Under the pieces are notes generated by a model, which ran no database searches, was not told where the DNA came from, and saw only the letters and a list, made by a program, of their open reading frames with translations. A stretch of DNA of 64,000 bases from Streptomyces sp. NBC_01591 (GTDB lineage: Bacteria > Actinomycetota > Actinomycetes > Streptomycetales > Streptomycetaceae). Shown here piece after piece: positions 1-64,000 of this stretch. The position numbers were made by a program, and so were the translations under genes. The DNA lies in the NCBI RefSeq assembly GCF_035918155.1, contig NZ_CP109327.1:3038001-3102000 (forward strand), given 5' to 3'. Within the stretch, counting starts at the first letter, position 1, and the number at the start of each line of letters is the position of its first letter.

Positions 1-136
1 CGAAGGCCGCTGCGGCGGCCCGCCGGGCGCCGTCCACCGGCGACTCCTCGCCGCCGCGGATGTCCACCGTGATCAATGCGAATGCGATGGCGATCAGCAG
101 CACCAGGAGCAGCCGGCTCTCTCGTGTGTCCCTCAC
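1..136 (-). CDS. mreC: MreC N-terminus (partial, runs off the window)
   Basis: This is the first 45 codons of a minus-strand gene that continues beyond base 1. It starts at GTG (134-136) with a GAGGAAGG ribosome-binding site about 13 bases upstream. The N-terminus reads MRDTRESRLL followed by one hydrophobic helix (about residues 9-24), then a charged periplasmic stretch. A short cytoplasmic tail plus one membrane anchor directly downstream of mreB is the MreC arrangement. MreC is a bitopic protein that links MreB to peptidoglycan synthesis; in Streptomyces the Mre proteins act mainly in spore wall formation. The identification rests on the helix and the position after mreB, because the catalytic-free beta-rich domain is outside the window. 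Confidence 0.75.
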   Translation of the reverse strand, partial: MRDTRESRLLLVLLIAIAFALITVDIRGGEESPVDGARRAAAAAF

Positions 137-231
137 GTGCGGCGGCCGTGCCTTCCTCGTCGGAATGTTCGTGCCTGTATATCAACGATCGGCCGTACGG
201 AGCGGCAGTGTTCCGTACAGCAGACCGCCGG

Positions 232-274
232 GTTGTTCACCTGCGCGTTGTTCACCTGCGCGTTGTCACCTGCG
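232..274. repeat. 15-bp tandem repeat spanning the mreB stop
   Basis: Two perfect copies of gttgttcacctgcgc (232-246, 247-261) are followed by a third copy lacking one t (262-274). The mreB stop codon lies in the third copy, so the duplicated units sit directly behind the gene in the mreB-mreC spacer. Confidence 0.8.
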
Positions 275-1285
275 GGGCTGGGCGTCCAGCACCTGCTGGA
301 GCGCCTCGAACTCCTCGACGCACTTGCCGGATCCGAGCGCCACCGAGTCCAGCGGGTCCTCCGCGATGTGGATCGGCATGCCGGTCTCGCGGCGCAGCCG
401 CTCGTCCAGTCCACGCAGCAGCGCGCCGCCGCCGGTGAGGACGATGCCGCGGTCCATGACGTCGCCGGAGAGCTCCGGCGGGCACTTGTCGAGCGTGGTC
501 TTCACGGCGTCGACGATCGCGTTGACCGGCTCCTCGATGGCCTTGCGGACCTCGGCGGCCGAGACGACCACGGTCTTGGGCAGCCCGGAGACGAGGTCGC
601 GGCCGCGGATCTCGGTGTGCTCGTCCTTGTCCAGGTCGTACGCGGAACCGATCGTGATCTTGATCTGTTCGGCGGTGCGCTCGCCGAGGAGGAGCGAGTA
701 CTCCTTCTTGATGTGCTGGATGATCGCGTTGTCCAGCTCGTCGCCGGCGGTCCGGATCGACTGGGCAGTGACGATTCCGCCGAGCGAGATGACCGCGACC
801 TCGGTGGTGCCGCCACCGATGTCGACGACCATGTTGCCGGTGGCCTCGTGGACCGGAAGACCGGAACCGATGGCCGCCGCCATGGGCTCCTCGATGATGT
901 GCACCTGGCGCGCGCCGGCCTGCGTCGACGCCTCGATGACGGCGCGCCGCTCGACCCCGGTGATGCCGGAGGGCACGCAGACGACGACCCGCGGGCGGGC
1001 CAGGTAGCGGCGCTTGTGGATCTTCAGGATGAAGTAGCGGAGCATCCGCTCGGTGATCTCGAAGTCGGCGATCACGCCGTCCTTCAGGGGCCGTACGGCA
1101 ACGATGTTGCCCGGCGTGCGCCCGATCATCTTCTTGGCCTCGGAGCCGACCGCCAGGATGCCGCCGGTGTTGGTGTTGATGGCCACGACGGACGGCTCGT
1201 TCAGGACGATGCCGCGCCCCCTGACGTACACCAGCGTGTTGGCAGTCCCGAGGTCGATAGCCATGTCACGGCCGATGAACGACAT
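266..1285 (-). CDS. mreB: Rod-shape determining actin-like protein MreB
   Basis: This is bacterial actin of the MreB family, an ATP-dependent filament that directs cell-wall synthesis; in Streptomyces it is needed mainly for spore wall integrity. The N-terminal phosphate-binding motif [11 protein letters not shown] is seen at about residues 8-18. The second phosphate loop [13 protein letters not shown], the RTAGDELD segment and the C-terminal adenosine motif [12 protein letters not shown] are also present. The length of 339 residues is normal. The chosen ATG has a GGGGAA ribosome-binding site about 7 bases upstream. An in-frame ATG seven codons earlier (1306) is the alternative start. The next gene on this strand is mreC. 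Confidence 0.95.
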
Positions 1286-1517
1286 TGAGTTCCCCTTGTT
1301 CCCCATTGAGGATGCGTCGGGCCTTCCGAGAACGCGATGTGGCTTGTTCTGGTCGGCGAGGTGAGCGCTGTGGGCGTGGAAGATTCCATCGTAGTGCCGT
1401 ATTGACGGACACCGCGCGAGGGTACTTCGCCATTGTGGGCGGAACGGGTGGCTGTTCCACTCATGGTGACGTTACGTCGGAGGGATGCGTTCCCGCGATC
1501 CCGGACCCTATACCGAA

Positions 1518-1543
1518 GGGCGACCGAATTAATTCGGTCGCCC
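1518..1543. terminator. Perfect 26-bp palindrome downstream of ndk
   Basis: The arms GGGCGACCGAATT and AATTCGGTCGCCC form a perfect dyad 33 bases after the ndk stop. It separates ndk from the mreB promoter region (1307-1517), where no gene is visible. It is most likely a factor-independent terminator without a T-tract, as is common in streptomycetes. Confidence 0.75.
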
Positions 1544-1575
1544 CAGGTCATGAGCGCTGTTCGGCTGATCGCGGA

Positions 1576-1989
1576 TCAGACGAGGCCGGGGAAGAAGAGC
1601 TTCAGTTCCCGCTCCGCGGACTCCTCGGAGTCCGAGGCGTGGATGAGGTTCTCCCGGGTGATGGTGCCGAAGTCGCCGCGGATGGAACCGGGCGCGGCGG
1701 CGATCGGGTCGGTGGGGCCGGCCAGCGTACGGATGCCCTCGATGACCCGCTCGCCCTCGGCGACCAGCGCCACGATCGGGCCGGACTGCATGAACTCGAC
1801 GAGCGGCTCGTAGAACGGGCGGCCGACGTGCTCGGCGTAGTGCTGCTCCAGCGTGGCACGGTCGAGGGTGCGCAGCTCCAGTGCGGTGATCCGCCAGCCG
1901 GCCTTGCGCTCGATCCGCCCGACGATCTCGCCGACCAGTCCGCGCCGGACAGCGTCGGGCTTGAGGAGAACGAGGGTGCGCTGGGTCAT
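1576..1989 (-). CDS. ndk: Nucleoside diphosphate kinase
   Basis: The enzyme transfers the gamma phosphate of ATP to nucleoside diphosphates through a phospho-histidine and balances NTP/dNTP pools in the cytoplasm. The 137-residue protein is full length for the family. It carries the N-terminal RTLVLLKPDAVRRGL motif and the active-site NLIHASDS with His117. The Kpn-loop region and the C-terminal ELKLFFPG are intact. It is monocistronic in appearance: a strong hairpin lies on each side (1518-1543 and 2113-2162). Confidence 0.97.
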   Translation of the reverse strand: MTQRTLVLLKPDAVRRGLVGEIVGRIERKAGWRITALELRTLDRATLEQHYAEHVGRPFYEPLVEFMQSGPIVALVAEGERVIEGIRTLAGPTDPIAAAPGSIRGDFGTITRENLIHASDSEESAERELKLFFPGLV

Positions 1990-2112
1990 GGTGTGCGGCT
2001 CCTTGCAGGCATGCGGGTGCGGTGAACCGAGGCTACAGGGGTACGGGGACGGGCCGGCGGCCGGGTTTGGCCACCGGGTGCCGGTTCAGCCACCGGCCGG
2101 AGCCTGGAGCGT

Positions 2113-2162
2113 GTCCGCAGAGTCCCGCCTGGCCCGCGGGCGTACGCCGGGACTCTGCGGAC
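2113..2162 (-). terminator. Hairpin terminator after the DUF4233 gene
   Basis: Fifteen-base arms GTCCGCAGAGTCCCG (2113-2127) and CGGGACTCTGCGGAC (2148-2162) pair perfectly around a 20-base loop. It starts 6 bases after the stop of the DUF4233 gene and so ends the folC operon before ndk. Confidence 0.8.
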
Positions 2163-2167
2163 TCGCT

Positions 2168-2506
2168 CTATGCCGCCTCCTGCGCCGCCCAGCGGGCCTT
2201 CGCCTCGTCGATCTTGCGGCCGTAGTACACCGAGGCCCACCACAGGCCGGCGAAGACCACGCCGAGGATGAACATCATCGGGACCACGAAGCCGCCCAGC
2301 ACCAGGGCGATCTGCAGCGCCCAGCCGAGCTGTATCCCGCCGGGTCGGGTGATCATCCCGCAGAGCAGCACGGTCAGCAGCATGCCGATGCCGCAGACCG
2401 TCCAGACCGTGGCACCGGTCAGGTCGTCGGACTTCATCGCCACGAGTCCGGCGAAGCCGATCACGAAGAACTCGCCGATCAACGTGGATGCACAGAGCGT
2501 ACGCAT
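2168..2506 (-). CDS. DUF4233 membrane protein
   Basis: A 112-residue protein with about four hydrophobic helices and a short charged tail (YYGRKIDEAKARWAAQ). It matches the DUF4233 family, which in actinobacteria is commonly encoded next to folC; the molecular role is unknown. The ATG lies 4 bases after the folC stop, and a GGAAGG ribosome-binding site is inside the last folC codons, so the two genes are probably translationally coupled. A terminator follows directly. Confidence 0.85.
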   Translation of the reverse strand: MRTLCASTLIGEFFVIGFAGLVAMKSDDLTGATVWTVCGIGMLLTVLLCGMITRPGGIQLGWALQIALVLGGFVVPMMFILGVVFAGLWWASVYYGRKIDEAKARWAAQEAA

Positions 2507-2510
2507 GGGG

Positions 2511-4034
2511 TCAGCGCCTTCCCAGAAGCAGCCGGGCCTCGCCGACCGTGATCACGGAACCGGTCACCAGAACACCGGCGCCCGCGTACTCGTCCTCCTC
2601 CTCGGCGAGGGTGATCGCCGCCTCCAGGGCGTCGTCCAGGCGCGGCTCCACCTGGACGCGGTCCTCGCCGAAGACCTCGACCGCGATGGCGGCCAGTTCA
2701 TCGACGTCCATCGCGCGGCCGCTGGAGTTCTGCGTGACGACGACCTCGGCGAAGATCGGCTCGAAGGCTTCGAGGAGTCCCTTGACGTCCTTGTCGCCGC
2801 TGGTGCCGACGACTCCGATCAGCCGGGAGAAGCCGAACGCCTCGGAGAGCCCGTCGGCGGTGGCGCGGGCGCCCGCCGGGTTGTGCGCCGCGTCCAGGAC
2901 GACGGTGGGGCTGCTGCGGACGACTTCGAGGCGGCCCGGGGAGATCACCGAGGCGAAGGCCCGGCGGACCGTGTCGACGTCGAGCGAACCGGGCTGCTCG
3001 GCGCCGATCCCGAAGAACGCCTCCACCGCGGAGAGCGCCACCGCGGCGTTGTGCGCCTGGTGGGCGCCGTACAGCGGGAGGAAGATCTCCTCGTACTCGC
3101 CACCGAGGCCGCGCAGCGTCAGCAGCTGGCCGCCGACGGCGACCTCGCGGGCGACGACGCCGAACTCCATGCCCTCGCGGGCGACCGTGGCGTCGACCTC
3201 GACGGCCTTCTTCAGCATGACCTGCGCGGCGTCGACGGGCTGCTGGGCCAGGATGACCGTGGCGCCCTGCTTGATGATCCCGGCCTTCTCACCGGCGATC
3301 TCGGCGGGCGTGGTGCCGAGCCGGTCGGTGTGGTCCAGCGAGATCGGGGTGACGACGGCGACCGAGGAGTCGATGACGTTCGTCGCGTCCCAGCTGCCGC
3401 CCATGCCGACCTCGACGACCGCGACGTCGACCGGCGCGTCGGCGAAGGCCGCGTAGGCCATGCCCGTCAGCACCTCGAAGAAGGAGAGCCGGTACGGCTG
3501 CTGGGTGTCGACCATCTCCACGTACGGCTTGATGTCCTGGTACGCCTCGATGAACCGCTCGGGGTCGATCGGGGCGCCGTCCAGGCTGATCCGCTCGGTG
3601 ATCGACTGGACGTGCGGCGAGGTGTAGCGGCCGGTACGCAGGTCGAAGGCGCCGAGCAGCGCCTCGATCATGCGGGCCGTGCTCGTCTTGCCGTTGGTCC
3701 CGGTGATGTGGATCGAGGGGTACGCGCGCTGCGGCTCGCCGAGCACGTCCATCAGCGCGGCGATGCGCGTGACGGAGGGCTCCAGCTTGGTCTCGCCCCA
3801 GCGCCCGGCGAGCTCCTGCTCCACGGCGCGCAGCGCCTTGTCCACCTCGGGGTCGGCGGGGCGGGCGGGGACCTCTTCGCCCTGCGGCGGTCCGGAGCGG
3901 GTGCGCAGCGTGCGGCTCCCGGCCTCGATCACCGCCAGGTCGGGGTCTCGCTGGGTCTCTTCGTCGACGATCTCCGCGAAGGTGTCGTCGGAATCGGAGT
4001 TGTCGTGCCGGTCGGAAGGGCGGGGCTCACTCAC
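2511..4034 (-). CDS. folC: Folylpolyglutamate synthase / dihydrofolate synthase
   Basis: A Mur-ligase family enzyme that adds glutamate to dihydropteroate or folates using ATP. The P-loop ITGTNGKTSTARM begins near residue 110. The SPHVQSITERISLDG folate-site segment, the central GMGGSWDATNV motif and the C-terminal VLDAAHNPAGA motif are all present. The GTG at 4032-4034 gives 507 residues with an acidic, disordered N-terminal tail of about 70 residues. This start was chosen because the frame upstream becomes low-complexity and lies within the repeat element. No strong ribosome-binding site is seen, so the start is less certain than the product. Confidence 0.93.
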   Translation of the reverse strand: MSEPRPSDRHDNSDSDDTFAEIVDEETQRDPDLAVIEAGSRTLRTRSGPPQGEEVPARPADPEVDKALRAVEQELAGRWGETKLEPSVTRIAALMDVLGEPQRAYPSIHITGTNGKTSTARMIEALLGAFDLRTGRYTSPHVQSITERISLDGAPIDPERFIEAYQDIKPYVEMVDTQQPYRLSFFEVLTGMAYAAFADAPVDVAVVEVGMGGSWDATNVIDSSVAVVTPISLDHTDRLGTTPAEIAGEKAGIIKQGATVILAQQPVDAAQVMLKKAVEVDATVAREGMEFGVVAREVAVGGQLLTLRGLGGEYEEIFLPLYGAHQAHNAAVALSAVEAFFGIGAEQPGSLDVDTVRRAFASVISPGRLEVVRSSPTVVLDAAHNPAGARATADGLSEAFGFSRLIGVVGTSGDKDVKGLLEAFEPIFAEVVVTQNSSGRAMDVDELAAIAVEVFGEDRVQVEPRLDDALEAAITLAEEEDEYAGAGVLVTGSVITVGEARLLLGRR

Positions 4035-4112
4035 GGGGCCCAGTCTACGGATGGGCACGGACATCGCACGCAGCGCCCGGTGCGGGCACGGATGTCGGAG
4101 GCAGGGTCTTCC

Positions 4113-4293
4113 GTTTGGATCAGGCCGGATCAGGGAGCGGGGTCCGGTGACGTGCATCGCAAGGCGGAGGAGGGAGTCGGATGGGGCCTCCCCTGCTCGA
4201 GCGGAGCCGAGAGCTCGGGGAAGGAGCCCTGGCGACCGACGACAACGCGGCGAGGCGCGGCACCGGGGCACGCGAGCCCGGCCTGATCCAAAC
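4113..4293. mobile_element. MITE-like intergenic element with 16-bp terminal inverted repeats
   Basis: A perfect 16-base inverted repeat, GTTTGGATCAGGCCGG, occurs at 4113-4128 and in reverse complement at 4278-4293. It encloses 149 bp with no convincing reading frame. Inside is a GC-rich palindromic core near 4186-4217, where CCCCTGCTCG faces CGAGAGCTCGGGG. This core closely resembles a palindrome seen repeatedly in Streptomyces intergenic regions (recalled from general knowledge, not searched). No target-site duplication is evident at the ends. It may be a miniature inverted-repeat element, or a conserved structured transcript or terminator. Confidence 0.55.
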
Positions 4294-4309
4294 AAGAGGC
4301 CCTGAAGGC

Positions 4310-4351
4310 GGAGCCCCCGCGCCCCTGGTCGGTCAGGGGTACGGGGGCTCC
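4310..4351 (-). terminator. Terminator hairpin of valS
   Basis: The outer arms GGAGCCCCCG (4310-4319) and CGGGGGCTCC (4342-4351) pair, and the inner arms GCCCCTG and CAGGGGT pair with one wobble around a six-base loop. The hairpin lies 12 bases after the valS stop. Confidence 0.85.
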
Positions 4352-4363
4352 GTGCTCAGGGGA

Positions 4364-7012
4364 TCAGCTCTGCGGCAGGTTCGCCAGCTGGCCGGAGATC
4401 CGCTCGATGTCGGCCTCGGCCTTGGCGAGCCGGCCGCGGATCTTGTCGACCACGTTGTCCGGGGCCTTGCCGAGGAACGCCTCGTTGGAGAGCTTGCCGA
4501 CCGCCTGGGCCTTCTCCTTCTCGGCGGCGCCCAGGTCCTTCGTCAGGCGCTTGCGCTCGGCCTCGACATCGATGGTGCCGGAGAGGTCGAGGGCGACCGT
4601 GGCCCCCGCGACGGGCAGCGACGCGGTGGCGTGGAAGCCCTCCTCGGCGGGCTGGAGCCGCAGCAGCTGGCGGATGGCCGCCTCGTGCGGGGCGAGCGGC
4701 GTGCCGGTCAGGGTGAGCTCGGCCGGGACCTTCTGGCCGGGCTGCAGGCCCTGGTCGGAGCGGAACCGGCGGACCTCGGTGACGACCTGCTGGACGAGGG
4801 CGATCTCCTGCTCGGCCGCGTCGTCGCGGAAGCCGCCCGGGGCGCCGGCCCCAGGAACGGACACAGCCTTCGGCCAGTCGGCGATGACGACGGACTCCCG
4901 GCCGGTGAGCGCGGTCCAGAGCGTCTCCGTGACGAACGGGACGACCGGGTGCAGCAGGCGCAGCATCACGTCGAGGACCTCGCCGAGGACCCGGCCCGAG
5001 ACCTCGGCCGGCCGGCCGCCCGCGAAGAACGTGGTCTTGGACAGCTCGACGTACCAGTCGAAGACCTCGTCCCAGGCGAAGTGCCGCAGCGCCTCGCTGA
5101 GCTTGGAGAACTGGAAGTCGTCGTAGTACGCGTCGACTTCGGCGACCGTCTTGCCCAGCCGGGAGAGGATCCAGCGGTCGGTGACCGACATCTCGTCGGC
5201 GGACGGCAGTTCGCCCTCGATCGTGGCGCCGTTCATCAGCGCGAAGCGGGTGGCGTTCCAGATCTTGTTGGCGAACTTGGCGGAGCCTTGGACCCACTCC
5301 TCGCCGATCGGGACGTCGACGCCGGGGTTGGCGCCGCGCGCCAGGGTGAAGCGCAGCGCGTCGGAGCCGTACTTGTCCATCCAGTCCAGCGGGTTGACGA
5401 CATTGCCGAAGGACTTCGACATCTTCTTGCCGTACTCGTCGCGGACCATGCCGTGCAGGACGACGGTCTCGAACGGCGGGACGCCGTCGTTGACGTACAG
5501 GCCGAACATCATCATCCGGGCGACCCAGAAGAAGAGGATGTCGTAGCCGGTGACCAGGACCGAGTTCGGGTAGAACTTCGCGAGGCTGTCGGTCTGTTCG
5601 GGCCAGCCCAGCGTGGAGAACGGCCACAGGCCGGAGGAGAACCAGGTGTCCAGGACGTCGCTGTCCTGCGTCCAGCCCTCACCGGTGGGGGCCTCGTCGT
5701 CCGGTCCGACGCAGACCATCTCTCCGTCGGGTCCGTGCCAGACGGGGATGCGGTGCCCCCACCACAGCTGGCGCGAGATGCACCAGTCGTGGAGGTTGTC
5801 GACCCAGTCGAAGTACCGCTTCTCCATCTCCTGCGGGTGGATCGTGACCTTGCCGTCGCGGACGGCGTCACCGGCCGCCTTGGCGAGCGGGGCGACCCTG
5901 ACCCACCACTGCATGGACAGCCGCGGCTCGACGGTGGTCTTGCAGCGCGAGCAGTGGCCGACGGAGTGGATGTACGGACGCTTCTCGGCGACGATCCGGC
6001 CCTCGGCGCGCAGCGCGCCGACGATGGCGGAGCGGGCCTCCAGCCGGTCCAGGCCCTCGAACGGACCGGGGACGGTGATGACCGCGCGCTCGTCCATGAC
6101 CGTGAGGAACGGCAGGTCGTGGCGCGTACCGATCTCGAAGTCGTTCGGGTCGTGGGCGGGCGTGACCTTGACGGCGCCGGTGCCGAACTCCGGGTCGACG
6201 TGGTGGTCGGCGACGACGGGGATCGTGCGGTTGGTCAGCGGCAGCCTGATCTGCTTGCCGACGAGGTGCTTGTAGCGCTCGTCGTCGGGGTGGACGGCGA
6301 CGGCGGTGTCACCGAGCATCGTCTCGGCGCGGGTCGTGGCGACGACGATGGTGTCGTCCCCGTCCCCGTACGTCATGGAGACGAGCTCGCCGTCGTCGTC
6401 CTGGTACTCGACCTCGATGTCCGAGATCGCCGTCAGACAGCGCGGGCACCAGTTGACGATGCGCTCTTTGCGATAGATGAGCTCCTCGTCGTACATCCGC
6501 TTGAAGATGGTCTGGACGGCGGTGGACAGGCCCTCGTCCATGGTGAAGCGCTCACGGGACCAGGCGACGCCCTCGCCGAGGCGGCGCATCTGGCCGGAGA
6601 TCTGGCCGCCGGACTCGTTCTTCCACTTCCAGACACGCTCGACGAAGGCCTCGCGGCCCAGGTCGTGGCGGGACTTGCCCTCCTTGCCGAGCTCGCGCTC
6701 GACGACGTTCTGGGTGGCGATGCCGGCGTGGTCCATGCCGGGCTGGTAGAGCGCCTCGAAGCCCTGCATGCGCTTGCGTCGGACGAGGGCGTCGATCAGC
6801 GTGTGCTCGAAGGCGTGCCCGAGGTGCAGGCTGCCCGTGACGTTCGGCGGCGGGATGACGATCGAGTACGGCGGCTTCTCGCTGTGCTCGTCGGCTTCGA
6901 AGTAACCCCGTTCTACCCAGCGCTCATACAGCTTCCCCTCTACCTCGGCCGGTGCGTACTGGGTCGGCAGTTCGGGGTTGCTGGCTGGCGTCTGCTGAGT
7001 GTTCTCGGTCAC
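4364..7012 (-). CDS. valS: Valyl-tRNA synthetase
   Basis: Class Ia aminoacyl-tRNA synthetase that charges tRNA-Val. The HIGH-equivalent is [15 protein letters not shown] at about residues 53-67 and the KMSKS loop is KKMSKSFGN near residue 540. The editing domain ([14 protein letters not shown] and [15 protein letters not shown]) is complete. A C-terminal coiled-coil tRNA-binding tail ([19 protein letters not shown]) closes the 882-residue protein. The GTG at 7010-7012 is the chosen start because the following residues ([10 protein letters not shown]) look like a typical disordered tail. An in-frame ATG at 7045 is the alternative, and neither has a strong ribosome-binding site. No T-box leader is visible upstream. 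Confidence 0.96.
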
Positions 7013-7152
7013 GGGGGACAGTTTAGGGCCGTCACAGTCATGCACTGAAACCGGTTTGTTGAGTAACGGTGTGACTCCCGGCGCTCCATACGGGTGAGCC
7101 TTCCGTCAGGATGTTCGGAACGCATAAGCATTACGAACAGGGGACACCGCAG

Positions 7153-8187
7153 ATGAGCTACAACCAGCCGGGCCCGTACGGCGGCCAGCCGCCCCAGGGC
7201 CAGCCGGGTCCGTACGGGGGACAGCCGCCGCAGGGCCAGCCCGGACCGTACGGCCAGCAGCCGCAGGGTCAGCCCGGCCCGTACGGCCAGCAGCCGGGCC
7301 CGTACGGCGGCCAGCCCCCGCAGGGCCAGCCCGGGTACGGCTACCCCCAGCAGGCCCCCCAGGGTGTCCCGCCGCAGCAGCAGCCCCAGCCGGGCTACGG
7401 CTACCCGCAGGCCCAGCAGCCCGGCCAGTACGGCCAGCAGCCCCCCACTCCCCCGTACGGCGGCCAGCAGGCCTACGGCACGATGCCGATGCCCCCGGCC
7501 CAGCCGAAGAAGAAGACCGGCCTGATCATCGGCGGCATCGTCGTGGCGCTGGCAGTCATCGGGGGCGGGGTGTACTTCCTGACGTCGGGCGGTGGCGGTC
7601 TCAGCGACGACGGGCCGCACACGCTGACGACTCCAAAGACGGTGCTGGGCGAGTACCACCGGTTCGGCTCAGACGGCGCAGCCCAGAAGCAGGACGACAA
7701 GACCACGAAGGAATTGACGTCCAGCGGCATCGAGAACGGCAAGACCGTCACTGGAATCTACTCGACGGCGGATCTCAGCAAGTTCGACCCCAGTGACCCG
7801 AGCACCATGCCGTCCGAGGCGCTCACAGCGAAGAGCATCACTTATCTCGGCGCGTACGGCAAGATCAGCGATCCGGCCAAGGCACTGGACAAGTTCTTCG
7901 TCTCTCTGAAGAAAAGCGCGTCGGAGGACGAGGAGAAGAAGACCCAGCTCGTCGGCGAGCCGGAGGAGGTATCTCCCTCCGGCTTCGAGAACGGCATCAT
8001 GAAATGCCAGGCCGCCACGGGCCAGGACCTCAAGACCAAGAAGTCGAAGACCGACTGGTTCTGCGCATGGGCGGATTACAGCACCATGGCGATGGTGTCC
8101 CCCGGCAACGCTATGGAGAGCGTGGACAAAGACACGGCGGTCAAGATCACGGCAGATCTCCGCAACGAGATCCGCGTCAAGGAGTAG
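7153..8187 (+). CDS. Single-pass membrane protein with Pro/Gln/Gly/Tyr repeats
   Basis: I do not recognise a named family. The first 118 residues are a low-complexity tract built from GPYGGQPPQGQP and GPYGQQ units, followed by a KKK positive patch. One transmembrane helix follows at about residues 123-145 (TGLIIGGIVVALAVIGGGVYFL). The remaining roughly 200 residues form an extracytoplasmic domain with two Cys that could form a disulfide. The chosen ATG has AGGGGA about 7 bases upstream; a longer frame opens at 7111. The gene is divergent from valS and ends in a 21-bp-arm hairpin. Such tails occur on many Streptomyces membrane proteins and are thought to be disordered cytoplasmic regions. Confidence 0.85.
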   Translation: MSYNQPGPYGGQPPQGQPGPYGGQPPQGQPGPYGQQPQGQPGPYGQQPGPYGGQPPQGQPGYGYPQQAPQGVPPQQQPQPGYGYPQAQQPGQYGQQPPTPPYGGQQAYGTMPMPPAQPKKKTGLIIGGIVVALAVIGGGVYFLTSGGGGLSDDGPHTLTTPKTVLGEYHRFGSDGAAQKQDDKTTKELTSSGIENGKTVTGIYSTADLSKFDPSDPSTMPSEALTAKSITYLGAYGKISDPAKALDKFFVSLKKSASEDEEKKTQLVGEPEEVSPSGFENGIMKCQAATGQDLKTKKSKTDWFCAWADYSTMAMVSPGNAMESVDKDTAVKITADLRNEIRVKE

Positions 8188-8206
8188 CCACCAGGCACCA
8201 CGGCTT

Positions 8207-8253
8207 GCAACGAGGGGCGCCCGCCAGCCCACCTGGCGGGCGCCCCTCGTTGC
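8207..8253 (+). terminator. Perfect 21-bp-arm terminator hairpin
   Basis: The arm at 8207-8227 (GCAACGAGG through GCCAG) is the exact reverse complement of 8233-8253, around the loop cccac. It lies 19 bases after the stop of the repeat-rich membrane protein. The remaining spacer to 8474 is AT-richer than its surroundings and shows no gene. Confidence 0.9.
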
Positions 8254-8474
8254 GAGCCAGTCCTCAAAACGCATCAATACAACAAGGACCGCTTGCCTCA
8301 CTCGCAATGCCCCATCTCAGCAAGTGCACACCACAGGCAAGCAATAAGACGTCTGCCTGGCGCAAATCAGCCAAGAGCTCCACACCGAGTAGCACGCCCC
8401 CCCCCACGTGATTCGATGCAGTCCGATCAAAGCACTCACCTGGCGCACCAGCAGGAACAGGAGTTTTTGCAGCC

Positions 8475-8750
8475 ATGCCTTCCAAGTTCAGCCGCATACT
8501 TACTGGGTTCGCCCTGACCTCAGCACTTTGCGCAGTTCCACTGGCTACTGCCTCACCGGCATCCGCATCTCAAAACGACTGCATTGTTGCCCTTTCCAAG
8601 ATGGGTGTCACCGTAGGACCCAAAGCAAGGCAGGCGTGCAATTGGCCCGCAGATGACTTCGGGATACCCAGCAATGCATGCATGACGCTGCTCGAGCAAG
8701 CAGGAGTAAAGACCTGGGCAACACGCTTCGCTGCGTGCCAGGAAGCCTAA
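8475..8750 (+). CDS. Small secreted four-cysteine protein, function unknown
   Basis: A 91-residue protein with a clear signal peptide: a basic MPSKFSR start, a hydrophobic core LTGFALTSALCAVPLATA and a probable cleavage after ASA near residue 32. The mature part of about 59 residues has four Cys (in NDCIVAL, RQACNWP, SNACMTL and FAACQEA), suggesting two disulfides, and an internal weak repeat (a Gly-Val-x-x segment followed by a Cys). Base composition here is lower in GC than in neighbouring genes. An AGGAG lies about 13 bases upstream of the ATG, and a strong hairpin follows. I do not recognise a family; it could be a secreted inhibitor-like or surface peptide. Confidence 0.65.
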   Translation: MPSKFSRILTGFALTSALCAVPLATASPASASQNDCIVALSKMGVTVGPKARQACNWPADDFGIPSNACMTLLEQAGVKTWATRFAACQEA

Positions 8751-8778
8751 ACACGGCGATAGCAGCAGGATGGACCAA

Positions 8779-8814
8779 CGAGGAAGGGGCGCCCGTTCGG
8801 GCGCCCCTTCCTCG
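8779..8814. terminator. Bidirectional terminator between the small secreted protein and clpX
   Basis: Sixteen-base arms CGAGGAAGGGGCGCCC (8779-8794) and GGGCGCCCCTTCCTCG (8799-8814) flank the loop gttc. It lies between two convergent genes, 12 bases from the clpX stop, and can serve both. Confidence 0.88.
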
Positions 8815-8825
8815 CATACGTACCG

Positions 8826-10124
<1,299 letters not shown>

Positions 10125-10215
10125 GAGGTGCTTCCCCTTCGCCTGGGAGCAGCTTGGTTCAGCGGCTCCTGGTGCCTCTATCCGACGGTACCTTGCCTTG
10201 GCCCCCGTTCGGGCC

Positions 10216-10269
10216 CCCCTTGGCACGGTTCACACGGCCGAGACCGGGCGAACGTGGTGTGCCAAGGGG
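10216..10269 (-). terminator. Inverted repeat in the clpP2-clpX spacer
   Basis: Eleven-base arms CCCCTTGGCAC (10216-10226) and GTGCCAAGGGG (10259-10269) can pair around a 32-base loop. It sits 13 bases downstream of the clpP2 stop, so it may attenuate or terminate the clpP1P2 message before clpX. Confidence 0.55.
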
Positions 10270-10281
10270 TGAAGGCGGACG

Positions 10282-10962
10282 TCAGACGGCCGTGGCCGCC
10301 TGCTTGCGGGTCGACACGATCTGGTCGACGAGACCGTAGGCGAGGGCGTCCTCGGCGGTCAGGATCTTGTCGCGCTCGATGTCGTCGCGGATCTTGTCGA
10401 TCGGTGTGGTGGAGTGCTTGGCCAGCATCTCCTCCAGCTGGGTGCGCATCCGCAGGATCTCGTTGGCCGCGATCTCCAGGTCGGAGAGCTGCTCACGGCC
10501 GGTCTGCGAGGACGGCTGGTGGATCAGCACACGGGCGTTGGGCAGCGCCATCCGCTTGCCGGGCGTGCCCGCGGCGAGCAGCACGGCCGCGGCGGAGGCC
10601 GCCTGGCCCATGCAGACCGTCTGGATGTCCGGCTTCACGAACTGCATCGTGTCGTAGATCGCGGTGAGCGCGGTGAACGAGCCGCCGGGGCTGTTGATGT
10701 AGATCGAGATGTCCCGGTCCGGGTCCATCGACTCCAGGCACAGCAGCTGCGCCATGACGTCGTTGGCGGAGGCGTCGTCGATCTGCACGCCGAGGAAGAT
10801 CACGCGCTCCTCGAAGAGCTTCGCGTACGGGTCGTACTCACGCACGCCCTGCGAGGTGCGCTCCACGAAGCGCGGCACGATGTAGCGGTTGTCCACCTGC
10901 GGGCCGGTGTAGAGGCCGCTCGCGGAGGCGCCGGGGAAGTTGTTCATGTGGGTGTTCACCAT
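10282..10962 (-). CDS. clpP2: ATP-dependent Clp protease proteolytic subunit ClpP2
   Basis: Serine protease subunit of the actinobacterial ClpP1P2 barrel. The catalytic triad is visible as Ser123 (MGQAASAAA), His148 (LIHQPSS) and Asp198 (ERDKIL). The oligomerisation segment [12 protein letters not shown] is intact. The 226-residue frame starts at ATG 10962, with an in-frame ATG five codons later (10947) as the alternative. The N-terminal extension of about 45 residues fits the processed propeptide known for these subunits. It lies 80 bases after clpP1 and before clpX. Confidence 0.95.
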
Positions 10963-11042
10963 CCTGGTGGCGTTCTGTGGCTGGGTGTCTCGGCGTACGA
11001 GAGGTGCGCGGGGCGGTGGAGCCGGATCCGGTGGGTACCGGA

Positions 11043-11660
11043 TCAGGCGCCGGTGCCGCCGCCGCCCGGAACGCCCGATGCGATCGTGATGATCTCGTCG
11101 ATGAGGCCGTACTCCTTGGCCTCCTCCGCGGTGTACCAGCGGTCGCGGTCACCGTCGCGGATGATCGTCTCGACGGTCTGGCCGGAGTGACGGGCGGTGA
11201 TCTCCGCCATCCGCTGCTTGGTGCGCAGCAGGTACTGGGCCTGGATCTTGATGTCCGAGGCCGTACCGCCGATGCCGGCCGAACCCTGGTGCATGAGGAT
11301 GTCGGTGTTCGGGAGCGCGAAGCGCTTGCCCGCGGTGCCGCCGGTGAGCAGGAACTGGCCCATCGAGGCCGCCATGCCCATACCGATGGTGACGACGTCG
11401 TTCGGGATGTACTGCATGGTGTCGTAGACCGCCATGCCGGCCGTCACCGAGCCGCCGGGGCTGTTGATGTAGAGGTAGATGTCCTTCTCGGGCTCCGCGG
11501 CGAGAAGAAGCAGCTGCGCGGTGATCTTGTTGGCGATCTCATCGTCGACCTGCTGACCGAGGAAGATGATGCGCTCGCCGAGCAGTCGGCTGTAGACCTG
11601 GTCACCGAGGCCTCCACCGAGGGGCGGCTCTCCGGCGGCGTAGGGCATCAGATTCGTCAC
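11043..11660 (-). CDS. clpP1: ATP-dependent Clp protease proteolytic subunit ClpP1
   Basis: Partner subunit of ClpP2. The triad is Ser99 (GMGMAASMG), His124 (LMHQGSAG) and Asp173 ([11 protein letters not shown]), and the [13 protein letters not shown] handle is present. It starts at GTG with GGTGG about 6 bases upstream and gives 205 residues. A short hairpin (GATCCGGT at 11025-11032 with ACCGGATC at 11037-11044) overlaps the stop. A ClgR-type box lies 134 bases upstream, consistent with the known activation of the clpP1P2 operon by ClgR in Streptomyces. Confidence 0.95.
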
Positions 11661-11793
11661 GTATCCACCTGCTCGTCTCTGACGGCTCCGGCCGTCTCAG
11701 CGTCTTCGTACCGGGTGGGCGGGGACCCCCCTGCCCTTCCTATTCATGGACCCTAACGCGCAGGTGGGACAACGCCATCCCGCTTCCGCAACT

Positions 11794-11807
11794 GTTCGCT
11801 GGGAGCG
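11794..11807. promoter_or_regulatory. Candidate ClgR-binding box upstream of clpP1
   Basis: The sequence GTTCGCTGGGAGCG fits the published Streptomyces ClgR consensus GTTCGC-Y-N3-5-GCG, with N4. It lies in the clpP1-tig spacer, 134 bases before the clpP1 start. ClgR activates clp and lon genes in Streptomyces; binding here is inferred. Confidence 0.7.
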
Positions 11808-11857
11808 CAAGCTCCGCAGTCCGCACAAGGGTTGTGGGGCACCGTCCGCCATACGGC

Positions 11858-11893
11858 GACGGGCTCCGGACGCACATGCGTCCGGAGCCCGTC
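11858..11893 (-). terminator. Terminator hairpin of tig
   Basis: Seventeen-base arms GACGGGCTCCGGACGCA (11858-11874) and TGCGTCCGGAGCCCGTC (11877-11893) form a perfect dyad 20 bases after the tig stop. Confidence 0.88.
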
Positions 11894-11913
11894 GTTCGGG
11901 TTCAGCGCGAGGC

Positions 11914-13320
11914 TCAGGCCTCGTTCTTCTCCTCGGCGGCCTCGGCGGCGGCGTCGGCGACGGCCTCGGTGGTGCCCTCGGCGGCCTCGGCGGCCTCGAC
12001 GGCCTCCTCCTCGTCCTCCAGCTCGACGACCTCACCGTTGGTGTCGACGACCTTGGCGGCCTCGACGACCACGGCCAGCGCCTTGCCGCGGGCGACCTCG
12101 CCGACGAGCATCGGCACCTGGCCGCCCTCGACGACGGCCTGGGCGAACTGGTCGGGGCTCATGCCGGAGGAAGCAGCGCGCCGCATGAGGTGCTCGGTGA
12201 GCTCCTCCTGGTTGACGTTCAGCTTCTCCTTGTTGACGATCTCGTCCAGGATGAACTGGGTCTTGATGCCCTTGATCGCCTGCTCGGAGGTCTCGGCGTC
12301 GAACTCCTCGACCGTCTTGCCCTGGATCTCCAGGTACTTCTCGAGGGTCAGACCCATCTGGCCGAGCTGGTGGTGCTCCAGGTTGTGCTTGCGGGTCTGG
12401 ACCTCGTCCGCGAGCAGCTTCTCCGGGATCGGGACCTCGGCGAGCTTGAGCAGCTCGTCCAGGACGCGCTCCTGGGCCTGGGTGGCCTGGTCGTACTGCT
12501 TGGTGTCCTCGAGGCGCTTGCGGCTGTCCGCCTTCAGCTCGTCGAGGGTGTCGAACTCGCTCGCCATCTGGGCGAACTCGTCGTCCAGCTCGGGGAGCTC
12601 ACGGGCGGCGACGGTGGCGACCTTGACGGTGACCTCGGCCTCCTTGCCCTCGGCGGAGCCGCCCTTCAGCTCGGAGGTGAAGGTGGCCTCGCCACCCGCC
12701 TCCAGGCCGGTGACGGCGGCGTCGATGCCGTCGAGGAGCTCTCCGGAACCGATGGTGTACGAGACACCCTCGGCCACGCCGTCCTCCAGGACCTCGCCGT
12801 CGACCTTGGCCTGCAGGTCGATCGTCACGACGTCGCCCTCGGCGGCGGCGCGCTCGACCGGGTTGGTGGAGGCGAAGCGCTCGCGGAGCTGCTCCACGGC
12901 CTTCTCGACATCCTCGTCGCTGACCTCGAGGGCGTCGACGGTGACCTCGATGCCGGAGTAGTCCGGAATCTCGATCTCGGGGCGTACGTCAACCTCGGCG
13001 GTGAAGGCCAGCAGTTCGCCGTCCTTCAGCTCGGTGATGTCGACCTCGGGCTGACCGAGGACATTGAGCTCACCCTCGTTGACGGCCTCGGTGTAGAACT
13101 TCGGGAGGGCGTCATTGACGGCCTCCTCCAGCACCGCACCGCGGCCGAAGCGCTGGTCGATGACCCGGGCAGGGATCTTGCCCTTGCGGAAGCCCTTCAC
13201 CGTGACCTGCTGGTTGATCTTCTTGTACGCCGCGTCGAGGCTGTCCTTGAGCTCCTCGAAGGGCACCTCGACAGTGAGCCGAACCCGGGTCGGGTTCAGG
13301 GTCTCCACGGCGCTCTTCAC
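11914..13320 (-). CDS. tig: Trigger factor chaperone
   Basis: Ribosome-associated peptidyl-prolyl isomerase and chaperone for nascent chains. The ribosome-binding signature is KGFRKGKIP near residue 44. The FKBP-like PPIase domain ([17 protein letters not shown] to [16 protein letters not shown]) and the helical C-terminal arm follow. A very acidic Glu/Ala-rich tail of about 45 residues, as in other actinobacterial homologues, ends the 468-residue protein. The GTG at 13318-13320 has AAGGAGA about 8 bases upstream. It is the first gene of the tig-clp direction and carries its own terminator. Confidence 0.96.
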
Positions 13321-13458
13321 GGTTCGGTCTCCTTGTGGCTGACTTCTTGGGGTTCTGCTCCGCCGCACGGGAGGCGGCTTCGCGGACCGAGCCCGGTACA
13401 TCAGACACACGGGCACGCATTTTGCATAGTAACGGCAAGGAGTCGGACTCCCACAATG

Positions 13459-13533
13459 CGATCTTGCCCGCGGTCCGCGATCTTGCGGGTGGCCCTTGAT
13501 CCTGCTTGTGGTGGTCCCTGATCTTGCCGGTGG
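13459..13533. repeat. Imperfect ~20-bp tandem repeats next to tRNA-Pro
   Basis: Four degenerate copies of a unit like gatcttgccggtggtccct follow one another and end at the 3' end of tRNA-Pro (on the minus strand they lie just downstream of the tRNA). Copies vary at several positions. Repeated slippage or old integration events at the tRNA 3' end are possible origins. Confidence 0.6.
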
Positions 13534-13607
13534 TCGGGGTGGCCGGATTCGAACCGACGACCTTCCGCTCCCAAAGCGGACGCGCTACCAAGCTGCGCCA
13601 CACCCCG
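13534..13607 (-). tRNA. tRNA-Pro (anticodon TGG)
   Basis: On the minus strand the 5' arm CGGGGTG pairs with the 3' CACCCCG, and the discriminator base is A. The anticodon stem-loop TCCGC-TTTGGGA-GCGGA places TGG as the anticodon. The T-arm reads TCGGTTCGAATCCGG. The 3' CCA appears not to be genome-encoded in full. Confidence 0.95.
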
Positions 13608-13773
13608 TCGGTGCGACACGTAGGGTACATGCAGTCAGGCAGTGCATCGGCCGCTTTGCGCGGGCGGCACGGAACGCGACACCGGGTGGCCGCAATCGGG
13701 TGTGCGGGCAGCGCCCGCGACCCGCTACGATGCTTCACGTGCCGCCGGTCCTCAGGATCCGCGGTGCGGCTTT

Positions 13774-13844
13774 GCGGGCGTAGCTCAATGGTAGAGCCCT
13801 AGTCTTCCAAACTAGCTACGCGGGTTCGATTCCCGTCGCCCGCT
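13774..13844 (+). tRNA. tRNA-Gly (anticodon TCC)
   Basis: The acceptor GCGGGCG pairs with CGCCCGC and the discriminator is T. The anticodon stem-loop is CTAGT-CTTCCAA-ACTAG with anticodon TCC, and the T-arm contains GGTTCGATTCC. It is divergent from tRNA-Pro and is followed 9 bases later by a classical terminator. Confidence 0.95.
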
Positions 13845-13853
13845 CCATGCTTG

Positions 13854-13892
13854 GGCCCGGTCCGGCGAATTCCTCGCCGGACCGGGCCTTTT
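13854..13892 (+). terminator. Rho-independent terminator of tRNA-Gly
   Basis: Fifteen-base arms GGCCCGGTCCGGCGA (13854-13868) and TCGCCGGACCGGGCC (13874-13888) surround the loop attcc. The tail TTTT (13889-13892) follows directly, which is unusually canonical for this genome. Confidence 0.93.
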
Positions 13893-13969
13893 GCGTTCTG
13901 TTCGCGCGATGCCGGGCCGCCCGCGCCGGAGCGCGGGCGGTCCGGAGCGCGGGCGGTGGACCGGCCGGA

Positions 13970-14164
13970 TCAGAAGGAGATCTGGTTGATGGTCTCCGCT
14001 ATCGAGTTCATGAACCTGTTGATCGACGGCGCCATGCCGGTCGATGCCAGGAAGAAGCCGAAGAGCACCGCGACGATCGCCGGCCCGGCTTTGATCGAGC
14101 CACCCCGGATCAGGACCACCAGGATGATCGCCAACATCAGCACCACAGACAGTGAAATGGCCAC
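13970..14164 (-). CDS. Small two-helix membrane protein (64 aa)
   Basis: A GTG start with AAGGGTG about 9 bases upstream opens a 64-residue protein. It has two hydrophobic segments, ISLSVVLMLAIILVVLI (about residues 3-19) and AIVAVLFGFFLAS (about 29-41), joined by a short RGGSIKAGP turn. A polar C-terminus (NRFMNSIAETINQISF) ends it. The function is unknown. The strongly hydrophobic design, the ribosome-binding site and the absence of a better frame support a real gene. Confidence 0.7.
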   Translation of the reverse strand: MAISLSVVLMLAIILVVLIRGGSIKAGPAIVAVLFGFFLASTGMAPSINRFMNSIAETINQISF

Positions 14165-14642
14165 GACTGCTCACACCCTTGGTCGGTCCGCCTTGCCGGC
14201 CCGGAGATGTGCGGCCGAGCACTCCTCCGTCACGTCCATCGTGCCACCAACTCCCCTGTGGTCGCTGCCAGGTGACGGATCGAACTGACGGGATCGCGCC
14301 ATCCTTGCGCCCCGCGTGCGCCCGGGGGCGCATGGCTGCACGCGGGGTCGCACAGGCTCCGCCATTGCCCCGCATACCTGTGAGCGAACTGTAGATCAAC
14401 GAACCGCAACGAGTTGAGAATGTGACGGTTTCCATATCCACACACTTCATTCACACGCAATTCCAAGGTTCGGATGCGATGAAATTCATACTCCCCAACA
14501 GCCTGCCGATATGCACCATTTAAGGTGGATGAATCGGTGCATAGCGGGCGGTTGGCGGCGGTTTCACTTTCGATTGGTCGGGAACACGCGATATCCGGGA
14601 GCGGTTTTACGAATTGCAATCGGGGCGTCTAGGGTGCATGAG
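14165..14642. other. 478-bp intergenic region without a gene
   Basis: It separates the divergent 64-residue membrane protein and the acyltransferase gene. A hairpin with arms CCCCGCGTGC (14310-14319) and GCACGCGGGG (14338-14347) is present. From about 14380 the sequence is AT-richer and is likely the acyltransferase promoter region. No convincing coding frame was found on either strand. Confidence 0.6.
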
Positions 14643-15794
14643 ATGTTCCACGCTCCGAACGTATTTCAGAGGGCCCCGCTCCCATCGGCGACCCGGGAGT
14701 CGGAGCCCAGACCCCGAGGGACGACCGCCACCGCGGCACCCCCCGCGCCGGTGGCGAACAAGCCTCCGGCGGCCGCACCGGCGAAGCGGCGTGACGCCTA
14801 CTTCGACAACGTCAAATATCTGGCCATCGTGCTCGTCGCGGTGGCGCATTCGTGGGAACCGGTGATGGACGGCAGCCGGACCGCCCGAGCGCTGTACATG
14901 GTGGCGTACACCTTTCACATGCCGGCCTTCATCATCGTCTCCGGCTACTTCTCCCGCTCCTTCGACATGTCCGCCGCCAAGGTGAAGCGCCTGGTCACCG
15001 GCGTCGCCGTGCCCTATGTGGTGTTCGAGACGGCGTATTCGCTGTTCAAGCGGTACGCGGACGACTCGGCCGATCCGGCGATCAGCCTGCTCGACCCCTG
15101 GTACCTCACCTGGTTCCTGGTCGCGCTGTTCGTCTGGCGGCTCACCACGCCGCTGTGGCAGTCGCTGCGCCATCCGCTGCCGGTCGCGCTCGTCATCGCC
15201 GTGCTCGCCTCCGTCTGCCCGACGATCGGCGACGATCTCGATCTCCAGCGTGTTCTGCAGTTCCTGCCGTTCTTCGTGCTGGGACTGCGGCTGAAGCCCG
15301 AGCACTTCCAGCTGGTGCGCCGGCGTGAGGTGCGGATGCTCGCGCTCCCGCTGTTCGCCGGGGCCCTGCTGTTCGCGTACTGGGCGGCGCCGCGGATGCA
15401 GCTGGGCTGGTTCTACCGCAGCAACAGCGCGCAGGAGATGGGCGCGCCGTGGTGGTCCGGTGCCGTGATGACGCTGGTGATGTTCGGCTGCGCGCTGCTG
15501 CTCAGCATCGGGTTCCTGTCCTGGGTACCGCGCCGCCACATGTGGTTCACGGTGCTCGGCGCCGGGACGATCTGCGGCTATCTGCTGCACGGCTTCCTCA
15601 TCAAGGGAGCCGGATACGCCGGGGTGTTCGACATCTACGAATGGCTCGCGGCGCCCGCCGGTCTGGTCCTCGTCTCCCTGGTCGCGGCCGCTGCCGTGAC
15701 CCTGATGTGCACACCGCCGGTGCGGCGGGCGCTGCGCCCGTTGACGGAGCCGGACATGGACTGGGCGTTCCGGCGGGACTCCGCCCGGCTCTGA
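14643..15794 (+). CDS. Membrane acyltransferase, acyltransferase-3 family
   Basis: A 383-residue integral membrane protein with about ten helices. The N-terminus after a Pro/Ala-rich tail reads RRDAYFDNVKYLAIVLVAVAHSWEP, where the DNVK and the later H-S pattern match the start of acyltransferase-3 (O-acetyl/acyl transfer) domains. FHMPAFIIVSGYFSR is the characteristic second-helix motif. Such proteins acylate sugars of cell-wall or exported glycans. An AGGG site lies about 8 bases before the chosen ATG. The exact acceptor cannot be read from sequence. Confidence 0.85.
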   Translation: MFHAPNVFQRAPLPSATRESEPRPRGTTATAAPPAPVANKPPAAAPAKRRDAYFDNVKYLAIVLVAVAHSWEPVMDGSRTARALYMVAYTFHMPAFIIVSGYFSRSFDMSAAKVKRLVTGVAVPYVVFETAYSLFKRYADDSADPAISLLDPWYLTWFLVALFVWRLTTPLWQSLRHPLPVALVIAVLASVCPTIGDDLDLQRVLQFLPFFVLGLRLKPEHFQLVRRREVRMLALPLFAGALLFAYWAAPRMQLGWFYRSNSAQEMGAPWWSGAVMTLVMFGCALLLSIGFLSWVPRRHMWFTVLGAGTICGYLLHGFLIKGAGYAGVFDIYEWLAAPAGLVLVSLVAAAAVTLMCTPPVRRALRPLTEPDMDWAFRRDSARL

Positions 15795-15812
15795 ACCGGG
15801 CGGGCGAGTGGA

Positions 15813-16319
15813 TCAGTCCTTCGCCGTGTTGGCTTGAACCGATTGCTCGGTGGGCGATTCGCCCGGGGTGAGACCCAGCAGGCCCCGTACCTGCGCATAT
15901 TTCTCGGTCAGCCGGGTACGGGTCGCCGGTTCCAGCACGGCGAGGCGGGCCGGGTCCGCGTTGTGTGCCAGGTCGGACTCCTTGATCAGCAGGGCGCCCG
16001 GGGTGTCCAGGATGCGCCGGGTGTACGAACGGAGGTCCTCGCCGTCACGTTTGGTGACGGCGAGGACCATGTCCTTCACCTGCTGCGGCAGCGCGGCGTC
16101 GGCCAGCCACTGCGCCGACAGCGCGTCGTCCTCGACCGCGTCGTGCAGCCAGGCCGCGGCGATCTGCTCGTCGCTGCCGCCCCTGATCCGTACCCCCTCG
16201 GCGACGGCGTGGAGGTGTTCGCTGTACGGGCGGCCCGCCTTGTCCGTCTGCGAACGGTGGGCCTCGCGGGCGATCGCCTCGACTTCGGCCAGGGTCAGGT
16301 GTGCGCGTGGCTCGGTCAT
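15813..16319 (-). CDS. HD-domain phosphohydrolase-like protein
   Basis: A 168-residue helical protein with the metal-binding HD pattern: an early His (EAHRSQTDKAGRPYSEHLHAV), the doublet AAWLHDAVED (His59-Asp60) and a later Asp (KESDLAHNAD). This resembles the hydrolase half of RelA/SpoT-type proteins and small alarmone hydrolases, but there is no synthetase domain. It is convergent with the acyltransferase gene. A role in nucleotide hydrolysis is inferred from the motif only. Confidence 0.85.
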   Translation of the reverse strand: MTEPRAHLTLAEVEAIAREAHRSQTDKAGRPYSEHLHAVAEGVRIRGGSDEQIAAAWLHDAVEDDALSAQWLADAALPQQVKDMVLAVTKRDGEDLRSYTRRILDTPGALLIKESDLAHNADPARLAVLEPATRTRLTEKYAQVRGLLGLTPGESPTEQSVQANTAKD

Positions 16320-16362
16320 GGCCCGACTCTAGGGCCTGTCCGACCCGGATCCGCCGGACGGG

Positions 16363-18837
16363 CTACGGACGGGCGGCCGTTCTGCGCAGGGCCGCCCGGG
16401 CCGGGACCATCGTGGCGGCGAGGCCGACGCCGACGGTCGCGGCGACGAAGGTCCCGTACAGGGCCGGCGGGATGTACGGCGACTCGCCCGTCAGGCCCTT
16501 CATCATCGGGAAGAGCGTGGCCAGTGCGATGGCGGTGCCGAGCGCGGCGCCCGCCACCGTGACGAGCAGCGCCTCCCAGCGGATCATGCCCATGACCTGG
16601 CGCCGGGTGGAGCCGACCAGGCGCAGCATGGTCAGTTCGCGGCGGCGGTCGAGAACGGTCATCACCAGGGTGTTGACGGCGGCGATGGCGGCGAATCCGC
16701 CGAGCACCGCGGCCATGACGGTGTTGGCCCAGGCGTTGAGCTCACGGTCCTTGTCCTGTGCGGCGGCGTAGCCGGAGGAGTCGGTGACGGTACCGAGCGC
16801 GGTGAGCTTCTGTGCGGCGGCGGGGGTGGCCCGTACCAGGATGTCGGTGGCGTACGGCGAGGTCATACGGTCCTTCAGGTCGGCCGCGGGGAACGTGACG
16901 AAGCTGGTGCCGAGGCCGCGTCCGTAGACCGCTACGACCTTCGGGTTCGCCTTGGTGCCGTCCGGCAGCCGCAGGGCGAGCCGGTCACCCGTGCGCAGGT
17001 CCGCCGTGTCGGCGAGCGTGGTGTCGACGGCGACGGTTCCGGGCCGCAGGGCGGCGAGGGAGCCGGTCCTGACGTCGAGGTCCTGGACCTCGGCGAGCTC
17101 CTTGCCGGAGCCGATGACGCCCTGTGCGGAGGCGCTCTGCAGTTCCACGCCCCCGCCGCCGGGTACCAGGACGGAGCCGCGGAGCAGCCCGACGGCGGTG
17201 GAGACGCCGGGGGTGGCGGCGGCCCGTTCGGTCGCGTCGGAGCCGAGTCCCGCCGGGGCGGAGACGATGTGGTCGGCGGTGATGGCGTCGCGCTGCTGGT
17301 GTGCGGTGACCCGCTCCTGGCTGGTCTGCATGAAGACGAGCGTCGACGAGAAGGCCATGGCGAGCACGATCGGGGTGATCGCGGAGGCCAGCCGGCGGGA
17401 GTTGGTGCGGGAGTTGGCGGCGGCCAGCGAGCCCGACGCGCCGGCGGCGCGCAGCGGGAACCCGATGACGGTGGCGCAGATCCGGGCGATCACCGGGCCG
17501 AGCAGCCCGACCGCGAGCATGAAGAGCATGACGACGCCCAGGGCCGCGTTCGCCGCATCCCCGCCGGATGTGGAGGCCGCGACTCCGGCGAGGACCCCGC
17601 CGCCGACGAGGGCGGCGATGCCGAGCGGGGTGCGGATCGCGCCGAACGGGGCGCGTTCCACGGCCGTCTGGGCGAGGGCGAGTCCCGGCTTCATCTTGGC
17701 GGGGCGCCGCGCGGCGAGGTAGCCGGCCCCCAGCGCGGTGAGCATGGTGGTGGCGGCCGCGACGGTCAGCGGCAGCCAGGAGACGTGCAGGGTGACGGCA
17801 TCGAGGATGGCTCCCCTGTCCTGGAGCTGCCCGAACCACCACTTGGCCAGGGCGGTTCCGGGCAGGCAGCCGAGCGCTCCGGCGAGCGGGGCGACGAGCA
17901 GGGACTCCGTGGCGATGGTGCGGCGCAGCTGGCGCGGGGTGGCGCCGATGGCGCGCAGCAGGGCGAACTCGCGGCTGCGCTGGCCCACGGAGAGGGCGAC
18001 CGTACCGGCGGCGGTGAAGACGGCGACCATCGTGGCGACGCCGCCGAAGGAGACGCCGAGCCCGAAGAGGAGTTCCTCGGAGCTCGCGAGGGCCGGGTTC
18101 TCGACGGCACCCCGGTCGTCACCGGTGTGGACCTGGGCCGTGGCGGTGTGGCCGACGGCCTTGCCGACGTGCTCGGCAAGGGTGTCGGTGGGGGTGCCCC
18201 GGTCGGCGAGCACGGCGATGGCGTCGACCCGGCCGGGGTGGCCGGAGAGCTGTACGGCCTGCCGGTCGGCGAACCAGACGGTGGCGTCGGCGGCGGCGGT
18301 GCCCGACACCCGGAACTCCCGTACGCCCGCGGGCGTGTCGAGGGCGATGCGCTCGCCGACCCGGCTCTTGGTGCCCGCGGGGACGACGACTTCGCCGGTC
18401 CCGGGCGCGTCGCCGGTGAGCAGCCGCGTACCGGTAAGGGCGGTGGAGCCCCAGCCGTGAGCGGTGAGGGGGGTGCCGTCCTGTCGTACGGAGTAGGTGA
18501 CGTCGCCGATCGCGGTGGCCGCGCCGGGGGCCGAGGCGGCCTTCGCCACCAGGGATTCGGGCAGCCGCGCGGTGTCCGGGACGAGTACGTCGGTCTCCTC
18601 CGCGCTGTCGCCGCTGCCGGACTTCATATGGATCTTCTGGTCGGCGGCGACCACCACCGGGGCCTTCGCGTAGCGGTCCGCGGGGACGGAGGCGCGCAGG
18701 CCGGTCTCCAGCAGGACGCCGCAGGCGGAGACGATGGCCGCGGCGAGCAGGAGCGCGACGAAAGTCCCGATGAACGACGAGGGCTTGAAACGGACGGCCG
18801 CCCGGGCCAGGCCGTTCGGGGCGTGCGGGGTGAACAT
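16363..18837 (-). CDS. ABC transporter permease, FtsX/MacB type
   Basis: An 824-residue membrane protein with an N-terminal helix (about 22-44), a large extracytoplasmic domain, and two FtsX-type four-helix regions (about 265-420 and 690-815). QRSREFALLRAIGATPRQLRR and DRRRELTMLRLVGSTRRQVMG are the two copies of the coupling-helix signature. Its ATG overlaps the stop of the upstream ATPase gene by one base, so the pair is translationally coupled. Such transporters extrude peptides, lipids or antibiotics, or act as mechanotransmitters. No two-component sensor is next to it. Confidence 0.92.
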   Translation of the reverse strand: MFTPHAPNGLARAAVRFKPSSFIGTFVALLLAAAIVSACGVLLETGLRASVPADRYAKAPVVVAADQKIHMKSGSGDSAEETDVLVPDTARLPESLVAKAASAPGAATAIGDVTYSVRQDGTPLTAHGWGSTALTGTRLLTGDAPGTGEVVVPAGTKSRVGERIALDTPAGVREFRVSGTAAADATVWFADRQAVQLSGHPGRVDAIAVLADRGTPTDTLAEHVGKAVGHTATAQVHTGDDRGAVENPALASSEELLFGLGVSFGGVATMVAVFTAAGTVALSVGQRSREFALLRAIGATPRQLRRTIATESLLVAPLAGALGCLPGTALAKWWFGQLQDRGAILDAVTLHVSWLPLTVAAATTMLTALGAGYLAARRPAKMKPGLALAQTAVERAPFGAIRTPLGIAALVGGGVLAGVAASTSGGDAANAALGVVMLFMLAVGLLGPVIARICATVIGFPLRAAGASGSLAAANSRTNSRRLASAITPIVLAMAFSSTLVFMQTSQERVTAHQQRDAITADHIVSAPAGLGSDATERAAATPGVSTAVGLLRGSVLVPGGGGVELQSASAQGVIGSGKELAEVQDLDVRTGSLAALRPGTVAVDTTLADTADLRTGDRLALRLPDGTKANPKVVAVYGRGLGTSFVTFPAADLKDRMTSPYATDILVRATPAAAQKLTALGTVTDSSGYAAAQDKDRELNAWANTVMAAVLGGFAAIAAVNTLVMTVLDRRRELTMLRLVGSTRRQVMGMIRWEALLVTVAGAALGTAIALATLFPMMKGLTGESPYIPPALYGTFVAATVGVGLAATMVPARAALRRTAARP

Positions 18838-19682
18838 CAGGCTGCTGCTCCTGCGTGGGCGGGGGCGGTCCGTGCGGTGAGCGCGGTCATCCGGGCGGCG
18901 ATCTGCGCGGCGCCGGCGCGCGGCAGGCTGTCCGCGATCGCGCCGTCGGCGAGGAAGAGCACCTGGTCGGCGTAGGCGGCGGCCGCCGGGTCGTGGGTGA
19001 CCATCACGACGGTGGCGCCGAGGCCGTCCACCGCGTTGCGGAGCAGGGCGAGGATCTCGGCGGCGGTGGTGGTGTCGAGGGCGCCGGTCGGCTCGTCGGC
19101 GAAGATCACGTCGGGCCGGGTGACCAGGGCGCGGGCGACGGCGACGCGCTGCTGCTGACCGCCGGAGAGCTGGCCGGGGCGGCGGTCACCCTTGTCGCCG
19201 AGGCCGACCCGGGTGAGCATCTCGGTGGCCTCGCGGCGGCTGCGGGCGGAGCCGGTGCGCTGTCCGGCCAGGCGCATGGGCAGGACGACGTTCTGCTCGA
19301 CCGTCAGGGACGGCAGCAGGTTGAAGGCCTGGAAGACGAAGCCGAGGCGGGTGCGGCGCAGTTCGGTGAGCCGGTTCTCGCTCATGCCGGTGATCTCGGT
19401 GCCGCCGAGGCGTACGGAGCCCTCGGTGGGGCGGTCGAGTCCGGCCGCGCACTGGAGGAAGGTCGACTTCCCGGAGCCGGAGGGACCCATGACGGCGGTG
19501 AAGGTGGAGCGCGGGAGGGCGAGGTCGATGCCCCGCAGCGCGTGGACGGCGGAGCTGCCCCGGCCGTACTGCCTGCGGACACCGCGCAGTTCGACGGCGA
19601 GGTCCGCGGGCCCGGACCCCTGATGGATGTCCGTCGTGTACTGCCTGTCCTGCGCGCGCTGCCTGGTGCGTCGCAGCCCCAT
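18837..19682 (-). CDS. ABC transporter ATP-binding protein (LolD/MacB type)
   Basis: A 281-residue ATPase with Walker A GPSGSGKST (66-74), Q-loop FVFQAFNLLP, signature LSGGQQQR (172-179), Walker B VIFADEPTGALD (192-203) and H-loop VTHDP. The NLLPSLTVEQNVVLP segment is typical of ATPases that partner FtsX-like permeases. It is followed by, and overlaps, the permease gene. The 284-base region before it is shared with the divergent antiporter and probably holds both promoters. Confidence 0.94.
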   Translation of the reverse strand: MGLRRTRQRAQDRQYTTDIHQGSGPADLAVELRGVRRQYGRGSSAVHALRGIDLALPRSTFTAVMGPSGSGKSTFLQCAAGLDRPTEGSVRLGGTEITGMSENRLTELRRTRLGFVFQAFNLLPSLTVEQNVVLPMRLAGQRTGSARSRREATEMLTRVGLGDKGDRRPGQLSGGQQQRVAVARALVTRPDVIFADEPTGALDTTTAAEILALLRNAVDGLGATVVMVTHDPAAAAYADQVLFLADGAIADSLPRAGAAQIAARMTALTARTAPAHAGAAA

Positions 19683-19966
19683 GGTGTCCGCCTTCCGTTG
19701 CTCATCGGCCGCGTCTTCGACCGTGATTCGAACCTACGGATCGGGGGTGGGTCCGGAACATGGCGGCTGCTGGCGGATCGGGGGTGGGGGAAACCCCAGG
19801 ACCGGTCGGGGGGACGGCAGACCACGGCGGGGGAACGTCGAGAGATTTCGGAGGGGCAACAGTTGCAACGTCAATCGTTCGGTAAACTAATTACTGACGC
19901 TTCCTTGACGTTCTCTTGACCAAATGAAGGATCGGGCTCATCGGACACACAGACACGCTCATAGCC

Positions 19967-21163
19967 ATGGGCGGCGCCTTCCTGGCCGCCGCCGTTCTCG
20001 CCCGCGTCGGCAGCCGCATCGGACTGCCGACCATCCCCCTGTTCATCCTGGCCGGAATCCTGCTCGGCCCGCACACGCCCGGCATCGTGCTCGTCGCCGA
20101 CCCGCACGAGCTGGAGATGCTCTCCGCACTCGGCCTGGTGCTGCTGCTCTTCTACCTCGGTCTCGAATTCCACCTCGACGACCTCAAGGCCGGCGGCCGC
20201 AAGATGGCGATCGCCGGCGGCACCTATCTCGCCCTGAACGTCGGCGCCGGGCTCGGCTTCGGCTTCGCACTGGGCTGGGGCACGTCCGAGGCGCTGGTCC
20301 TCGCCGGTGTGCTCGGCATCTCGTCGTCGGCCATCGTCACCAAGGTCCTGGTCGACCTGGGCCGTATCGGCAATCCGGAGACCAAGCCGATCCTCGGCAT
20401 CATCGTGGTCGAGGACGTCTTCCTCGCCCTCTACCTGGCCGCGCTCCAGCCCATCCTGTCGGGCGCCGACAGCCTCTCCGCCGCGGCGGTCGACGGCGGC
20501 AAGGCCTTCGGCTTCCTGCTGCTGCTCGCACTGGCCGCCCGCTTCGGCACCAAGGTCATCGGCAAGCTGATCAACACCCGGGACGACGAACTCCTCGTCA
20601 TCTCCTTCCTCGGCGCCGCGGTCTTCGTGGCGGGCGTCTCGGAGTGGTTCGGGGTCGCGGACGCGATCGGCGCGTTCATGGTCGGCCTGATGCTCGGCAG
20701 CACCACCTCCGGCGAGCGCATCCTCAAGCTGGTCCACCCGCTGCGGGACGCCTTCGGCGCGATCTTCTTCTTCGCCTTCGGGCTCTCCATCGACCCGGGC
20801 GATCTGCCGACCGTGCTGTGGCCGGTGCTGGCCGCCGTCGCGGTGACCCTGGTCATGAACGTCTTCGCCGGCCTCGCCGCCGCCAAGGTGTACGCGTTCG
20901 GCCCGCAGGCCACGGCGAACATCTCCACCACGCTGGTGGCGCGCGGCGAGTTCGCCCTGATCCTCGCCACCATGGCGGCGGCCGCCGGGCTGGACGAGCG
21001 GCTCTCCCCGTTCATCGCGGGCTATGTGCTCCTCCTCGCGGTCCTCGCACCGCTGGCGGCCGGGCGCTCGCACTGGCTGGCCCGCATCCTGCCGGGCGGG
21101 CGGGACCGGGGCGAGGGCAGCAACAGCGACCACGGCGCCGGGAAACTCGCGGTCCCGGCCTGA
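19967..21163 (+). CDS. Cation:proton antiporter, CPA2 family
   Basis: A membrane protein with about twelve helices that resembles Na+/H+ or K+/H+ exchangers (KefB-like). Recognisable segments are IPLFILAGILLGP, GLVLLLFYLGLEF, GISSSAIVTKVL with IIVVEDVFLAL, and the discontinuous-helix region NISTTLVARGEFALILA. There is no TrkA-N domain at the 398-residue end. The only canonical start is ATG 19967, which truncates the first helix. The same frame is open 13 codons further upstream, reading GLIGHTDTLIA, but has no ATG/GTG/TTG/CTG, so the true start may be non-canonical or the assembly may carry an indel. Confidence 0.88.
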   Translation: MGGAFLAAAVLARVGSRIGLPTIPLFILAGILLGPHTPGIVLVADPHELEMLSALGLVLLLFYLGLEFHLDDLKAGGRKMAIAGGTYLALNVGAGLGFGFALGWGTSEALVLAGVLGISSSAIVTKVLVDLGRIGNPETKPILGIIVVEDVFLALYLAALQPILSGADSLSAAAVDGGKAFGFLLLLALAARFGTKVIGKLINTRDDELLVISFLGAAVFVAGVSEWFGVADAIGAFMVGLMLGSTTSGERILKLVHPLRDAFGAIFFFAFGLSIDPGDLPTVLWPVLAAVAVTLVMNVFAGLAAAKVYAFGPQATANISTTLVARGEFALILATMAAAAGLDERLSPFIAGYVLLLAVLAPLAAGRSHWLARILPGGRDRGEGSNSDHGAGKLAVPA

Positions 21164-21310
21164 GACGACACCGCGGTGTTCCGGGTACGGGGACGGGTCG
21201 GATACGAACCCAGGGTCTTCCCCGTGCCCGGACATGCCGGTGGTGTCCACGTTCCGGTGACGGGCCGATCTCCGTTGACCCACGCCCGGTTCGGGCCGTT
21301 TACGTACGGT

Positions 21311-22456
21311 TCAGGATCTGCGTGACAACAGCAGCAGCGCCCGGTCGTCGTTGACGTCCTTGGCGCATGCCTCGATCAGGTGCCAGGCCGCGCCCTCGAA
21401 TCCGGTGGCGACATAGCGGTCGGCCTCACCGGTCAACCGGTCGATGCCCTCCGCGATATCGCGGTCCGACGCCTCGACCAGGCCGTCCGTGAAGAGCATC
21501 AGTACGTCGCCGGGGGCCAGCGAGCCCTTCACGGCGTCGAACTGCGCCCCGTCGTACACCCCCAGCAGCGGCCCCTCGGCCGCCTTCTCCTCCCACTGGC
21601 CACTGCCCGAGTGGAGCTGGAGGGCGGGCGGATGCCCGGCCGACAGGAGTTCGTAGTCGCCCGATTCGAGGTCCAGGACCAGATGGATCGAGGTGGCGAA
21701 CCCCTCGTCCCAGTCCTGGCGCAGCAGATAGCCGTTGGCCGCCGGCAGGAAGCCGTGCGGGGGCAGCGAGCCGAGGAGGCCGCCGAAGGCCCCGGACAGC
21801 AGCAGGGCGCGGGAGCCCGCGTCCATGCCCTTGCCGGAGACATCGGTGAGCACGGCTTCCAGGGTCCGGCCGCCGTTGGTACGGGCGGCGACGACGAAGT
21901 CCCCGGAGAAGGACTGCCCGCCCGCCGGGCGCAGCGCCATCTCGCGGTGCCAGCCCTGCGGCAGCCGGGGCAGGGCGCTCTGTACCCGGATGCGTTCGCG
22001 CAGGTCGAAGAGCATGGTGCCGCCGCGCCGCCACGGCACACCGACCCTGGCACGGAACTGGGCGAGGACCAGCCCGAAGAAGCCGCAGGCCGCGACCACC
22101 AGGACGATGCCGGGGGTCACCCGGGCCGGGCCGTCGTTGTACGGGCCCAGTCCGATCGACTCCACGATCAGGGCTGTGGCGGCGGTCGCGTACAGGCCCA
22201 GCAGACTGGCCGGGCGCAGCAGCAGGCCGCCCGCGACGATCGGCAGGACGAGCGCGGCCGGTGAGCACCACATCGGATCGACCAGCGTGGCGCAGGTGAT
22301 GGCGGGAATGGTCAGCAGCAGGCCGGCCAGCGCGATCCAGTCCGATCCGTCGCCGCGGAAGTAGTCGACACCGGACTTGCGCAGCGCGGTGCGTGCCCGG
22401 TGCGCCGATTTCCGCAATCGGGCCGGGTACGAGTCTGCTCCTGCGCGACGGGCCAT
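21311..22456 (-). CDS. Membrane-anchored SpoIIE-type PP2C phosphatase
   Basis: A 381-residue protein with about five N-terminal helices (residues 40-145) followed by a SpoIIE/RsbU-type serine phosphatase domain. Metal-binding signatures are seen in SGDFVVAA, VLTDVSGKGMDAG and MLFTDGLVEA. Such phosphatases dephosphorylate anti-anti-sigma factors in partner-switching networks. The ATG at 22454-22456 has AGGG about 9 bases upstream. The open frame extends further upstream, but that part is antisense to the acetyltransferase gene. Confidence 0.9.
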   Translation of the reverse strand: MARRAGADSYPARLRKSAHRARTALRKSGVDYFRGDGSDWIALAGLLLTIPAITCATLVDPMWCSPAALVLPIVAGGLLLRPASLLGLYATAATALIVESIGLGPYNDGPARVTPGIVLVVAACGFFGLVLAQFRARVGVPWRRGGTMLFDLRERIRVQSALPRLPQGWHREMALRPAGGQSFSGDFVVAARTNGGRTLEAVLTDVSGKGMDAGSRALLLSGAFGGLLGSLPPHGFLPAANGYLLRQDWDEGFATSIHLVLDLESGDYELLSAGHPPALQLHSGSGQWEEKAAEGPLLGVYDGAQFDAVKGSLAPGDVLMLFTDGLVEASDRDIAEGIDRLTGEADRYVATGFEGAAWHLIEACAKDVNDDRALLLLSRRS

Positions 22457-22561
22457 TGCCGGGACCCTATCTACCCGGCCGCCCGAGGTGCAGGGGGACC
22501 CCGTGACAATGCGTTCGAAATCGGGTCGCCCCGCCGCCCTGCCCCCTGGTAGGCATGGCCC

Positions 22562-23794
22562 ATGACTACTGAGCTTCGCGTGTTGCGCCCGTCCGAGTGG
22601 AACGAATGGTTCGAGTGTCTGGAGCTGGCGTTCGGTGGGGTCGCGGAGCCTCCCGAGCAGCGCGAGCTGTACGAGCAGCTGACGGAGCACGAGCGGTCGA
22701 TCGGGATCTGGGACGGCGACGATGTCGTCGCGACGGCGGGGGCGTTCAGCTTCCGGGTCGCGGTGCCGGGCGGGGCGCTGGTGCCCGCCGCCGCGATCAC
22801 GATGGTGAGTGTCGCCTCCACCCACCGCAGGCGCGGGTTGCTGACCTCGATGATGCGCCGGCAGCTGGACGACATCCGTGCGCTGGGCGAGCCGATCGCC
22901 ATCCTGACCGCCTCGGAACCGGCGATCTACGGCCGGTTCGGATACGGCACGGCCTCGCAGCAGATGTCCATGACGATCGAGAAGGACAGGGTCCGGCTGA
23001 CGGTGCCGCCGGGCACGGACGAGGTGCGGCTGCGCCGCGCGAAGCCGGACGAGGCGATGGCGGCGTGCGAGGGCGTGTACGAGCAGCTGGTGCCCGGCCG
23101 TCCCGGTACACCGGTCCACGCACCCGGCTGGGAGCGCAAGCCCATGGTCGACCCGGTCTCCTCCCGGCAGGGCGCTTCGGCACAGCAGTGCGTGCTGGCG
23201 GAGCGGGACGGGGAGATCGTCGGCTATGTGACGTACTGCATCAAGCCGGAGTGGGAGCCGTCCGGCCCCAACGGCACTGTCTCGGTGAACGATCTGGGCG
23301 CGCTGGACCCGGCGGCGTACGCGGCGCTGTGGCGGTTCGTCTTCGAGATCGACCTGATGAAGACGGTCGAGGCCCGGAACCGGCCGGTCGACGATGCGGT
23401 GCTGCACCTGGTGTCGGATGTGCGGCGGTGCAACATCCGGGTCCGCGATTCGCTCCATGTGCGCCTGGTGGAACTGGGCGCGGCGCTGGAGGCCCGGACG
23501 TACCGGGGTCCGGTGGACGTGGTGTTCGAGGTCGAGGACGCGTTCTGCCCCTGGAACGCGGGGCGTTGGCGGCTCACGGCCGACGCGAAGGGCGCCGCGT
23601 CGTGCCGGCGCACCGATGACGCGGCCGATCTCGCGCTTTCGGTACGGGAGTTGGGCTCGGCCTATCTGGGCGGCGAGTCGCTGAGCTCGCTGGGGCTGGC
23701 CGGGCGGGTACGGGAGCTGCGGGCGGGCGCGCTGGCGGAGGCGTCGTCGGCGTTCTCCTCGGACACGGCGCCGTGGCTGCCCCGGGGGTTCTAG
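22562..23794 (+). CDS. Eis-like GNAT N-acetyltransferase
   Basis: A 410-residue protein with the tripartite architecture of enhanced-intracellular-survival (Eis) acetyltransferases. An N-terminal GNAT fold carries the acetyl-CoA loop VASTHRRRGLLTSMMRRQL (about 84-102). A second GNAT-like domain follows, and a C-terminal SCP2-like domain (from about 310, VRDSLHVRLVELG) ends in the terminal carboxylate region. Mycobacterial Eis multi-acetylates aminoglycosides; Streptomyces homologues have broad amine acceptors. Here the substrate is unknown. A shared palindrome terminates it. Confidence 0.9.
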   Translation: MTTELRVLRPSEWNEWFECLELAFGGVAEPPEQRELYEQLTEHERSIGIWDGDDVVATAGAFSFRVAVPGGALVPAAAITMVSVASTHRRRGLLTSMMRRQLDDIRALGEPIAILTASEPAIYGRFGYGTASQQMSMTIEKDRVRLTVPPGTDEVRLRRAKPDEAMAACEGVYEQLVPGRPGTPVHAPGWERKPMVDPVSSRQGASAQQCVLAERDGEIVGYVTYCIKPEWEPSGPNGTVSVNDLGALDPAAYAALWRFVFEIDLMKTVEARNRPVDDAVLHLVSDVRRCNIRVRDSLHVRLVELGAALEARTYRGPVDVVFEVEDAFCPWNAGRWRLTADAKGAASCRRTDDAADLALSVRELGSAYLGGESLSSLGLAGRVRELRAGALAEASSAFSSDTAPWLPRGF

Positions 23795-23802
23795 GGCACC
23801 CC

Positions 23803-23834
23803 TTAGACCGACCGGCAATTGCCGGTCGGTCTAA
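23803..23834. terminator. 32-bp perfect palindrome, shared terminator
   Basis: The arms TTAGACCGACCGGCAA and TTGCCGGTCGGTCTAA form a perfect dyad between convergent genes. The minus-strand glycosylase stop codon (23831-23833) lies inside the right arm. Confidence 0.85.
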
Positions 23835-24640
23835 GCCTTCTGGCACCCCGGGCACCAGAAGAGGTTGCGGGCGGCGAGGTCGGCGGTGCGGATCTCGCCG
23901 CCGCAGATGTGGCAGGCCTGCCGGGCCCGGCGGTACACGTACACCTCGCCGCCGTGGTCGTCGACCCGCGGCGGGCGGCCCATCGCCTCCGGCATGTGCT
24001 CGGGGCGGACCGTGTCGATCCGGTTGTTCCGCACGCCCTCGCGCATCAGCACCACCAGGTCCGCCCAGACGGCGTCCCACTCCGCGCGGGTGAGGTCCCT
24101 GCCGAGGCGGTACGGGTCGATCCCGTGCCGGAAGAGCACCTCCGCGCGGTAGACGTTGCCGACGCCCGCGATGACCTTCTGGTCCATCAGCAGGGCCGCG
24201 ACGGTGATCCGGCTGCGCGAGATCCGCAGCCAGGCCCGCTCGCCGTCCTCGTCGGTCCGCAGCGGGTCGGGTCCGAGGCGGTCGTGTATCGCGCGCTTCT
24301 CCGGATCGGTGATCAGCGCGCAGGCCGTCGGGCCGCGCAGATCCGCGTGGTGCTCCTCGTTCAGCAGGCGCAGCCGGACCGTGTCGGTGGGCGGCGGGGC
24401 CGGGACCGTACCGAATCCGAGCTTGCCGAACAGGCCCAGGTGGATGTGGACCCAGCCTGCGCCGTCGAAGCCGAGGAAGAGGTGCTTGCCGTGGGCGTCG
24501 ACGTCGGTGAGGGGCCGGCCGTCGAGCAGCGCGGCGCCGGCGGAGAACTTGCCCTGCGGGCTGCTCACCCGCACCGGCCGCCCGGCGAACCTGTCCCGGT
24601 GGTCCGCCGCGAGGCGGTGGATCGTATGTCCCTCGGGCAC
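23831..24640 (-). CDS. Fpg/Nei family DNA glycosylase (endonuclease VIII-like)
   Basis: A base-excision repair glycosylase/AP lyase. The N-terminus MPEGHTIHRLA carries the catalytic Pro2 and Glu3; MPEGHTI is typical of actinobacterial Nei2-type rather than Fpg (MPELPEV). The helix-two-turn-helix DQKVIAGVGNVYRAEVLF is present. The C-terminal zinc finger CHIC...CPGC (about residues 244-266) is complete. The protein is 269 residues long. Oxidised pyrimidine substrates are expected for this subfamily. Confidence 0.92.
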   Translation of the reverse strand: MPEGHTIHRLAADHRDRFAGRPVRVSSPQGKFSAGAALLDGRPLTDVDAHGKHLFLGFDGAGWVHIHLGLFGKLGFGTVPAPPPTDTVRLRLLNEEHHADLRGPTACALITDPEKRAIHDRLGPDPLRTDEDGERAWLRISRSRITVAALLMDQKVIAGVGNVYRAEVLFRHGIDPYRLGRDLTRAEWDAVWADLVVLMREGVRNNRIDTVRPEHMPEAMGRPPRVDDHGGEVYVYRRARQACHICGGEIRTADLAARNLFWCPGCQKA

Positions 24641-24722
24641 GGCGGCGACTCTCCTCGGTGGGATGCGGAGGCGGACATGGCTGTGCCGCCGGGAGCACCG
24701 GCGGCACAGGGGTGGAGGCCGG

Positions 24723-25211
24723 TCAGCCCTGCTGCGGGTGGTGGGCCGGGATCGGGGGGAGCTCGCCGGTCGTCTCGTACGCCGTCAGCATCTCGATGCG
24801 ACGGGTGTGACGCTCCTCGTTGGAGTACGGGGTGGCGAGGAAGATCTCGACGAACTTGGTGGACTCCTCCACCGAGTGCATCCGGCCACCGATGGCGACT
24901 ACGTTGGCGTTGTTGTGCTCGCGGCCCAGGGCGGCGGTCTGCTCGCTCCAGGCCAGCGCGGCACGGACGCCCTTGACCTTGTTGGCGGCGATCTGCTCGC
25001 CGTTGCCGGAGCCACCGATCACGATGCCGAGGCTGTCCGGGTCCGCGGCCGTCCGCTCGGCGGCACGCAGGCAGAACGGCGGGTAGTCGTCCTGGGCGTC
25101 GTAGATGTGGGGGCCGCAGTCGACGGCCTCGTGGCCCTGGGCCGTGAGCCACTCGACGAGGTGGTTCTTGAGTTCATAGCCGGCATGGTCCGAGCCGAGG
25201 TACACGCGCAT
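24723..25211 (-). CDS. rpiB: Ribose-5-phosphate isomerase B
   Basis: RpiB/LacA/LacB family isomerase that interconverts ribose-5-phosphate and ribulose-5-phosphate in the pentose phosphate pathway. The N-terminus MRVYLGSDHAGYELK, the anion-binding GGSGNGEQIAANK loop and REHNNANVVAIGGR are all present. The 162-residue length is normal. The start at 25211 was chosen because the first strand MRVYLGSD begins there, although the frame is open to 25259. It lies 82 bases downstream-of-start from the glycosylase gene in the same direction. Confidence 0.95.
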   Translation of the reverse strand: MRVYLGSDHAGYELKNHLVEWLTAQGHEAVDCGPHIYDAQDDYPPFCLRAAERTAADPDSLGIVIGGSGNGEQIAANKVKGVRAALAWSEQTAALGREHNNANVVAIGGRMHSVEESTKFVEIFLATPYSNEERHTRRIEMLTAYETTGELPPIPAHHPQQG

Positions 25212-25447
25212 GTTCCGAGTGTGGCACGTGCGACGCGGGGCAGCCGCCATCGGGGTCACAACGCCCCGGCGGCTCCGGTCGGCGCACGCGGCGGACCTCG
25301 TGCGATCGCGATGTGCAGACGCTGTGTGAGCAAGGCCACTCCGGCAACGATCTGGTCAACGATCCGGAAGAAGGGGTTCCGTTTTTGCCGTTCGCCGGGC
25401 TTCAATGCATCACTCGCTGCCGCACCCCACTGCCGCGGCCGGGCACG

Positions 25448-25457
25448 CATCACGTGA
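25448..25457. promoter_or_regulatory. Palindrome ATCACGTGAT before the first permease
   Basis: A perfect 10-base dyad lies about 25 bases before the permease ATG, close to the expected transcription start. Two direct CAACGATC copies also occur upstream near 25345-25365. Either could be an operator; no bound protein can be named. Confidence 0.35.
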
Positions 25458-25481
25458 TCCGAGAACGTAAGGATTCAATCC

Positions 25482-26972
25482 ATGACGTCGCAGACGACTA
25501 CGGCCGGGCCGGGCCACCAGCCCCGTAAGCCGGACCGGTCGAACGGGCCGGGCACCCCGGAAACCCCCCACTCCCCGGACTCCTCCGACGGTCTCCAGGC
25601 GGGCCTCAAGAACCGCCACCTCTCGATGATCGCCATCGGAGGCGTGATCGGAGCGGGCCTCTTCGTGGGCTCCGGTTCCGGTATCGCCGCCGCCGGACCG
25701 GCCATCCTGTTGTCGTACGCCCTGGTCGGCCTGATGGTCGTCTTCGTGATGCGGATGCTCGGCGAGATGGCCGCGGCCCGCCCCAGCTCGGGCTCCTTCT
25801 CCGCCTACGCCGACCAGGCGCTGGGCCGCTGGGCCGGCTTCTCGATCGGCTGGCTGTACTGGTTCTTCTGGGTCGTGGTGCTCGCCGTCGAGGCCACGGC
25901 GGGTGCCAAGATCCTGGAGGGCTGGGTGCCGGGCGTCCCGCAGTGGGCGTGGGCGCTGATCGTGATGGTGGTGCTGACCGCGACGAACCTGGTCTCGGTC
26001 GGGTCGTACGGCGAGTTCGAGTTCTGGTTCGCCGGGATCAAGGTCGTGGCGATCGGCGCCTTCGTGGTCGTCGGAATGCTCGCCGTCTTCGGGCTGCTGC
26101 CCGGTTCGGACAACCCCGGCGCGGGTCTCGCGCATCTCACCGACACCGGCGGGTTCTTCCCCAACGGGCCGGGCGCGATCCTGACCGGTGTGCTGATGGT
26201 CGTCTTCTCCTTCATGGGCAGCGAGATCGTCACCCTCGCCGCCGGTGAGTCCGAGAACCCGCAGCGCGCCGTCCAGAAGGCCACCAACAGCGTGATCTGG
26301 CGGATCGCCGTCTTCTACCTGGGTTCGATCTTCATCGTGCTGACCCTGCTGCCGTGGAACGACCCGTCGATCGTGAAGGACGGCAGCTATGTCGCCGCCC
26401 TCAACTCCATCGGCATCCCGCACGCCGGAGAGGTCATGAACGTCATCGTCCTCACCGCCGTGCTGTCCTGTCTGAACTCCGGCCTCTACACCGCCTCGCG
26501 GATGGCCTTCTCGCTCGGCGGCCGCGGGGACGCGCCGAAGGCGTTCGCCCGGACGAACAAGCGGGGCGTGCCGCAGGCCGCCATCCTGTCCTCGGTCGTC
26601 TTCGGCTTCGTCGCCGTGTTCTTCAACTACCAGTGGCCCGACACCGTCTTCCAGTTCCTGCTGAACTCCTCCGGTGCGGTCGCCCTGTTCGTCTGGCTGG
26701 TCATCTGCTTCACCCAGCTGCGGATGCGCGGCATGATCCTGCGCGAGTCGCCGGAGAAGCTGGTCGTACGGATGTGGCTCTTCCCGTACCTGACCTGGGC
26801 GACCATCGCGATGATCTCGTTCGTCCTGGTCTACATGCTGACCGACGACAGCGGACGCGAGCAGGTGCTGCTCTCGCTGCTGGTCGCGGCGCTGGTGGTG
26901 GCGATCTCGCTGGTCCGTGAGGTCAGGAACCGCAAGGACCGCACGGCCCCGGAAACGCCCGCCAATACCTGA
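25482..26972 (+). CDS. Amino acid permease, APC superfamily (AAT type)
   Basis: A 496-residue twelve-helix transporter preceded by a disordered Pro/Ser-rich tail of about 40 residues. The signature LKNRHLSMIAIGGVIGAGLFVGSG opens helix 1. EFWFAGIKVVAIGAFV and ESENPQRAVQKATNSVIWRI are typical of GABA, Phe or Asn permeases of the AAT family. It has a clear AAGGA ribosome-binding site. It is paralogous to the permease at 29376. Substrate is uncertain: GABA, aromatic or other neutral amino acids are all possible. Confidence 0.92.
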   Translation: MTSQTTTAGPGHQPRKPDRSNGPGTPETPHSPDSSDGLQAGLKNRHLSMIAIGGVIGAGLFVGSGSGIAAAGPAILLSYALVGLMVVFVMRMLGEMAAARPSSGSFSAYADQALGRWAGFSIGWLYWFFWVVVLAVEATAGAKILEGWVPGVPQWAWALIVMVVLTATNLVSVGSYGEFEFWFAGIKVVAIGAFVVVGMLAVFGLLPGSDNPGAGLAHLTDTGGFFPNGPGAILTGVLMVVFSFMGSEIVTLAAGESENPQRAVQKATNSVIWRIAVFYLGSIFIVLTLLPWNDPSIVKDGSYVAALNSIGIPHAGEVMNVIVLTAVLSCLNSGLYTASRMAFSLGGRGDAPKAFARTNKRGVPQAAILSSVVFGFVAVFFNYQWPDTVFQFLLNSSGAVALFVWLVICFTQLRMRGMILRESPEKLVVRMWLFPYLTWATIAMISFVLVYMLTDDSGREQVLLSLLVAALVVAISLVREVRNRKDRTAPETPANT

Positions 26973-27044
26973 CGGCCGTTGTCAGGTTTACCGGAAAGGC
27001 TCTCCCTCGCAACGCCATCGAGCGAGCGATCGGAGAGCCTTTCC

Positions 27045-28367
27045 ATGTCCACTGCCCCTGTCCCTGCTTCCGCCCCTGTCACTGCCGGCTTCCAGACCGG
27101 TTTCGCGGTCCGGCCCGACCTCGTCGTCGAGGCCGCCCACGCCGATGACGTACGCACCGCCGTGGCCGACGCCGCCGCGCGCGGAGTGCCGGTCCATGTC
27201 CACGCCACCGGCCACGGGCTGCCCGGGGCCGTCGAGGGCGGGGTCCTGATCAGCACCCGCCGGATGGACTCCGTCGGGATCGACCCGGTCCGCCGCACCG
27301 CCCGGATCGGCGCGGGCGTCACCTGGGGGCAGGTGATCAAGGCCGCCGCACCGCACGGGCTCGCCCCGCTGAGCGGGTCGTCCCCGTCGGTCGGCGCGGT
27401 CTCCTACACCCTCGGAGGCGGGCTGGGCATCCTTGCCAGGGAGTTCGGATACGCGGCCGACCATGTGCACGCGCTCGACGTGGTGACGGCCGACGGGGTG
27501 CTGCGCCATGCCTCCCCGGACAGCGAACCCGATCTCTTCTGGGCGCTGCGCGGCGGCGGCCACCGGCTCGGCGTGGTGGCCGGCATGGAGATCGGCCTGG
27601 TCGAGGTCGGGCGGCTGTACGGCGGCTCGGTCGCCTTCGACGGGGACGGGGTGGGCGCCGCCGAGGTGGTCGGCGGCTACCTGGAGTGGGCCCAGACCGT
27701 GCCCGCCACGCTTACGTCCTCGCTGGCGGCGATCCGGTACCCCGACGTCCCGCAGATGCCGCAGCCGATGCGGGGGCGGTACGTGATCTCGGTACGGGTC
27801 GCGTACACCGGCAGCGCGGAGGAGGGCGAGCGGCTGGTCGCGCCGCTGCGGGCGATCAGGCCCGCACTCACGGATTCGCTGCGGGAGATGCCGTACACCG
27901 ACAGCCACACCATTCACAGCGACCCGCCGTTCCCGCACGCCTACTACGGCGACAGCGTGGTGCTCGGCTCCCTGGACGAGGACCGCGCCGGGCGCGTGCT
28001 GGAGCTGACCGGGCCGAAGGCCCCGATGATGACCGTGGTCCAGATCAACCACCTGGGCGGTGCGCTCGCCGCACGGCCCGCCGTCGACAACGCGGTGCCG
28101 TACCGCGAGGCCGGGTTCCTGGTGCGGCTGCTCTCACCGCTCGACGGTACGGACGTGGCGTCGGTACGGACCCTGTACGCGGAGGTGGCCGAGGTGCTCG
28201 CCCCGGTCGCCCTGGGCCGGTCGCTCGGCTTCTCCTTCGGCGGCGGGGACCGGACCGAGGGTTTCCACGACGCGCGGACGCAGAAGAGGCTCGCCGGTCT
28301 GGTGTCGCGTCACGACCCGGCGAGCCTCTTCGGGGGGAGTTACGGCATCAGCCCCGGCGGCCGATGA
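27045..28367 (+). CDS. FAD-binding oxidoreductase (PCMH/BBE type)
   Basis: A 440-residue flavin-dependent oxidoreductase. The PCMH-type FAD domain spans about residues 15-190, with PVHVHATGHGLPGA and SSPSVGAVSYTLGGGLGILAREFGYAADHV. The latter covers the region where bicovalent flavinylation His/Cys residues occur in BBE enzymes; here the Cys is not evident. The ATG has GGAGAG about 8 bases upstream. Its 3' end overlaps the convergent bioY by 20 bases. Substrate is unknown, and a sugar or secondary-metabolite oxidase is plausible. Confidence 0.88.
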   Translation: MSTAPVPASAPVTAGFQTGFAVRPDLVVEAAHADDVRTAVADAAARGVPVHVHATGHGLPGAVEGGVLISTRRMDSVGIDPVRRTARIGAGVTWGQVIKAAAPHGLAPLSGSSPSVGAVSYTLGGGLGILAREFGYAADHVHALDVVTADGVLRHASPDSEPDLFWALRGGGHRLGVVAGMEIGLVEVGRLYGGSVAFDGDGVGAAEVVGGYLEWAQTVPATLTSSLAAIRYPDVPQMPQPMRGRYVISVRVAYTGSAEEGERLVAPLRAIRPALTDSLREMPYTDSHTIHSDPPFPHAYYGDSVVLGSLDEDRAGRVLELTGPKAPMMTVVQINHLGGALAARPAVDNAVPYREAGFLVRLLSPLDGTDVASVRTLYAEVAEVLAPVALGRSLGFSFGGGDRTEGFHDARTQKRLAGLVSRHDPASLFGGSYGISPGGR

Positions 28368-28944
28368 GCTTCCAGGCCGTGGGCAGCGCGCCCATGGCCA
28401 GCGCCGCCTTCAGCGCGTCACCGATCAGGAACGGCACCAGGCCGGCCGCGATCGCGGCGCTCGCCGACATGCCGGTGGCCAGCGCCAGGTACGGGACGCC
28501 GACCGCGTAGATGATCGCGGAGCCCAGCACCATCGTGCCCGCGGTACGCAGCACGGAGCGGTCGCCGCCGCGGCGGGCGAGGCCGCCGACCACGGCAGCG
28601 GCGAGCAGCATGCCGAGGACGTAGCCGAACGAGGGGAAGCCCATTCCGGAGGTGCCCTCGGAGAACCACGGCATGCCCGCCATGCCCACCAGCGTGTACA
28701 CCGCGAGGGAGAGGAAGCCGCGGCGGGCGCCGAGCGCGGTGCCGACGAGGAGCGCGGCGAAGGTCTGGCCGGTGACCGGGACCGGGGAGCCGGGGACCGG
28801 CACGGCGATCTGGGCGGCGATGCCGGTGAGCGCGGCGCCACCGAGGACCAGGGCCGTGTCGACGGCGTAGCGGTGCCTGGCGGCGGGCAGCAGGTCGGCG
28901 AGGACCGCTCCGGTGCGGGCAGGGGCGGCGGCAGCAGTGCTCAT
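28348..28944 (-). CDS. bioY: Biotin transporter BioY
   Basis: Substrate-binding S component of an ECF-type biotin transporter with about six helices in 198 residues. PVPGSPVPVTGQTFAALLVGTALG is the conserved BioY segment, followed by GMPWFSEGTSGMGF and GFPSFGYVLGM. No bioM/bioN genes are adjacent, so it may work alone or share an energising module. The ATG at 28944 follows the frame's first hydrophobic region. A dyad operator candidate lies 47 bases upstream, suggesting biotin-dependent repression. Confidence 0.92.
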   Translation of the reverse strand: MSTAAAAPARTGAVLADLLPAARHRYAVDTALVLGGAALTGIAAQIAVPVPGSPVPVTGQTFAALLVGTALGARRGFLSLAVYTLVGMAGMPWFSEGTSGMGFPSFGYVLGMLLAAAVVGGLARRGGDRSVLRTAGTMVLGSAIIYAVGVPYLALATGMSASAAIAAGLVPFLIGDALKAALAMGALPTAWKLIGRRG

Positions 28945-29375
28945 CGGGACTCCGCGGGGTGAGGGCAGGTGGGGACAGACTGAGCCCGACGTTAGCCCAC
29001 GGGTTAACGGTCGATCACCATCAGTGGCCCACAAAGCGATGACCGGGGCGTTGGTGAGGTTCACACAAAGGACGGTACGCAATCGCGCGGCGGCGTGATG
29101 CTCGTCACTGAGGTGGGGGCGGATCGGCTCGGATCCGGCCGGGAGCAGTCACCGGGAGGGACTGTAGGTTCCCGCCAATTCCAGCCCGGGTCGACCGGCG
29201 GCCGAGCGAGTGCCGACCCGGCCGCGAGCCGGACGGCCGTCCCACTGTGTCCGGGTGTGCACCTTGTGTGAACATCGTGCCCGTATAGCGGACAGTGGTT
29301 CCCCGTCGGCGGGGCGCGCACTCAGACTGTCCGCGCACCTCCCCCCACGCCTCACCTACCGAACAGAGCTTGTCC
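28945..29375. other. 431-bp divergent intergenic region, bioY/permease
   Basis: It contains the promoters for bioY (minus) and the second permease (plus). Apart from the dyad at 28991-29008, the only notable element is an AT-richer stretch near 29255-29290 (CTTGTGTGAAC and TATAGC) that may be the permease promoter. No coding frame is convincing. Confidence 0.5.
28991..29008. promoter_or_regulatory. Dyad operator candidate upstream of bioY
   Basis: GTTAGCCCACGGGTTAAC shows dyad symmetry (GTTA-x-CCC with GGG-x-TAAC). Its position in the bioY promoter fits a biotin-responsive repressor site. Which regulator binds is inference. Confidence 0.5.
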
Positions 29376-30794
29376 ATGTCTCGGAATTCCGCGTCTCCCC
29401 CCACCGGCTCCCCGGTCGCCGTCTCCGATGCCGGGGCCGATTCGGCTCTCACCCACGGGCTCAAGCAGCGCCACCTGTCGATGATCGCCCTCGGCGGGGT
29501 CATCGGCGCCGGGCTCTTCGTCGGCTCGGGCGCGGGCATCGCCGCCGCCGGCCCGTCGATCATCATCGCGTACGCCGTCTCCGGGCTGCTGGTCATGCTC
29601 GTGATGCGCATGCTCGGCGAGATGTCGGCCGCGAACCCGGCCTCCGGCTCCTTCTCCGTCCACGCGGAGCGGGCGATAGGGCCATGGGCGGGATTCACCG
29701 CCGGCTGGGCGTTCTGGGTGCTGCTCTGTGTCGCCGTCGGCCTGGAGGGCATCGGCGCCGCGAAGATCGTCACCGGCTGGCTGCCCGGTACCCCGGAGTG
29801 GGCCTGGGTCGCGCTGTTCATGGTGGTCTTCCTGGGCACCAACCTGGCCTCGGTGAAGAAGTTCGGCGAGTTCGAGTTCTGGTTCGCCACCCTCAAGGTC
29901 GTGGCGATCACGCTCTTCCTGGTCCTGGGCGTGCTGGCGATCCTGGGCGTGCTGCCCGGCACGGACGCCCCCGGCACCGCCAACCTCAGCGGTGAGGGCG
30001 GCTTCATGCCGAACGGCGCCGAGGGCCTGGTGATCGGACTGCTCGCCTCCGTCTTCGCGTACGGCGGTCTGGAGACCGTCACCATCGCCGCGGCCGAGTC
30101 CGAGAACCCGGTGCAGGGCGTCGCCAAGGCCGTGCGGACGGCGATGTGGCGGATCGCGCTCTTCTACGTCGGCTCGATGGCGGTCGTCGTCACGCTCGTC
30201 CCGTGGGACGACCCGAAGGTCGTGAAGGTCGGCCCGTTCTACGCGGCCCTGGACCACCTGGGCATCAATGGCGCGGCCGAGATCATGAACGTGGTCATCC
30301 TGGTCGCCCTGCTCTCCGCGATGAACGCCAACATCTACGGCGCCTCGCGCATGGCCTGTTCGCTGGTCGCCCGCGGCCAGGGCCCCAAGCGGCTCGGCCG
30401 GATCTCCTCGGGGGTCCCGCGCACCGCGGTGCTGGTCTCGTCCGTGTTCGGCTTCCTGTGCGTGCTGCTCAGCTACTGGCGTCCGGACGACGTCTTCCCG
30501 TGGCTGCTCAACATGATCGGCGCGGTGATCCTGGTCGTCTGGATCTTCATCGCCGTCTCCCAGCTGATCCTGCGCGACCGGATGGAGCGCGAGGCCCCGG
30601 AGAAGCTCGTCGTACGGATGTGGCTCTTCCCGGTCCTGACGGTGGTGGCGCTCCTGGCGATGGTCGGCATCTTCGTCCTGATGCTGCGCCAGCCGGACAC
30701 CCGTGACCAGTTGATGGCGTCCGGCGCGCTGACCCTCGTACTGAGCGTCATCGGTCTCGTGCGGCAGCGGCGGGCTGCGGCCGTCAAGGGCTGA
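29376..30794 (+). CDS. Amino acid permease, APC superfamily (paralogue)
   Basis: A 472-residue twelve-helix permease sharing long stretches with the one at 25482: LKQRHLSMIALGGVIGAGLFVGSGAGIAAAGP, FGEFEFWFATLKVVAI and ESENPVQGVAKAVRTAMWRIA. The start ATG at 29376 precedes a short polar tail. It is divergent from bioY. Two closely related permeases within 4 kb suggest duplication and specialisation for different amino acids, or regulation by different signals. Confidence 0.92.
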   Translation: MSRNSASPPTGSPVAVSDAGADSALTHGLKQRHLSMIALGGVIGAGLFVGSGAGIAAAGPSIIIAYAVSGLLVMLVMRMLGEMSAANPASGSFSVHAERAIGPWAGFTAGWAFWVLLCVAVGLEGIGAAKIVTGWLPGTPEWAWVALFMVVFLGTNLASVKKFGEFEFWFATLKVVAITLFLVLGVLAILGVLPGTDAPGTANLSGEGGFMPNGAEGLVIGLLASVFAYGGLETVTIAAAESENPVQGVAKAVRTAMWRIALFYVGSMAVVVTLVPWDDPKVVKVGPFYAALDHLGINGAAEIMNVVILVALLSAMNANIYGASRMACSLVARGQGPKRLGRISSGVPRTAVLVSSVFGFLCVLLSYWRPDDVFPWLLNMIGAVILVVWIFIAVSQLILRDRMEREAPEKLVVRMWLFPVLTVVALLAMVGIFVLMLRQPDTRDQLMASGALTLVLSVIGLVRQRRAAAVKG

Positions 30795-30804
30795 TGCCGG
30801 GTAC

Positions 30805-30838
30805 GCCCTGCGCGCCGGGGGCATCCGGTGCGCAGGGC
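30805..30838 (+). terminator. Terminator hairpin after the second permease
   Basis: Nine-base arms GCCCTGCGC (30805-30813) and GCGCAGGGC (30830-30838), with an inner CCGG/CCGG pairing, lie 10 bases after the stop. Confidence 0.75.
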
Positions 30839-30840
30839 AT

Positions 30841-30878
30841 GTCAGAGAGTGCAGGGCACGTCAGAGATTGCAGGGCAC
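30841..30878. repeat. 19-bp tandem repeat containing the phosphatase stop
   Basis: The copies gtcagagagtgcagggcac (30841-30859) and gtcagagattgcagggcac (30860-30878) differ at one base. The second holds the minus-strand stop codon of the histidine phosphatase gene, so the last codons and stop of that gene are duplicated behind it. Confidence 0.8.
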
Positions 30879-31481
30879 GTTGAGGGAGAGCAGCGCACCG
30901 CCCTGCTCTCCGACCCGTACCTCGCTCACCGCCGCGTTCCGCAACTGCGGGAAGACCCGGCGGTAGCTGCCCAGCGGAATCGACAGCAGTTCGCACAGCA
31001 CGAGCCGCAGCAGGGTGTTGTGCGCGACGACGAGCACCCGCTGCCCCGGGTGCCCGTCCGCGATCCGGCGCAGCGCCGCCGTCCCCCGGGCCGCCGCGGC
31101 CCTGGGGTCCTCGGCCCCGGGAAAGGGGTGGGCCACCGGGTCTGCGCGGTACTCCCGGGCCCGCTCCGGGTGCTCGGCCGCGAATTCCGCCAGGGTGCGC
31201 CCCTCCACCTCGCCGAAGTCGCATTCGCGCAGCTCGTGTTCGCGCCGGGGGGCGAGACCGAGCGCCTCGCACGCGGGTTGTGCGGTCTCGATCGCGCGGG
31301 TGACCGTGGATGTCCAGATCGCGTCGACCTCGTCCCGGGCCGCCCACTCGCCCAGCCGCCGGGCCTGGCGGCGGCCCTCGTCGGTGAGGGCGATGTCGCT
31401 GACCCCGGCGTAGCGGTTCTCCGCGTGCCAGACGGTCTGACCGTGGCGGGCGAGCAGCAGGGTGGCCGGGCTCCTGGTCAT
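30861..31481 (-). CDS. Histidine phosphatase family protein
   Basis: A 206-residue phosphoglycerate-mutase-like phosphatase. The catalytic LARHGQTVWHAENRY holds the phospho-acceptor His. The Arg/Glu residues in STVTRAIETAQ and CDFGEVEG and the second catalytic His in VVAHNTLLRLV complete the site. The ATG has a GGAG ribosome-binding site. It lies 35 bases downstream of the FGGY kinase in the same direction, so it may dephosphorylate a sugar phosphate in that pathway. That link is inference, because the family also includes alpha-ribazole and mannosyl-phosphate phosphatases. Confidence 0.9.
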   Translation of the reverse strand: MTRSPATLLLARHGQTVWHAENRYAGVSDIALTDEGRRQARRLGEWAARDEVDAIWTSTVTRAIETAQPACEALGLAPRREHELRECDFGEVEGRTLAEFAAEHPERAREYRADPVAHPFPGAEDPRAAAARGTAALRRIADGHPGQRVLVVAHNTLLRLVLCELLSIPLGSYRRVFPQLRNAAVSEVRVGEQGGALLSLNVPCNL

Positions 31482-31516
31482 GGCTTCTCCGTTCGGGTTC
31501 GGGTGGTCGCGGATGG

Positions 31517-32944
31517 TCACGACTGCTCCGCCCGGGTCCGGGCGTGTGCGGCGACCGGGCCGGGCAGCCAGCCGCGTCGCTCCAGTTCCTCCACCAGCGT
31601 GAGGTACGGCTCGGTGTACCACGCCGTGCGCACCGGGTGCGGGCGCAGCACGTGCCGCAGCCGCACCATCCGGCCCGCGGCCCGTTGCAGGGTGTCCGCC
31701 TCCCCCGCCCCGTACGCGGCCAGGACGGCCATGCCGAGGGCGGGTTCGCTGTGCTGCGGGATGTAGACGGGCCTACCCAGGATGTCGGCGCGCAGCCGGC
31801 TCCAGTAGCCGCTGCGGGCCGCGCCGCCGGTGAACGTGAGCCGGCCGTACTGCTGGGCGCCGAGCAGGTCGAGGTAGTCGAGGCAGAGCCGTTCGACCAG
31901 GCCCACCCCGGTCAGCAGGGCCACCCAGTGCTCGGCGTCGGAGGCAGGCTCGCCGAGCAGGAACCCGGTGGCCTCCGGCGCCACGAACGGGAAGCGCTCC
32001 CCTGTCGCCACCAGCGGATACGCCACCACGCGCGCCGGTTCGTGATCGCGGGCCAGCGCGTCCATGCGGGCCGGGTCCACGGCCGGGAAGGCGGCCGTCA
32101 GCACCCCGCCGCCGACCCCCGAGGCCCCGCCCGGCAGCCAGCTCCCGTCCGGCGCGCGATGGTTGTAGACGACACCGGTCCGGTCCTCGACCGGTGACGA
32201 GGTGACCCCCTTGAGGACCAGCGTCGTGCCGAGCACCGAGTTCCAGGAGCCGACGGTGAGCGAGCCGGAGGCGAGCTGCGCCGCGCACCCGTCCGTCATC
32301 CCGGCCACGATGGGCGTGCCCGCCGGAATCCCGGTCTCCTCGGCCGCCGCCCGCCCCACCTCGCCGATCCGTGTCCCCGGCCGCACCACGTCCGGGAACA
32401 GCCCGTCGGGCAGGCCCAGCTGCTCGAATCGCCGCCGCGGCCAGTCGTCCCGCTCCAGGTCGTAGCCGGTCTTCAGGGCGTGGCTGGAATCGGTGGGCAG
32501 CGGCGTTCCGGCGAGCCGCGCCAGGACCAGATCGGCCTGGTGCATGACCCGTACGGCGCCGCCCGCCCCTCCCCCGTACTCCCGCAGCAGCCACATCACC
32601 TTGGGCAGGGCCCAGCTGGGCGGGGCCTTGGCCCTGGCCGCCTCCGCGACGGCCCGCCCGTCGTCGTACATCACCCCGGGGGTCAGCGGCCGGCCTTCGC
32701 GGTCGCCGAGCAGCACGGTGCCGGAGGTGGCGCAGACGGCGAGCGCACGCGGGGCGGGGCAGTCGCGCAGCGCCTGCCGGCCGGCCGCGCACAGGGCCTT
32801 CCACCAGTCGAGGGGCCGCTGCTCATGCCGTACGCCGTCACGTCTGCCCGTGAGCGGGGCCGAGCCGCTGCCGAGGATCTCACCGCGGTCTCCTGCCACC
32901 ACCGCCCGGACGCTCTGCGTGCCGAGATCGATGCCCATCCACAT
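31517..32944 (-). CDS. FGGY-family carbohydrate kinase (first copy)
   Basis: A 475-residue sugar kinase of the FGGY family. The N-terminal ATPase fold begins MGIDLGTQSVRAVV. SWNSVLGTTLVLKG and the C-terminal LTFTGGAARSGYWSRLRADILGRPV adenosine motif identify the second FGGY half. The ATG at 32944 has AGAGGGGA about 5 bases upstream. It is divergently transcribed from the sugar ABC operon and shares its control region. Sequence alone does not distinguish xylulo-, ribulo-, fuculo- or polyol kinases. Confidence 0.92.
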   Translation of the reverse strand: MWMGIDLGTQSVRAVVAGDRGEILGSGSAPLTGRRDGVRHEQRPLDWWKALCAAGRQALRDCPAPRALAVCATSGTVLLGDREGRPLTPGVMYDDGRAVAEAARAKAPPSWALPKVMWLLREYGGGAGGAVRVMHQADLVLARLAGTPLPTDSSHALKTGYDLERDDWPRRRFEQLGLPDGLFPDVVRPGTRIGEVGRAAAEETGIPAGTPIVAGMTDGCAAQLASGSLTVGSWNSVLGTTLVLKGVTSSPVEDRTGVVYNHRAPDGSWLPGGASGVGGGVLTAAFPAVDPARMDALARDHEPARVVAYPLVATGERFPFVAPEATGFLLGEPASDAEHWVALLTGVGLVERLCLDYLDLLGAQQYGRLTFTGGAARSGYWSRLRADILGRPVYIPQHSEPALGMAVLAAYGAGEADTLQRAAGRMVRLRHVLRPHPVRTAWYTEPYLTLVEELERRGWLPGPVAAHARTRAEQS

Positions 32945-32983
32945 ATCGGTCCCCTCTGTGAACTTCTCACTCTGCACCGAGAA

Positions 32984-33021
32984 TTTCCGTTGCGCGAGGG
33001 ATTGACGGCCAACTTCCGTTG
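32984..33021. promoter_or_regulatory. Direct-repeat operator candidate in the divergent kinase/ABC promoter
   Basis: TTTCCGTTG (32984-32992) and CTTCCGTTG (33013-33021) are in the same orientation with starts 29 bases apart, about three helical turns. Direct repeats are the usual site architecture for DeoR-family repressors, and a DeoR gene is in this operon. Binding is inferred. Confidence 0.45.
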
Positions 33022-33100
33022 TTCCAAGCTCTGTTAACCAGTCGATTCAACGTGTGAACGGGCCCCCCACCCATCTCCGGCCGGACCGTGGAGGTCACGG

Positions 33101-34528
33101 ATGGACATGCACGCGCACGACCGGCGACGGTTCCTCGCCATCGGCGCGGCCACGGCCGCGTCCGCCACCCCGCTGCTGACCGCCTGCGGTGCGGGCTTCG
33201 GCGGTGACAAGGCCAGGAACGACGGCTCCGCGGCCGACGATGTCACCGGCTCCTTCGACTGGAAGCGGGCCAAGGGAAGAACGGTCAAGGCGCTGCTCAA
33301 CAAGCATCCGTACACCGATGCGCTGATCGCCGACCTGAAGGCGTTCACCGAGAAGACCGGGATCAAGGTCGAGTACGACGTCTTCCCCGAGGACAACTAC
33401 TTCGACAAGCTCACCGTCGACCTCTCCAGCGGACGTGCCTCCTACGACGTGTTCATGCTCGGCGCGTACATGGTGTGGCAGTACGGGCCGCCCGGCTGGC
33501 TGGAGGATCTCGGCCCCTGGATGCGCAATTCCTCGGCCACCGGGTCCGAATGGGACCAGGAGGACTTCTTCCCCAACCTCCTCTCGGCCGACCAGTGGTC
33601 GCTGAAGGCGGGTGCGCCGCTCGGGCAGGGCGGGCAGTACGCGCTGCCGTGGGGCTGGGAGACCAATGTCGTCGCGTACAACACCGAGGTGTTCAAGAAG
33701 CTCGGCCTGAAGCCCGCCGAGACCTTCGACGAGCTGCGCGAGGTCGCCGGGGCCATCACCCGCCGGGCGCCGGGGGCGGGCTTCGACGGGATGTACGGGG
33801 TCGCGGTGCGCGGCTCGCGCAGCTGGGCGACGATCCATCCCGGCTTCATGACGATGTACGCCCGCAACGGCCTGAAGGACTTCACGGTCGAGGGCGGGAA
33901 GGTGAAGCCCGCGATGAACTCCCCGGAGGCGATCGCGTTCACCCGGGACTGGGCGGAGATGGTCAGGAAGGGCGGGCCGCCGTCCTGGACCTCGTACACC
34001 TGGTACCAGTGCTCCAGCGACCTCGGGGCGAAGAAGGCGGGGATGCTCTTCGACGCGGACACCGCCGCCTACTTCCAGGCGGTGAAGGGGGCCTCCCCCG
34101 CCTCCGGGAAGATCGCCTTCCACCCCGGCCCGAAGGGCCCCGGCGGCTCTCTCGCCACGAACATGTGGATCTGGTCGCTCGGCATGAACGCCAGGAGCCG
34201 CAACAAGTCCGCCGCCTGGCTGTTCCTCCAGTGGGCGACCGGCAAGGAGCATCTGCGCAAGGGCGCGATCGAGCACAACCACATCGACCCGGTACGGAAG
34301 TCGGTCAGCCAGGACGCGGCGTACAAGGACAAGATGCGGGCCGTCCCGGGCTTCATCGAGACCTTCGAGACGGTCGTCGACGAGACGAGGATCCAGTTCA
34401 CCCCGCAGGAGCAGTTCTTCGACGCGACGACCAGCTGGGCCGCCGCGCTCCAGGAGATCTACGGCGGGAAGAACGCCTCGTCCGTGCTGAACGGCCTGTC
34501 CGGCGATCTGGCGTCGAAGGTCGGCTGA
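33101..34528 (+). CDS. ABC transporter sugar-binding lipoprotein
   Basis: A 475-residue extracellular solute-binding protein of the family-1 (UgpB/MalE-like) type. The signal peptide carries a twin-arginine-like DRRRFLAIG motif and a lipobox LLTAC (Cys near residue 29), so it is probably a lipoprotein, perhaps exported folded by Tat. The mature part has VKALLNKHPYTDALI at the first strand and YALPWGWETNVVAYNTEVFKKLG at the hinge, typical of this family. It is the first gene of the operon; the next gene starts 3 bases after its stop. Confidence 0.93.
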   Translation: MDMHAHDRRRFLAIGAATAASATPLLTACGAGFGGDKARNDGSAADDVTGSFDWKRAKGRTVKALLNKHPYTDALIADLKAFTEKTGIKVEYDVFPEDNYFDKLTVDLSSGRASYDVFMLGAYMVWQYGPPGWLEDLGPWMRNSSATGSEWDQEDFFPNLLSADQWSLKAGAPLGQGGQYALPWGWETNVVAYNTEVFKKLGLKPAETFDELREVAGAITRRAPGAGFDGMYGVAVRGSRSWATIHPGFMTMYARNGLKDFTVEGGKVKPAMNSPEAIAFTRDWAEMVRKGGPPSWTSYTWYQCSSDLGAKKAGMLFDADTAAYFQAVKGASPASGKIAFHPGPKGPGGSLATNMWIWSLGMNARSRNKSAAWLFLQWATGKEHLRKGAIEHNHIDPVRKSVSQDAAYKDKMRAVPGFIETFETVVDETRIQFTPQEQFFDATTSWAAALQEIYGGKNASSVLNGLSGDLASKVG

Positions 34529-34531
34529 CCG

Positions 34532-35503
34532 GTGCCGGGACGCGCGGCCCCCGTGCTGGAGGCCGACCACGGGGCGGCCTCCGGCACGGGGGCCGGGAAG
34601 CGTGCGGTGCGGGCGGTGCCGGCCTGGCGCCGCTCGCTGCGGCCGTATCTGCTGATCGCGCCCGCGCTGCTGCTGACCGGCGGCATCCTCTACCCGTTCG
34701 GCCTCGGCCTCTACTACACGGTGTTCGACTTCGCGGCGAGCAAACCGCAGCCGGACCTGGTGGGCGTCGAGAACTACCGGCGGATCTTCACCCAGCCGGC
34801 GTTCTGGGACTCGGCGCGGGTGACGGTGGCGTACGCGGTCGGCGCGGCGGCCGTCGAGACGGTGCTCGGGGTGGCCGTGGCGCTGCTGCTGCACCGGTCG
34901 AGCCGCGTCGGGCGGGTGCTGGAGAAGATCCTGATCCTGCCGCTGATGATCGCGCCGGTGATCGCCGCGATCATGTGGAAGCTGATGCTCCAGCCGTCGG
35001 TCGGCGTCATCAACCATCTCCTGGAGCCGTTCGGGCTCGGCGGTGTGCAGTGGACGGACACCCCGACGGGCGCGCTGCTCTCGTCGATCGCCGTGGACGT
35101 GTGGGTCTACACACCGTTCGTCGCGATCCTCGCGCTGGCCGGTCTGCGCTCGCTGCCCGCCTCGCCGTTCGAGGCGGCGGCGGTCGACGGGGCGGGCTGG
35201 TGGTTCACCTTCCGGCGCCTGACCCTGCCGATGCTCTGGCCGTACGTCCTGGTCGCCGTGATCTTCCGGTTCATGGATTCGCTGAAGGTCTTCGACATCA
35301 TCTACGCGCTGACCGAGGGCGGCCCCGGCGACTCGACGATGGTGCTCCAGATCCGGGCCTATCTGGAGGCGATCCGCTTCCAGCGCTACTCGTTCGGGAT
35401 CAGCTACATGATCGTGCTGTGGGCCGTGGTCTACCTGGTCACGATGGTGCTGGTGCGCTATCTGGGCCGGATCCAGAACCGGGCCGCAGAGGTGGAGCGA
35501 TGA
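34532..35503 (+). CDS. Carbohydrate ABC permease (MalF/UgpA type)
   Basis: A 323-residue inner-membrane permease with six helices after a polar N-terminal tail. The EAA loop reads EAAAVDGAGWWFTFRRLTLPML near residue 217 and interacts with the ATPase. The GTG start follows the binding-protein stop by 3 bases. Its stop overlaps the ATG of the second permease. Confidence 0.93.
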   Translation: MPGRAAPVLEADHGAASGTGAGKRAVRAVPAWRRSLRPYLLIAPALLLTGGILYPFGLGLYYTVFDFAASKPQPDLVGVENYRRIFTQPAFWDSARVTVAYAVGAAAVETVLGVAVALLLHRSSRVGRVLEKILILPLMIAPVIAAIMWKLMLQPSVGVINHLLEPFGLGGVQWTDTPTGALLSSIAVDVWVYTPFVAILALAGLRSLPASPFEAAAVDGAGWWFTFRRLTLPMLWPYVLVAVIFRFMDSLKVFDIIYALTEGGPGDSTMVLQIRAYLEAIRFQRYSFGISYMIVLWAVVYLVTMVLVRYLGRIQNRAAEVER

Positions 35504-36330
35504 AACGCAGGCTGCTCGCCCTCGCCGCCGACCTGGCGCTGATCCTCTACTTCGTCTTCGCGCTGTTCCCGGTCGCCTGGATGGTGATCCTGTCGCTGAA
35601 GCCGACGAACGAGCTGTTCAGCACGTACTTCTCGTTCACCCCGACCCTCGACTCGTACCGCACGGTCCTGGGCGCCGGGGACGACCAGGGCGTGCCGTTC
35701 CTCCGGTTCTTCGTGAACAGCCTCGTCGTGTCGCTGGGGGCCGTCGCGCTGTCGCTGGTGATCGGGCTGCCCGCCGCGTACGCCGCCGCGCGGTGGCGGT
35801 TCCGCGGCTCGGAGAACCTGATGTTCACCCTGCTCTCGTTCCGCTTCGCGCCCGAACTCACCGTGATCATCCCGCTGTTCGTGCTCTACCAGCAGCTCGG
35901 GCTCTTCGACACCTATGTCGGCATGGTGTGGGTGCTGCAACTGGTGACGCTCCCGTTGATCGTCTGGATCATGCGGTCGTACTTCTCCGACCTCTCCCCC
36001 GAGCTGGAGCAGGCGGCGCTGCTGGACGGGTACACGCGCAAACAGGCGTTCTTCAAGGTCGCGCTGCCGCTGGTGAAGCCGGGGATCGCGGCCGTCTCGC
36101 TGCTGGCGTTCATCTTCGCGTGGAACAACTTCGTCTTCCCGCTGATCCTGACCTCGTCGAACGCGCAGACGGTGACGGTCGGCGCGCTGTCCTTCCTCGG
36201 CGGCGACCGGCCCAAGTACAACCTGACGGCCGCGGCGGCCCTGGTCTCGGTGATCCCGCCGCTGCTGCTGGCGCTCACCATCCAGCGCTATCTGGTGCGC
36301 GGCCTGTCGTTCGGGGCGGTGAAGTCATGA
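35500..36330 (+). CDS. Carbohydrate ABC permease (MalG/UgpE type)
   Basis: A 276-residue permease with six helices. The EAA loop is EQAALLDGYTRKQAFFKVALPLVKPG, near residue 172. FPVAWMVILSLKPTNE near residue 24 is the standard N-terminal motif of MalG-type permeases. The ATG overlaps the previous stop as ATGA, and its own stop overlaps the next gene in the same way. The three transport genes are therefore translationally coupled. Confidence 0.94.
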   Translation: MKRRLLALAADLALILYFVFALFPVAWMVILSLKPTNELFSTYFSFTPTLDSYRTVLGAGDDQGVPFLRFFVNSLVVSLGAVALSLVIGLPAAYAAARWRFRGSENLMFTLLSFRFAPELTVIIPLFVLYQQLGLFDTYVGMVWVLQLVTLPLIVWIMRSYFSDLSPELEQAALLDGYTRKQAFFKVALPLVKPGIAAVSLLAFIFAWNNFVFPLILTSSNAQTVTVGALSFLGGDRPKYNLTAAAALVSVIPPLLLALTIQRYLVRGLSFGAVKS

Positions 36331-37448
36331 CCGGCCCGGCAGCCATCGCGCTGCGCGGTGTCAGGAAGCGGTACGGGAAGAACACCGCGCTCGACGGCCT
36401 GGACCTGGAGGTGGCCGAGGGCGAGTTCTTCTGTCTGCTCGGCCCGTCCGGCGCCGGTAAGACGACCACGCTCAAGACGATCGCGGGCCTGGAGCGGCCG
36501 CAGGCCGGGACGGTCGAGCTGGGCGGGGCGGACATGGCGGGCGTGGAGCCCTACGACCGGGGCGTGGCCATGTGCTTCGAGTCGTACGCGCTCTACCCGC
36601 ACCGCACCGCGTACGACAATCTCGCTTCCCCGCTCCGCTCGCCGCGCCACCGCCTCCCCGCGCACGAGGCGCGCGAGCGGATCGGGGAGATCGCCGAGCT
36701 CCTGGGCATCGGCGCCCTGCTGGACCGTCAGGTGGGCCGGCTCTCCAACGGCCAGCGGCAGCGGGTGGCGCTCGGCCGGGTGCTGGTGCGGCCGGCCAGG
36801 GCGTTCCTGCTCGACGAGCCGCTGTCGCACCTCGACGCGAAGCTGCGGCAGGCGATGCGCGCGGAGCTGCGGGCGATCGGCGCGGTCCGGCGCACCACCA
36901 CGCTGTACGTCACCCACGACTCGGTGGAGGCGCTGGCGCTGGGCGACCGGATCGGGGTGATCAGGGACGGCCGCATGGTGCAGACCGGCACCCGCGAGGA
37001 GCTGTGGCACCGCCCGTACGACACCTTCGTCGCCCGGTCCTTCGGCCGGCCACGGATCAATCTGCTGCCGGGGACGGTGACGCCCGAGGGGCACTTCCGG
37101 TCGCCGGACGGGGCGTACGAGCTGCCGCTGACGGTGCCCGCCCCGCCCGGCACCGCCGTCCAACTGGGCGTACGGCCACGGGACATCGGGCTCCGGGGAC
37201 CGGCGGAGACCGCCGGCGGGGGCCCGGCCCCGGAGCTGACCGGCGTCGTCCATGTCACCGAGCTGCTGGGCCGGGCCACCGAAGTCACCGTCCGGATCGG
37301 CGGGCAGCGGCTGTCCCTCGTCGTCCCGCGCGCCGAAGCGGCCGGCCTGAGCCCCGACCAGCCGGTCCGGCTCTCCGTACCGCCTGAGAGTCTGCTGCTG
37401 TTCGAGGCCGACCGGCCGGCACGTCCAGGACGAAGGATCAGCACGTGA
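36327..37448 (+). CDS. Sugar ABC transporter ATPase (MalK/UgpC type), first copy
   Basis: A 373-residue ATPase: Walker A LLGPSGAGKTTT, Q-loop MCFESYALYPH, Walker B FLLDEPLSHLDA and H-loop YVTHDS. A C-terminal TOBE/OB domain extends from about residue 230. The signature is LSNGQRQR instead of LSGGQ, and the Q-loop has Glu (CFES) where Gln is usual. The start overlaps the upstream stop (ATGA) and the DeoR GTG overlaps its own stop. It pairs with a second ATPase at 38284. Confidence 0.92.
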   Translation: MTGPAAIALRGVRKRYGKNTALDGLDLEVAEGEFFCLLGPSGAGKTTTLKTIAGLERPQAGTVELGGADMAGVEPYDRGVAMCFESYALYPHRTAYDNLASPLRSPRHRLPAHEARERIGEIAELLGIGALLDRQVGRLSNGQRQRVALGRVLVRPARAFLLDEPLSHLDAKLRQAMRAELRAIGAVRRTTTLYVTHDSVEALALGDRIGVIRDGRMVQTGTREELWHRPYDTFVARSFGRPRINLLPGTVTPEGHFRSPDGAYELPLTVPAPPGTAVQLGVRPRDIGLRGPAETAGGGPAPELTGVVHVTELLGRATEVTVRIGGQRLSLVVPRAEAAGLSPDQPVRLSVPPESLLLFEADRPARPGRRIST

Positions 37449-38263
37449 GCAACGTTCCGCAGCGGGGTCCCGCCCCGCGCCAGGCATCCATAGCCGAGTA
37501 CGTCCTCGCGCAGGGCGAGGTGAGCGCCGCAGAACTGGCGGAGCGTTTCGACGTCAGCCTGATGACCATCCACCGCGATCTGGACGAGCTGGAACGGCAG
37601 GGCATCGTCCGCAAGTTCCGCGGCGGCGTCACCGCCCAGCCGTCCGGCGTCTTCGAGTCGAACGTCTCCTACCGGCTGAAGACGATGCGCGCCGAGAAGG
37701 CCGCCGTCGCCGAACGGGCCCTGAAACTCATAGAGCCGGGCATGGCGGTGATGCTCGACGACTCGACGTCCACGCTGGAGATAGCGCGCAGGCTGCGCTC
37801 CATCACCCCGCTGACCGTCGTCACCAACTTCCTGGAGGCGATCAACCTGCTGTCGCAGGAGCGCGGCATCCATCTGATGGGCCTCGGAGGGGACTTCGAC
37901 CCGCTGCACTCCTCGTTCCTCGGCGTCTCGTGCGTGGAGGCGGTGCAGTCGCTCCAGGTCGACATCTGCTTCACCTCCACCTCCGCCGCGTCCGGCGGAT
38001 TCGCCTACCACCAGGAGCAGCACATCATCGCCGTGAAGCGGGCGATGCTCGACTCGGCGAGCCGCAATGTGCTGCTGCTCGACCACTCGAAGCTGGGCCG
38101 GGTCGCCCTGCACCGCCTGGCCCCGCTCTCCCGCTTCGATCTGCTGCTGGTCGACGACGGGGCGTCCCCGCAGGCACTGCGCGAACTCGACGAGCACAAG
38201 GTGCCCTACGAGGTCTGCAGCACGGGTCGGGACACCGGAGCGGGGGACGGCGATGACGGGTGA
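37445..38263 (+). CDS. DeoR-family transcriptional regulator
   Basis: A 272-residue regulator. The N-terminal winged helix-turn-helix SAAELAERFDVSLMTIHRDLDELERQGIVRK (about residues 27-57) is typical of DeoR. A DeoRC sugar-phosphate sensor domain follows, with LDDSTSTLEIARRL and the lysine-containing HSKLGRVALHRLA segment. It probably represses this operon and the divergent kinase until a phosphorylated sugar binds. The GTG start overlaps the ATPase stop. The last dozen residues are Gly/Asp-rich. Confidence 0.93.
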   Translation: MSNVPQRGPAPRQASIAEYVLAQGEVSAAELAERFDVSLMTIHRDLDELERQGIVRKFRGGVTAQPSGVFESNVSYRLKTMRAEKAAVAERALKLIEPGMAVMLDDSTSTLEIARRLRSITPLTVVTNFLEAINLLSQERGIHLMGLGGDFDPLHSSFLGVSCVEAVQSLQVDICFTSTSAASGGFAYHQEQHIIAVKRAMLDSASRNVLLLDHSKLGRVALHRLAPLSRFDLLLVDDGASPQALRELDEHKVPYEVCSTGRDTGAGDGDDG

Positions 38264-38283
38264 GGGCGAGGCGGCGATGACGG

Positions 38284-39360
38284 ATGACTGAACTGGCCCT
38301 GCGCGCCCTGCGCAAGACCTACACCGGGCGGGGCCGGGTGGCCGTCGAGGCCGTCCGGTCCATCGACATCGAGCTGCGCTCCGGCGAGCTGCTGGGGCTG
38401 CTCGGCCCGTCCGGCTGCGGCAAGTCCACGACCCTGCGGATGATCGCCGGCCTGGAGACAGTCACCGGCGGCGACATCCTCATCGGCGGCTCGTCGGTGG
38501 CCGAGCTCCCGGCCCGGCGGCGCAATATCGGGGTGGCGTTCGAGAACTACGCTCTCTACCCGCCGCTGACGGTCGCCGAGAACCTCGGTTTCGGACTCGC
38601 CGCCCGGGGCGGGTGCGGCCGGGCCGAGATCCGCCGCCGGGTCACCGGGATGGCCGAACGCATCGGGATCACCGACCTCCTGGACGCCCGCCCGGCCGGG
38701 CTCTCCAGCGGCCAGAAGCAGCGGGTCGCGCTGGCCCGCGCGCTGATCCGGGTCCCCGACGTCCTCCTCCTGGACGAACCGCTCTCCCATCTCGACGCCG
38801 CCCAACGGGACACCACCCGGCGCGAGTTGAAACGCATCCAGCGCGACAGCGGCCACACCACCATCCTCGTCACGCACGACCAGGAGGAGGCGCTGTCGCT
38901 CGCCGACCGGATCGCGGTGATGCGGGACGGCGAGATCCAGCAGCTCGGCACGCCCGAGGAGATCTACGACGCCCCGGCGAATCTGTTCGTCGCCGACTTC
39001 GTCGGGGAACCGGCGGTCAATCTGCTGCCGGGCACGGCCGACGGATCGGGCGGGGTGCGCCTCTCGGACTCCGTGCGCATCCCCGTACCGCACCGGATCG
39101 CGGCGGGACGCGCGGTGGTGCTCGGCATCCGCCCGGAGGACCTGTGTCTGGACGACACTGGCGTACGGGCCCGGGTCGCCGCCCACGAGCCCCTGCTGGA
39201 ATCCGGCATCGCCACGCTCTCGCTCGACGGGGTGGCGGAGCCACTGGTCGTCGTGACCGGTCCGGAGGTACGGCTCGACCGGGACGACACCGTACGCATC
39301 ACCGCCGATCCCCGGCACGTCCATGTCTTCGACGCCCAGACAGGAGACGCTCTGCGATGA
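38284..39360 (+). CDS. Sugar ABC transporter ATPase (MalK/UgpC type), second copy
   Basis: A 358-residue ATPase with Walker A LLGPSGCGKSTT, Walker B LLLDEPLSHLDA and the TOBE domain. The signature is LSSGQKQR, and the Q-loop (VAFENYALYP) has Glu in place of Gln, like the first copy. Two ATPases with only two permeases suggest a heterodimeric nucleotide-binding pair. It starts 20 bases after the DeoR stop and overlaps the dehydrogenase start. Confidence 0.92.
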   Translation: MTELALRALRKTYTGRGRVAVEAVRSIDIELRSGELLGLLGPSGCGKSTTLRMIAGLETVTGGDILIGGSSVAELPARRRNIGVAFENYALYPPLTVAENLGFGLAARGGCGRAEIRRRVTGMAERIGITDLLDARPAGLSSGQKQRVALARALIRVPDVLLLDEPLSHLDAAQRDTTRRELKRIQRDSGHTTILVTHDQEEALSLADRIAVMRDGEIQQLGTPEEIYDAPANLFVADFVGEPAVNLLPGTADGSGGVRLSDSVRIPVPHRIAAGRAVVLGIRPEDLCLDDTGVRARVAAHEPLLESGIATLSLDGVAEPLVVVTGPEVRLDRDDTVRITADPRHVHVFDAQTGDALR

Positions 39361-40418
39361 CCCGCCCCGAGACAGTCCGCCCGGAGGCAGTCCGCCCCGC
39401 TACGAGGATTCTGCTCGCCGGTGACCACTTCGTCCGCAACTCGCTGCTCGCCGAGGCCCTGCACCACGCGCTCGACCCTCTCGGCACGGAGCCGCAGCTC
39501 GGCGAACTCACCCTGCCCTGGCCCCTGGAACCCTTCGGCAAGGTCGCCGAGGTCGACGAGGCGAGTGACGTCGAGGACGCGCTGATCGCCGCCCTGGACG
39601 GGGTCGAGGTCTGCGTGACCCAGATGGGCCCGTTCACCGAGCGGGTCCTGGCCGCCGCCCCCGATCTCCGGCTGATCGTGGTCTGCCGGGGCGGCCCGGT
39701 CAATGTGAACGCCGCCGCGGCACGCGCCCGGGGCGTGCGGGTGTGCTTCGCGCCGGGGCGCAACGCGGCGGCGACCGCCGAGTTCACCGTCGGGCTGATC
39801 CTCTCCGCCCTGCGCCGTATCCCCGAGGCGCACCGTTCCCTCGCCGCCGACGGCCGCTGGGACGCCTCCCACTACACCTACGAGAACTGCGGCCTGGAGC
39901 TGGAGGACACCCCGGTCGGCCTGATCGGTTACGGCGCGGTGGGCAGCCGGGTGGCCCGGGTGCTCTCCGCGTTCGGCGCCGAGGTCGAGGTGTACGACCC
40001 GTATGTGCGCGGCGACGTCCACGGCATGCGCGCCGGCTCGCTGGAGGCGCTGCTGGCCCGCTCGCGCGTCCTCACCCTGCACGCCCGGCTCACCCCGGAG
40101 TCCCGGCATCTCATCGGCGCCCGCGAGCTGGCGCTGCTGCCGCGCGGTGCGGTGCTGGTGAACGCGGCCCGGGGCGGGCTGCTGGACACGGACGCGCTGT
40201 GCGACGCCCTGGACTCGGGACAGTTGCGGGCCGCGGCGCTCGACACGTACGAGCAGGAGCCGCCCCCGGCCACTTCGCGGCTCTTCCGTACCCCGCATCT
40301 GCTGATGACCCCGCATGTGGCGGGTGCCAGCCGGGCCGTCGCGCAGAAGGCGGCCCGGATCGCGGCGGCCGAGGTGGCGCGCTACGTCCGGGGCGAGCCG
40401 CTCGCCCACGCGCTGTGA
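39357..40418 (+). CDS. D-isomer-specific 2-hydroxyacid dehydrogenase
   Basis: A 353-residue NAD(P)-dependent dehydrogenase. The Rossmann fold is LIGYGAVGSRVARVLSAFGAEVEVYDP near residues 188-214. Catalytic residues are in NAARGGLLD (Arg), DTYEQEPP (Glu) and MTPHVAGAS (His). It resembles phosphoglycerate/glyoxylate-type dehydrogenases but is coupled to sugar kinases, so the substrate may be a sugar-derived hydroxyacid such as an erythronate or similar acid. The start overlaps the second ATPase stop, and a Val/Arg/Pro repeat (ETVRPEAVRP) is at its N-terminus. Confidence 0.9.
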   Translation: MTRPETVRPEAVRPATRILLAGDHFVRNSLLAEALHHALDPLGTEPQLGELTLPWPLEPFGKVAEVDEASDVEDALIAALDGVEVCVTQMGPFTERVLAAAPDLRLIVVCRGGPVNVNAAAARARGVRVCFAPGRNAAATAEFTVGLILSALRRIPEAHRSLAADGRWDASHYTYENCGLELEDTPVGLIGYGAVGSRVARVLSAFGAEVEVYDPYVRGDVHGMRAGSLEALLARSRVLTLHARLTPESRHLIGARELALLPRGAVLVNAARGGLLDTDALCDALDSGQLRAAALDTYEQEPPPATSRLFRTPHLLMTPHVAGASRAVAQKAARIAAAEVARYVRGEPLAHAL

Positions 40419-40432
40419 GAGGAGCCGGACCC

Positions 40433-41884
40433 ATGACCAGGCCCATGACCGGACCCATGAACGGGACCACGAGCCGACCCATGACGAGATACATCGGCAT
40501 CGATGTCGGCACGTCCGTGGTGAAGGCCGCGGCCTTCGACCCGCGCGGCCGCACCCTGGCCGTCGAGTCCCGCCCGGTGGGCCTCACGATCCACGACGGT
40601 TTCGTGGAGCAGGACATGGAGGAGGTGTACGGCGCGGTCCGCGAGGTGCTGGACGCGCTCGGCTCCGACGGGGTGGCGTTCGTCGGCCTCACCGGTCAGG
40701 GCGACGGCGTCTGGCTGGTCGACGCGGCGGGCCGGCCGGTCCGCAAGGCGATCTCCTGGATGGACGGCCGGGCCCATGAACTGGTCGACTCCTGGCTGGC
40801 GTCCGGGGTCTTCGAGACCGTCTACCGGCGCACCGGCAGCGCGATGTTCCCGGGCTGCCCGGGCCCGGTGCTGGCCTGGCTCGACCGGCACGAGCCGGCC
40901 GCGCTCGACGCCGCGACGACCGCCCTGTACTGCAAGGACATGGTGTTCCAGCGGCTGACGGGGGTCCGGGCCACGGATGTCTCCGACGCGTCGATGCCGT
41001 TCCTGGACCCGTTGACCCGTGCGTACGCCCCGGATGTCGTGGCCGCCCTCGGCCTCACCCACCGGGCCCCGCTCCTCGCCCCGGTCAGCGACCCGGTGGC
41101 CACCGCCGAACTCCCCTCCGGGTTACGGATCTCCAACGGCCCGTACGACCTGCCGGCCTGCGCGCTCGGCGCGGGCGTCACCCGTCCCGGCGACGGGCTG
41201 CTGATCGTCGGCACCTGTCTCGCCGCGCTGGTGGCCACCGAACGGCTCGACCTGGACGGCGAACCGGCGGGGCTGCACATCTCCACCGACCGCCCCGGCC
41301 ACTGGCTGCGCGCCATGCCCGCGATGGTCGGCACCGCGGCCCTGGACTGGGTCCTGACCACCACCGGCGTACGCCACACGGAGGTCGACGCGCTGCTCGC
41401 CGCCACCCCGCCCGGCGCGAACGGTGTCCGGGTGCTCCCCTACTTCGCCCCGTCCGGCGAACGCGCCCCGTTCGTCGAGCCGAGGCTGCGCGCCGAACTC
41501 ACCGGGGTGTCCCTGGAGACCACCCCGGCGGACCTGATCCGCGCCGTCTGCGAAGGCATCGGCTTCGCCGCCCGGCACTGCCTGGAGGCCGCGGGCCTCA
41601 CCGGCACCCTCGCCCTGTGCGGCGGCGGCACCCGATCCCCCGCCTGGATGCGGCTGTTCGCCGATGTGCTGGGACGGCCGGTCCGGATCGTGGAGGGCGA
41701 GGTCGGTGCGCGGGGTGCGGTGCTCGCGGCGGCCCGGCGCTTCGGCGCGGAGCTGGACACGGCGGCGTGGACGGCCCCGACCTCGGTCGTCGAACCGGAC
41801 CCGGCGCGGGCGGCGTACTACGCGAAGGCGTACGAGGACCACCTGGACCGGCTCGCGGAGGCCCGTACGCACGCCCGCGCATGA
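40433..41884 (+). CDS. FGGY-family carbohydrate kinase (second copy)
   Basis: A 483-residue sugar kinase. YIGIDVGTSVVKAAAFD opens the N-terminal fold, GLTGQGDGVWLVD carries the substrate loop, and LALCGGGTRSPAWMRLFADVLGRPV is the C-terminal adenosine motif. A GAGAGGAG site lies about 8 bases before the first ATG. Four near-identical Met-Thr units (MTRPMTGPMN and RPMTRY) precede the conserved fold; the last ATG (40482) may be an alternative start. Its stop abuts the convergent anti-sigma stop with no spacer. Confidence 0.92.
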   Translation: MTRPMTGPMNGTTSRPMTRYIGIDVGTSVVKAAAFDPRGRTLAVESRPVGLTIHDGFVEQDMEEVYGAVREVLDALGSDGVAFVGLTGQGDGVWLVDAAGRPVRKAISWMDGRAHELVDSWLASGVFETVYRRTGSAMFPGCPGPVLAWLDRHEPAALDAATTALYCKDMVFQRLTGVRATDVSDASMPFLDPLTRAYAPDVVAALGLTHRAPLLAPVSDPVATAELPSGLRISNGPYDLPACALGAGVTRPGDGLLIVGTCLAALVATERLDLDGEPAGLHISTDRPGHWLRAMPAMVGTAALDWVLTTTGVRHTEVDALLAATPPGANGVRVLPYFAPSGERAPFVEPRLRAELTGVSLETTPADLIRAVCEGIGFAARHCLEAAGLTGTLALCGGGTRSPAWMRLFADVLGRPVRIVEGEVGARGAVLAAARRFGAELDTAAWTAPTSVVEPDPARAAYYAKAYEDHLDRLAEARTHARA

Positions 41885-42634
41885 TCACGTGTTCCCGGTC
41901 GGGCCCTCCAGAGGTGGGCCCAGGGCCTGCCCCGGCACCGGGCCGAAGGAGGCGCTCGCGAGCACGGTGCCGTGTGCGTCGGTCAGACGTACGCCGGTGA
42001 CCGGCGACGTGCCGGCCAGGTAGGGCCCGCCCCAGGAGCCGTAGCCGTCGTCGTCGAGGGTGAAGGTACCGGCCTTGACGGTGGTGCCGTCGGCCCGCTG
42101 GAGCAGGCAGTGGACGGTGCCGGAGTGCCCGTCGGCGTCCACCGCCATGTACAGCCAGGGCGAGGCTCCGGCATAGAGGTAGACCTGCCCGAACGAGTGG
42201 TTTCCGTTGGTGAGTTGGGCGGCGAGCAGCTGCGGCTGCACAGAGGAGGCGACGGGCGCGACCGGGGCCGGGCTCCCGGTGTACGCGCCGAGCACCCAGC
42301 CGCCGCCGCCGAGCGCCAGGCCCGCTGCCGCCGCCGCGGCGGCGAGGGCGATCCGCCGCCACCTCGGGTGCCGGACGGCCGGCCGCCGCGCCGGGGCGAG
42401 CCCGAGCCGCTCGATCACCCGGTCCTCGAAGCCGACCGGCGGTTCGCTGCCCGGTAGGAGATCCAGCAGCGCGTCCGAGGCGGCGGCCAGCTCGTGGACG
42501 TGTTCGCGGCAGGCGGGGCAGTGCTCCAGGTGGTCCATCGCCCCGGCCCGTTCCCTGGCGGGCAGCACGCCGAGCGCCAGTTCCGCGCCGATCTCCCGGA
42601 GCTGCTCGCAGCTCCGCCCGCCGTTGTCAGTCAT
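41885..42634 (-). CDS. Zinc-finger anti-sigma factor (RskA-like)
   Basis: A 249-residue single-pass membrane protein. The N-terminal ZAS motif HLEHCPAC (His35-x3-Cys39-x2-Cys42) binds the sigma factor. One transmembrane helix (about 97-119, IALAAAAAAAGLALGGGGWVLGA) leads to an extracytoplasmic RskA-type domain ending GPPLEGPTGNT. Its ATG overlaps the sigma stop by 8 bases, so the pair is stoichiometrically coupled. It likely holds the ECF sigma at the membrane until regulated proteolysis. Confidence 0.92.
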   Translation of the reverse strand: MTDNGGRSCEQLREIGAELALGVLPARERAGAMDHLEHCPACREHVHELAAASDALLDLLPGSEPPVGFEDRVIERLGLAPARRPAVRHPRWRRIALAAAAAAAGLALGGGGWVLGAYTGSPAPVAPVASSVQPQLLAAQLTNGNHSFGQVYLYAGASPWLYMAVDADGHSGTVHCLLQRADGTTVKAGTFTLDDDGYGSWGGPYLAGTSPVTGVRLTDAHGTVLASASFGPVPGQALGPPLEGPTGNT

Positions 42635-43208
42635 GGTCCACCTGCCTGGTCGCGAGGGATGCCCGGACCTTGCCCATGGCTGCCCTTATCCGGGTCTTGG
42701 CGGTACCGAGCGGTATCTGCTCGAAGTCGGCGACCTGCTGGGCCGTCATCCCGTAGATACCGGCCATCACCAGAGCACGTGCCTGTTCCCTCGGCAGCTT
42801 GCCGACCGCACGGCGCAGGTCCGCCGCGGCTTCGGCGGAGAGTGCGTGCCGCTCCGGTGTGTCGGCGACGGTCTCCATCATGTTCTCCAGGTCCGCGGGG
42901 TCGACCGGAGTGGCCTTGCGGGCACGTACGGCGTCGATCGCGAGGTTGTGTGCGATGGCCGACAGCCAGGTGGGCACCGATCCCCGGCGCGGGTCGTAGA
43001 CCTGGGCGTGCCGGCAGGCGCGCTCGAAGGTCTGCTGGGCGATGTCCTCGGCGAGCTGGATGTCGCCGACCACGGCGACAGCCACGCCGAAGACCCGATG
43101 CTGGAACCGCCGTACGAAGGCCACGGCGATCTCGGGATCGCCGGTCATGAGCCCGGCCAGCAGCGCTTCGTCGGGCACCCGCTCCAGGGGGATGCCAATC
43201 CTGCGCAT
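42627..43208 (-). CDS. ECF RNA polymerase sigma factor
   Basis: A 193-residue ECF sigma factor with region 2 (AEDIAQQTFERACRHAQVYDPRRGSVPTWLSAIAHNLAIDAVR) and region 4 (LPREQARALVMAGIYGMTAQQVADFEQIPLGTAKTRIRAAM). The anti-sigma partner follows with an 8-base overlap; the pair resembles SigK/RskA. An AAGGAG lies only one base before the ATG at 43208, which is too close for a normal start, so a downstream GTG (in LERVPDE) may be used instead. A hairpin (GCGCCCGC at 43225-43232 with GCGGGCGC at 43247-43254) is in the leader. Confidence 0.92.
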   Translation of the reverse strand: MRRIGIPLERVPDEALLAGLMTGDPEIAVAFVRRFQHRVFGVAVAVVGDIQLAEDIAQQTFERACRHAQVYDPRRGSVPTWLSAIAHNLAIDAVRARKATPVDPADLENMMETVADTPERHALSAEAAADLRRAVGKLPREQARALVMAGIYGMTAQQVADFEQIPLGTAKTRIRAAMGKVRASLATRQVDHD

Positions 43209-43389
43209 ACTCCTTACGTAACACGCGCCCGCGGGGATTGCCTGCTGCGGGCGCCCCCGGGACCTCTCGTTCGGATCGGGCCAGGCGGGCGGGCCGATCA
43301 TGAACCCTCGGGCCTGCGGCGCCGTAGGTAGTGAAGGCGCGCCCTGCCGAACACGGCGGCGCAGGCCGCCTCGGACCCTTGGAGTCGTG

Positions 43390-43833
43390 ATGACGTCCCC
43401 CACGACACTCATGACATTGCGCGGAACCGGCGCGATCTGCGCCCTGGCGAGCGCGGTGCTCCATCTCCTGCTGGTCCCCTCACACCTGACGGAGATGCCG
43501 TACATCGGCGTCCTGTTCCTGATCGGCGGCGTGGTGCTGCTCGCCGTCGCCGCGGGCCTCGTCCTCCAGCAGCGGCCGTTCGGCGCCTGGCTGATCGGGG
43601 CGGCCACCAGCATCGGCATGATCGTCGGATTCCTGCTGTCGCGGACCGTCGGACTGCCGGGCTACCGCGAAACGGGCTGGGAGCCGCCGTACGGCGTCCT
43701 GTGCCTGATCGCGGAAGTCGCCTTCGTGCTCGCCTTCGTGGTGTGGCTGAAGGAGAGCGGCGCCCCGCGGGCCGCGGAGCCGCTGCCCCGCGAAGCCGTT
43801 CACGCGAAGTCCTCGTCGGCTCGGTCGCACTGA
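43390..43833 (+). CDS. Small four-helix membrane protein
   Basis: A 147-residue protein with about four hydrophobic helices, for example GAICALASAVLHLLLVPSHL, FLIGGVVLLAVAAGLVL and LIAEVAFVLAFVVWL. A basic Ser/Arg-rich tail ends it. A GGAG site precedes ATG 43390. It is divergent from the sigma gene across 180 bases, so it could be a target of that sigma factor. I do not recognise a named family. Confidence 0.75.
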   Translation: MTSPTTLMTLRGTGAICALASAVLHLLLVPSHLTEMPYIGVLFLIGGVVLLAVAAGLVLQQRPFGAWLIGAATSIGMIVGFLLSRTVGLPGYRETGWEPPYGVLCLIAEVAFVLAFVVWLKESGAPRAAEPLPREAVHAKSSSARSH

Positions 43834-43935
43834 CCGAGGACGGGGCCCGCGTCCGGGCAAGATTCTCCCGGGGACGGCAATCCCACGAGCGCCCTGGCGC
43901 GTATTCCGTCCAGAAGCCTCTCAGGAGGGAAGCTC

Positions 43936-44079
43936 ATGGCGATCTTCAGGCATCTGACCCCCGCCAAACACCGTCACGAAAAGAGGGACATGACGTCGGG
44001 GCGCTCCGACAGCACCGGAAGGCGCCGTCGCCGTCGTCGCCGTAACACCCACCACGATCACCACGGTCACCACTGGTGA
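43936..44079 (+). CDS. Arg/His-rich 47-residue peptide
   Basis: A 47-codon frame with an ideal AGGAGG ribosome-binding site (43923-43928) seven bases before the ATG. The N-terminal half reads MAIFRHLTPAKHRHEKRD. A run of eight Arg follows (residues 29-36), then NTHHDHHGHHW-stop. Nine His and thirteen Arg/Lys make it extremely basic, and the HHDHHGHH tail is a plausible metal or acid-responsive site. No signal peptide or Gly-Gly leader is seen. It lies 67 bases before an ABC exporter gene in the same direction. The family is unknown; an antimicrobial or nucleic-acid/phosphate-binding peptide, or a regulatory leader peptide, are possibilities. Confidence 0.6.
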   Translation: MAIFRHLTPAKHRHEKRDMTSGRSDSTGRRRRRRRRNTHHDHHGHHW

Positions 44080-44146
44080 CCATCCAGAACGGCTGAGCGG
44101 GCCCTGCTTCTTGGTCCGCTCGGCCGGCGATGTGAGGAACGCTTCC

Positions 44147-46009
44147 ATGAGGCGTGTCCCGTGGCATCTCGTACGACGGCTGCTGTCGGTGGCGGACGAT
44201 CCCGACGCGGTCGTCGCCGCCGCGCCGGCGGTCGCCCCGCGCGAGGTGTTCCGGCGCTTCTGGCCCTATACGCGCGGCGGCCGGCGCTGGCTCGTTCCGA
44301 TCCTCGCCCTCAGCATGATCGGTCCCGTCGTCGACGCGGCCGAGATCTGGCTCTTCAAGGTCGTGGTGGACGAGGTGCTCGTCCCGCGCGATCTGCGCCC
44401 CTTCGCCTGGATCGCCCTGGCGTACACCGCGCTCTTCGTCTGCTCCGGCGTGCTGGATTTCGCCGACGACGTGATGTCCACCTGGGTGAGCGAGCGCTTC
44501 CTGCTGGCTCTTCGGTCGGATGTGTTCCGGCATGTCCAGGGCCTCTCGCTCGGGTTCTTCGAGCGGCGCCGGCTGGGGGACGTGCTGTCGCGCATCACGG
44601 GCGATGTCGACGCGGTCGAGACGTTCCTGCTCTCGGGGGTGGCGAACGGCCTCTACTACGTGATCCGGCTGGGCGTCTTCCTGGGTCTGCTGTTCTACCT
44701 GCGATGGGACCTGACCCTCCTCGCGCTCGTCATCGTGCCGCTCTTCTGGTGCGCGGCCCGGCGCTTCTCCCGGCTGATCAAGGCCGCTTCGCGGGAGCGG
44801 CGGCGGCGCAGCGGCTCGATCAGCGCGATCGCCGAGGAGTCGCTCGGCAACGTCGCGCTGGTGCAGGCGTACAACCGGCAGGAGACGGAGGGGTGCCGGT
44901 TCGAGCGCGAGAGCGTGGGCAAGTTCCGCGCGGCGATGGCCTCGGCACGCATCCATGCGGTGTACGGCCCGGTCGTCGAGGTCATCGAACTGGCCGGCGC
45001 GCTGGCCGTCATGGGTCTGGGCACCTGGAAGCTGGCGCAGGGGCAGCTCACACTGGGCGGGCTGCTGGTCTTCCTCGCGCTGCTGAGCAACCTCTACAGC
45101 CCGATCCGCGATCTGTCCCGTCTCACCAATACGTTCTACGCGGCATCCGCCTCCGCCGAGCGGATCATCGAGCTGCTAGACCAGCACCCGCAGGTCGTCG
45201 AGGCCGCCGGAGCCCGGCGGATCAGGCGTGCCCGGGGCGACGTGGAGTTCCGCGGCGTCTCCTTCCGCTATCCGGGTACGTCCCGGTGGGCGCTCACGGA
45301 CGTGTCGTTCCACGTGACACCCGGCACGACGCTGGCGCTGGTCGGCGCGAGCGGCGCCGGCAAGTCCACGGTCGGAAAGCTGCAACTGCGCTTCTACGAC
45401 CCGGACCGGGGCGCGATCCTGCTCGACGGCACGGACCTCAGGGACCTGCGGCTGTCCGAGCTGCGCGAGAACGTCGCGGTGGTGTTGCAGGAGACGCTCG
45501 TCCTGCACGGCACCGTGCGGGAGAACATCGCCTACGGCCGCCCGGACGCGACGGAGGCGGACATCGTCGCGGCGGCCCGCGCCGCCGACGCCCATGACTT
45601 CATCCGGCTGCTCCCCCAGGGTTACGACACCGTGGTGGGACAGCGCGGCCGGACGCTGTCCGGCGGGCAGGCCCAGCGCCTGGCGATCGCCCGCGCGATG
45701 ATCAGGGACGCGCCCGTGCTGCTCCTGGACGAACCGACCACGGGTCTGGACGCCCGGTCGGGCCGCCGGATCATGGAACCGCTGCGCCGGCTCATGGCGG
45801 GGCGGACCACCGTCGTCATCTCCCACAATCTGCTCACCGTCCGCGACGCCACGTCCACCGTGGTGCTGGACCACGGCCGGGTCGTCGAACGCGGCACGCA
45901 CGAGGATCTGCTCCTGCGCGGCGGAACGTACGCCCGGCTGCACCGGCTGAACACGGAGACCGACCGGGAGCCCACCGGCTCGCCGCCCCTGCGGAAGGTC
46001 CTGTCATGA
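44147..46009 (+). CDS. ABC exporter (fused membrane and ATPase domains)
   Basis: A 620-residue type-IV ABC exporter half-transporter (MsbA/LmrA-like), probably a homodimer. A six-helix membrane domain spans residues 45-330. The ATPase has Walker A GASGAGKST (400-408), signature LSGGQ (504-508) and Walker B VLLLDEPTTGLD (524-535), with a switch His in ISHNLLTV. No peptidase C39 domain is present. The ATG at 44147 has GAGGAA about 8 bases upstream. It follows the Arg/His peptide gene and overlaps the kinase-like gene by four bases, suggesting one functional unit. The exported substrate is unknown. Confidence 0.93.
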   Translation: MRRVPWHLVRRLLSVADDPDAVVAAAPAVAPREVFRRFWPYTRGGRRWLVPILALSMIGPVVDAAEIWLFKVVVDEVLVPRDLRPFAWIALAYTALFVCSGVLDFADDVMSTWVSERFLLALRSDVFRHVQGLSLGFFERRRLGDVLSRITGDVDAVETFLLSGVANGLYYVIRLGVFLGLLFYLRWDLTLLALVIVPLFWCAARRFSRLIKAASRERRRRSGSISAIAEESLGNVALVQAYNRQETEGCRFERESVGKFRAAMASARIHAVYGPVVEVIELAGALAVMGLGTWKLAQGQLTLGGLLVFLALLSNLYSPIRDLSRLTNTFYAASASAERIIELLDQHPQVVEAAGARRIRRARGDVEFRGVSFRYPGTSRWALTDVSFHVTPGTTLALVGASGAGKSTVGKLQLRFYDPDRGAILLDGTDLRDLRLSELRENVAVVLQETLVLHGTVRENIAYGRPDATEADIVAAARAADAHDFIRLLPQGYDTVVGQRGRTLSGGQAQRLAIARAMIRDAPVLLLDEPTTGLDARSGRRIMEPLRRLMAGRTTVVISHNLLTVRDATSTVVLDHGRVVERGTHEDLLLRGGTYARLHRLNTETDREPTGSPPLRKVLS

Positions 46010-46923
46010 GCCGCCGCACCACCGCTCCGCCGACTCCGCCCCTCGCCCCCGGGACGAGACCCGCGCCGGGGTACGAGGTCCTGGCCCATCTGGCCCGGAC
46101 GGGATGGCTCGACCTCTACGACGCGTGGAGCGAGGAGCGGGACTGCCGGTGCGTCGTGAAGGTGCTGCGCCCCGACCGCCGCCACGAGCAGCGGCTGCGC
46201 GACCGGCTGCGGCGGGAGGGCCACTGGCTGCGGGCCTTCAGTCATCCGCACCTGGTCCGCGCGTACGAGACCTTCGACTCGCCCGAGCCGATCGTCGTGC
46301 TGGAGACGCTGACCGGCGAAACGCTGTCGCACCTCGTCGACCGGTTGCCCCGCCGGGCGTCCGCCCAGGACGTGGCGCTCCTCGGCGTGCACCTGTGTTC
46401 CGCGGTCCACTACCTCCACGGTCAGGGCCTGCTGCACCTGGACCTCAAGCCGTCCAACGTGGTGGTCGACCGCGGGCTCGCCAAGGTGCTCGACCTCAGC
46501 GTGGCCCGACCGCCCGGCATCGCCCCTCCGGGCATCGGCACCTTCTGCTACCTGGCTCCCGAACAGGCACGGGGCGGGCCGTTGTCGGCCGCGGCCGATG
46601 TGTGGGGCATCGGCGTCACGCTGTACGAAGTCGCCACCGGCGACGCACCGTTCGACAGCGGCGAGACCATGGACGGCGCCGACGGAACGGACGACACGGG
46701 CGGGACCGACGACTCGGGCAGCGGTGTGGACTGGTACCCGCAACTGGAGGAGACCGCGCCGCCGATCGGCTCCCGCCGACGCCTCCCCCGTGACCTGGCC
46801 ACGGCCATCGACACCTGTCTCCGGCCCGACCCGGCCGCCAGGCCCGCGATTCCCGAACTCGCCGACGCCCTCGATGCGGCAGTGCCCCGGCGGGGACGCC
46901 GGCGCCCCGGAGACACGTCCTAG
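46006..46923 (+). CDS. Serine/threonine kinase-like protein
   Basis: A 305-residue soluble protein with a Hanks-type kinase fold: Lys52 (VVKVLRP), Glu71 (REGHWL), catalytic loop HLDLKPSN (Asp146, Asn151) and LAPEQ (184-188). Variations are a degenerate Gly-rich loop ([10 protein letters not shown]), HLD in place of HRD, and DLS (163-165) for DFG. An acidic Asp/Gly/Thr-rich insertion occupies about residues 220-242. There is no PASTA domain or membrane helix. ATGA overlap couples it to the ABC exporter. Key catalytic residues remain, so it may be active; a role in regulating the exporter is inferred. Confidence 0.88.
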
Positions 46924-46970
46924 GTCAAAGGGCTGATCACTTCGCCACCCTTCCTGCTGTTAGCCTGCTC

Positions 46971-46987
46971 TTGCATATTGCTTGCAA
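46971..46987. promoter_or_regulatory. Nur (nickel uptake regulator) box of sodF
   Basis: TTGCAT-N5-TTGCAA matches the published Streptomyces Nur box tTGCaa-N5-ttGCAA at all but one position. It lies 35 bases before the sodF ATG. Nur with Ni2+ represses sodF in Streptomyces, so this gene should be expressed under nickel limitation. Confidence 0.8.
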
Positions 46988-47021
46988 TAACAACAGGACA
47001 GCAGCTGGAGGGTTCGACCAC

Positions 47022-47663
47022 ATGGCCACGTACACGCTTCCGGAACTCCCGTACGACTACGCGGCGCTCGAACCGGTCATCAATCCGCAGATCATCGAGC
47101 TCCACCACGACAAGCACCACGCCGCCTATGTGAAGGGTGCGAACGACACCCTGGAGCAGCTGGCGGAGGCGCGTGACAAGGAGGCCTGGGGAGCGATCAA
47201 CGGGCTCCAGAAGAGCCTCGCGTTCCACCTCTCCGGCCACATCCTGCACTCGATCTACTGGCACAACATGACCGGCGACGGCGGCGGCGAGCCGCTCGCG
47301 GCGGACGGCGTCGGTGACCTGGCGGAAGCGATCACGGAGTCGTTCGGCTCGTTCGCCGGTTTCAAGTCCCAGCTGACGAAGGCCGCGGCCACCACGCAGG
47401 GCTCCGGCTGGGGCGTCCTGGCGTACGAGCCGGTCAGCGACAAGCTGATCGTCGAGCAGGTCTACGACCACCAGGGCAATGTCGGCCAGGGCTCCGTCCC
47501 GGTCCTGGTCTTCGACGCCTGGGAGCACGCCTTCTACCTCCAGTACAAGAACCAGAAGGTCGACTTCATCGAGGCGATGTGGGCCGTCGTCAACTGGCAG
47601 GACGTGGCGAAGCGTTACGCGGCCGCCAAGGAGCGCGCCGACGTGCTGCTGCTCGCTCCCTGA
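47022..47663 (+). CDS. sodF: Iron superoxide dismutase
   Basis: Fe-type superoxide dismutase of 213 residues. Metal ligands are found in [16 protein letters not shown] (first His), [11 protein letters not shown] (second His) and [13 protein letters not shown] (Asp and His). The [12 protein letters not shown] loop is typical of Streptomyces SodF. A GGAGGG site lies about 9 bases upstream of the ATG. The Nur box directly in the promoter indicates that it substitutes for the nickel enzyme SodN when nickel is scarce. Confidence 0.96.
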
Positions 47664-47732
47664 CCGGGAGGCGCATGAACGTCCTGCCTCGTGATCGTCT
47701 TCTCAACCTTCACCGGGCAGGCGGATGAAGGG

Positions 47733-47767
47733 AGGGCCCTCGCCTGGACGTGACAGGTGAGGGCCCT
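47733..47767. terminator. Terminator shared by sodF and the convergent hydrolase
   Basis: Fourteen-base arms AGGGCCCTCGCCTG (47733-47746) and CAGGTGAGGGCCCT (47754-47767) pair with one wobble around a seven-base loop, between convergent genes. Confidence 0.85.
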
Positions 47768-47785
47768 TCTGCCGCGTCCGACGGC

Positions 47786-48658
47786 TCAGGAGGCTGTGGC
47801 GCGGCCCAGCAGGGTGCTCAGGATCTGCTCGGCGTGGGTCCAGAGCACCGCCCCTCCCGCCTCCGGCACCAGGTGCCGGACCGCGCCCGGGATGCGCGAG
47901 GCCAGCCGGAGCCCCTGGTCGGGCGAGTGACCGGTGTCCTTCTCCCCGTACCAGAGGTCGACGGGTACGGCGATGTCCGACAGCCCGATCCCCCAGCGCC
48001 CCATGGTCAGGGCGGTGTCCCGGGCATAGCCGGCCGCTCCCTGCGCGAAGGCTTCGTCGAGGGCACGCCGGTAGGCGGCGGCGAACGCGGGCTGCCGGTA
48101 CACGTCGAGGTCGCACTCCGGGCTGCCGGACATGACCATGTCCCACATCCCCTGCGGGGTGAACCCGGCGAAGACCTGCTCGGCGGCGGCCGGGTCGGAC
48201 ACGGCCAGGCCGACGAGGCGCCGCAGTTCCTCCGGAAGCGCGTCGGCGAAGCACGGCTCGGCGACCTCGTCCGCACCGGAGACCACCGCGAGCGCCCCGA
48301 CCGCTCCGGCAGCGGCGCACGCCAGCGCGAAGGGCGCCCCCTGCGAATTGCCGACCATCAGGGGCCGGCCCAGGCCACGCAGGCCGGCGAACGCGCGGAC
48401 GTCATCGACGAAGTCACCGAACGTACGCCCCGGCAGAGGCGAGGAGGCCCCCAGACCGGGCCGGTCGACGGAGATCAGCCGCACGCCGAGCCCGTCCAGC
48501 GCCTCGGCACCGAACCCGAGATGCCTGCTGGTGGCCGCGCCGGGCGACAACAGCACCGGCACCCCGTCCCCCGGCCCCCACTCGGCCCAGCCCAGCAGCC
48601 GCCCTCCCGGGAGCTGTTCCGTACCGATACGAACCGGTTCAATCACACGCAAAGACAT
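47786..48658 (-). CDS. Alpha/beta hydrolase
   Basis: A 290-residue alpha/beta-hydrolase fold protein. The nucleophile elbow is MVGNSQGAPFALA (GxSxG type, Ser in GNSQG). The oxyanion/DRPGLGASSP loop and a late acid and His in the segments DLWYGEKDTGHSPDQG and VLWTHAE complete a plausible triad. The start at 48658 (MSLRVIEPV) is preferred; an ATG four codons earlier is possible. It is unrelated in direction to sodF and downstream of fabV. Substrate is unknown. Confidence 0.87.
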   Translation of the reverse strand: MSLRVIEPVRIGTEQLPGGRLLGWAEWGPGDGVPVLLSPGAATSRHLGFGAEALDGLGVRLISVDRPGLGASSPLPGRTFGDFVDDVRAFAGLRGLGRPLMVGNSQGAPFALACAAAGAVGALAVVSGADEVAEPCFADALPEELRRLVGLAVSDPAAAEQVFAGFTPQGMWDMVMSGSPECDLDVYRQPAFAAAYRRALDEAFAQGAAGYARDTALTMGRWGIGLSDIAVPVDLWYGEKDTGHSPDQGLRLASRIPGAVRHLVPEAGGAVLWTHAEQILSTLLGRATAS

Positions 48659-48726
48659 GCACCCGATCATGACCGGATCCGCTGCCGGTGTCGAAGGACT
48701 TTCCCCGGAGCCCGGAGCGGGCCGCT

Positions 48727-49938
48727 TCAGGGGGTGGCGGCGTCCGGCCAGGAGATGTCGGTCTCGACCGGCGCGGCATAGTCGACGCCGGACACGGCGA
48801 ATCCGTACAGGCGCTGCACTTCGGTGTGGAACCAGTCGAGATCGGCGAGTTCGGTGATGTTCTCGGTGGTGGCGGCCTGCCACCGCTCGGTGACGGCCGC
48901 CTGGACGGTGGGGGCGAGTTCCCAGCTGTCCAGGCGCACCCGTCCTTCGTCGTCGAGGTCGAGCGGGCGGACACCGGTGAGCTGGTCCCACAGGTCGGTC
49001 AGCTGCCCGATCGGCGGGACCATGGCCTGGCCGAGGACGCCGCGGAGCAGCCCGACGTACAGGGCGATGCCGGGGATCGCGGTCGAGGACTGGGTGACGG
49101 CAGCCGCGTTGACCGAGGTGACCGCGCGCCCGTCGACCAGCTTGCCGAGCCGCTCGTCGAGGGTGCGGGCGGTCTGTTCGAGGTGGGACTTGGCAGCGCC
49201 GATGGTGCCCTGCCGGTAGATCGCGGCCGTCAGTGCGGAGCCGATGTAGGAGAGGGCGGCGGTGGTGAATCCATCGGCGAGCAGTCCGCGGTCGGCGAGG
49301 TGGTCGATCCACCGTTCCCAGTCGGCTCCGCCCATGACGGCGACGGTCTGCTCGATGTCGTCGCCGTCGGCCGGCTGCGTCTCGACCTCCCGCACCTCGC
49401 CGGTGCCCCGGTCGTCGAAGACGAGGGTCTTGGTGCTGTACGCCTCACCGATGGGCTTGAGGACGGACGCGTAGGTGGTCCCGGTGTCGGGGTCGGTACG
49501 GCGCGGGGCGGCCACCGAGTAGATCAGGTAGTCCAGGCGTCCGTCGAAGCGCTCCTCCAGCACCTGCGCGACCTGGTTCTTCATCTCGTCGGAGAACGCG
49601 TCCCCGTTGAGGAACACCATGTCGTGGCCGTGCCGACGGGCGAGTTCGGCGGTCGCGGCCGTGCGGTACCAACCGGCCGTGCCCGTACGCCGTCCGGGGG
49701 CTTTCTCGAAGCAGACCCCGATCCCACGGATCCCGGCACGGGCGAGACCCGCGATCGTCGCGGCCAGCCCGTACCCGGCGGAGGAGCCGATGACCAGCGC
49801 CACGGGCGCCCGGTCGGGCACACGGGAAGGGGCGGGGACGGCCTGCCACATGTCCTCCACCAGGCGCTCGCAGCCGGCCGGGTGGGAGTCGAGGAAGAGG
49901 AAACCACGGTTCTTGGGGGCGATGACGCGTTCGCTCAT
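48727..49938 (-). CDS. fabV: Trans-2-enoyl-ACP/CoA reductase FabV
   Basis: NADH-dependent enoyl reductase of the FabV/Ter family. The dinucleotide-binding GSSAGYGLAA is at about residues 51-60. The catalytic Tyr241-x8-Lys250 motif (IYRQGTIGAAK) is the distinctive FabV spacing. SYIGS and LPIG-type substrate-site segments follow. The 403-residue length is normal. It reduces trans-2-enoyl thioesters in fatty acid synthesis or a related pathway. FabV enzymes are resistant to triclosan, and Streptomyces usually also have FabI. An AAGGAC lies upstream of the ATG. Confidence 0.92.
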   Translation of the reverse strand: MSERVIAPKNRGFLFLDSHPAGCERLVEDMWQAVPAPSRVPDRAPVALVIGSSAGYGLAATIAGLARAGIRGIGVCFEKAPGRRTGTAGWYRTAATAELARRHGHDMVFLNGDAFSDEMKNQVAQVLEERFDGRLDYLIYSVAAPRRTDPDTGTTYASVLKPIGEAYSTKTLVFDDRGTGEVREVETQPADGDDIEQTVAVMGGADWERWIDHLADRGLLADGFTTAALSYIGSALTAAIYRQGTIGAAKSHLEQTARTLDERLGKLVDGRAVTSVNAAAVTQSSTAIPGIALYVGLLRGVLGQAMVPPIGQLTDLWDQLTGVRPLDLDDEGRVRLDSWELAPTVQAAVTERWQAATTENITELADLDWFHTEVQRLYGFAVSGVDYAAPVETDISWPDAATP

Positions 49939-50454
49939 GGGCTCGGGTCCTTCGGGTCGTCACGGACGAGGAAGCGGCGACCGCGAGGGCACGTACCGCG
50001 CCCTGCAAGTCTGCGACCGTACGGACACGGGTGATCACCTCGTCGGCCACAGTAATACTCGGCAGCTCTTGGAGGCTTTCCACCACTTCGGCCGGCGCGG
50101 GAACGCCGACGCCTCGCAGTGGGGGACCGATCTCCGCCTCGACTACCGGACACCGACGTCCACGCGTCTCAACGTGGCCGAGTCCACGGATATCGACGAC
50201 CCGGCGCATCTCGGCGACGAGGAGCAGCTGCTGACTCCGACTGAACGACGCGAACTTCTGCGCCACCGCTGCCTCCTGAGAGCCCCGGACGCCGCCGACG
50301 AGCTGGGAGCCCCGTCCCGATGGGGCAGGGACCTCTTCCCCTACACATGGCGGCTGCCCGGCCCGGAGGAGGACGCCGGGCGGGCGGGTTGAGGGACCTC
50401 TTGCCCGAACGTGACAGGTGGGGCCGCAAGCATCCCGGCCGATGCCGACGGATG
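49939..50454. other. 516-bp region with uncertain coding content
   Basis: A plus-strand frame is open to 50392 and has GC-rich third positions. Its only usable start near a reasonable length is GTG 50174, giving 72 residues (MAESTDIDDPAHLG to EEDAGRAG) with a plausible helical segment TPTERRELLRHR. A minus-strand frame from ATG 50266 runs out of frame into fabV and looks like a shadow. The plus frame may be a small gene or the 3' end of a decayed gene. I cannot support either firmly. Confidence 0.35.
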
Positions 50455-51123
50455 TCAGCCGGTGACCAGCGCCATCATCAGCCCGTCGTACCCCTTGCTC
50501 CCTACGGTCTGCAGCGCGGTCGCGGTCAACGTCGGCTCGGCGGCGACGAGTTCGGTGAACCGGCGCACACCCTGCACCTTCGGGTCCTCGCTGGCGCCGT
50601 CGGCCACCTCTCCGTCGCGTACGACGTTGTCGGCGACGATCAGGCTGCCGGGCCGGGTCAGCTTCAGGGACCAGGCCAGGTAGTCGGGGTTGCTCGGCTT
50701 GTCGGCGTCGATGAACACGACGTCGAACGGCCCGTGCCCCTCCGCCGCGAGCTCCGGCAGCGTGTCGAGGGCGCGGCCGACCCGGATCTCGACGACGTGC
50801 GCGAGCCCCGCCCGCTCGATGTTGGCCCGCGCGATCTCCGCGTACGCCGGATCGGCCTCCAGCGTCACGACCTTGCCGCCCTCGGGCAGCGCGCGGGCCA
50901 GCCAGATGGTGCTGTAGCCGCCCAGGGTGCCGATCTCCAGCACGGTGCGCGCCCCCTGGAGCCTGGCCAGCAGGTTCAGCAGCTTGCCCTGGTTGGCGGC
51001 GACCTGGATCGCCGGGAGTCCGGCCCTGTCACTGGCCTCCACGGCCGCGTCCAGGGCTTCGTCCGGACCCACCAGCAGACCGTTGAAGTAGTCGTCGACC
51101 TCGGTCCATTGCGCCAGCGTCAC
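50455..51123 (-). CDS. SAM-dependent O-methyltransferase (class I, catechol type)
   Basis: A 222-residue methyltransferase of the caffeoyl-CoA/catechol O-methyltransferase family. SAM motif I is VLEIGTLGGYSTIWLARAL. FDVVFIDADKPSNPDY contains the metal-binding Asp, and VADNVVRDGEVADG follows with further ligands. The GTG start (51121-51123) has GAGAGGAAC about 9 bases upstream. It is divergent from the acetyltransferase/MOSC pair across a perfect operator. The natural acceptor is unknown; catechol-like or hydroxylated secondary metabolites are plausible. Confidence 0.92.
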   Translation of the reverse strand: MTLAQWTEVDDYFNGLLVGPDEALDAAVEASDRAGLPAIQVAANQGKLLNLLARLQGARTVLEIGTLGGYSTIWLARALPEGGKVVTLEADPAYAEIARANIERAGLAHVVEIRVGRALDTLPELAAEGHGPFDVVFIDADKPSNPDYLAWSLKLTRPGSLIVADNVVRDGEVADGASEDPKVQGVRRFTELVAAEPTLTATALQTVGSKGYDGLMMALVTG

Positions 51124-51145
51124 GGCATGTTCCTCTCGATCGGAT

Positions 51146-51168
51146 GTAAGTTCCCAAAAGAAACTTAC
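51146..51168. promoter_or_regulatory. Palindromic operator GTAAGTT-N9-AACTTAC
   Basis: Seven-base arms GTAAGTT (51146-51152) and AACTTAC (51162-51168) form a perfect dyad in the 64-base gap between the methyltransferase and acetyltransferase genes. It is likely the site of a dimeric regulator (HxlR, MarR or TetR type) controlling both directions. No regulator gene is next to it. Confidence 0.65.
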
Positions 51169-51187
51169 CTCACGCGAGGCGAATGCG

Positions 51188-51859
51188 ATGATGAGCGCCA
51201 TGACCGCCATGAGCCCAGCCCCCGCCGACCCCACTGTCCTGCACCCGATGCCGGGCCAGCCCCGGGTCGTACTGCTGAAGCCTCTGGTGAAGTCCGAGCT
51301 GATCGAGGTCGGGGACTTCACGTACTACGACGACCCCGACGACGCGACCGCGTTCGAGACCCGCAATGTGCTGTACCACTACGGCCCGGAGAAGCTCGTC
51401 ATCGGGAAGTTCTGCGCGCTCGGGACCGGGGTGCGGTTCATCATGAACGGCGCCAACCACCGGATGGACGGCCCGTCCACGTTCCCGTTCCCCTCCATGG
51501 GCGGCTCCTGGACCGACCACTTCGACCTGCTGACCGGGCTGCCGGGCCGGGGCGACACGGTCGTCGGCAACGACGTCTGGTTCGGCTACAACTCCATGGT
51601 GATGCCGGGCGTACGGATCGGGCACGGCGCGATCATCGGCGCCGGCTCCGTCGTCACCACCGACGTACCCGACTACGGGATAGTCGGCGGCAATCCGGCG
51701 CGACTGATCCGTACCCGCTACGACGAGGAGACCGTCGCCCGACTCCTCGCCGTCGCTTGGTGGGACTGGCCCACCGAGCACCTCACCCGACACATCCGCA
51801 CCATCATGTCCGGCACCGTCGACGCTCTCGAAGCGGCTGCCCCGGAGGGGACACCATGA
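51188..51859 (+). CDS. Xenobiotic-type O-acetyltransferase (left-handed beta-helix)
   Basis: A 223-residue hexapeptide-repeat acetyltransferase of the CatB/Vat family. MNGANHRMDGPSTFPF contains the catalytic His, and the repeats VVGNDVWFGYNSMVMPGVRIGHGAIIGAGSVVT form the acyl-CoA-binding helix. YGIVGGNPARLIR is the usual end motif. Members acetylate chloramphenicol or streptogramins, though many have unknown acceptors. Three Met codons occur in the first eight residues. The MOSC gene overlaps its stop. Confidence 0.9.
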   Translation: MMSAMTAMSPAPADPTVLHPMPGQPRVVLLKPLVKSELIEVGDFTYYDDPDDATAFETRNVLYHYGPEKLVIGKFCALGTGVRFIMNGANHRMDGPSTFPFPSMGGSWTDHFDLLTGLPGRGDTVVGNDVWFGYNSMVMPGVRIGHGAIIGAGSVVTTDVPDYGIVGGNPARLIRTRYDEETVARLLAVAWWDWPTEHLTRHIRTIMSGTVDALEAAAPEGTP

Positions 51860-52695
51860 CGATCACCGTCCGCGAACTGGCCTACTACCCGGTCAAGGGC
51901 TGCGCCGGGACCACGGTCGACTCCGCACAGGTTCTCGGCACCGGCCTCGAACACGACCGTACGTTCATGGTGGTGGACGCGGCGGACGGCGCGTTCCGCA
52001 GCCAGCGCACGCACCCGGCGATGGCCGCGATCAGGGTCGAAGTCCTGGACGCCGGCGCGGCGTTGGCCCTGACCGCCGAGGGCGTCGAGCCGTTGCGCCT
52101 GGACGTCGACAGGGACGGCGCGCGCCGTGACGTCAGCATGTTCGACCGCCCCCTCGGCCCGGCCGTCGACCAGGGAGACGCGGTCGCGGAATGGTTCTCC
52201 GACGCGCTCGGCGCGAAGTCCCGCCTGGTACGGGTGGCTCCCGGCTTCGACCGGAACGGCTGGGGCGACACCCCCGGCAAGCTCAACTTCGCCGACGCGC
52301 ACGCGGTGCTGGTCGCCTCGACGGCGTCCCTGGACGACCTCAACGCCCGCATCACCGCCCGGGGCGACGCGCAGGCCGTCCCCATGAACCGCTTCCGCCC
52401 CAACATCGTCCTGACCGGCAACGACGAGCCGCACTTCGAGGACCGGGTGCGCCGGATGACCATCGGCTCCGTCGAACTCGCCTACTCGGTACGGGCGACA
52501 CGGTGCGCCGTCCCCATGGTCGACCAGACCACCGGCCACCGCGCGGGCCCGGAACCGATCCGCACCCTGTCGACGTACCGGCGCGAACCGGAGTACGGCA
52601 ACAAGGTCAGCTTCGGCGCGAAGAACGCGGTGGTCTGCGAGGGCGCGGTGAGCGTCGGGGACGTGGTCGAGGTCGCGGAGTGGCTCGGCGCGTGA
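51856..52695 (+). CDS. MOSC domain-containing protein
   Basis: A 279-residue protein with an N-terminal beta-barrel MOSC_N domain (YYPVKGCAGTTVDSAQVLGTGLEHDRTFMVVD) and a C-terminal MOSC domain. The conserved Cys lies in RATRCAVPMVDQTTGHR, and the FRPNIVLTG motif is present. It resembles MOSC proteins that handle molybdenum cofactor sulfur or N-hydroxylated substrates (mARC-like). ATGA overlap couples it to the acetyltransferase. Confidence 0.92.
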   Translation: MTITVRELAYYPVKGCAGTTVDSAQVLGTGLEHDRTFMVVDAADGAFRSQRTHPAMAAIRVEVLDAGAALALTAEGVEPLRLDVDRDGARRDVSMFDRPLGPAVDQGDAVAEWFSDALGAKSRLVRVAPGFDRNGWGDTPGKLNFADAHAVLVASTASLDDLNARITARGDAQAVPMNRFRPNIVLTGNDEPHFEDRVRRMTIGSVELAYSVRATRCAVPMVDQTTGHRAGPEPIRTLSTYRREPEYGNKVSFGAKNAVVCEGAVSVGDVVEVAEWLGA

Positions 52696-52731
52696 CGGGC
52701 CGCTGAGCACTGTCACAGCTGAGTGGTATCC

Positions 52732-53301
52732 ATGGGCAGCATGGACACTGATCGCGCTGACCCTGAGGACGTGGCCGCGCTTCGTGCGGCCTTCGACGTG
52801 GACGACGACGGCGCGTCGGCGCTGGGCTGGGAGGCGGTGCACGCCTTCGAGGTGCAGCACGGCATCGTCCTGCCCGAGCCGTACCGGACGTTCGTCGCGG
52901 AGATGACCGATGGGTCCTACGCCGGGCCGCCCGACTTCGGCCTCGTACCGCTGGCTGAGCTGCCCGGTGACTGGGGAGACAACCGGCCGACGCGCGACTT
53001 GAGCCGGCCCTTCCCGCTGACCGAGCGGTGGATATGGGACGACGACCCCAGACCGTCCGAGGAGATCGATCCCATCCTCGACCAGGTCTTCAACGACGGG
53101 TCGATCGTGCTCGGTACTGACGGCTGTGGGATGTACTGGCACCTCGTGGTGTCCGGAGCTCATCGGGGTCACATCTGGAACATCAGCGGCGAGGGTGCCG
53201 TTCCGTTCGGAGCGGGCTTCGGATTCACGACCGCCGAGGCCGGGTTCGCCGGATGGGTCCGGCACTGGGCCGCCGGTAAGCCGTGGTTCGACGCCGAGTG
53301 A
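52732..53301 (+). CDS. SMI1/KNR4 family protein
   Basis: A 189-residue protein with the SMI1/KNR4 fold: AFEVQHGIVLPEPYRTFVAEMTDG is the typical first motif and YAGPPDFGLVPLAE the second. GTDGCGMYWHLVVSG and the terminal FAGWVRHWAAGKPWF complete the domain. This superfamily includes immunity proteins of polymorphic toxins, though many members are solitary. No toxin gene is beside it. The ATG used is one of three near the start (GTG 52723, ATG 52732, ATG 52741). Confidence 0.85.
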   Translation: MGSMDTDRADPEDVAALRAAFDVDDDGASALGWEAVHAFEVQHGIVLPEPYRTFVAEMTDGSYAGPPDFGLVPLAELPGDWGDNRPTRDLSRPFPLTERWIWDDDPRPSEEIDPILDQVFNDGSIVLGTDGCGMYWHLVVSGAHRGHIWNISGEGAVPFGAGFGFTTAEAGFAGWVRHWAAGKPWFDAE

Positions 53302-53398
53302 TGCGCCGGCCGAGCGGCCCCTGGACGACGTGGGCCGGGAAAAGGCGTAGGCGTGCGGGGTCCCGGCCGTGCAGGATGGCGTCGGAAAGCGAGGTCTC

Positions 53399-54052
53399 GT
53401 GGACGAGTTGAGGCGATTCCGCCAGTCGGCGATCGCATGGGCGGCCGGCGGAGCGAGTGCGGACGCGGCAGCCGCGGAGGCGCGGGAACTGGCCGGCGGT
53501 GTGCGTACGGTCGTGCTCGTCGAGGGAAGCAGCGACCAGGTCGCGCTCGAAGCGCTGGCCACGCGGTACGGCCGCGACCTCGACGCGGAGGGCATCGTGG
53601 TGGTGCCGCTCGGCGGCGCGATGAGCATCGGGCGCTTCCTGGACGTGTGCGGCCCACCGGGGCTCGGCCTCCCGCTGGCGGGTCTCTGCGACATCGGCGA
53701 GGAGCGACACTTCCGGCGCCATCTGGAACGGGTCGGGCTCGGGTCCGGTCTCACCCGTGCCGGACTGGAGACCCTCGGGTTCCAGATGTGCGTCGCCGAC
53801 CTGGAGGACGAACTGATCCGCGCCCTCGGCGCCGAGGGCGTGCAGCAAGTGATCGAGGCCCAGGGCGAGATGCGCCCCTTCCAGACGTTCCAGGGCCAGC
53901 CGGCACAGCGGGAACGGCCCGTGGAACACCAGCTGCGGCGGTTCATGGGCACGCACAGCGGCCGCAAGGCGCTGTATGCGCAGGCTCTGATCGCACACCT
54001 GGACCTCAAGCACGTACCCCGGCCGCTGGAGCGACTGCTCACACACGTTTAG
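53399..54052 (+). CDS. TOPRIM-domain protein (OLD-like nuclease family)
   Basis: A 217-residue protein with an N-terminal helical segment and a TOPRIM fold. VLVEGSSDQVALEALA holds the conserved Glu42 and the following acidic residues, and the later LCDIGEER and CVADLEDEL supply DxD-like acidic clusters. There is no AAA ATPase half, unlike OLD nucleases. The GTG start has GCGAGG about 8 bases upstream. Similar solitary TOPRIM proteins are common in Streptomyces; nucleotidyl-transfer or nuclease activity is inferred. Confidence 0.8.
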   Translation: MDELRRFRQSAIAWAAGGASADAAAAEARELAGGVRTVVLVEGSSDQVALEALATRYGRDLDAEGIVVVPLGGAMSIGRFLDVCGPPGLGLPLAGLCDIGEERHFRRHLERVGLGSGLTRAGLETLGFQMCVADLEDELIRALGAEGVQQVIEAQGEMRPFQTFQGQPAQRERPVEHQLRRFMGTHSGRKALYAQALIAHLDLKHVPRPLERLLTHV

Positions 54053-54079
54053 CGCAGCTGTCCGTCCGGCCCGGGTGCG

Positions 54080-54289
54080 TCAGCCCCCGAAGGCCCCGCG
54101 CTTCACTCCGTCCAGGAACGCGGCCCACCCCTCGGGAGCGTAGAACTGGAGCCCGCCGCCAGGGTTCTTGCTGTCCCGCACAGCCCGGCCACCGTCGGCG
54201 GTGTGGGCTATCTCGACACAGTCGTTGGCCTGCCCGCCGCCAGAGTAGGACGACTTCGTGAAGTGGGTGGTGATCTCCGGGCTGTTCAC
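54080..54289 (-). CDS. DUF397 domain protein
   Basis: A 69-residue protein with the DUF397 pattern: TKSSYSGGGQANDCVEIA, GGRAVRDSKNPGG and FYAPEGWAAFLDGVKRG. It starts at GTG 54289, overlapping the XRE regulator stop. DUF397 genes are regularly paired with XRE/DUF5753 regulators and with ATPases in Streptomyces (abaA- or whiJ-type loci), where they appear to modulate the regulator. The upstream regulator and the divergent ATPase complete the set here. Confidence 0.92.
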   Translation of the reverse strand: MNSPEITTHFTKSSYSGGGQANDCVEIAHTADGGRAVRDSKNPGGGLQFYAPEGWAAFLDGVKRGAFGG

Positions 54290-55167
54290 ATTTCCTCATT
54301 CTCGATGGTGAGGCCGTCCATGATCTCGCGGATGAACGCCACACTCTTGTTCGGCGTGAGGGCCGCCGACCGGAGTGCGTCAAACGCGTGCACGTAGCCA
54401 GCCATAGCGTCGGGGTCTTCCAAAATGACGCAGTTGGAAACCGTATCGTGAACAACGACTTCCGGGGATGTCTCGCTCGCGTAGGAGAAGCCGACGAACG
54501 CCGGTGAGACCCTGGCGGCGGCCCACTCACTGACGGGGAGCACCTGAATGGTCACGTTCGGCTGCTTGGCCATCTTGATGAGATGCCCCAACTGCGCCCG
54601 ACGAACGGCGAGATCGGGCATCGGGCCCGTAACCACGGGCTCCCAGATGACTGCCGCGAACCGTCGACCGTTCTCCTCGAAGATCCGACGCCGCTCCTGG
54701 CGCACCTTGACGACCAGATCGGCCGCCGCCTCCTCGACGACATCGGGGCTGGCATCGGTCAGGGCTCGCGTGTACTCAGGGGTCTGGAGCAGCGCCGGCA
54801 CGAGCAGAGGGTGCCAGGTACGGATATACGTCGCATCGGACTCCAGAGACAGGAAGTCACCCAGGATTTCACGCATGGGATGACCGGTTTCGAAGTCGAG
54901 CCACCAGCCACGCTTGTTGCTGTTCCGAGCCAGTTGCTCCAGCAGTTTGCGCTCCGCCGCGTCCTCGACCTCGTACAGGTCGAGCAGCACGCGCACGTCA
55001 CCCACGCGTGCACTGACCGCCCCGGATTCGATCCGACTGATCTTGGCAGTTGAGCACGCCACCGCCTCGGCGGCATGTTCCTGGTCCAGGAGCGCGTTCA
55101 AGCGCAGGCGCTTCAGCGCCGCCCCCAACCGGCGACTGCGCACCGTGGACTTCCCACCTGCGGGCAT
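54286..55167 (-). CDS. XRE-family regulator with DUF5753 domain
   Basis: A 293-residue protein: an N-terminal helix-turn-helix (about residues 14-70, DQEHAAEAVACSTAKISRIESG) followed by a DUF5753 domain (RTWHPLLVPALLQTPEYTRAL to VHAFDALRSAAL). It probably controls its own and the divergent ATPase promoter. A palindrome in the 211-base spacer is a likely operator. A 293-residue protein of this kind plus DUF397 and a small ATPase form the standard developmental or antibiotic-control module of streptomycetes. Confidence 0.92.
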   Translation of the reverse strand: MPAGGKSTVRSRRLGAALKRLRLNALLDQEHAAEAVACSTAKISRIESGAVSARVGDVRVLLDLYEVEDAAERKLLEQLARNSNKRGWWLDFETGHPMREILGDFLSLESDATYIRTWHPLLVPALLQTPEYTRALTDASPDVVEEAAADLVVKVRQERRRIFEENGRRFAAVIWEPVVTGPMPDLAVRRAQLGHLIKMAKQPNVTIQVLPVSEWAAARVSPAFVGFSYASETSPEVVVHDTVSNCVILEDPDAMAGYVHAFDALRSAALTPNKSVAFIREIMDGLTIENEEM

Positions 55168-55238
55168 ACGTCCCCCTCACTCTCCAAGCCAGTGTGCCCA
55201 CTAACTGTTCGCAGGCGCTAGCGACTTGACCCCGACGA

Positions 55239-55260
55239 GTGAATGCAAGCTTGCACTCAC
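55239..55260. promoter_or_regulatory. Near-perfect 22-bp palindrome in the XRE/ATPase spacer
   Basis: GTGAATGCAAG (55239-55249) and CTTGCACTCAC (55250-55260) match as an inverted repeat at 10 of 11 positions, with an AAGCTT centre. It lies in the divergent promoter region of the XRE and ATPase genes. It is a plausible autoregulatory site of the XRE protein. Confidence 0.6.
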
Positions 55261-55378
55261 GATTCACTTGCCTTTCGTCAGAACCTACCTTTAGCGTGGC
55301 TTGCGTCACATCACGCTACTGAATGACAGCACTCCGTGACCGTGAATCCGCCTGCCCACCCACGACCTTGGGGGACCC

Positions 55379-55783
55379 ATGTCCGGGCGCACGCACATCA
55401 AGAGATTCCGGGCCCGCAGGGACTCCGTCCCCGCCGCCCGACGCCACGTCGAGAGCATCCTGACCGAGTGGAGGCTCGGCGGGCTCATCGACGAAACCAC
55501 CCTCCTCGCAAGCGAGTTGAGCACCAACGTCGTCAACCACGCCAAAGGGACCGGCGACTACTTCGAGCTCGGCTTACGCCGCCGCAACGGCACCCTCGTG
55601 CTGGAGGTCTCCGACTCGCACCAGTGGCGGATGCCCGAACTCCGCACCCCCACGCTCGACGACCTCTCCGGCCGGGGTCTGGTCATCGTGGACGCGGTCG
55701 CGGCGAAGTGGGGCGTACGGCCCCGTGACCCCGGCAAGACCGTCTGGGCCCATCTGGCCATCGGTCAAGCCGAGTTGACATGA
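55379..55783 (+). CDS. Anti-sigma-type ATP-binding protein (HATPase_c)
   Basis: A 134-residue GHKL-type ATPase resembling RsbW. The N-box is LLASELSTNVVNHAKG (Glu and Asn in place), and the ATP-lid G-box is SGRGLVIVDAVAAKWG. It is preceded by a positively charged tail. It is divergent from the XRE/DUF397 genes, which is the usual layout. It probably acts as an anti-sigma kinase or a partner of the DUF397/XRE pair. Confidence 0.9.
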   Translation: MSGRTHIKRFRARRDSVPAARRHVESILTEWRLGGLIDETTLLASELSTNVVNHAKGTGDYFELGLRRRNGTLVLEVSDSHQWRMPELRTPTLDDLSGRGLVIVDAVAAKWGVRPRDPGKTVWAHLAIGQAELT

Positions 55784-56124
55784 GGCGGCCCCTCACAACC
55801 GCCTGGCGGTGCGAGGTCACCATCGACGGACTGCTCGTACGGGCCGAGCACGCCGCCACTCCCCCGCAGGCGCTGATCCGGATGCGGGTCTCCGTACGGA
55901 CCCTGCTCTCCGCGTTCGACGCGGAGGACCGCGACCGCACCTTCCGCTGGCTCGACCACGGCCAGCGGGAGGCCGTCATACGGCTCAAAGCCGGCGAACC
56001 GTACCCCTACACCACTCGCGCGGGCGAACGCGTCATCGAATGGTCCGCGCGCCCCGTGTCGGCCCTGCCCCTGGCCACGGTCATCGCGGTTTCGTGTCGA
56101 TGGTCTCCGCGATGTTGGACATGA
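55780..56124 (+). CDS. Hypothetical protein coupled to the ATPase gene
   Basis: A 114-residue protein whose ATG overlaps the ATPase stop. It contains AWRCEVTIDGLLVRAEHAATPPQALIRMRVSVRTLLSAFDAEDRDRTFRWL. I do not recognise a family. The last 15 residues (AVSCRWSPRCWT) are antisense to a broken hydrolase gene and could be a read-through tail from a deletion, so the true end may have been elsewhere. Confidence 0.55.
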   Translation: MRRPLTTAWRCEVTIDGLLVRAEHAATPPQALIRMRVSVRTLLSAFDAEDRDRTFRWLDHGQREAVIRLKAGEPYPYTTRAGERVIEWSARPVSALPLATVIAVSCRWSPRCWT

Positions 56125-56439
56125 CGGACCAGGTAATCGCCTTCCGGCAGTTACTCAGGCCCTTGTCCTCGATGTACAGGGTGTTGTCCATGCCGACCCG
56201 GTAGTTCTCCCGGGGCACCCTGTGTGAGTGTCCCGGTCCCCCTCGCCCGCGGTATAGGTGCGGGTCTGCTGCTTGGGGCCCTGCACACTCGCCAGCGCAC
56301 CGGGGGCTCCGTCGGGGCGCAGCAACGTCTCCAGTCCTTGTTGCACGGGGTCCGGCCCGGCGGCGGTCGCGGGTGCCGCCAGGCCTGCGGTGACGGCGGT
56401 GGCCAGGGCAAGGGCGGTGAGGGCGAGGCGGGTACGCAT
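56081..56439 (-). pseudogene. Truncated, frame-disrupted secreted serine-hydrolase-like gene
   Basis: ATG 56439 has a strong GGAGGA site and opens a signal peptide (MRTRLALTALALATAVTAGLAAPATAA) followed by DPVQQGLETLLRPDGAPGALASVQGPKQQTRTYTAGEGDRD. This matches the start of D-alanyl-D-alanine carboxypeptidase/beta-lactamase-fold hydrolases. Near 56215 the frame changes: the same-phase frame ends in low-complexity sequence, while the +1 frame continues RVPRENYRVGMDNTLYIEDKGLSNCRKAITWSVMSN to a stop at 56081. Most of the catalytic domain is missing. It is probably a remnant after deletion and a frameshift. Confidence 0.55.
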
Positions 56440-56582
56440 CGAGGTTCCTCCGGAGGAGCGTTGACGGCCTTGGTGGCAAAATCAACCCTGGTGGGAGCAG
56501 TCGCCTTTGCCCATCCGTGATCGCCCTGACCGGACCCCGTGATTCGCCCCTGAGGCGCGGCCCGCCTCTTGCCCCGAGCGGC

Positions 56583-57236
56583 TCAGGACGCGCTTCCTGA
56601 GTCCTTCCCCACCCGGTCGTGCAGAAGGTCGATGGCCGCCTTCGCCTCCGTCACAGTCGCACCGGTCGACTTGCGCCAGGTGTTGATCGCCTGGATGCGG
56701 TCGCCCGCACGTGCGTGGGCGACGGCGAGCCTCGCGTGGAGCGGGTGGCCCGGCAGCCGGGCGGGAATCGGGCGGCCGCGCGGCTCGCCGTGGCGGCCGC
56801 TGGGGTCGAGTTCGTCGAGCGAGGAGTGCAGCCCGTGGACCGGCGCTCGCCCTGCCGGCTCCTCGTCGCGGACCGCCACGAGCTCCCAGCGGAATTCCGC
56901 GGGCGGGGCCCCCTCGTGGTCCAGGCCGATTCCCAGCAATCCGGGATCGTCGATCAACTGGCAGACGTTGTAGAGGACTTCATGCTGCATCTCCCGTACC
57001 AGGTCGGTGAGATCGTCCGGGTCCACGCCGCACGCCAGCACCCGCTGGAGCGCGCTCGCCCCCGGGCCGACGGGATCGTTACCCTGCTGGTGACCCCTCA
57101 GCTCGGGTTCGAGCCAGGACGGGTGACCATCGGTGTAACTGTCCTCGTCGACGACCATGCTCCACAGCGCGGCGAGGAACGACTGGAGTGCCCGCGCCGA
57201 CTGGTCGTCAGGGTGGGAATCTTCGCGCTCGACCAT
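56583..57236 (-). CDS. Hypothetical protein with an L7/L12-like C-terminus
   Basis: A 217-residue protein I cannot name. The N-terminal part is acidic and helical (REDSHPDDQSARALQSFLAALWSMVVDEDSY). The last ~45 residues (HARAGDRIQAINTWRKSTGATVTEAKAAIDLLHDRVG) resemble the C-terminal fold of ribosomal protein L7/L12 (pattern of Gly-x-Lys/Arg-Ile-x-Ala-Ile, then TEAKAA). Such domains occur in Streptomyces proteins of unknown role. No operon partner is obvious. Confidence 0.6.
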   Translation of the reverse strand: MVEREDSHPDDQSARALQSFLAALWSMVVDEDSYTDGHPSWLEPELRGHQQGNDPVGPGASALQRVLACGVDPDDLTDLVREMQHEVLYNVCQLIDDPGLLGIGLDHEGAPPAEFRWELVAVRDEEPAGRAPVHGLHSSLDELDPSGRHGEPRGRPIPARLPGHPLHARLAVAHARAGDRIQAINTWRKSTGATVTEAKAAIDLLHDRVGKDSGSAS

Positions 57237-57570
57237 CGGCCAACCCTGTCAGACGGGACATCCGGGGATGCCGACGACCCCGAAGTCGCGATCCACGGCC
57301 CAAGCACCGGCCCGTCCACGAAACCACCGTGCCTCCGCCAGCAAATCCGCCGCCTGGGTGCGGAAGCGCAGAGCCAGCCCCGGCTCTCACACGAAGCCCA
57401 TGTGAACGCACGAACCTGGTCTCCCCATCACGCACTGGCCACAGTTGGCTGATTGTTGATTTGCTGATTGCATCAGCGATGTCCGAGTTGATAAAGAAGA
57501 GCGTGCGAACGGTTGTTCAGACTTCCGGAAGCCCCTGACGTCGAGGGCAACCGGCACGAGGGGGCTCTCC
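57237..57570. other. 334-bp region upstream of the toxin operon
   Basis: The stretch from about 57440 to 57530 is AT-rich and repetitive (GCTGATTG twice) and includes a perfect dyad GCTGAT-TGC-ATCAGC (57463-57477). It probably holds the toxin operon promoter and a regulatory site. No gene is visible on either strand. Confidence 0.5.
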
Positions 57571-57996
57571 ATGGTGGCATGGGACATCAGACCGCAGGGT
57601 GTGCAGGGGCAGTTGAAGGTTGTCGGTACGCATGCCGGTGATCTGGAGAAGGCCCTGACGGCGCTGATGACGACGGTGTCGGAGGCGGCTCAGGCGGCGG
57701 GTACGGCGGTGCCGGGCCCGCAGGCGGTCACGCACCTTCAGGGGCCGGTGGCTCCGGGTCAGGCGCCGTTGTCCCGCCAGGCGATGGGGCCGGTGGCCGC
57801 GGCGCTGGGTGAGTATCTGGGTGTGCGCAAGAAGGACCTCAAGGCGGCGGCCGAGCGGATCGAGGCGTCCGTGCTGGGTGCGGTGGAGGCCACCAACGCG
57901 TACTGCGAGGGTGATCTGGAGACGGCCAGGAACGCGCAGGACGCGGCGAGGGCCGTACGTCTGGACGTCCTCAAGGGCATGCAGGGTCACCGGTGA
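57571..57996 (+). CDS. DUF6507-like small helical protein (WXG-type partner)
   Basis: A 141-residue, largely helical protein: WDIRPQGVQGQLKVVGTHAGDLEKALTALMTTVSEAAQ and LGEYLGVRKKDLKAAAERIEASVLGAVEATNAYCEGD. It resembles DUF6507 proteins, which in Streptomyces precede WXG/PPE-like toxins. A GAGGGGG site lies about 6 bases upstream. The next gene's GTG overlaps its stop. It is likely a partner or chaperone for type VII-like export of the toxin. Confidence 0.75.
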   Translation: MVAWDIRPQGVQGQLKVVGTHAGDLEKALTALMTTVSEAAQAAGTAVPGPQAVTHLQGPVAPGQAPLSRQAMGPVAAALGEYLGVRKKDLKAAAERIEASVLGAVEATNAYCEGDLETARNAQDAARAVRLDVLKGMQGHR

Positions 57997-60719
57997 GTGA
58001 CGCCGAGCCGGTCGACCCGGTGGGGATACCGGTGTTCACCGGTGATCTGGCGCTGCTCGACACGAAGGTGACGGCTCTGTCGGGCCACGGGGCCGCGATC
58101 GCGACGGCTGCCGGTGATGTGCACAGCAGCTTCGGCGGGCTGAGCGCCTTCTACAAGGCGCCCGAGGCGGAGCAGTTGTTCGCGACGACCAGGCCGGTGG
58201 CGGCGACCGGGCTGTCTCTGAGTTCGGACCTGTGCGTCATCGCCGGTGCGCTGAGTACGTACTCGGACGATGCGTTCCCGCTGGTGGAGAAGCTCAAGGA
58301 GCTGAAGCGGGACGCGGTCGCCTTCCGGGTCAGGGCCGAAGGCGACGACGAGTGGCGCGAGGACGGTGACCTGGTCGAGGAGAACAACCGGCGCCGTAGC
58401 GAGATAGCCGAGGTCTGGACCGCCTTCCAGGAGGTGGAACGGGCCTGTCACGCCAAGATCGTCGCCCTGGTCGGCGGCAAGGCGCTGAAGATCGATGACG
58501 GCTCCGGCAAGAAGGAGGGCGTGTACGGGTACGACGCCGAGGCCCTCAAGCAGGCCAAGAGCCTGCCCTGGGGAGAGGCGGTCGAGGAGTCGACGCCCTG
58601 GTGGCAGGTGTGGGAGCACGCCTACGACTTCGGCAAGGGGTTCCTCGTCGACGGGGTCTGGGGCACCCTCAAAGGCCTGGGCACCCTGGCCGGCTTCGAG
58701 GGCGGGGACGCCGCGAAAGAGGCATGGACCGGTCTGGCCAAACTCGCCACCGGGCTCTCCCCCGCCGCGATGCTCGTCCTGCACGCCCTGCCCGGCGACC
58801 ACTCGGCCTGGATACGCGACTCCCAGACCGCGGTGAAGGAGACTGGCAAGGCACTGATCGCCTGGGACCAGTGGGGCAGCAACCCCTCCCGCGCCGCCGG
58901 AGCGGTCACCTTCAACGTCCTGACCACCGTCTTCACCGGCGGCACCGGCGGCGCCGCAGCAGGCGCGGGCAAAGCCGGCCTGGCCGCCAAGGCCCTCTCC
59001 CTCACCAGCAAGACCGCCCGCGCCGTGGACCCCATGACCTACGTCTTCAAGGGCGCGGGCGTCGGGCTGAGGAGGATCGGCGACGTCATGGCCGGCCTCA
59101 AGGGCCTGGGCCACGTCGAGTTCCCGCCCCTCCCCGATCACGTCATCACCCTCCCCGAAGGCACCCTCAGACTCCCCGACGGCACCCTCCGCCTCCCTGA
59201 AGGCGCCACCGTCCCCGAAGGCGCGACCACCCTCCCCGACGGCACCGTCAAACTCCCCGACAACGCCGTCGCACTCCCCGAAGGAACGGTCAGATCCCCC
59301 TTCGACGAAGGCGCCTCCTACCTCGACCGCCACGGGAACCTCTACAACGAGGACGGCACCCTCGCCCAACGCGCCGACCAGGCAGGAACGAACCCCCACA
59401 CACAAACCCCGGACCCCATACGCGAACCGGCCCTGACCGGCGCAGGCGCCCGTACCGGCGACGACGCCATCCACCTCGGCAACGACCTGGGCGACCTCGG
59501 CCGGCCCGGAAGCGACGCATCGGGCGGAAGTGCGGGCAACCATCTGCCGGGCAGCGGCCCCCACCACGCACCTGGCGGCGGAGTCGGCGACAACACACCC
59601 AGCAACCATCTGGACAGCAACGCCCCCAGCGGCAGATCAGGCGGAAATGGGCCTGCCCACCACACCGGGCCATCAGGCACAGGCCCCACCGCCGGCCACG
59701 ACCTCCACACCGGCTCCGGCCACCCCGGCCCTCCGGGCACCGGCGGCCGCGGCGGCGGCACTCACATCGGCGACAGCGCAATCCCGCCGCAACGCCAGCC
59801 CGTGCCACGCCCCAGCTTCATGCGCGACGGCGCCAACCCCTACGGACCTCGCAATTCACTCACCCGAGAGCAGATCGAGGAAATCCAGGTCCACCGCGCC
59901 AACGAAGAGCCGGGTTACTTCGAGCGTTACTACAGAAAAGACGGAACACGCATCAGGGTGGAGCGGAACGACGCAAGCGGCTTTGCGCCACCGCAGCTCA
60001 CCCGACTGTCGGAACATACCCCGTGGATTCGCGCCAAGGATGTTCCAGCTCCCCCCACCCCTCACTACCTGGACGAGGGATATGTTTCCGCGAAAGCGGA
60101 AACAGTCAAAAGCAAGTTCAGACTAAAAATCCTGGAAGAGGCCACGAGGAAGCGACACTTCGCCATCCGGTGGGACAACCTGGTAACGGAATGGAAGGCA
60201 GAGGCGGCCAGGGCCCATGAAGCTCAAGGCACGTTCGAATCAGCCGGGCTCTGGGGGGAGGCAAAAGGCACATACAAAGAATCCCACACCCAGATGGGAC
60301 ATGCCGCCGAGGAATTCGGGGAGAAGGTGGCCGAGTACCATTACATGGCCGAGCAACATCCGGGGTTCCAGAAGGAAGAACTTCTCGGCCCGAACAGCGG
60401 AAACGACCAGTTCGATCAAATATGGACGCACGAAGACGGGCGCGTCGTTGTCATCGAGGCGAAGAGCAGCACGACGACAGAACTTGGGAGAAGGACCCTA
60501 CCAAACGGTAAGCAAGTTTCCCAAGGAAGCAAAGAATATTTCTCAGAAATCCTCAAACTCATGGAAAAGCGAGGAGAAACAAAGCTCGTCGACGCCATAG
60601 AAAGAGTCCTAGGAACAGAAAAGCTCGAATATGTCGTAGTTAAGGGAGAAAAGAACTCAGGGACGTACAATGGCTACAGGTACAGGCGATTCGATATAAG
60701 TAAGGGAACTATTTCGTGA
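57993..60719 (+). CDS. Polymorphic toxin with T7SS-like N-terminus and REase-fold C-terminus
   Basis: A 908-residue modular protein. The N-terminal ~150 residues form a helical WXG/PPE-like region. A low-complexity connector with eight-residue LPEGT/LPDGT repeats spans about 385-435, followed by a long Gly/Pro/His/Asn-rich linker (about 440-620). The C-terminal domain has a restriction-endonuclease-like core: FDQIW (Asp808), EAK (Glu822/Lys824) and QGSKEYF (Gln844). Base composition drops noticeably in GC over the last ~850 bases, typical of exchangeable toxin tips. The GTG start overlaps the DUF6507-like stop, and the immunity gene overlaps the toxin stop. Confidence 0.85.
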   Translation: MSDAEPVDPVGIPVFTGDLALLDTKVTALSGHGAAIATAAGDVHSSFGGLSAFYKAPEAEQLFATTRPVAATGLSLSSDLCVIAGALSTYSDDAFPLVEKLKELKRDAVAFRVRAEGDDEWREDGDLVEENNRRRSEIAEVWTAFQEVERACHAKIVALVGGKALKIDDGSGKKEGVYGYDAEALKQAKSLPWGEAVEESTPWWQVWEHAYDFGKGFLVDGVWGTLKGLGTLAGFEGGDAAKEAWTGLAKLATGLSPAAMLVLHALPGDHSAWIRDSQTAVKETGKALIAWDQWGSNPSRAAGAVTFNVLTTVFTGGTGGAAAGAGKAGLAAKALSLTSKTARAVDPMTYVFKGAGVGLRRIGDVMAGLKGLGHVEFPPLPDHVITLPEGTLRLPDGTLRLPEGATVPEGATTLPDGTVKLPDNAVALPEGTVRSPFDEGASYLDRHGNLYNEDGTLAQRADQAGTNPHTQTPDPIREPALTGAGARTGDDAIHLGNDLGDLGRPGSDASGGSAGNHLPGSGPHHAPGGGVGDNTPSNHLDSNAPSGRSGGNGPAHHTGPSGTGPTAGHDLHTGSGHPGPPGTGGRGGGTHIGDSAIPPQRQPVPRPSFMRDGANPYGPRNSLTREQIEEIQVHRANEEPGYFERYYRKDGTRIRVERNDASGFAPPQLTRLSEHTPWIRAKDVPAPPTPHYLDEGYVSAKAETVKSKFRLKILEEATRKRHFAIRWDNLVTEWKAEAARAHEAQGTFESAGLWGEAKGTYKESHTQMGHAAEEFGEKVAEYHYMAEQHPGFQKEELLGPNSGNDQFDQIWTHEDGRVVVIEAKSSTTTELGRRTLPNGKQVSQGSKEYFSEILKLMEKRGETKLVDAIERVLGTEKLEYVVVKGEKNSGTYNGYRYRRFDISKGTIS

Positions 60720-61579
60720 CCGAATCCTTCATCCGCCACGCCTTGCCCGGCGGCCCCGACGCCGAGAGCTTCGCGGAGCAGCTGAGTGAGCGAGTAACCA
60801 GGCGAATCGACAGGACTGAAGAGTCCGCAGACGTGATCGACTTCGCATTCAGTACGGCTGTCATGGCCCTGAATGCTCATTGCGTCGTCGACCCACGAGC
60901 AGCGAATGCAGAGACGTGGGAGGCCGCAGTCAACGCGATGCAGCTCGGCTCGGCACTCTTCGCCGTGACGGGGATGAGCGAAGGAACAATCGAGTGTCGC
61001 ATCGACCGAAAGCTACGAACTCTCCCGGCTGTCGGCCCGTTGTCGGCCGCTGATGCGGGCAACTGGCTGACGGCGTTCTGGCTTGCCGTCATCTGCCGTG
61101 AGCAGCAGCGGATGACACAGTTGTGCGAGATCCCGCTGGAGCGGCTGCACGCTCCGGAGGGGGCGTACGACGAGTACATTTATCACTGGGTCGATGCGCT
61201 TCAGACCTACTGGCTTCGGCGGCCGGGGCTGGTGGAGAAGCTCACCGCCGCGATCGAGATGTCAGACCCCTCGGTGGCACGGATCGCCCCGCTCGACCTG
61301 CTGCAGGGGCAGCTCTATCCGCCGATCAACCTCTTTTACCACTTCGTCACCAGGGACACCGAGGGCTTCACGCCTGCCCTGGTCGAAGCCCTGAAACTGC
61401 ACCAGGCCTACTGGACCCTGACCGAGGAACGCACCACCGACATCGACGGCAGCATCGCCCTCGGCCCCCTCGCCATCGCCTGCCTCGCCTATGACGGAAA
61501 GTTCCCCATCGGCGTCGAATCCGAGTACCTGCCCAAGCATTTCCTCCAGCACAGCTGGCTCGGCGAATTCCCCACCTGA
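60716..61579 (+). CDS. Imm49-type immunity protein
   Basis: A 287-residue, mostly helical protein resembling the Imm49 immunity family (segments AADAGNWLTAFWLAVICREQQRMTQLC and LYPPINLFYHFVTRDTEGFTPALVEALKLHQAYWT). The GTG start overlaps the toxin stop as GTGA, giving translational coupling. It should neutralise the nuclease domain encoded upstream. The family name is from recognition of its helical pattern and position; a profile search would settle it. Confidence 0.8.
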   Translation: MTESFIRHALPGGPDAESFAEQLSERVTRRIDRTEESADVIDFAFSTAVMALNAHCVVDPRAANAETWEAAVNAMQLGSALFAVTGMSEGTIECRIDRKLRTLPAVGPLSAADAGNWLTAFWLAVICREQQRMTQLCEIPLERLHAPEGAYDEYIYHWVDALQTYWLRRPGLVEKLTAAIEMSDPSVARIAPLDLLQGQLYPPINLFYHFVTRDTEGFTPALVEALKLHQAYWTLTEERTTDIDGSIALGPLAIACLAYDGKFPIGVESEYLPKHFLQHSWLGEFPT

Positions 61580-61593
61580 GCCGTCCCGGCGCA

Positions 61594-61745
61594 CTACAGC
61601 CAGCACTTCTCGCGCGCGATGCGGACCGCTCGGCCAGTTGGGAAGCCGGGGCGACCGAAGGTGATGACGACGACCTTCGCAGCCGGGAGCTCGCGTTGCA
61701 GGGCCGCCGCCGCATCGATGCCGGTCATGCCCGGGGGGAGCACCG
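61594..61745 (-). pseudogene. Remnant of a LuxR-type response regulator
   Basis: The minus-strand frame ending at 61594 reads PPGMTGIDAAAALQRELPAAKVVVITFGRPGFPTGRAVRIAREK. PGMTGID...ALQ and VVVIT-TFGRPG-type sequence matches the beta4-alpha4 region of receiver domains in NarL/DesR-type response regulators. The start, phospho-Asp region and helix-turn-helix are missing. The remnant overlaps the 3' end of the neighbouring ArsR-like gene, suggesting a deletion junction. Confidence 0.5.
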
Positions 61746-62723
61746 TGAGCCGCCCCGCTGAGCCCCCACCAGCACGTCCCCCGCATCCGTGCGGAAGTAC
61801 AGGACCGATCGGCCGGCTCTGCGGCGGTCTGCCAGGCCCGCGTCGAGGAGGATCTTGAGGTGGCGGCCGACCGAGCCGAGGGCCTGGTCGGTCAGGGCCA
61901 CCAGCTGGGTGGTGCTCTTCGGGTCGGCGAGGAGGACGAGGAGAGCTGCTCGCCCAGGACCGAGGAGGCGGGACAGGCTGTCCGGGACCCGGGCCCGGTC
62001 CGCGTCGGCCAGGGTGCCGGAGCAGGGGTAGACGACCGCGTAGCGCTGGGCTTCGTCGTCCCAGGAGACCCAGCCCGAGCGCTGGGTGACCGGGACGAAC
62101 AGCAGCCGTACGCCGAAGAGTTGCTTCGGGGGATAGTCGTACGCGTTGATCTGGAGCCGGCTCCCGCCGAGCCACCGCATTCCCGGGCGCAGACCGCTCA
62201 GGGCGGCGGCCCAGCCGCCCTGGCTCAGCTGACCGGTCCGCGCGACGATGTCCGCCTCGATGATCCGGCGGCGGCGCGGCCAGTCCGGGAGCACGGTGTG
62301 CAGCCAGACCCAGTGCAGGACGTCGGCGGCTCGCTGGGCCAGGTCGTCGCGGTCCAGGAGCGCCGGGAGTGGGGCGCCGCCGAGCGACACCGCCAGGTCC
62401 GCACGGGCGCGCTCGGGGGTGGTCGACCGGGCGGGGGCCAGCTCCTCCTCGAAGGACGGGGCGCCCTCCCCCGTCGGCGTGGGCGTGATGAAGTCCGCGT
62501 TCCAGCTGCCGCCGAGCGCCGCCGGTATGAGAAGTGCCGCGACCGGGTCGGCGGCCTGCCGGGCGCGGTAGGCGGGCAGATGGGCGTCGAGCCAGGCCCG
62601 TTCGCCGGGGTGCTCGGGCCGGCCCCGCTCCAGGGAGTTCAGTGCGGAGACGGTCTCGGCGAGGGGTGAGACGACGAACCGGCTCCCCGCGAGCGTGTCC
62701 GTGTCGATCTGCCACGTACCCAT
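61725..62723 (-). CDS. ArsR-like winged-helix transcriptional regulator
   Basis: A 332-residue protein. The N-terminal ~230 residues resemble the DUF5937 sensor-like domain (FVVSPLAETVSALNSLERGRPEHPGERAWLDAHLPAYRA). The C-terminal winged helix (LSRLLGPGRAALLVLLADPKSTTQLVALTDQALGSVGRHLKILLDAGLADRRRAGRSVLYFRT) matches ArsR-type regulators. GGAGG lies about 10 bases before the ATG at 62723. It is divergent from an MFS gene with a 61-base gap, so it probably represses that transporter. The extreme C-terminus overlaps a response-regulator remnant and may be altered. Confidence 0.85.
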   Translation of the reverse strand: MGTWQIDTDTLAGSRFVVSPLAETVSALNSLERGRPEHPGERAWLDAHLPAYRARQAADPVAALLIPAALGGSWNADFITPTPTGEGAPSFEEELAPARSTTPERARADLAVSLGGAPLPALLDRDDLAQRAADVLHWVWLHTVLPDWPRRRRIIEADIVARTGQLSQGGWAAALSGLRPGMRWLGGSRLQINAYDYPPKQLFGVRLLFVPVTQRSGWVSWDDEAQRYAVVYPCSGTLADADRARVPDSLSRLLGPGRAALLVLLADPKSTTQLVALTDQALGSVGRHLKILLDAGLADRRRAGRSVLYFRTDAGDVLVGAQRGGSRCSPRA

Positions 62724-62784
62724 GACGTTTCGCCTCCGCGCGAAACTGTAACGGTCGTCCCGGGCCGCCGCCGAGACTCCCCGC

Positions 62785-64000
62785 ATGCGCACCTACCGGG
62801 AACTCTTCCGTACGCCGCAGTTCGGACCGCTCTTCGCGACCAGTGCCGTACAGGTCGCCGCGTCGACGACGAGCGGGCTGGCCCTCGGCACCCTCGTCTA
62901 CGCCGCGACCGACTCGCCGCTGCTCGCCGCCCTGTCCATGTTCGGCTCCTCGCTCGCCCAGATGATCGGGGCGACCGTGCTGATGTCGGCGGCGGACCGG
63001 CTGCCGCCCCGGGCCGCGATGACCGGTCTGGCGCTCGCCTTCGGGCTGGCCACCGCCGTCCTCGCCGTGCCCGGGCTGCCGCTGCCGGTGGTCTTCGCGA
63101 TCATCCTGGCCGAGGGCGTGGTCGCGGCCGTGGGCGGCGGTGTGCGGTACGGACTGCTCAACGAGGTGCTGCCCAAGGACGGCTATCTGCTGGGGCGTTC
63201 CGTACTGAACATGTGCTCCGGCCTGATGCAGATCGGCGGGTTCGCGCTCGGTGGGCTTCTGGTGACGACGCTCTCCGCGCGCGGCACGCTGCTGGTCGCC
63301 GCCGCCCTGTATCTGACGGGTGCGGCGGTCGCCCGGTTCGGGCTGATGCGCCGGCCGCCGCGCGCAGCCGGGCGGCCGTCGGCTGCCGAGACCTGGCGGA
63401 TCAACGCCCTGCTGTGGTCCTCGGGCCCGCGCCGCCGGGTCTATCTCGCGCTCTGGGTGCCGAACGGGCTGATCGTCGGCTGCGAGTCGCTCTTCGTCCC
63501 GTACGCCCCCGAGCACGCCGGGCTCCTCTTCGCCTGCGCCGCGCTGGGGATGCTCATCGGGGACACCGTGGCGGGCCGGTTCGTCGCGCGGCGCTGGCGG
63601 GGGCGACTGGCCACGCCGTTGCAGCTGCTCCTGGCCGCCCCTTATCTGCTCTTCGCCGCGCGCCCGGCGCTCCCACTGGCGCTCGCCCTGGCGATGCTCG
63701 CCTCGGTCGGGTTCTCGGCGAGTCTGCTGTTCCAGGAGCGGCTGATGGCCCTGACCCCGGACGAGTTCACCGGTCAGGCGCTCGGCCTGCACTCCTCCGG
63801 GATGCTCACCATGCAGGGCGTCGCGGCGGCGCTGGCCGGCACCGTTGCCCAGTGGACCTCCCCCGCGACGGCGATGACCGTGATGGCGGCGGCCTCGCTC
63901 GCGGTCACCCTGGCCCTGACCGCGGCCGGTCGCCGGGCCGCGGGAGCCGTGGATAGTGTGGCGCCGCATGGGACTTCGGAAGCGGTGGACGTCGCGGGTT
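62785..64000 (+). CDS. MFS transporter (partial, runs off the window)
   Basis: A plus-strand frame from ATG 62785 remains open to the end of the window (405 codons). It encodes about twelve hydrophobic helices: RTYRELFRTPQFGPLFATSAVQVAA opens helix 1, and internal loops are short and basic (DRLPPRAAMTG, ARRWRGRL). This is a major facilitator superfamily drug/metabolite efflux protein of the type often paired with a divergent ArsR/DUF5937 regulator. The stop codon is beyond the window. No strong ribosome-binding site is seen in the 61-base divergent gap. Confidence 0.85.
   Translation, partial: MRTYRELFRTPQFGPLFATSAVQVAASTTSGLALGTLVYAATDSPLLAALSMFGSSLAQMIGATVLMSAADRLPPRAAMTGLALAFGLATAVLAVPGLPLPVVFAIILAEGVVAAVGGGVRYGLLNEVLPKDGYLLGRSVLNMCSGLMQIGGFALGGLLVTTLSARGTLLVAAALYLTGAAVARFGLMRRPPRAAGRPSAAETWRINALLWSSGPRRRVYLALWVPNGLIVGCESLFVPYAPEHAGLLFACAALGMLIGDTVAGRFVARRWRGRLATPLQLLLAAPYLLFAARPALPLALALAMLASVGFSASLLFQERLMALTPDEFTGQALGLHSSGMLTMQGVAAALAGTVAQWTSPATAMTVMAAASLAVTLALTAAGRRAAGAVDSVAPHGTSEAVDVAG

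What the first reader, a model, noticed from the sequence alone, without database searches (positions are those of the whole stretch)
43936..46923. Arg8/His-rich micro-peptide, ABC exporter and altered kinase as a possible new system
A 47-codon gene with an ideal ribosome-binding site encodes eight consecutive Arg and a HHDHHGHH-Trp tail. It is followed by an ABC exporter and, with a 4-base overlap, a soluble kinase-like protein. I know of no described system with this trio. Seen: the frames, the AGGAGG site and the gene order. Inferred: that the peptide is exported, or senses metal or phosphate, and that the kinase controls the exporter.
Basis: partly seen in the sequence, partly recalled or inferred. 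Interest (0 to 1): 0.75.

Follow-up and report, generated by a model that had tools for sequence, protein, structure and literature searches.

The report
Phosphopeptide, exporter and kinase operon
Soil bacteria of the Streptomyces group carry an apparently undescribed, switchable gene set that seems to make a tiny repetitive arginine- or histidine-rich peptide, attach phosphate to it with a dedicated kinase, and pump it out of the cell.

Summary
The 47-codon frame is a real gene: an orthologous small ORF precedes the exporter in 83 of 84 non-redundant loci, with a conserved N-terminus (MAIFxxLxPA) and a variable low-complexity tail. Two unnoticed parts belong to the unit: an ECF sigma factor and a zinc-finger-like anti-sigma factor (41885-43208, minus). 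One promoter motif with 16-base spacing lies before the peptide in 76 of 82 loci and before the linked sigma gene in 41 of 45.

The kinase keeps its catalytic residues but changes state about ten times on the exporter tree. In 8 of 9 contrasts, kinase-less loci have less Ser/Thr in the peptide tail, and in 8 of 9 more Asp/Glu. In distant families 15 kinase-linked tails have 6-16 Ser/Thr; 27 of 28 without it have 0-2.

Best explanation: the kinase phosphorylates the peptide and the ABC protein exports it. Phosphorylation, export and role are inferred, not shown. The logic resembles kinase-tailored lasso peptides, but it is no member. My literature searches found no description.

The parts
43879..43904 (+). 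Predicted ECF-type promoter of the peptide operon: AATCC (43879-43883), 16 bases, CGTAT (43900-43904)
   Evidence: Motif found before the peptide in 76 of 82 loci; 0.17 expected per set in shuffles. Not mapped experimentally.
43936..44079 (+). 47-aa low-complexity peptide (Arg8, His-rich tail), SD AGGAGG at 43923-43928
   Evidence: Orthologous ORF in 83 of 84 loci; pN/pS below 1 only in this frame
44090..44126 (+). Hairpin between peptide stop and exporter (14-bp stem, 9-base loop), no T-run
   Evidence: Fold; a perfect stem of 9 bp or more in 68 of 82 loci against 12.7% of shuffles
44147..46009 (+). Type IV ABC exporter (membrane domain fused to ATPase), MsbA-like, no C39 peptidase match
   Evidence: Pfam and NCBIfam matches; MsbA, P-glycoprotein and other ABCB chains among solved relatives
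46006..46923 (+). Soluble Hanks-type Ser/Thr kinase, 305 aa, HLD and DLS motifs
   Evidence: Pkinase 113.4 bits; catalytic residues kept, no membrane-type stretch
42627..43208 (-). ECF sigma factor; start placed at the ATG 43208, five bases after its predicted -10 element
   Evidence: Sigma70_r2 and r4_2 over cut-off; linked in 30 of 43 loci of 14 kb or more
41885..42634 (-). Membrane anti-sigma factor with HxxxCxxC head and outer beta domain
   Evidence: zf-HC2 18.5 bits, just under its cut-off 22.2; NCBIfam antisigma 77 bits, cut-off 100; H35, C39, C42 invariant in 38 rows; model
43214..43239 (-). Predicted sigma-gene promoter, same motif: AATCC (43239-43235), 16 bases, CGTAA (43218-43214)
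   Evidence: Motif before the sigma gene in 41 of 45 loci, all with spacing 16
43390..43833 (+). Small membrane protein, optional neighbour
   Evidence: Homologue near the module in 7 distinct other loci (L037, L038, L054, L055, L059, L063, L144); no family match

Best explanation
A signal releases the ECF sigma factor from its membrane anti-sigma factor; the sigma factor transcribes itself and the peptide-exporter-kinase operon. The peptide gene, followed by a hairpin that should keep peptide message in excess, is translated at high level. The dedicated Hanks-type kinase phosphorylates Ser/Thr in the disordered tail. The ABC exporter, probably recognising the conserved N-terminus, moves the peptide out. 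The phosphates supply negative charge that lineages without the kinase partly replace with Asp/Glu. Shown by sequence: conservation, linkage, shared promoter, intact kinase residues, coupling of the kinase with tail Ser/Thr. Inferred: expression, phosphorylation, export, the signal, and the role outside the cell (my guess: a charge-balanced surface or metal-binding coat peptide).
For: Peptide before the exporter in 83 of 84 loci. Motif before peptide 76 of 82 and before sigma 41 of 45; spacing 16 in 76 of 77 peptide matches (that tally includes L143) and in 41 of 41 sigma matches. The six loci without the motif have no linked sigma gene. Kinase residues intact. Tail Ser/Thr: at least one in 69 of 69 kinase-bearing loci, none in 8 of 13 kinase-less loci with a peptide. 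Tree: ten changes of kinase state; independent pairs at 'two or more Ser/Thr' go the same way 6-7 times of 9, never the other way, p 0.016-0.031. Density falls in 8 of 9 contrasts, Wilcoxon p 0.0078; Asp/Glu rises in 8 of 9, p 0.0078; their sum is level, p 0.57. Outside the set that suggested the idea: 15 kinase-linked distant peptides with 6-16 tail Ser/Thr, 28 without kinase with 0-2 except one with 6 (kinase absence rechecked). Control: of 28 ABC_membrane places in the own genome only the two of this exporter clade have such an ORF, judged by eye.
Against: No expression, phosphorylation or export data. At the threshold 'any Ser/Thr' only 4 of 9 pairs differ (p 0.125). L124 has no kinase yet keeps tail Ser/Thr (3, against 3 in L060), L071 keeps 2 after what looks like a recent deletion, and L165 has 6 without a kinase. 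The Asp/Glu rise was noticed, not predicted, and several residue classes were tested. 13 of 43 long loci have no linked sigma gene. L065 holds a partial kinase match without the exporter nearby. No export signal is known; the anti-sigma zinc finger scores below cut-off.
Confidence: 0.62

Rival explanations
1. The peptide stays inside as a small regulatory subunit of the exporter: its conserved N-terminus docks on the transporter, and phosphorylation of the tail switches transport of some other substrate.
For: Short conserved N-terminus and strict pairing with one exporter clade; explains the kinase-tail coupling equally well.
Against: Free variation of length and composition of the tail, in-frame repeats and a hairpin suggesting excess peptide over exporter fit a cargo better. 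None of this excludes a subunit.
Confidence: 0.2
2. The kinase acts mainly on the exporter or on the sigma/anti-sigma pair; tail Ser/Thr loss is incidental drift.
For: Overlapping exporter and kinase genes suggest close coupling.
Against: Linked sigma gene kept in 13 of 14 kinase-less loci and exporter kept in 14 of 14; Ser/Thr falls in the tail but not in the first 11 residues; repeated in 8 of 9 contrasts and in distant families.
Confidence: 0.1
3. The small frame is a translated leader: ribosome stalling on Arg and His runs controls the hairpin and thus exporter expression, as in attenuation.
For: Runs of Arg and His codons followed by a strong hairpin.
Against: Tails are not tied to one amino acid; N-terminal residues rather than codons are conserved; tail Ser/Thr follows the kinase, which needs the peptide itself; few hairpins have a T-run.
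Confidence: 0.04

Closest known systems
Kinase-tailored lasso peptides (paeninodin/PadeK, pseudomycoidin/PsmK; passages of review PMC9266682)
   Same: A small peptide gene beside a kinase that phosphorylates Ser of the precursor
   Different: There the kinase has a His-Lys-Asp-Asp motif, acts on a C-terminal Ser, and the peptide is matured by B and C proteins; here the kinase is Hanks-type, the tail is repetitive, and no lasso maturation genes were seen among the nine window proteins scanned
Class III/IV lanthipeptide synthetases (kinase domain)
   Same: The kinase scores 94 bits against LanL, over the kinase part; ABC export of a small peptide
   Different: Far under the LanL cut-off of 650; the protein is a kinase domain alone, and 76 of 83 peptides have no Cys
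MsbA-like / ABCB exporters
   Same: Best NCBIfam model is MsbA (479 bits), solved relatives are MsbA and P-glycoprotein type
   Different: Under the MsbA cut-off of 602; a gene for a low-complexity peptide precedes it
SigK/RskA-type ECF sigma and anti-sigma pairs
   Same: SigK model is among the best NCBIfam hits (96.5 bits); membrane anti-sigma; sigK is autoregulated in M. tuberculosis (passages of PMC7509140)
   Different: Under the SigK cut-off of 226; the predicted target here is the peptide operon
Protamines and SR proteins with SR-protein kinases (recalled, no call)
   Same: Arg-rich, Ser-containing short disordered tails with a dedicated kinase
   Different: Eukaryotic nuclear proteins; no homology claimed; many tails here are His/Asp/Gly-rich

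Membership tests
Active Hanks-type Ser/Thr kinase | Pkinase match over the curated cut-off | tested here: met
   113.4 bits against 31.7
Active Hanks-type Ser/Thr kinase | Beta-3 Lys, alpha-C Glu, catalytic Asp and Asn, metal-binding Asp | tested here: met
   K52, E71, D146, N151, D163 in 69 of 69 and 20 of 20 rows
Active Hanks-type Ser/Thr kinase | Phosphotransfer activity | not testable with these tools
   Needs a biochemical assay
Type IV ABC exporter | ABC_membrane and ABC_tran in one chain | tested here: met
   151 and 114.5 bits, both over cut-off
C39-type bacteriocin exporter | N-terminal C39 peptidase domain | tested here: not met
   No such Pfam match in the exporter
Class III/IV lanthipeptide synthetase | Full-length LanKC or LanL model over cut-off | tested here: not met
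   29 and 94 bits against 575 and 650
Lasso peptide cluster with kinase | Lasso protease B and cyclase C genes beside the precursor | tested here: inconclusive
   None among nine window proteins scanned between 41885 and 49938; the rest of the window was not scanned
ECF sigma factor | Sigma70 regions 2 and 4 only | tested here: met
   Sigma70_r2 60.9 and Sigma70_r4_2 34.6 bits, both over cut-off; TIGR02937 65 against 42.9
SigK equivalent | NCBIfam SigK model over cut-off | tested here: not met
   96.5 against 226
Zinc-binding anti-sigma (ZAS) | HxxxCxxC motif | tested here: met
   H35, C39, C42 invariant in 38 rows; but zf-HC2 18.5 bits is under the cut-off 22.2
Zinc-binding anti-sigma (ZAS) | Zinc binding and release of sigma | not testable with these tools
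   Needs biochemistry

The most novel reading that the evidence does not exclude
Actinobacteria possess a whole undescribed class of exported low-complexity peptides, each bound to one clade of ABC exporters, with interchangeable tails (Arg/Ser, His/Asp/Gly, Gly/Tyr/Arg, Pro/Lys). In one large branch a dedicated kinase phosphorylates the tail before export under an ECF sigma switch, and phosphate and Asp/Glu are evolutionary substitutes: a bacterial counterpart of protamine/SR-type phospho-control, moved outside the cell.
Probability: 0.42. Interest if true: 0.9.

Novelty: new variant of a known kind. Interest (0 to 1): 0.8.

Why it matters
If true, it defines a new type of bacterial secreted phosphopeptide and gives an orphan group of Hanks-type kinases a dedicated substrate encoded two genes away. 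About ten natural changes of kinase state form a ready series for asking what phosphorylation does to a disordered charged peptide. The peptides found by search carry, where a name is shown, 'hypothetical' or 'uncharacterized' names. The central claim can be tested with one kinase and one 47-residue peptide.

Tried and rejected
Superoxide dismutase (47022-47663) as part of the system: rejected; among the loci searched it lies beside the module only in the close relatives L035, L038 and L071. Lanthipeptide and C39 bacteriocin membership: not met; lasso: not supported. Attenuation leader: unlikely. Metal binding by His as the general function: rejected as general, because tails without His are common. 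Trait 'any Ser/Thr in the tail': only 4 of 9 pairs informative, not significant. Fold search with the anti-sigma model: no match at E 0.001 or better. Literature: seven searches ran in a licence-limited library; no listed title or abstract start describes this unit. I read passages of PMC7509140 and PMC9266682 and of the other papers saw listings only. A SigK promoter consensus that I recall resembles the motif here but was not found in the passages seen. Peptide not found: L136, L200, L210, L212. L200's stretch ends at the exporter, so its kinase state is unknown. L143 was dropped because its contig ends just after the exporter. Dropped from the pN/pS count: L034, L058, L143. The nine contrasts were picked by me from the tree; L136, having no peptide, is not among them. 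One query (from L205) was overlong, running out of frame through the exporter; it was left out. One search used a strict score limit for the kinase; one search repeated the check for all 28 distant kinase-less loci with a loose limit and found none (L229 has only 790 bases downstream).

Full report
Observation. The window lies in a 10.25 Mb genome whose nearest named relatives at this locus are Streptomyces. The frames, AGGAGG, Arg8 and His-rich tail, gene order and 4-base overlap are as described, and the exporter and kinase assignments are firm.

Conservation. A scan of named genomes with the kinase gave 33 loci. Thirty of them (L035-L064) have the exporter next to the kinase; the other three are L066, cut by its contig end, L065, a partial kinase match without the exporter nearby, and L067, a remote kinase of another phylum. 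All 34 loci with the exporter at that point (these 30 plus L031-L034, L031 being a second copy of L045) showed a 40-65 aa candidate ORF just before it. The exception, L136, also has a damaged kinase. In sampled genomes the close exporter orthologue occurs in 35 of 391 of the order (830 bits or more) and 42 of 392 of the genus (650 bits or more; my counts from the tables, own genome included).

Peptide anatomy. In a 34-row alignment Met1 and Pro9 are invariant and Leu7 and Ala10 nearly so. The tail changes length and composition freely. Codons 2-11 show pN/pS 0.21 in 13 close relatives and 0.50 over 80 rows; shifted frames give 1.15 and 1.45.

Regulation. An ECF sigma gene is linked in 30 of 43 loci of 14 kb or more, upstream and divergent in the window, downstream in either orientation elsewhere, 5 kb away in L037. 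The motif [AC]ATC[CT]-N(13-18)-CGTA[TCA] lies before the peptide in 76 of 82 loci and before the sigma gene in 41 of 45; 0.17 per set is expected in shuffles. The spacing is 16 in 76 of 77 and 41 of 41 matches. The six loci without the motif have no linked sigma gene. In the window the sigma -10 element ends five bases before the ATG, suggesting a leaderless message (inferred). The anti-sigma factor has an invariant HxxxCxxC in 38 rows, and its model shows a helical head, a low-confidence stretch holding a likely membrane helix, and an outer beta domain.

Hairpin. A perfect stem of at least 9 bp lies within 90 bases after the peptide stop in 68 of 82 loci against 12.7% of shuffled stretches; only 2 of 82 have four or more T in the next eight bases. 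A partial terminator or stabiliser that keeps peptide message in excess would look like this; that role is inferred.

Kinase and peptide. The catalytic residues are kept in 69 of 69 orthologues and in 20 distant rows from 17 loci; the best solved relative is PknB. Of 83 usable loci 14 lack an intact kinase; L071, L136 and L155 keep remnants. The exporter tree (quick IQ-TREE, L034 as outgroup) needs ten changes, nine of them forced by starred branches. Tail Ser/Thr (residue 12 to end): at least one in 69 of 69 and at least two in 68 of 69 kinase-bearing loci; none in 8 of 13 kinase-less loci with a peptide. The phylogenetic comparisons are weaker than this raw contrast and are the ones to rely on: at 'one or more', 4 of 9 pairs differ (p 0.125); at 'two or more', 6-7 of 9 (p 0.016-0.031); none goes the other way. 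As density, 8 of 9 contrasts fall (Wilcoxon p 0.0078); L124 against L060 is marginally higher. Asp/Glu rises in 8 of 9 (p 0.0078), and Ser+Thr+Asp+Glu stays level (p 0.57). Lys/Arg, His, Gly, Tyr and Asn did not shift (p 0.73 or more), though acid minus base did (p 0.039). The acidic rise was noticed, not predicted, and should be retested. In the first 11 residues Ser/Thr fell in only 1 of 9 contrasts.

Wider family. Small ORFs of the same sort precede more distant exporters (about 40-60% identical): found in 44 of 47 distinct distant loci (chosen by eye as low-complexity ORFs with a ribosome-binding site). Those without the kinase are mostly Pro/Lys-rich (MSFKKLAPLPKPK...) or Gly/Tyr/Arg-rich. 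Kinase-linked ones are Ser/Thr-rich, for example [46 protein letters not shown], whose named relatives are Nocardioides hypothetical proteins. In a table of 43, the 15 kinase-linked peptides have 6-16 tail Ser/Thr and the 28 others 0-2, except L165 with 6; densities do not overlap, and kinase absence was rechecked for all 28. L218, found, is kinase-linked and fits. L210 is kinase-linked but I found no peptide. These loci are not phylogenetically independent of one another; several are congeners.

Control. Of 28 ABC_membrane places in the own genome (four are copies of one element, several are partners in tandem exporters), only two have such an ORF upstream, both of this exporter clade. This was judged by eye: entropy alone would not separate the window's peptide (3.43 bits) from some chance ORFs there (3.15 and up).

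Interpretation. The simplest reading is a switched operon that makes, phosphorylates and exports a disordered charged peptide. Phosphorylation of the peptide rests on coupled evolution; export rests on exporter class, gene order and hairpin; the external role is open. Coat, metal-binding or antimicrobial roles would each fit some tails.

Novelty. The parts are known kinds; the peptide matches no Pfam or NCBIfam family, and I found no description in seven searches of a licence-limited library. I rate it a new variant of the peptide-tailoring-export kind, with a real chance that it is a class of its own.

Noticed in passing
46970-46995: TTGCAT-N5-TTGCAA just upstream of the Fe/Mn superoxide dismutase gene resembles the Nur (nickel regulator) box as I recall it; no call tests this.
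   Followed up: no
L161 (own genome G000:C1, about 2.897 Mb): A second exporter of the same wider clade, 46% identical, is preceded by a Gly/Tyr/Arg-repeat peptide MKVRSIFDHGGHGGGGYGGRGGYGG... and has no kinase.
   Followed up: partly
L103, L169, L204: Two tandem, related Lys/Pro/Ala-rich peptide genes before one exporter.
   Followed up: no
L208: Two small Trp/Asp/Cys- and Tyr/Gly-rich ORFs before an exporter of the wider clade in another family of the class.
   Followed up: no
41885-42634: The outer domain of the anti-sigma model gives weak Foldseek matches to Cu,Zn superoxide dismutase barrels (E 0.02 or worse, TM to target up to 0.65); below significance.
   Followed up: partly
L233, L234 (plasmids NZ_AP026074.1, NZ_CP121683.1): The kinase also lies on linear Streptomyces plasmids; on NZ_CP121683.1 the match is in two pieces under two annotated ORFs.
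   Followed up: no
L155, L071, L136: Kinase genes with internal deletions that leave both ends, apparently recent losses.
   Followed up: yes
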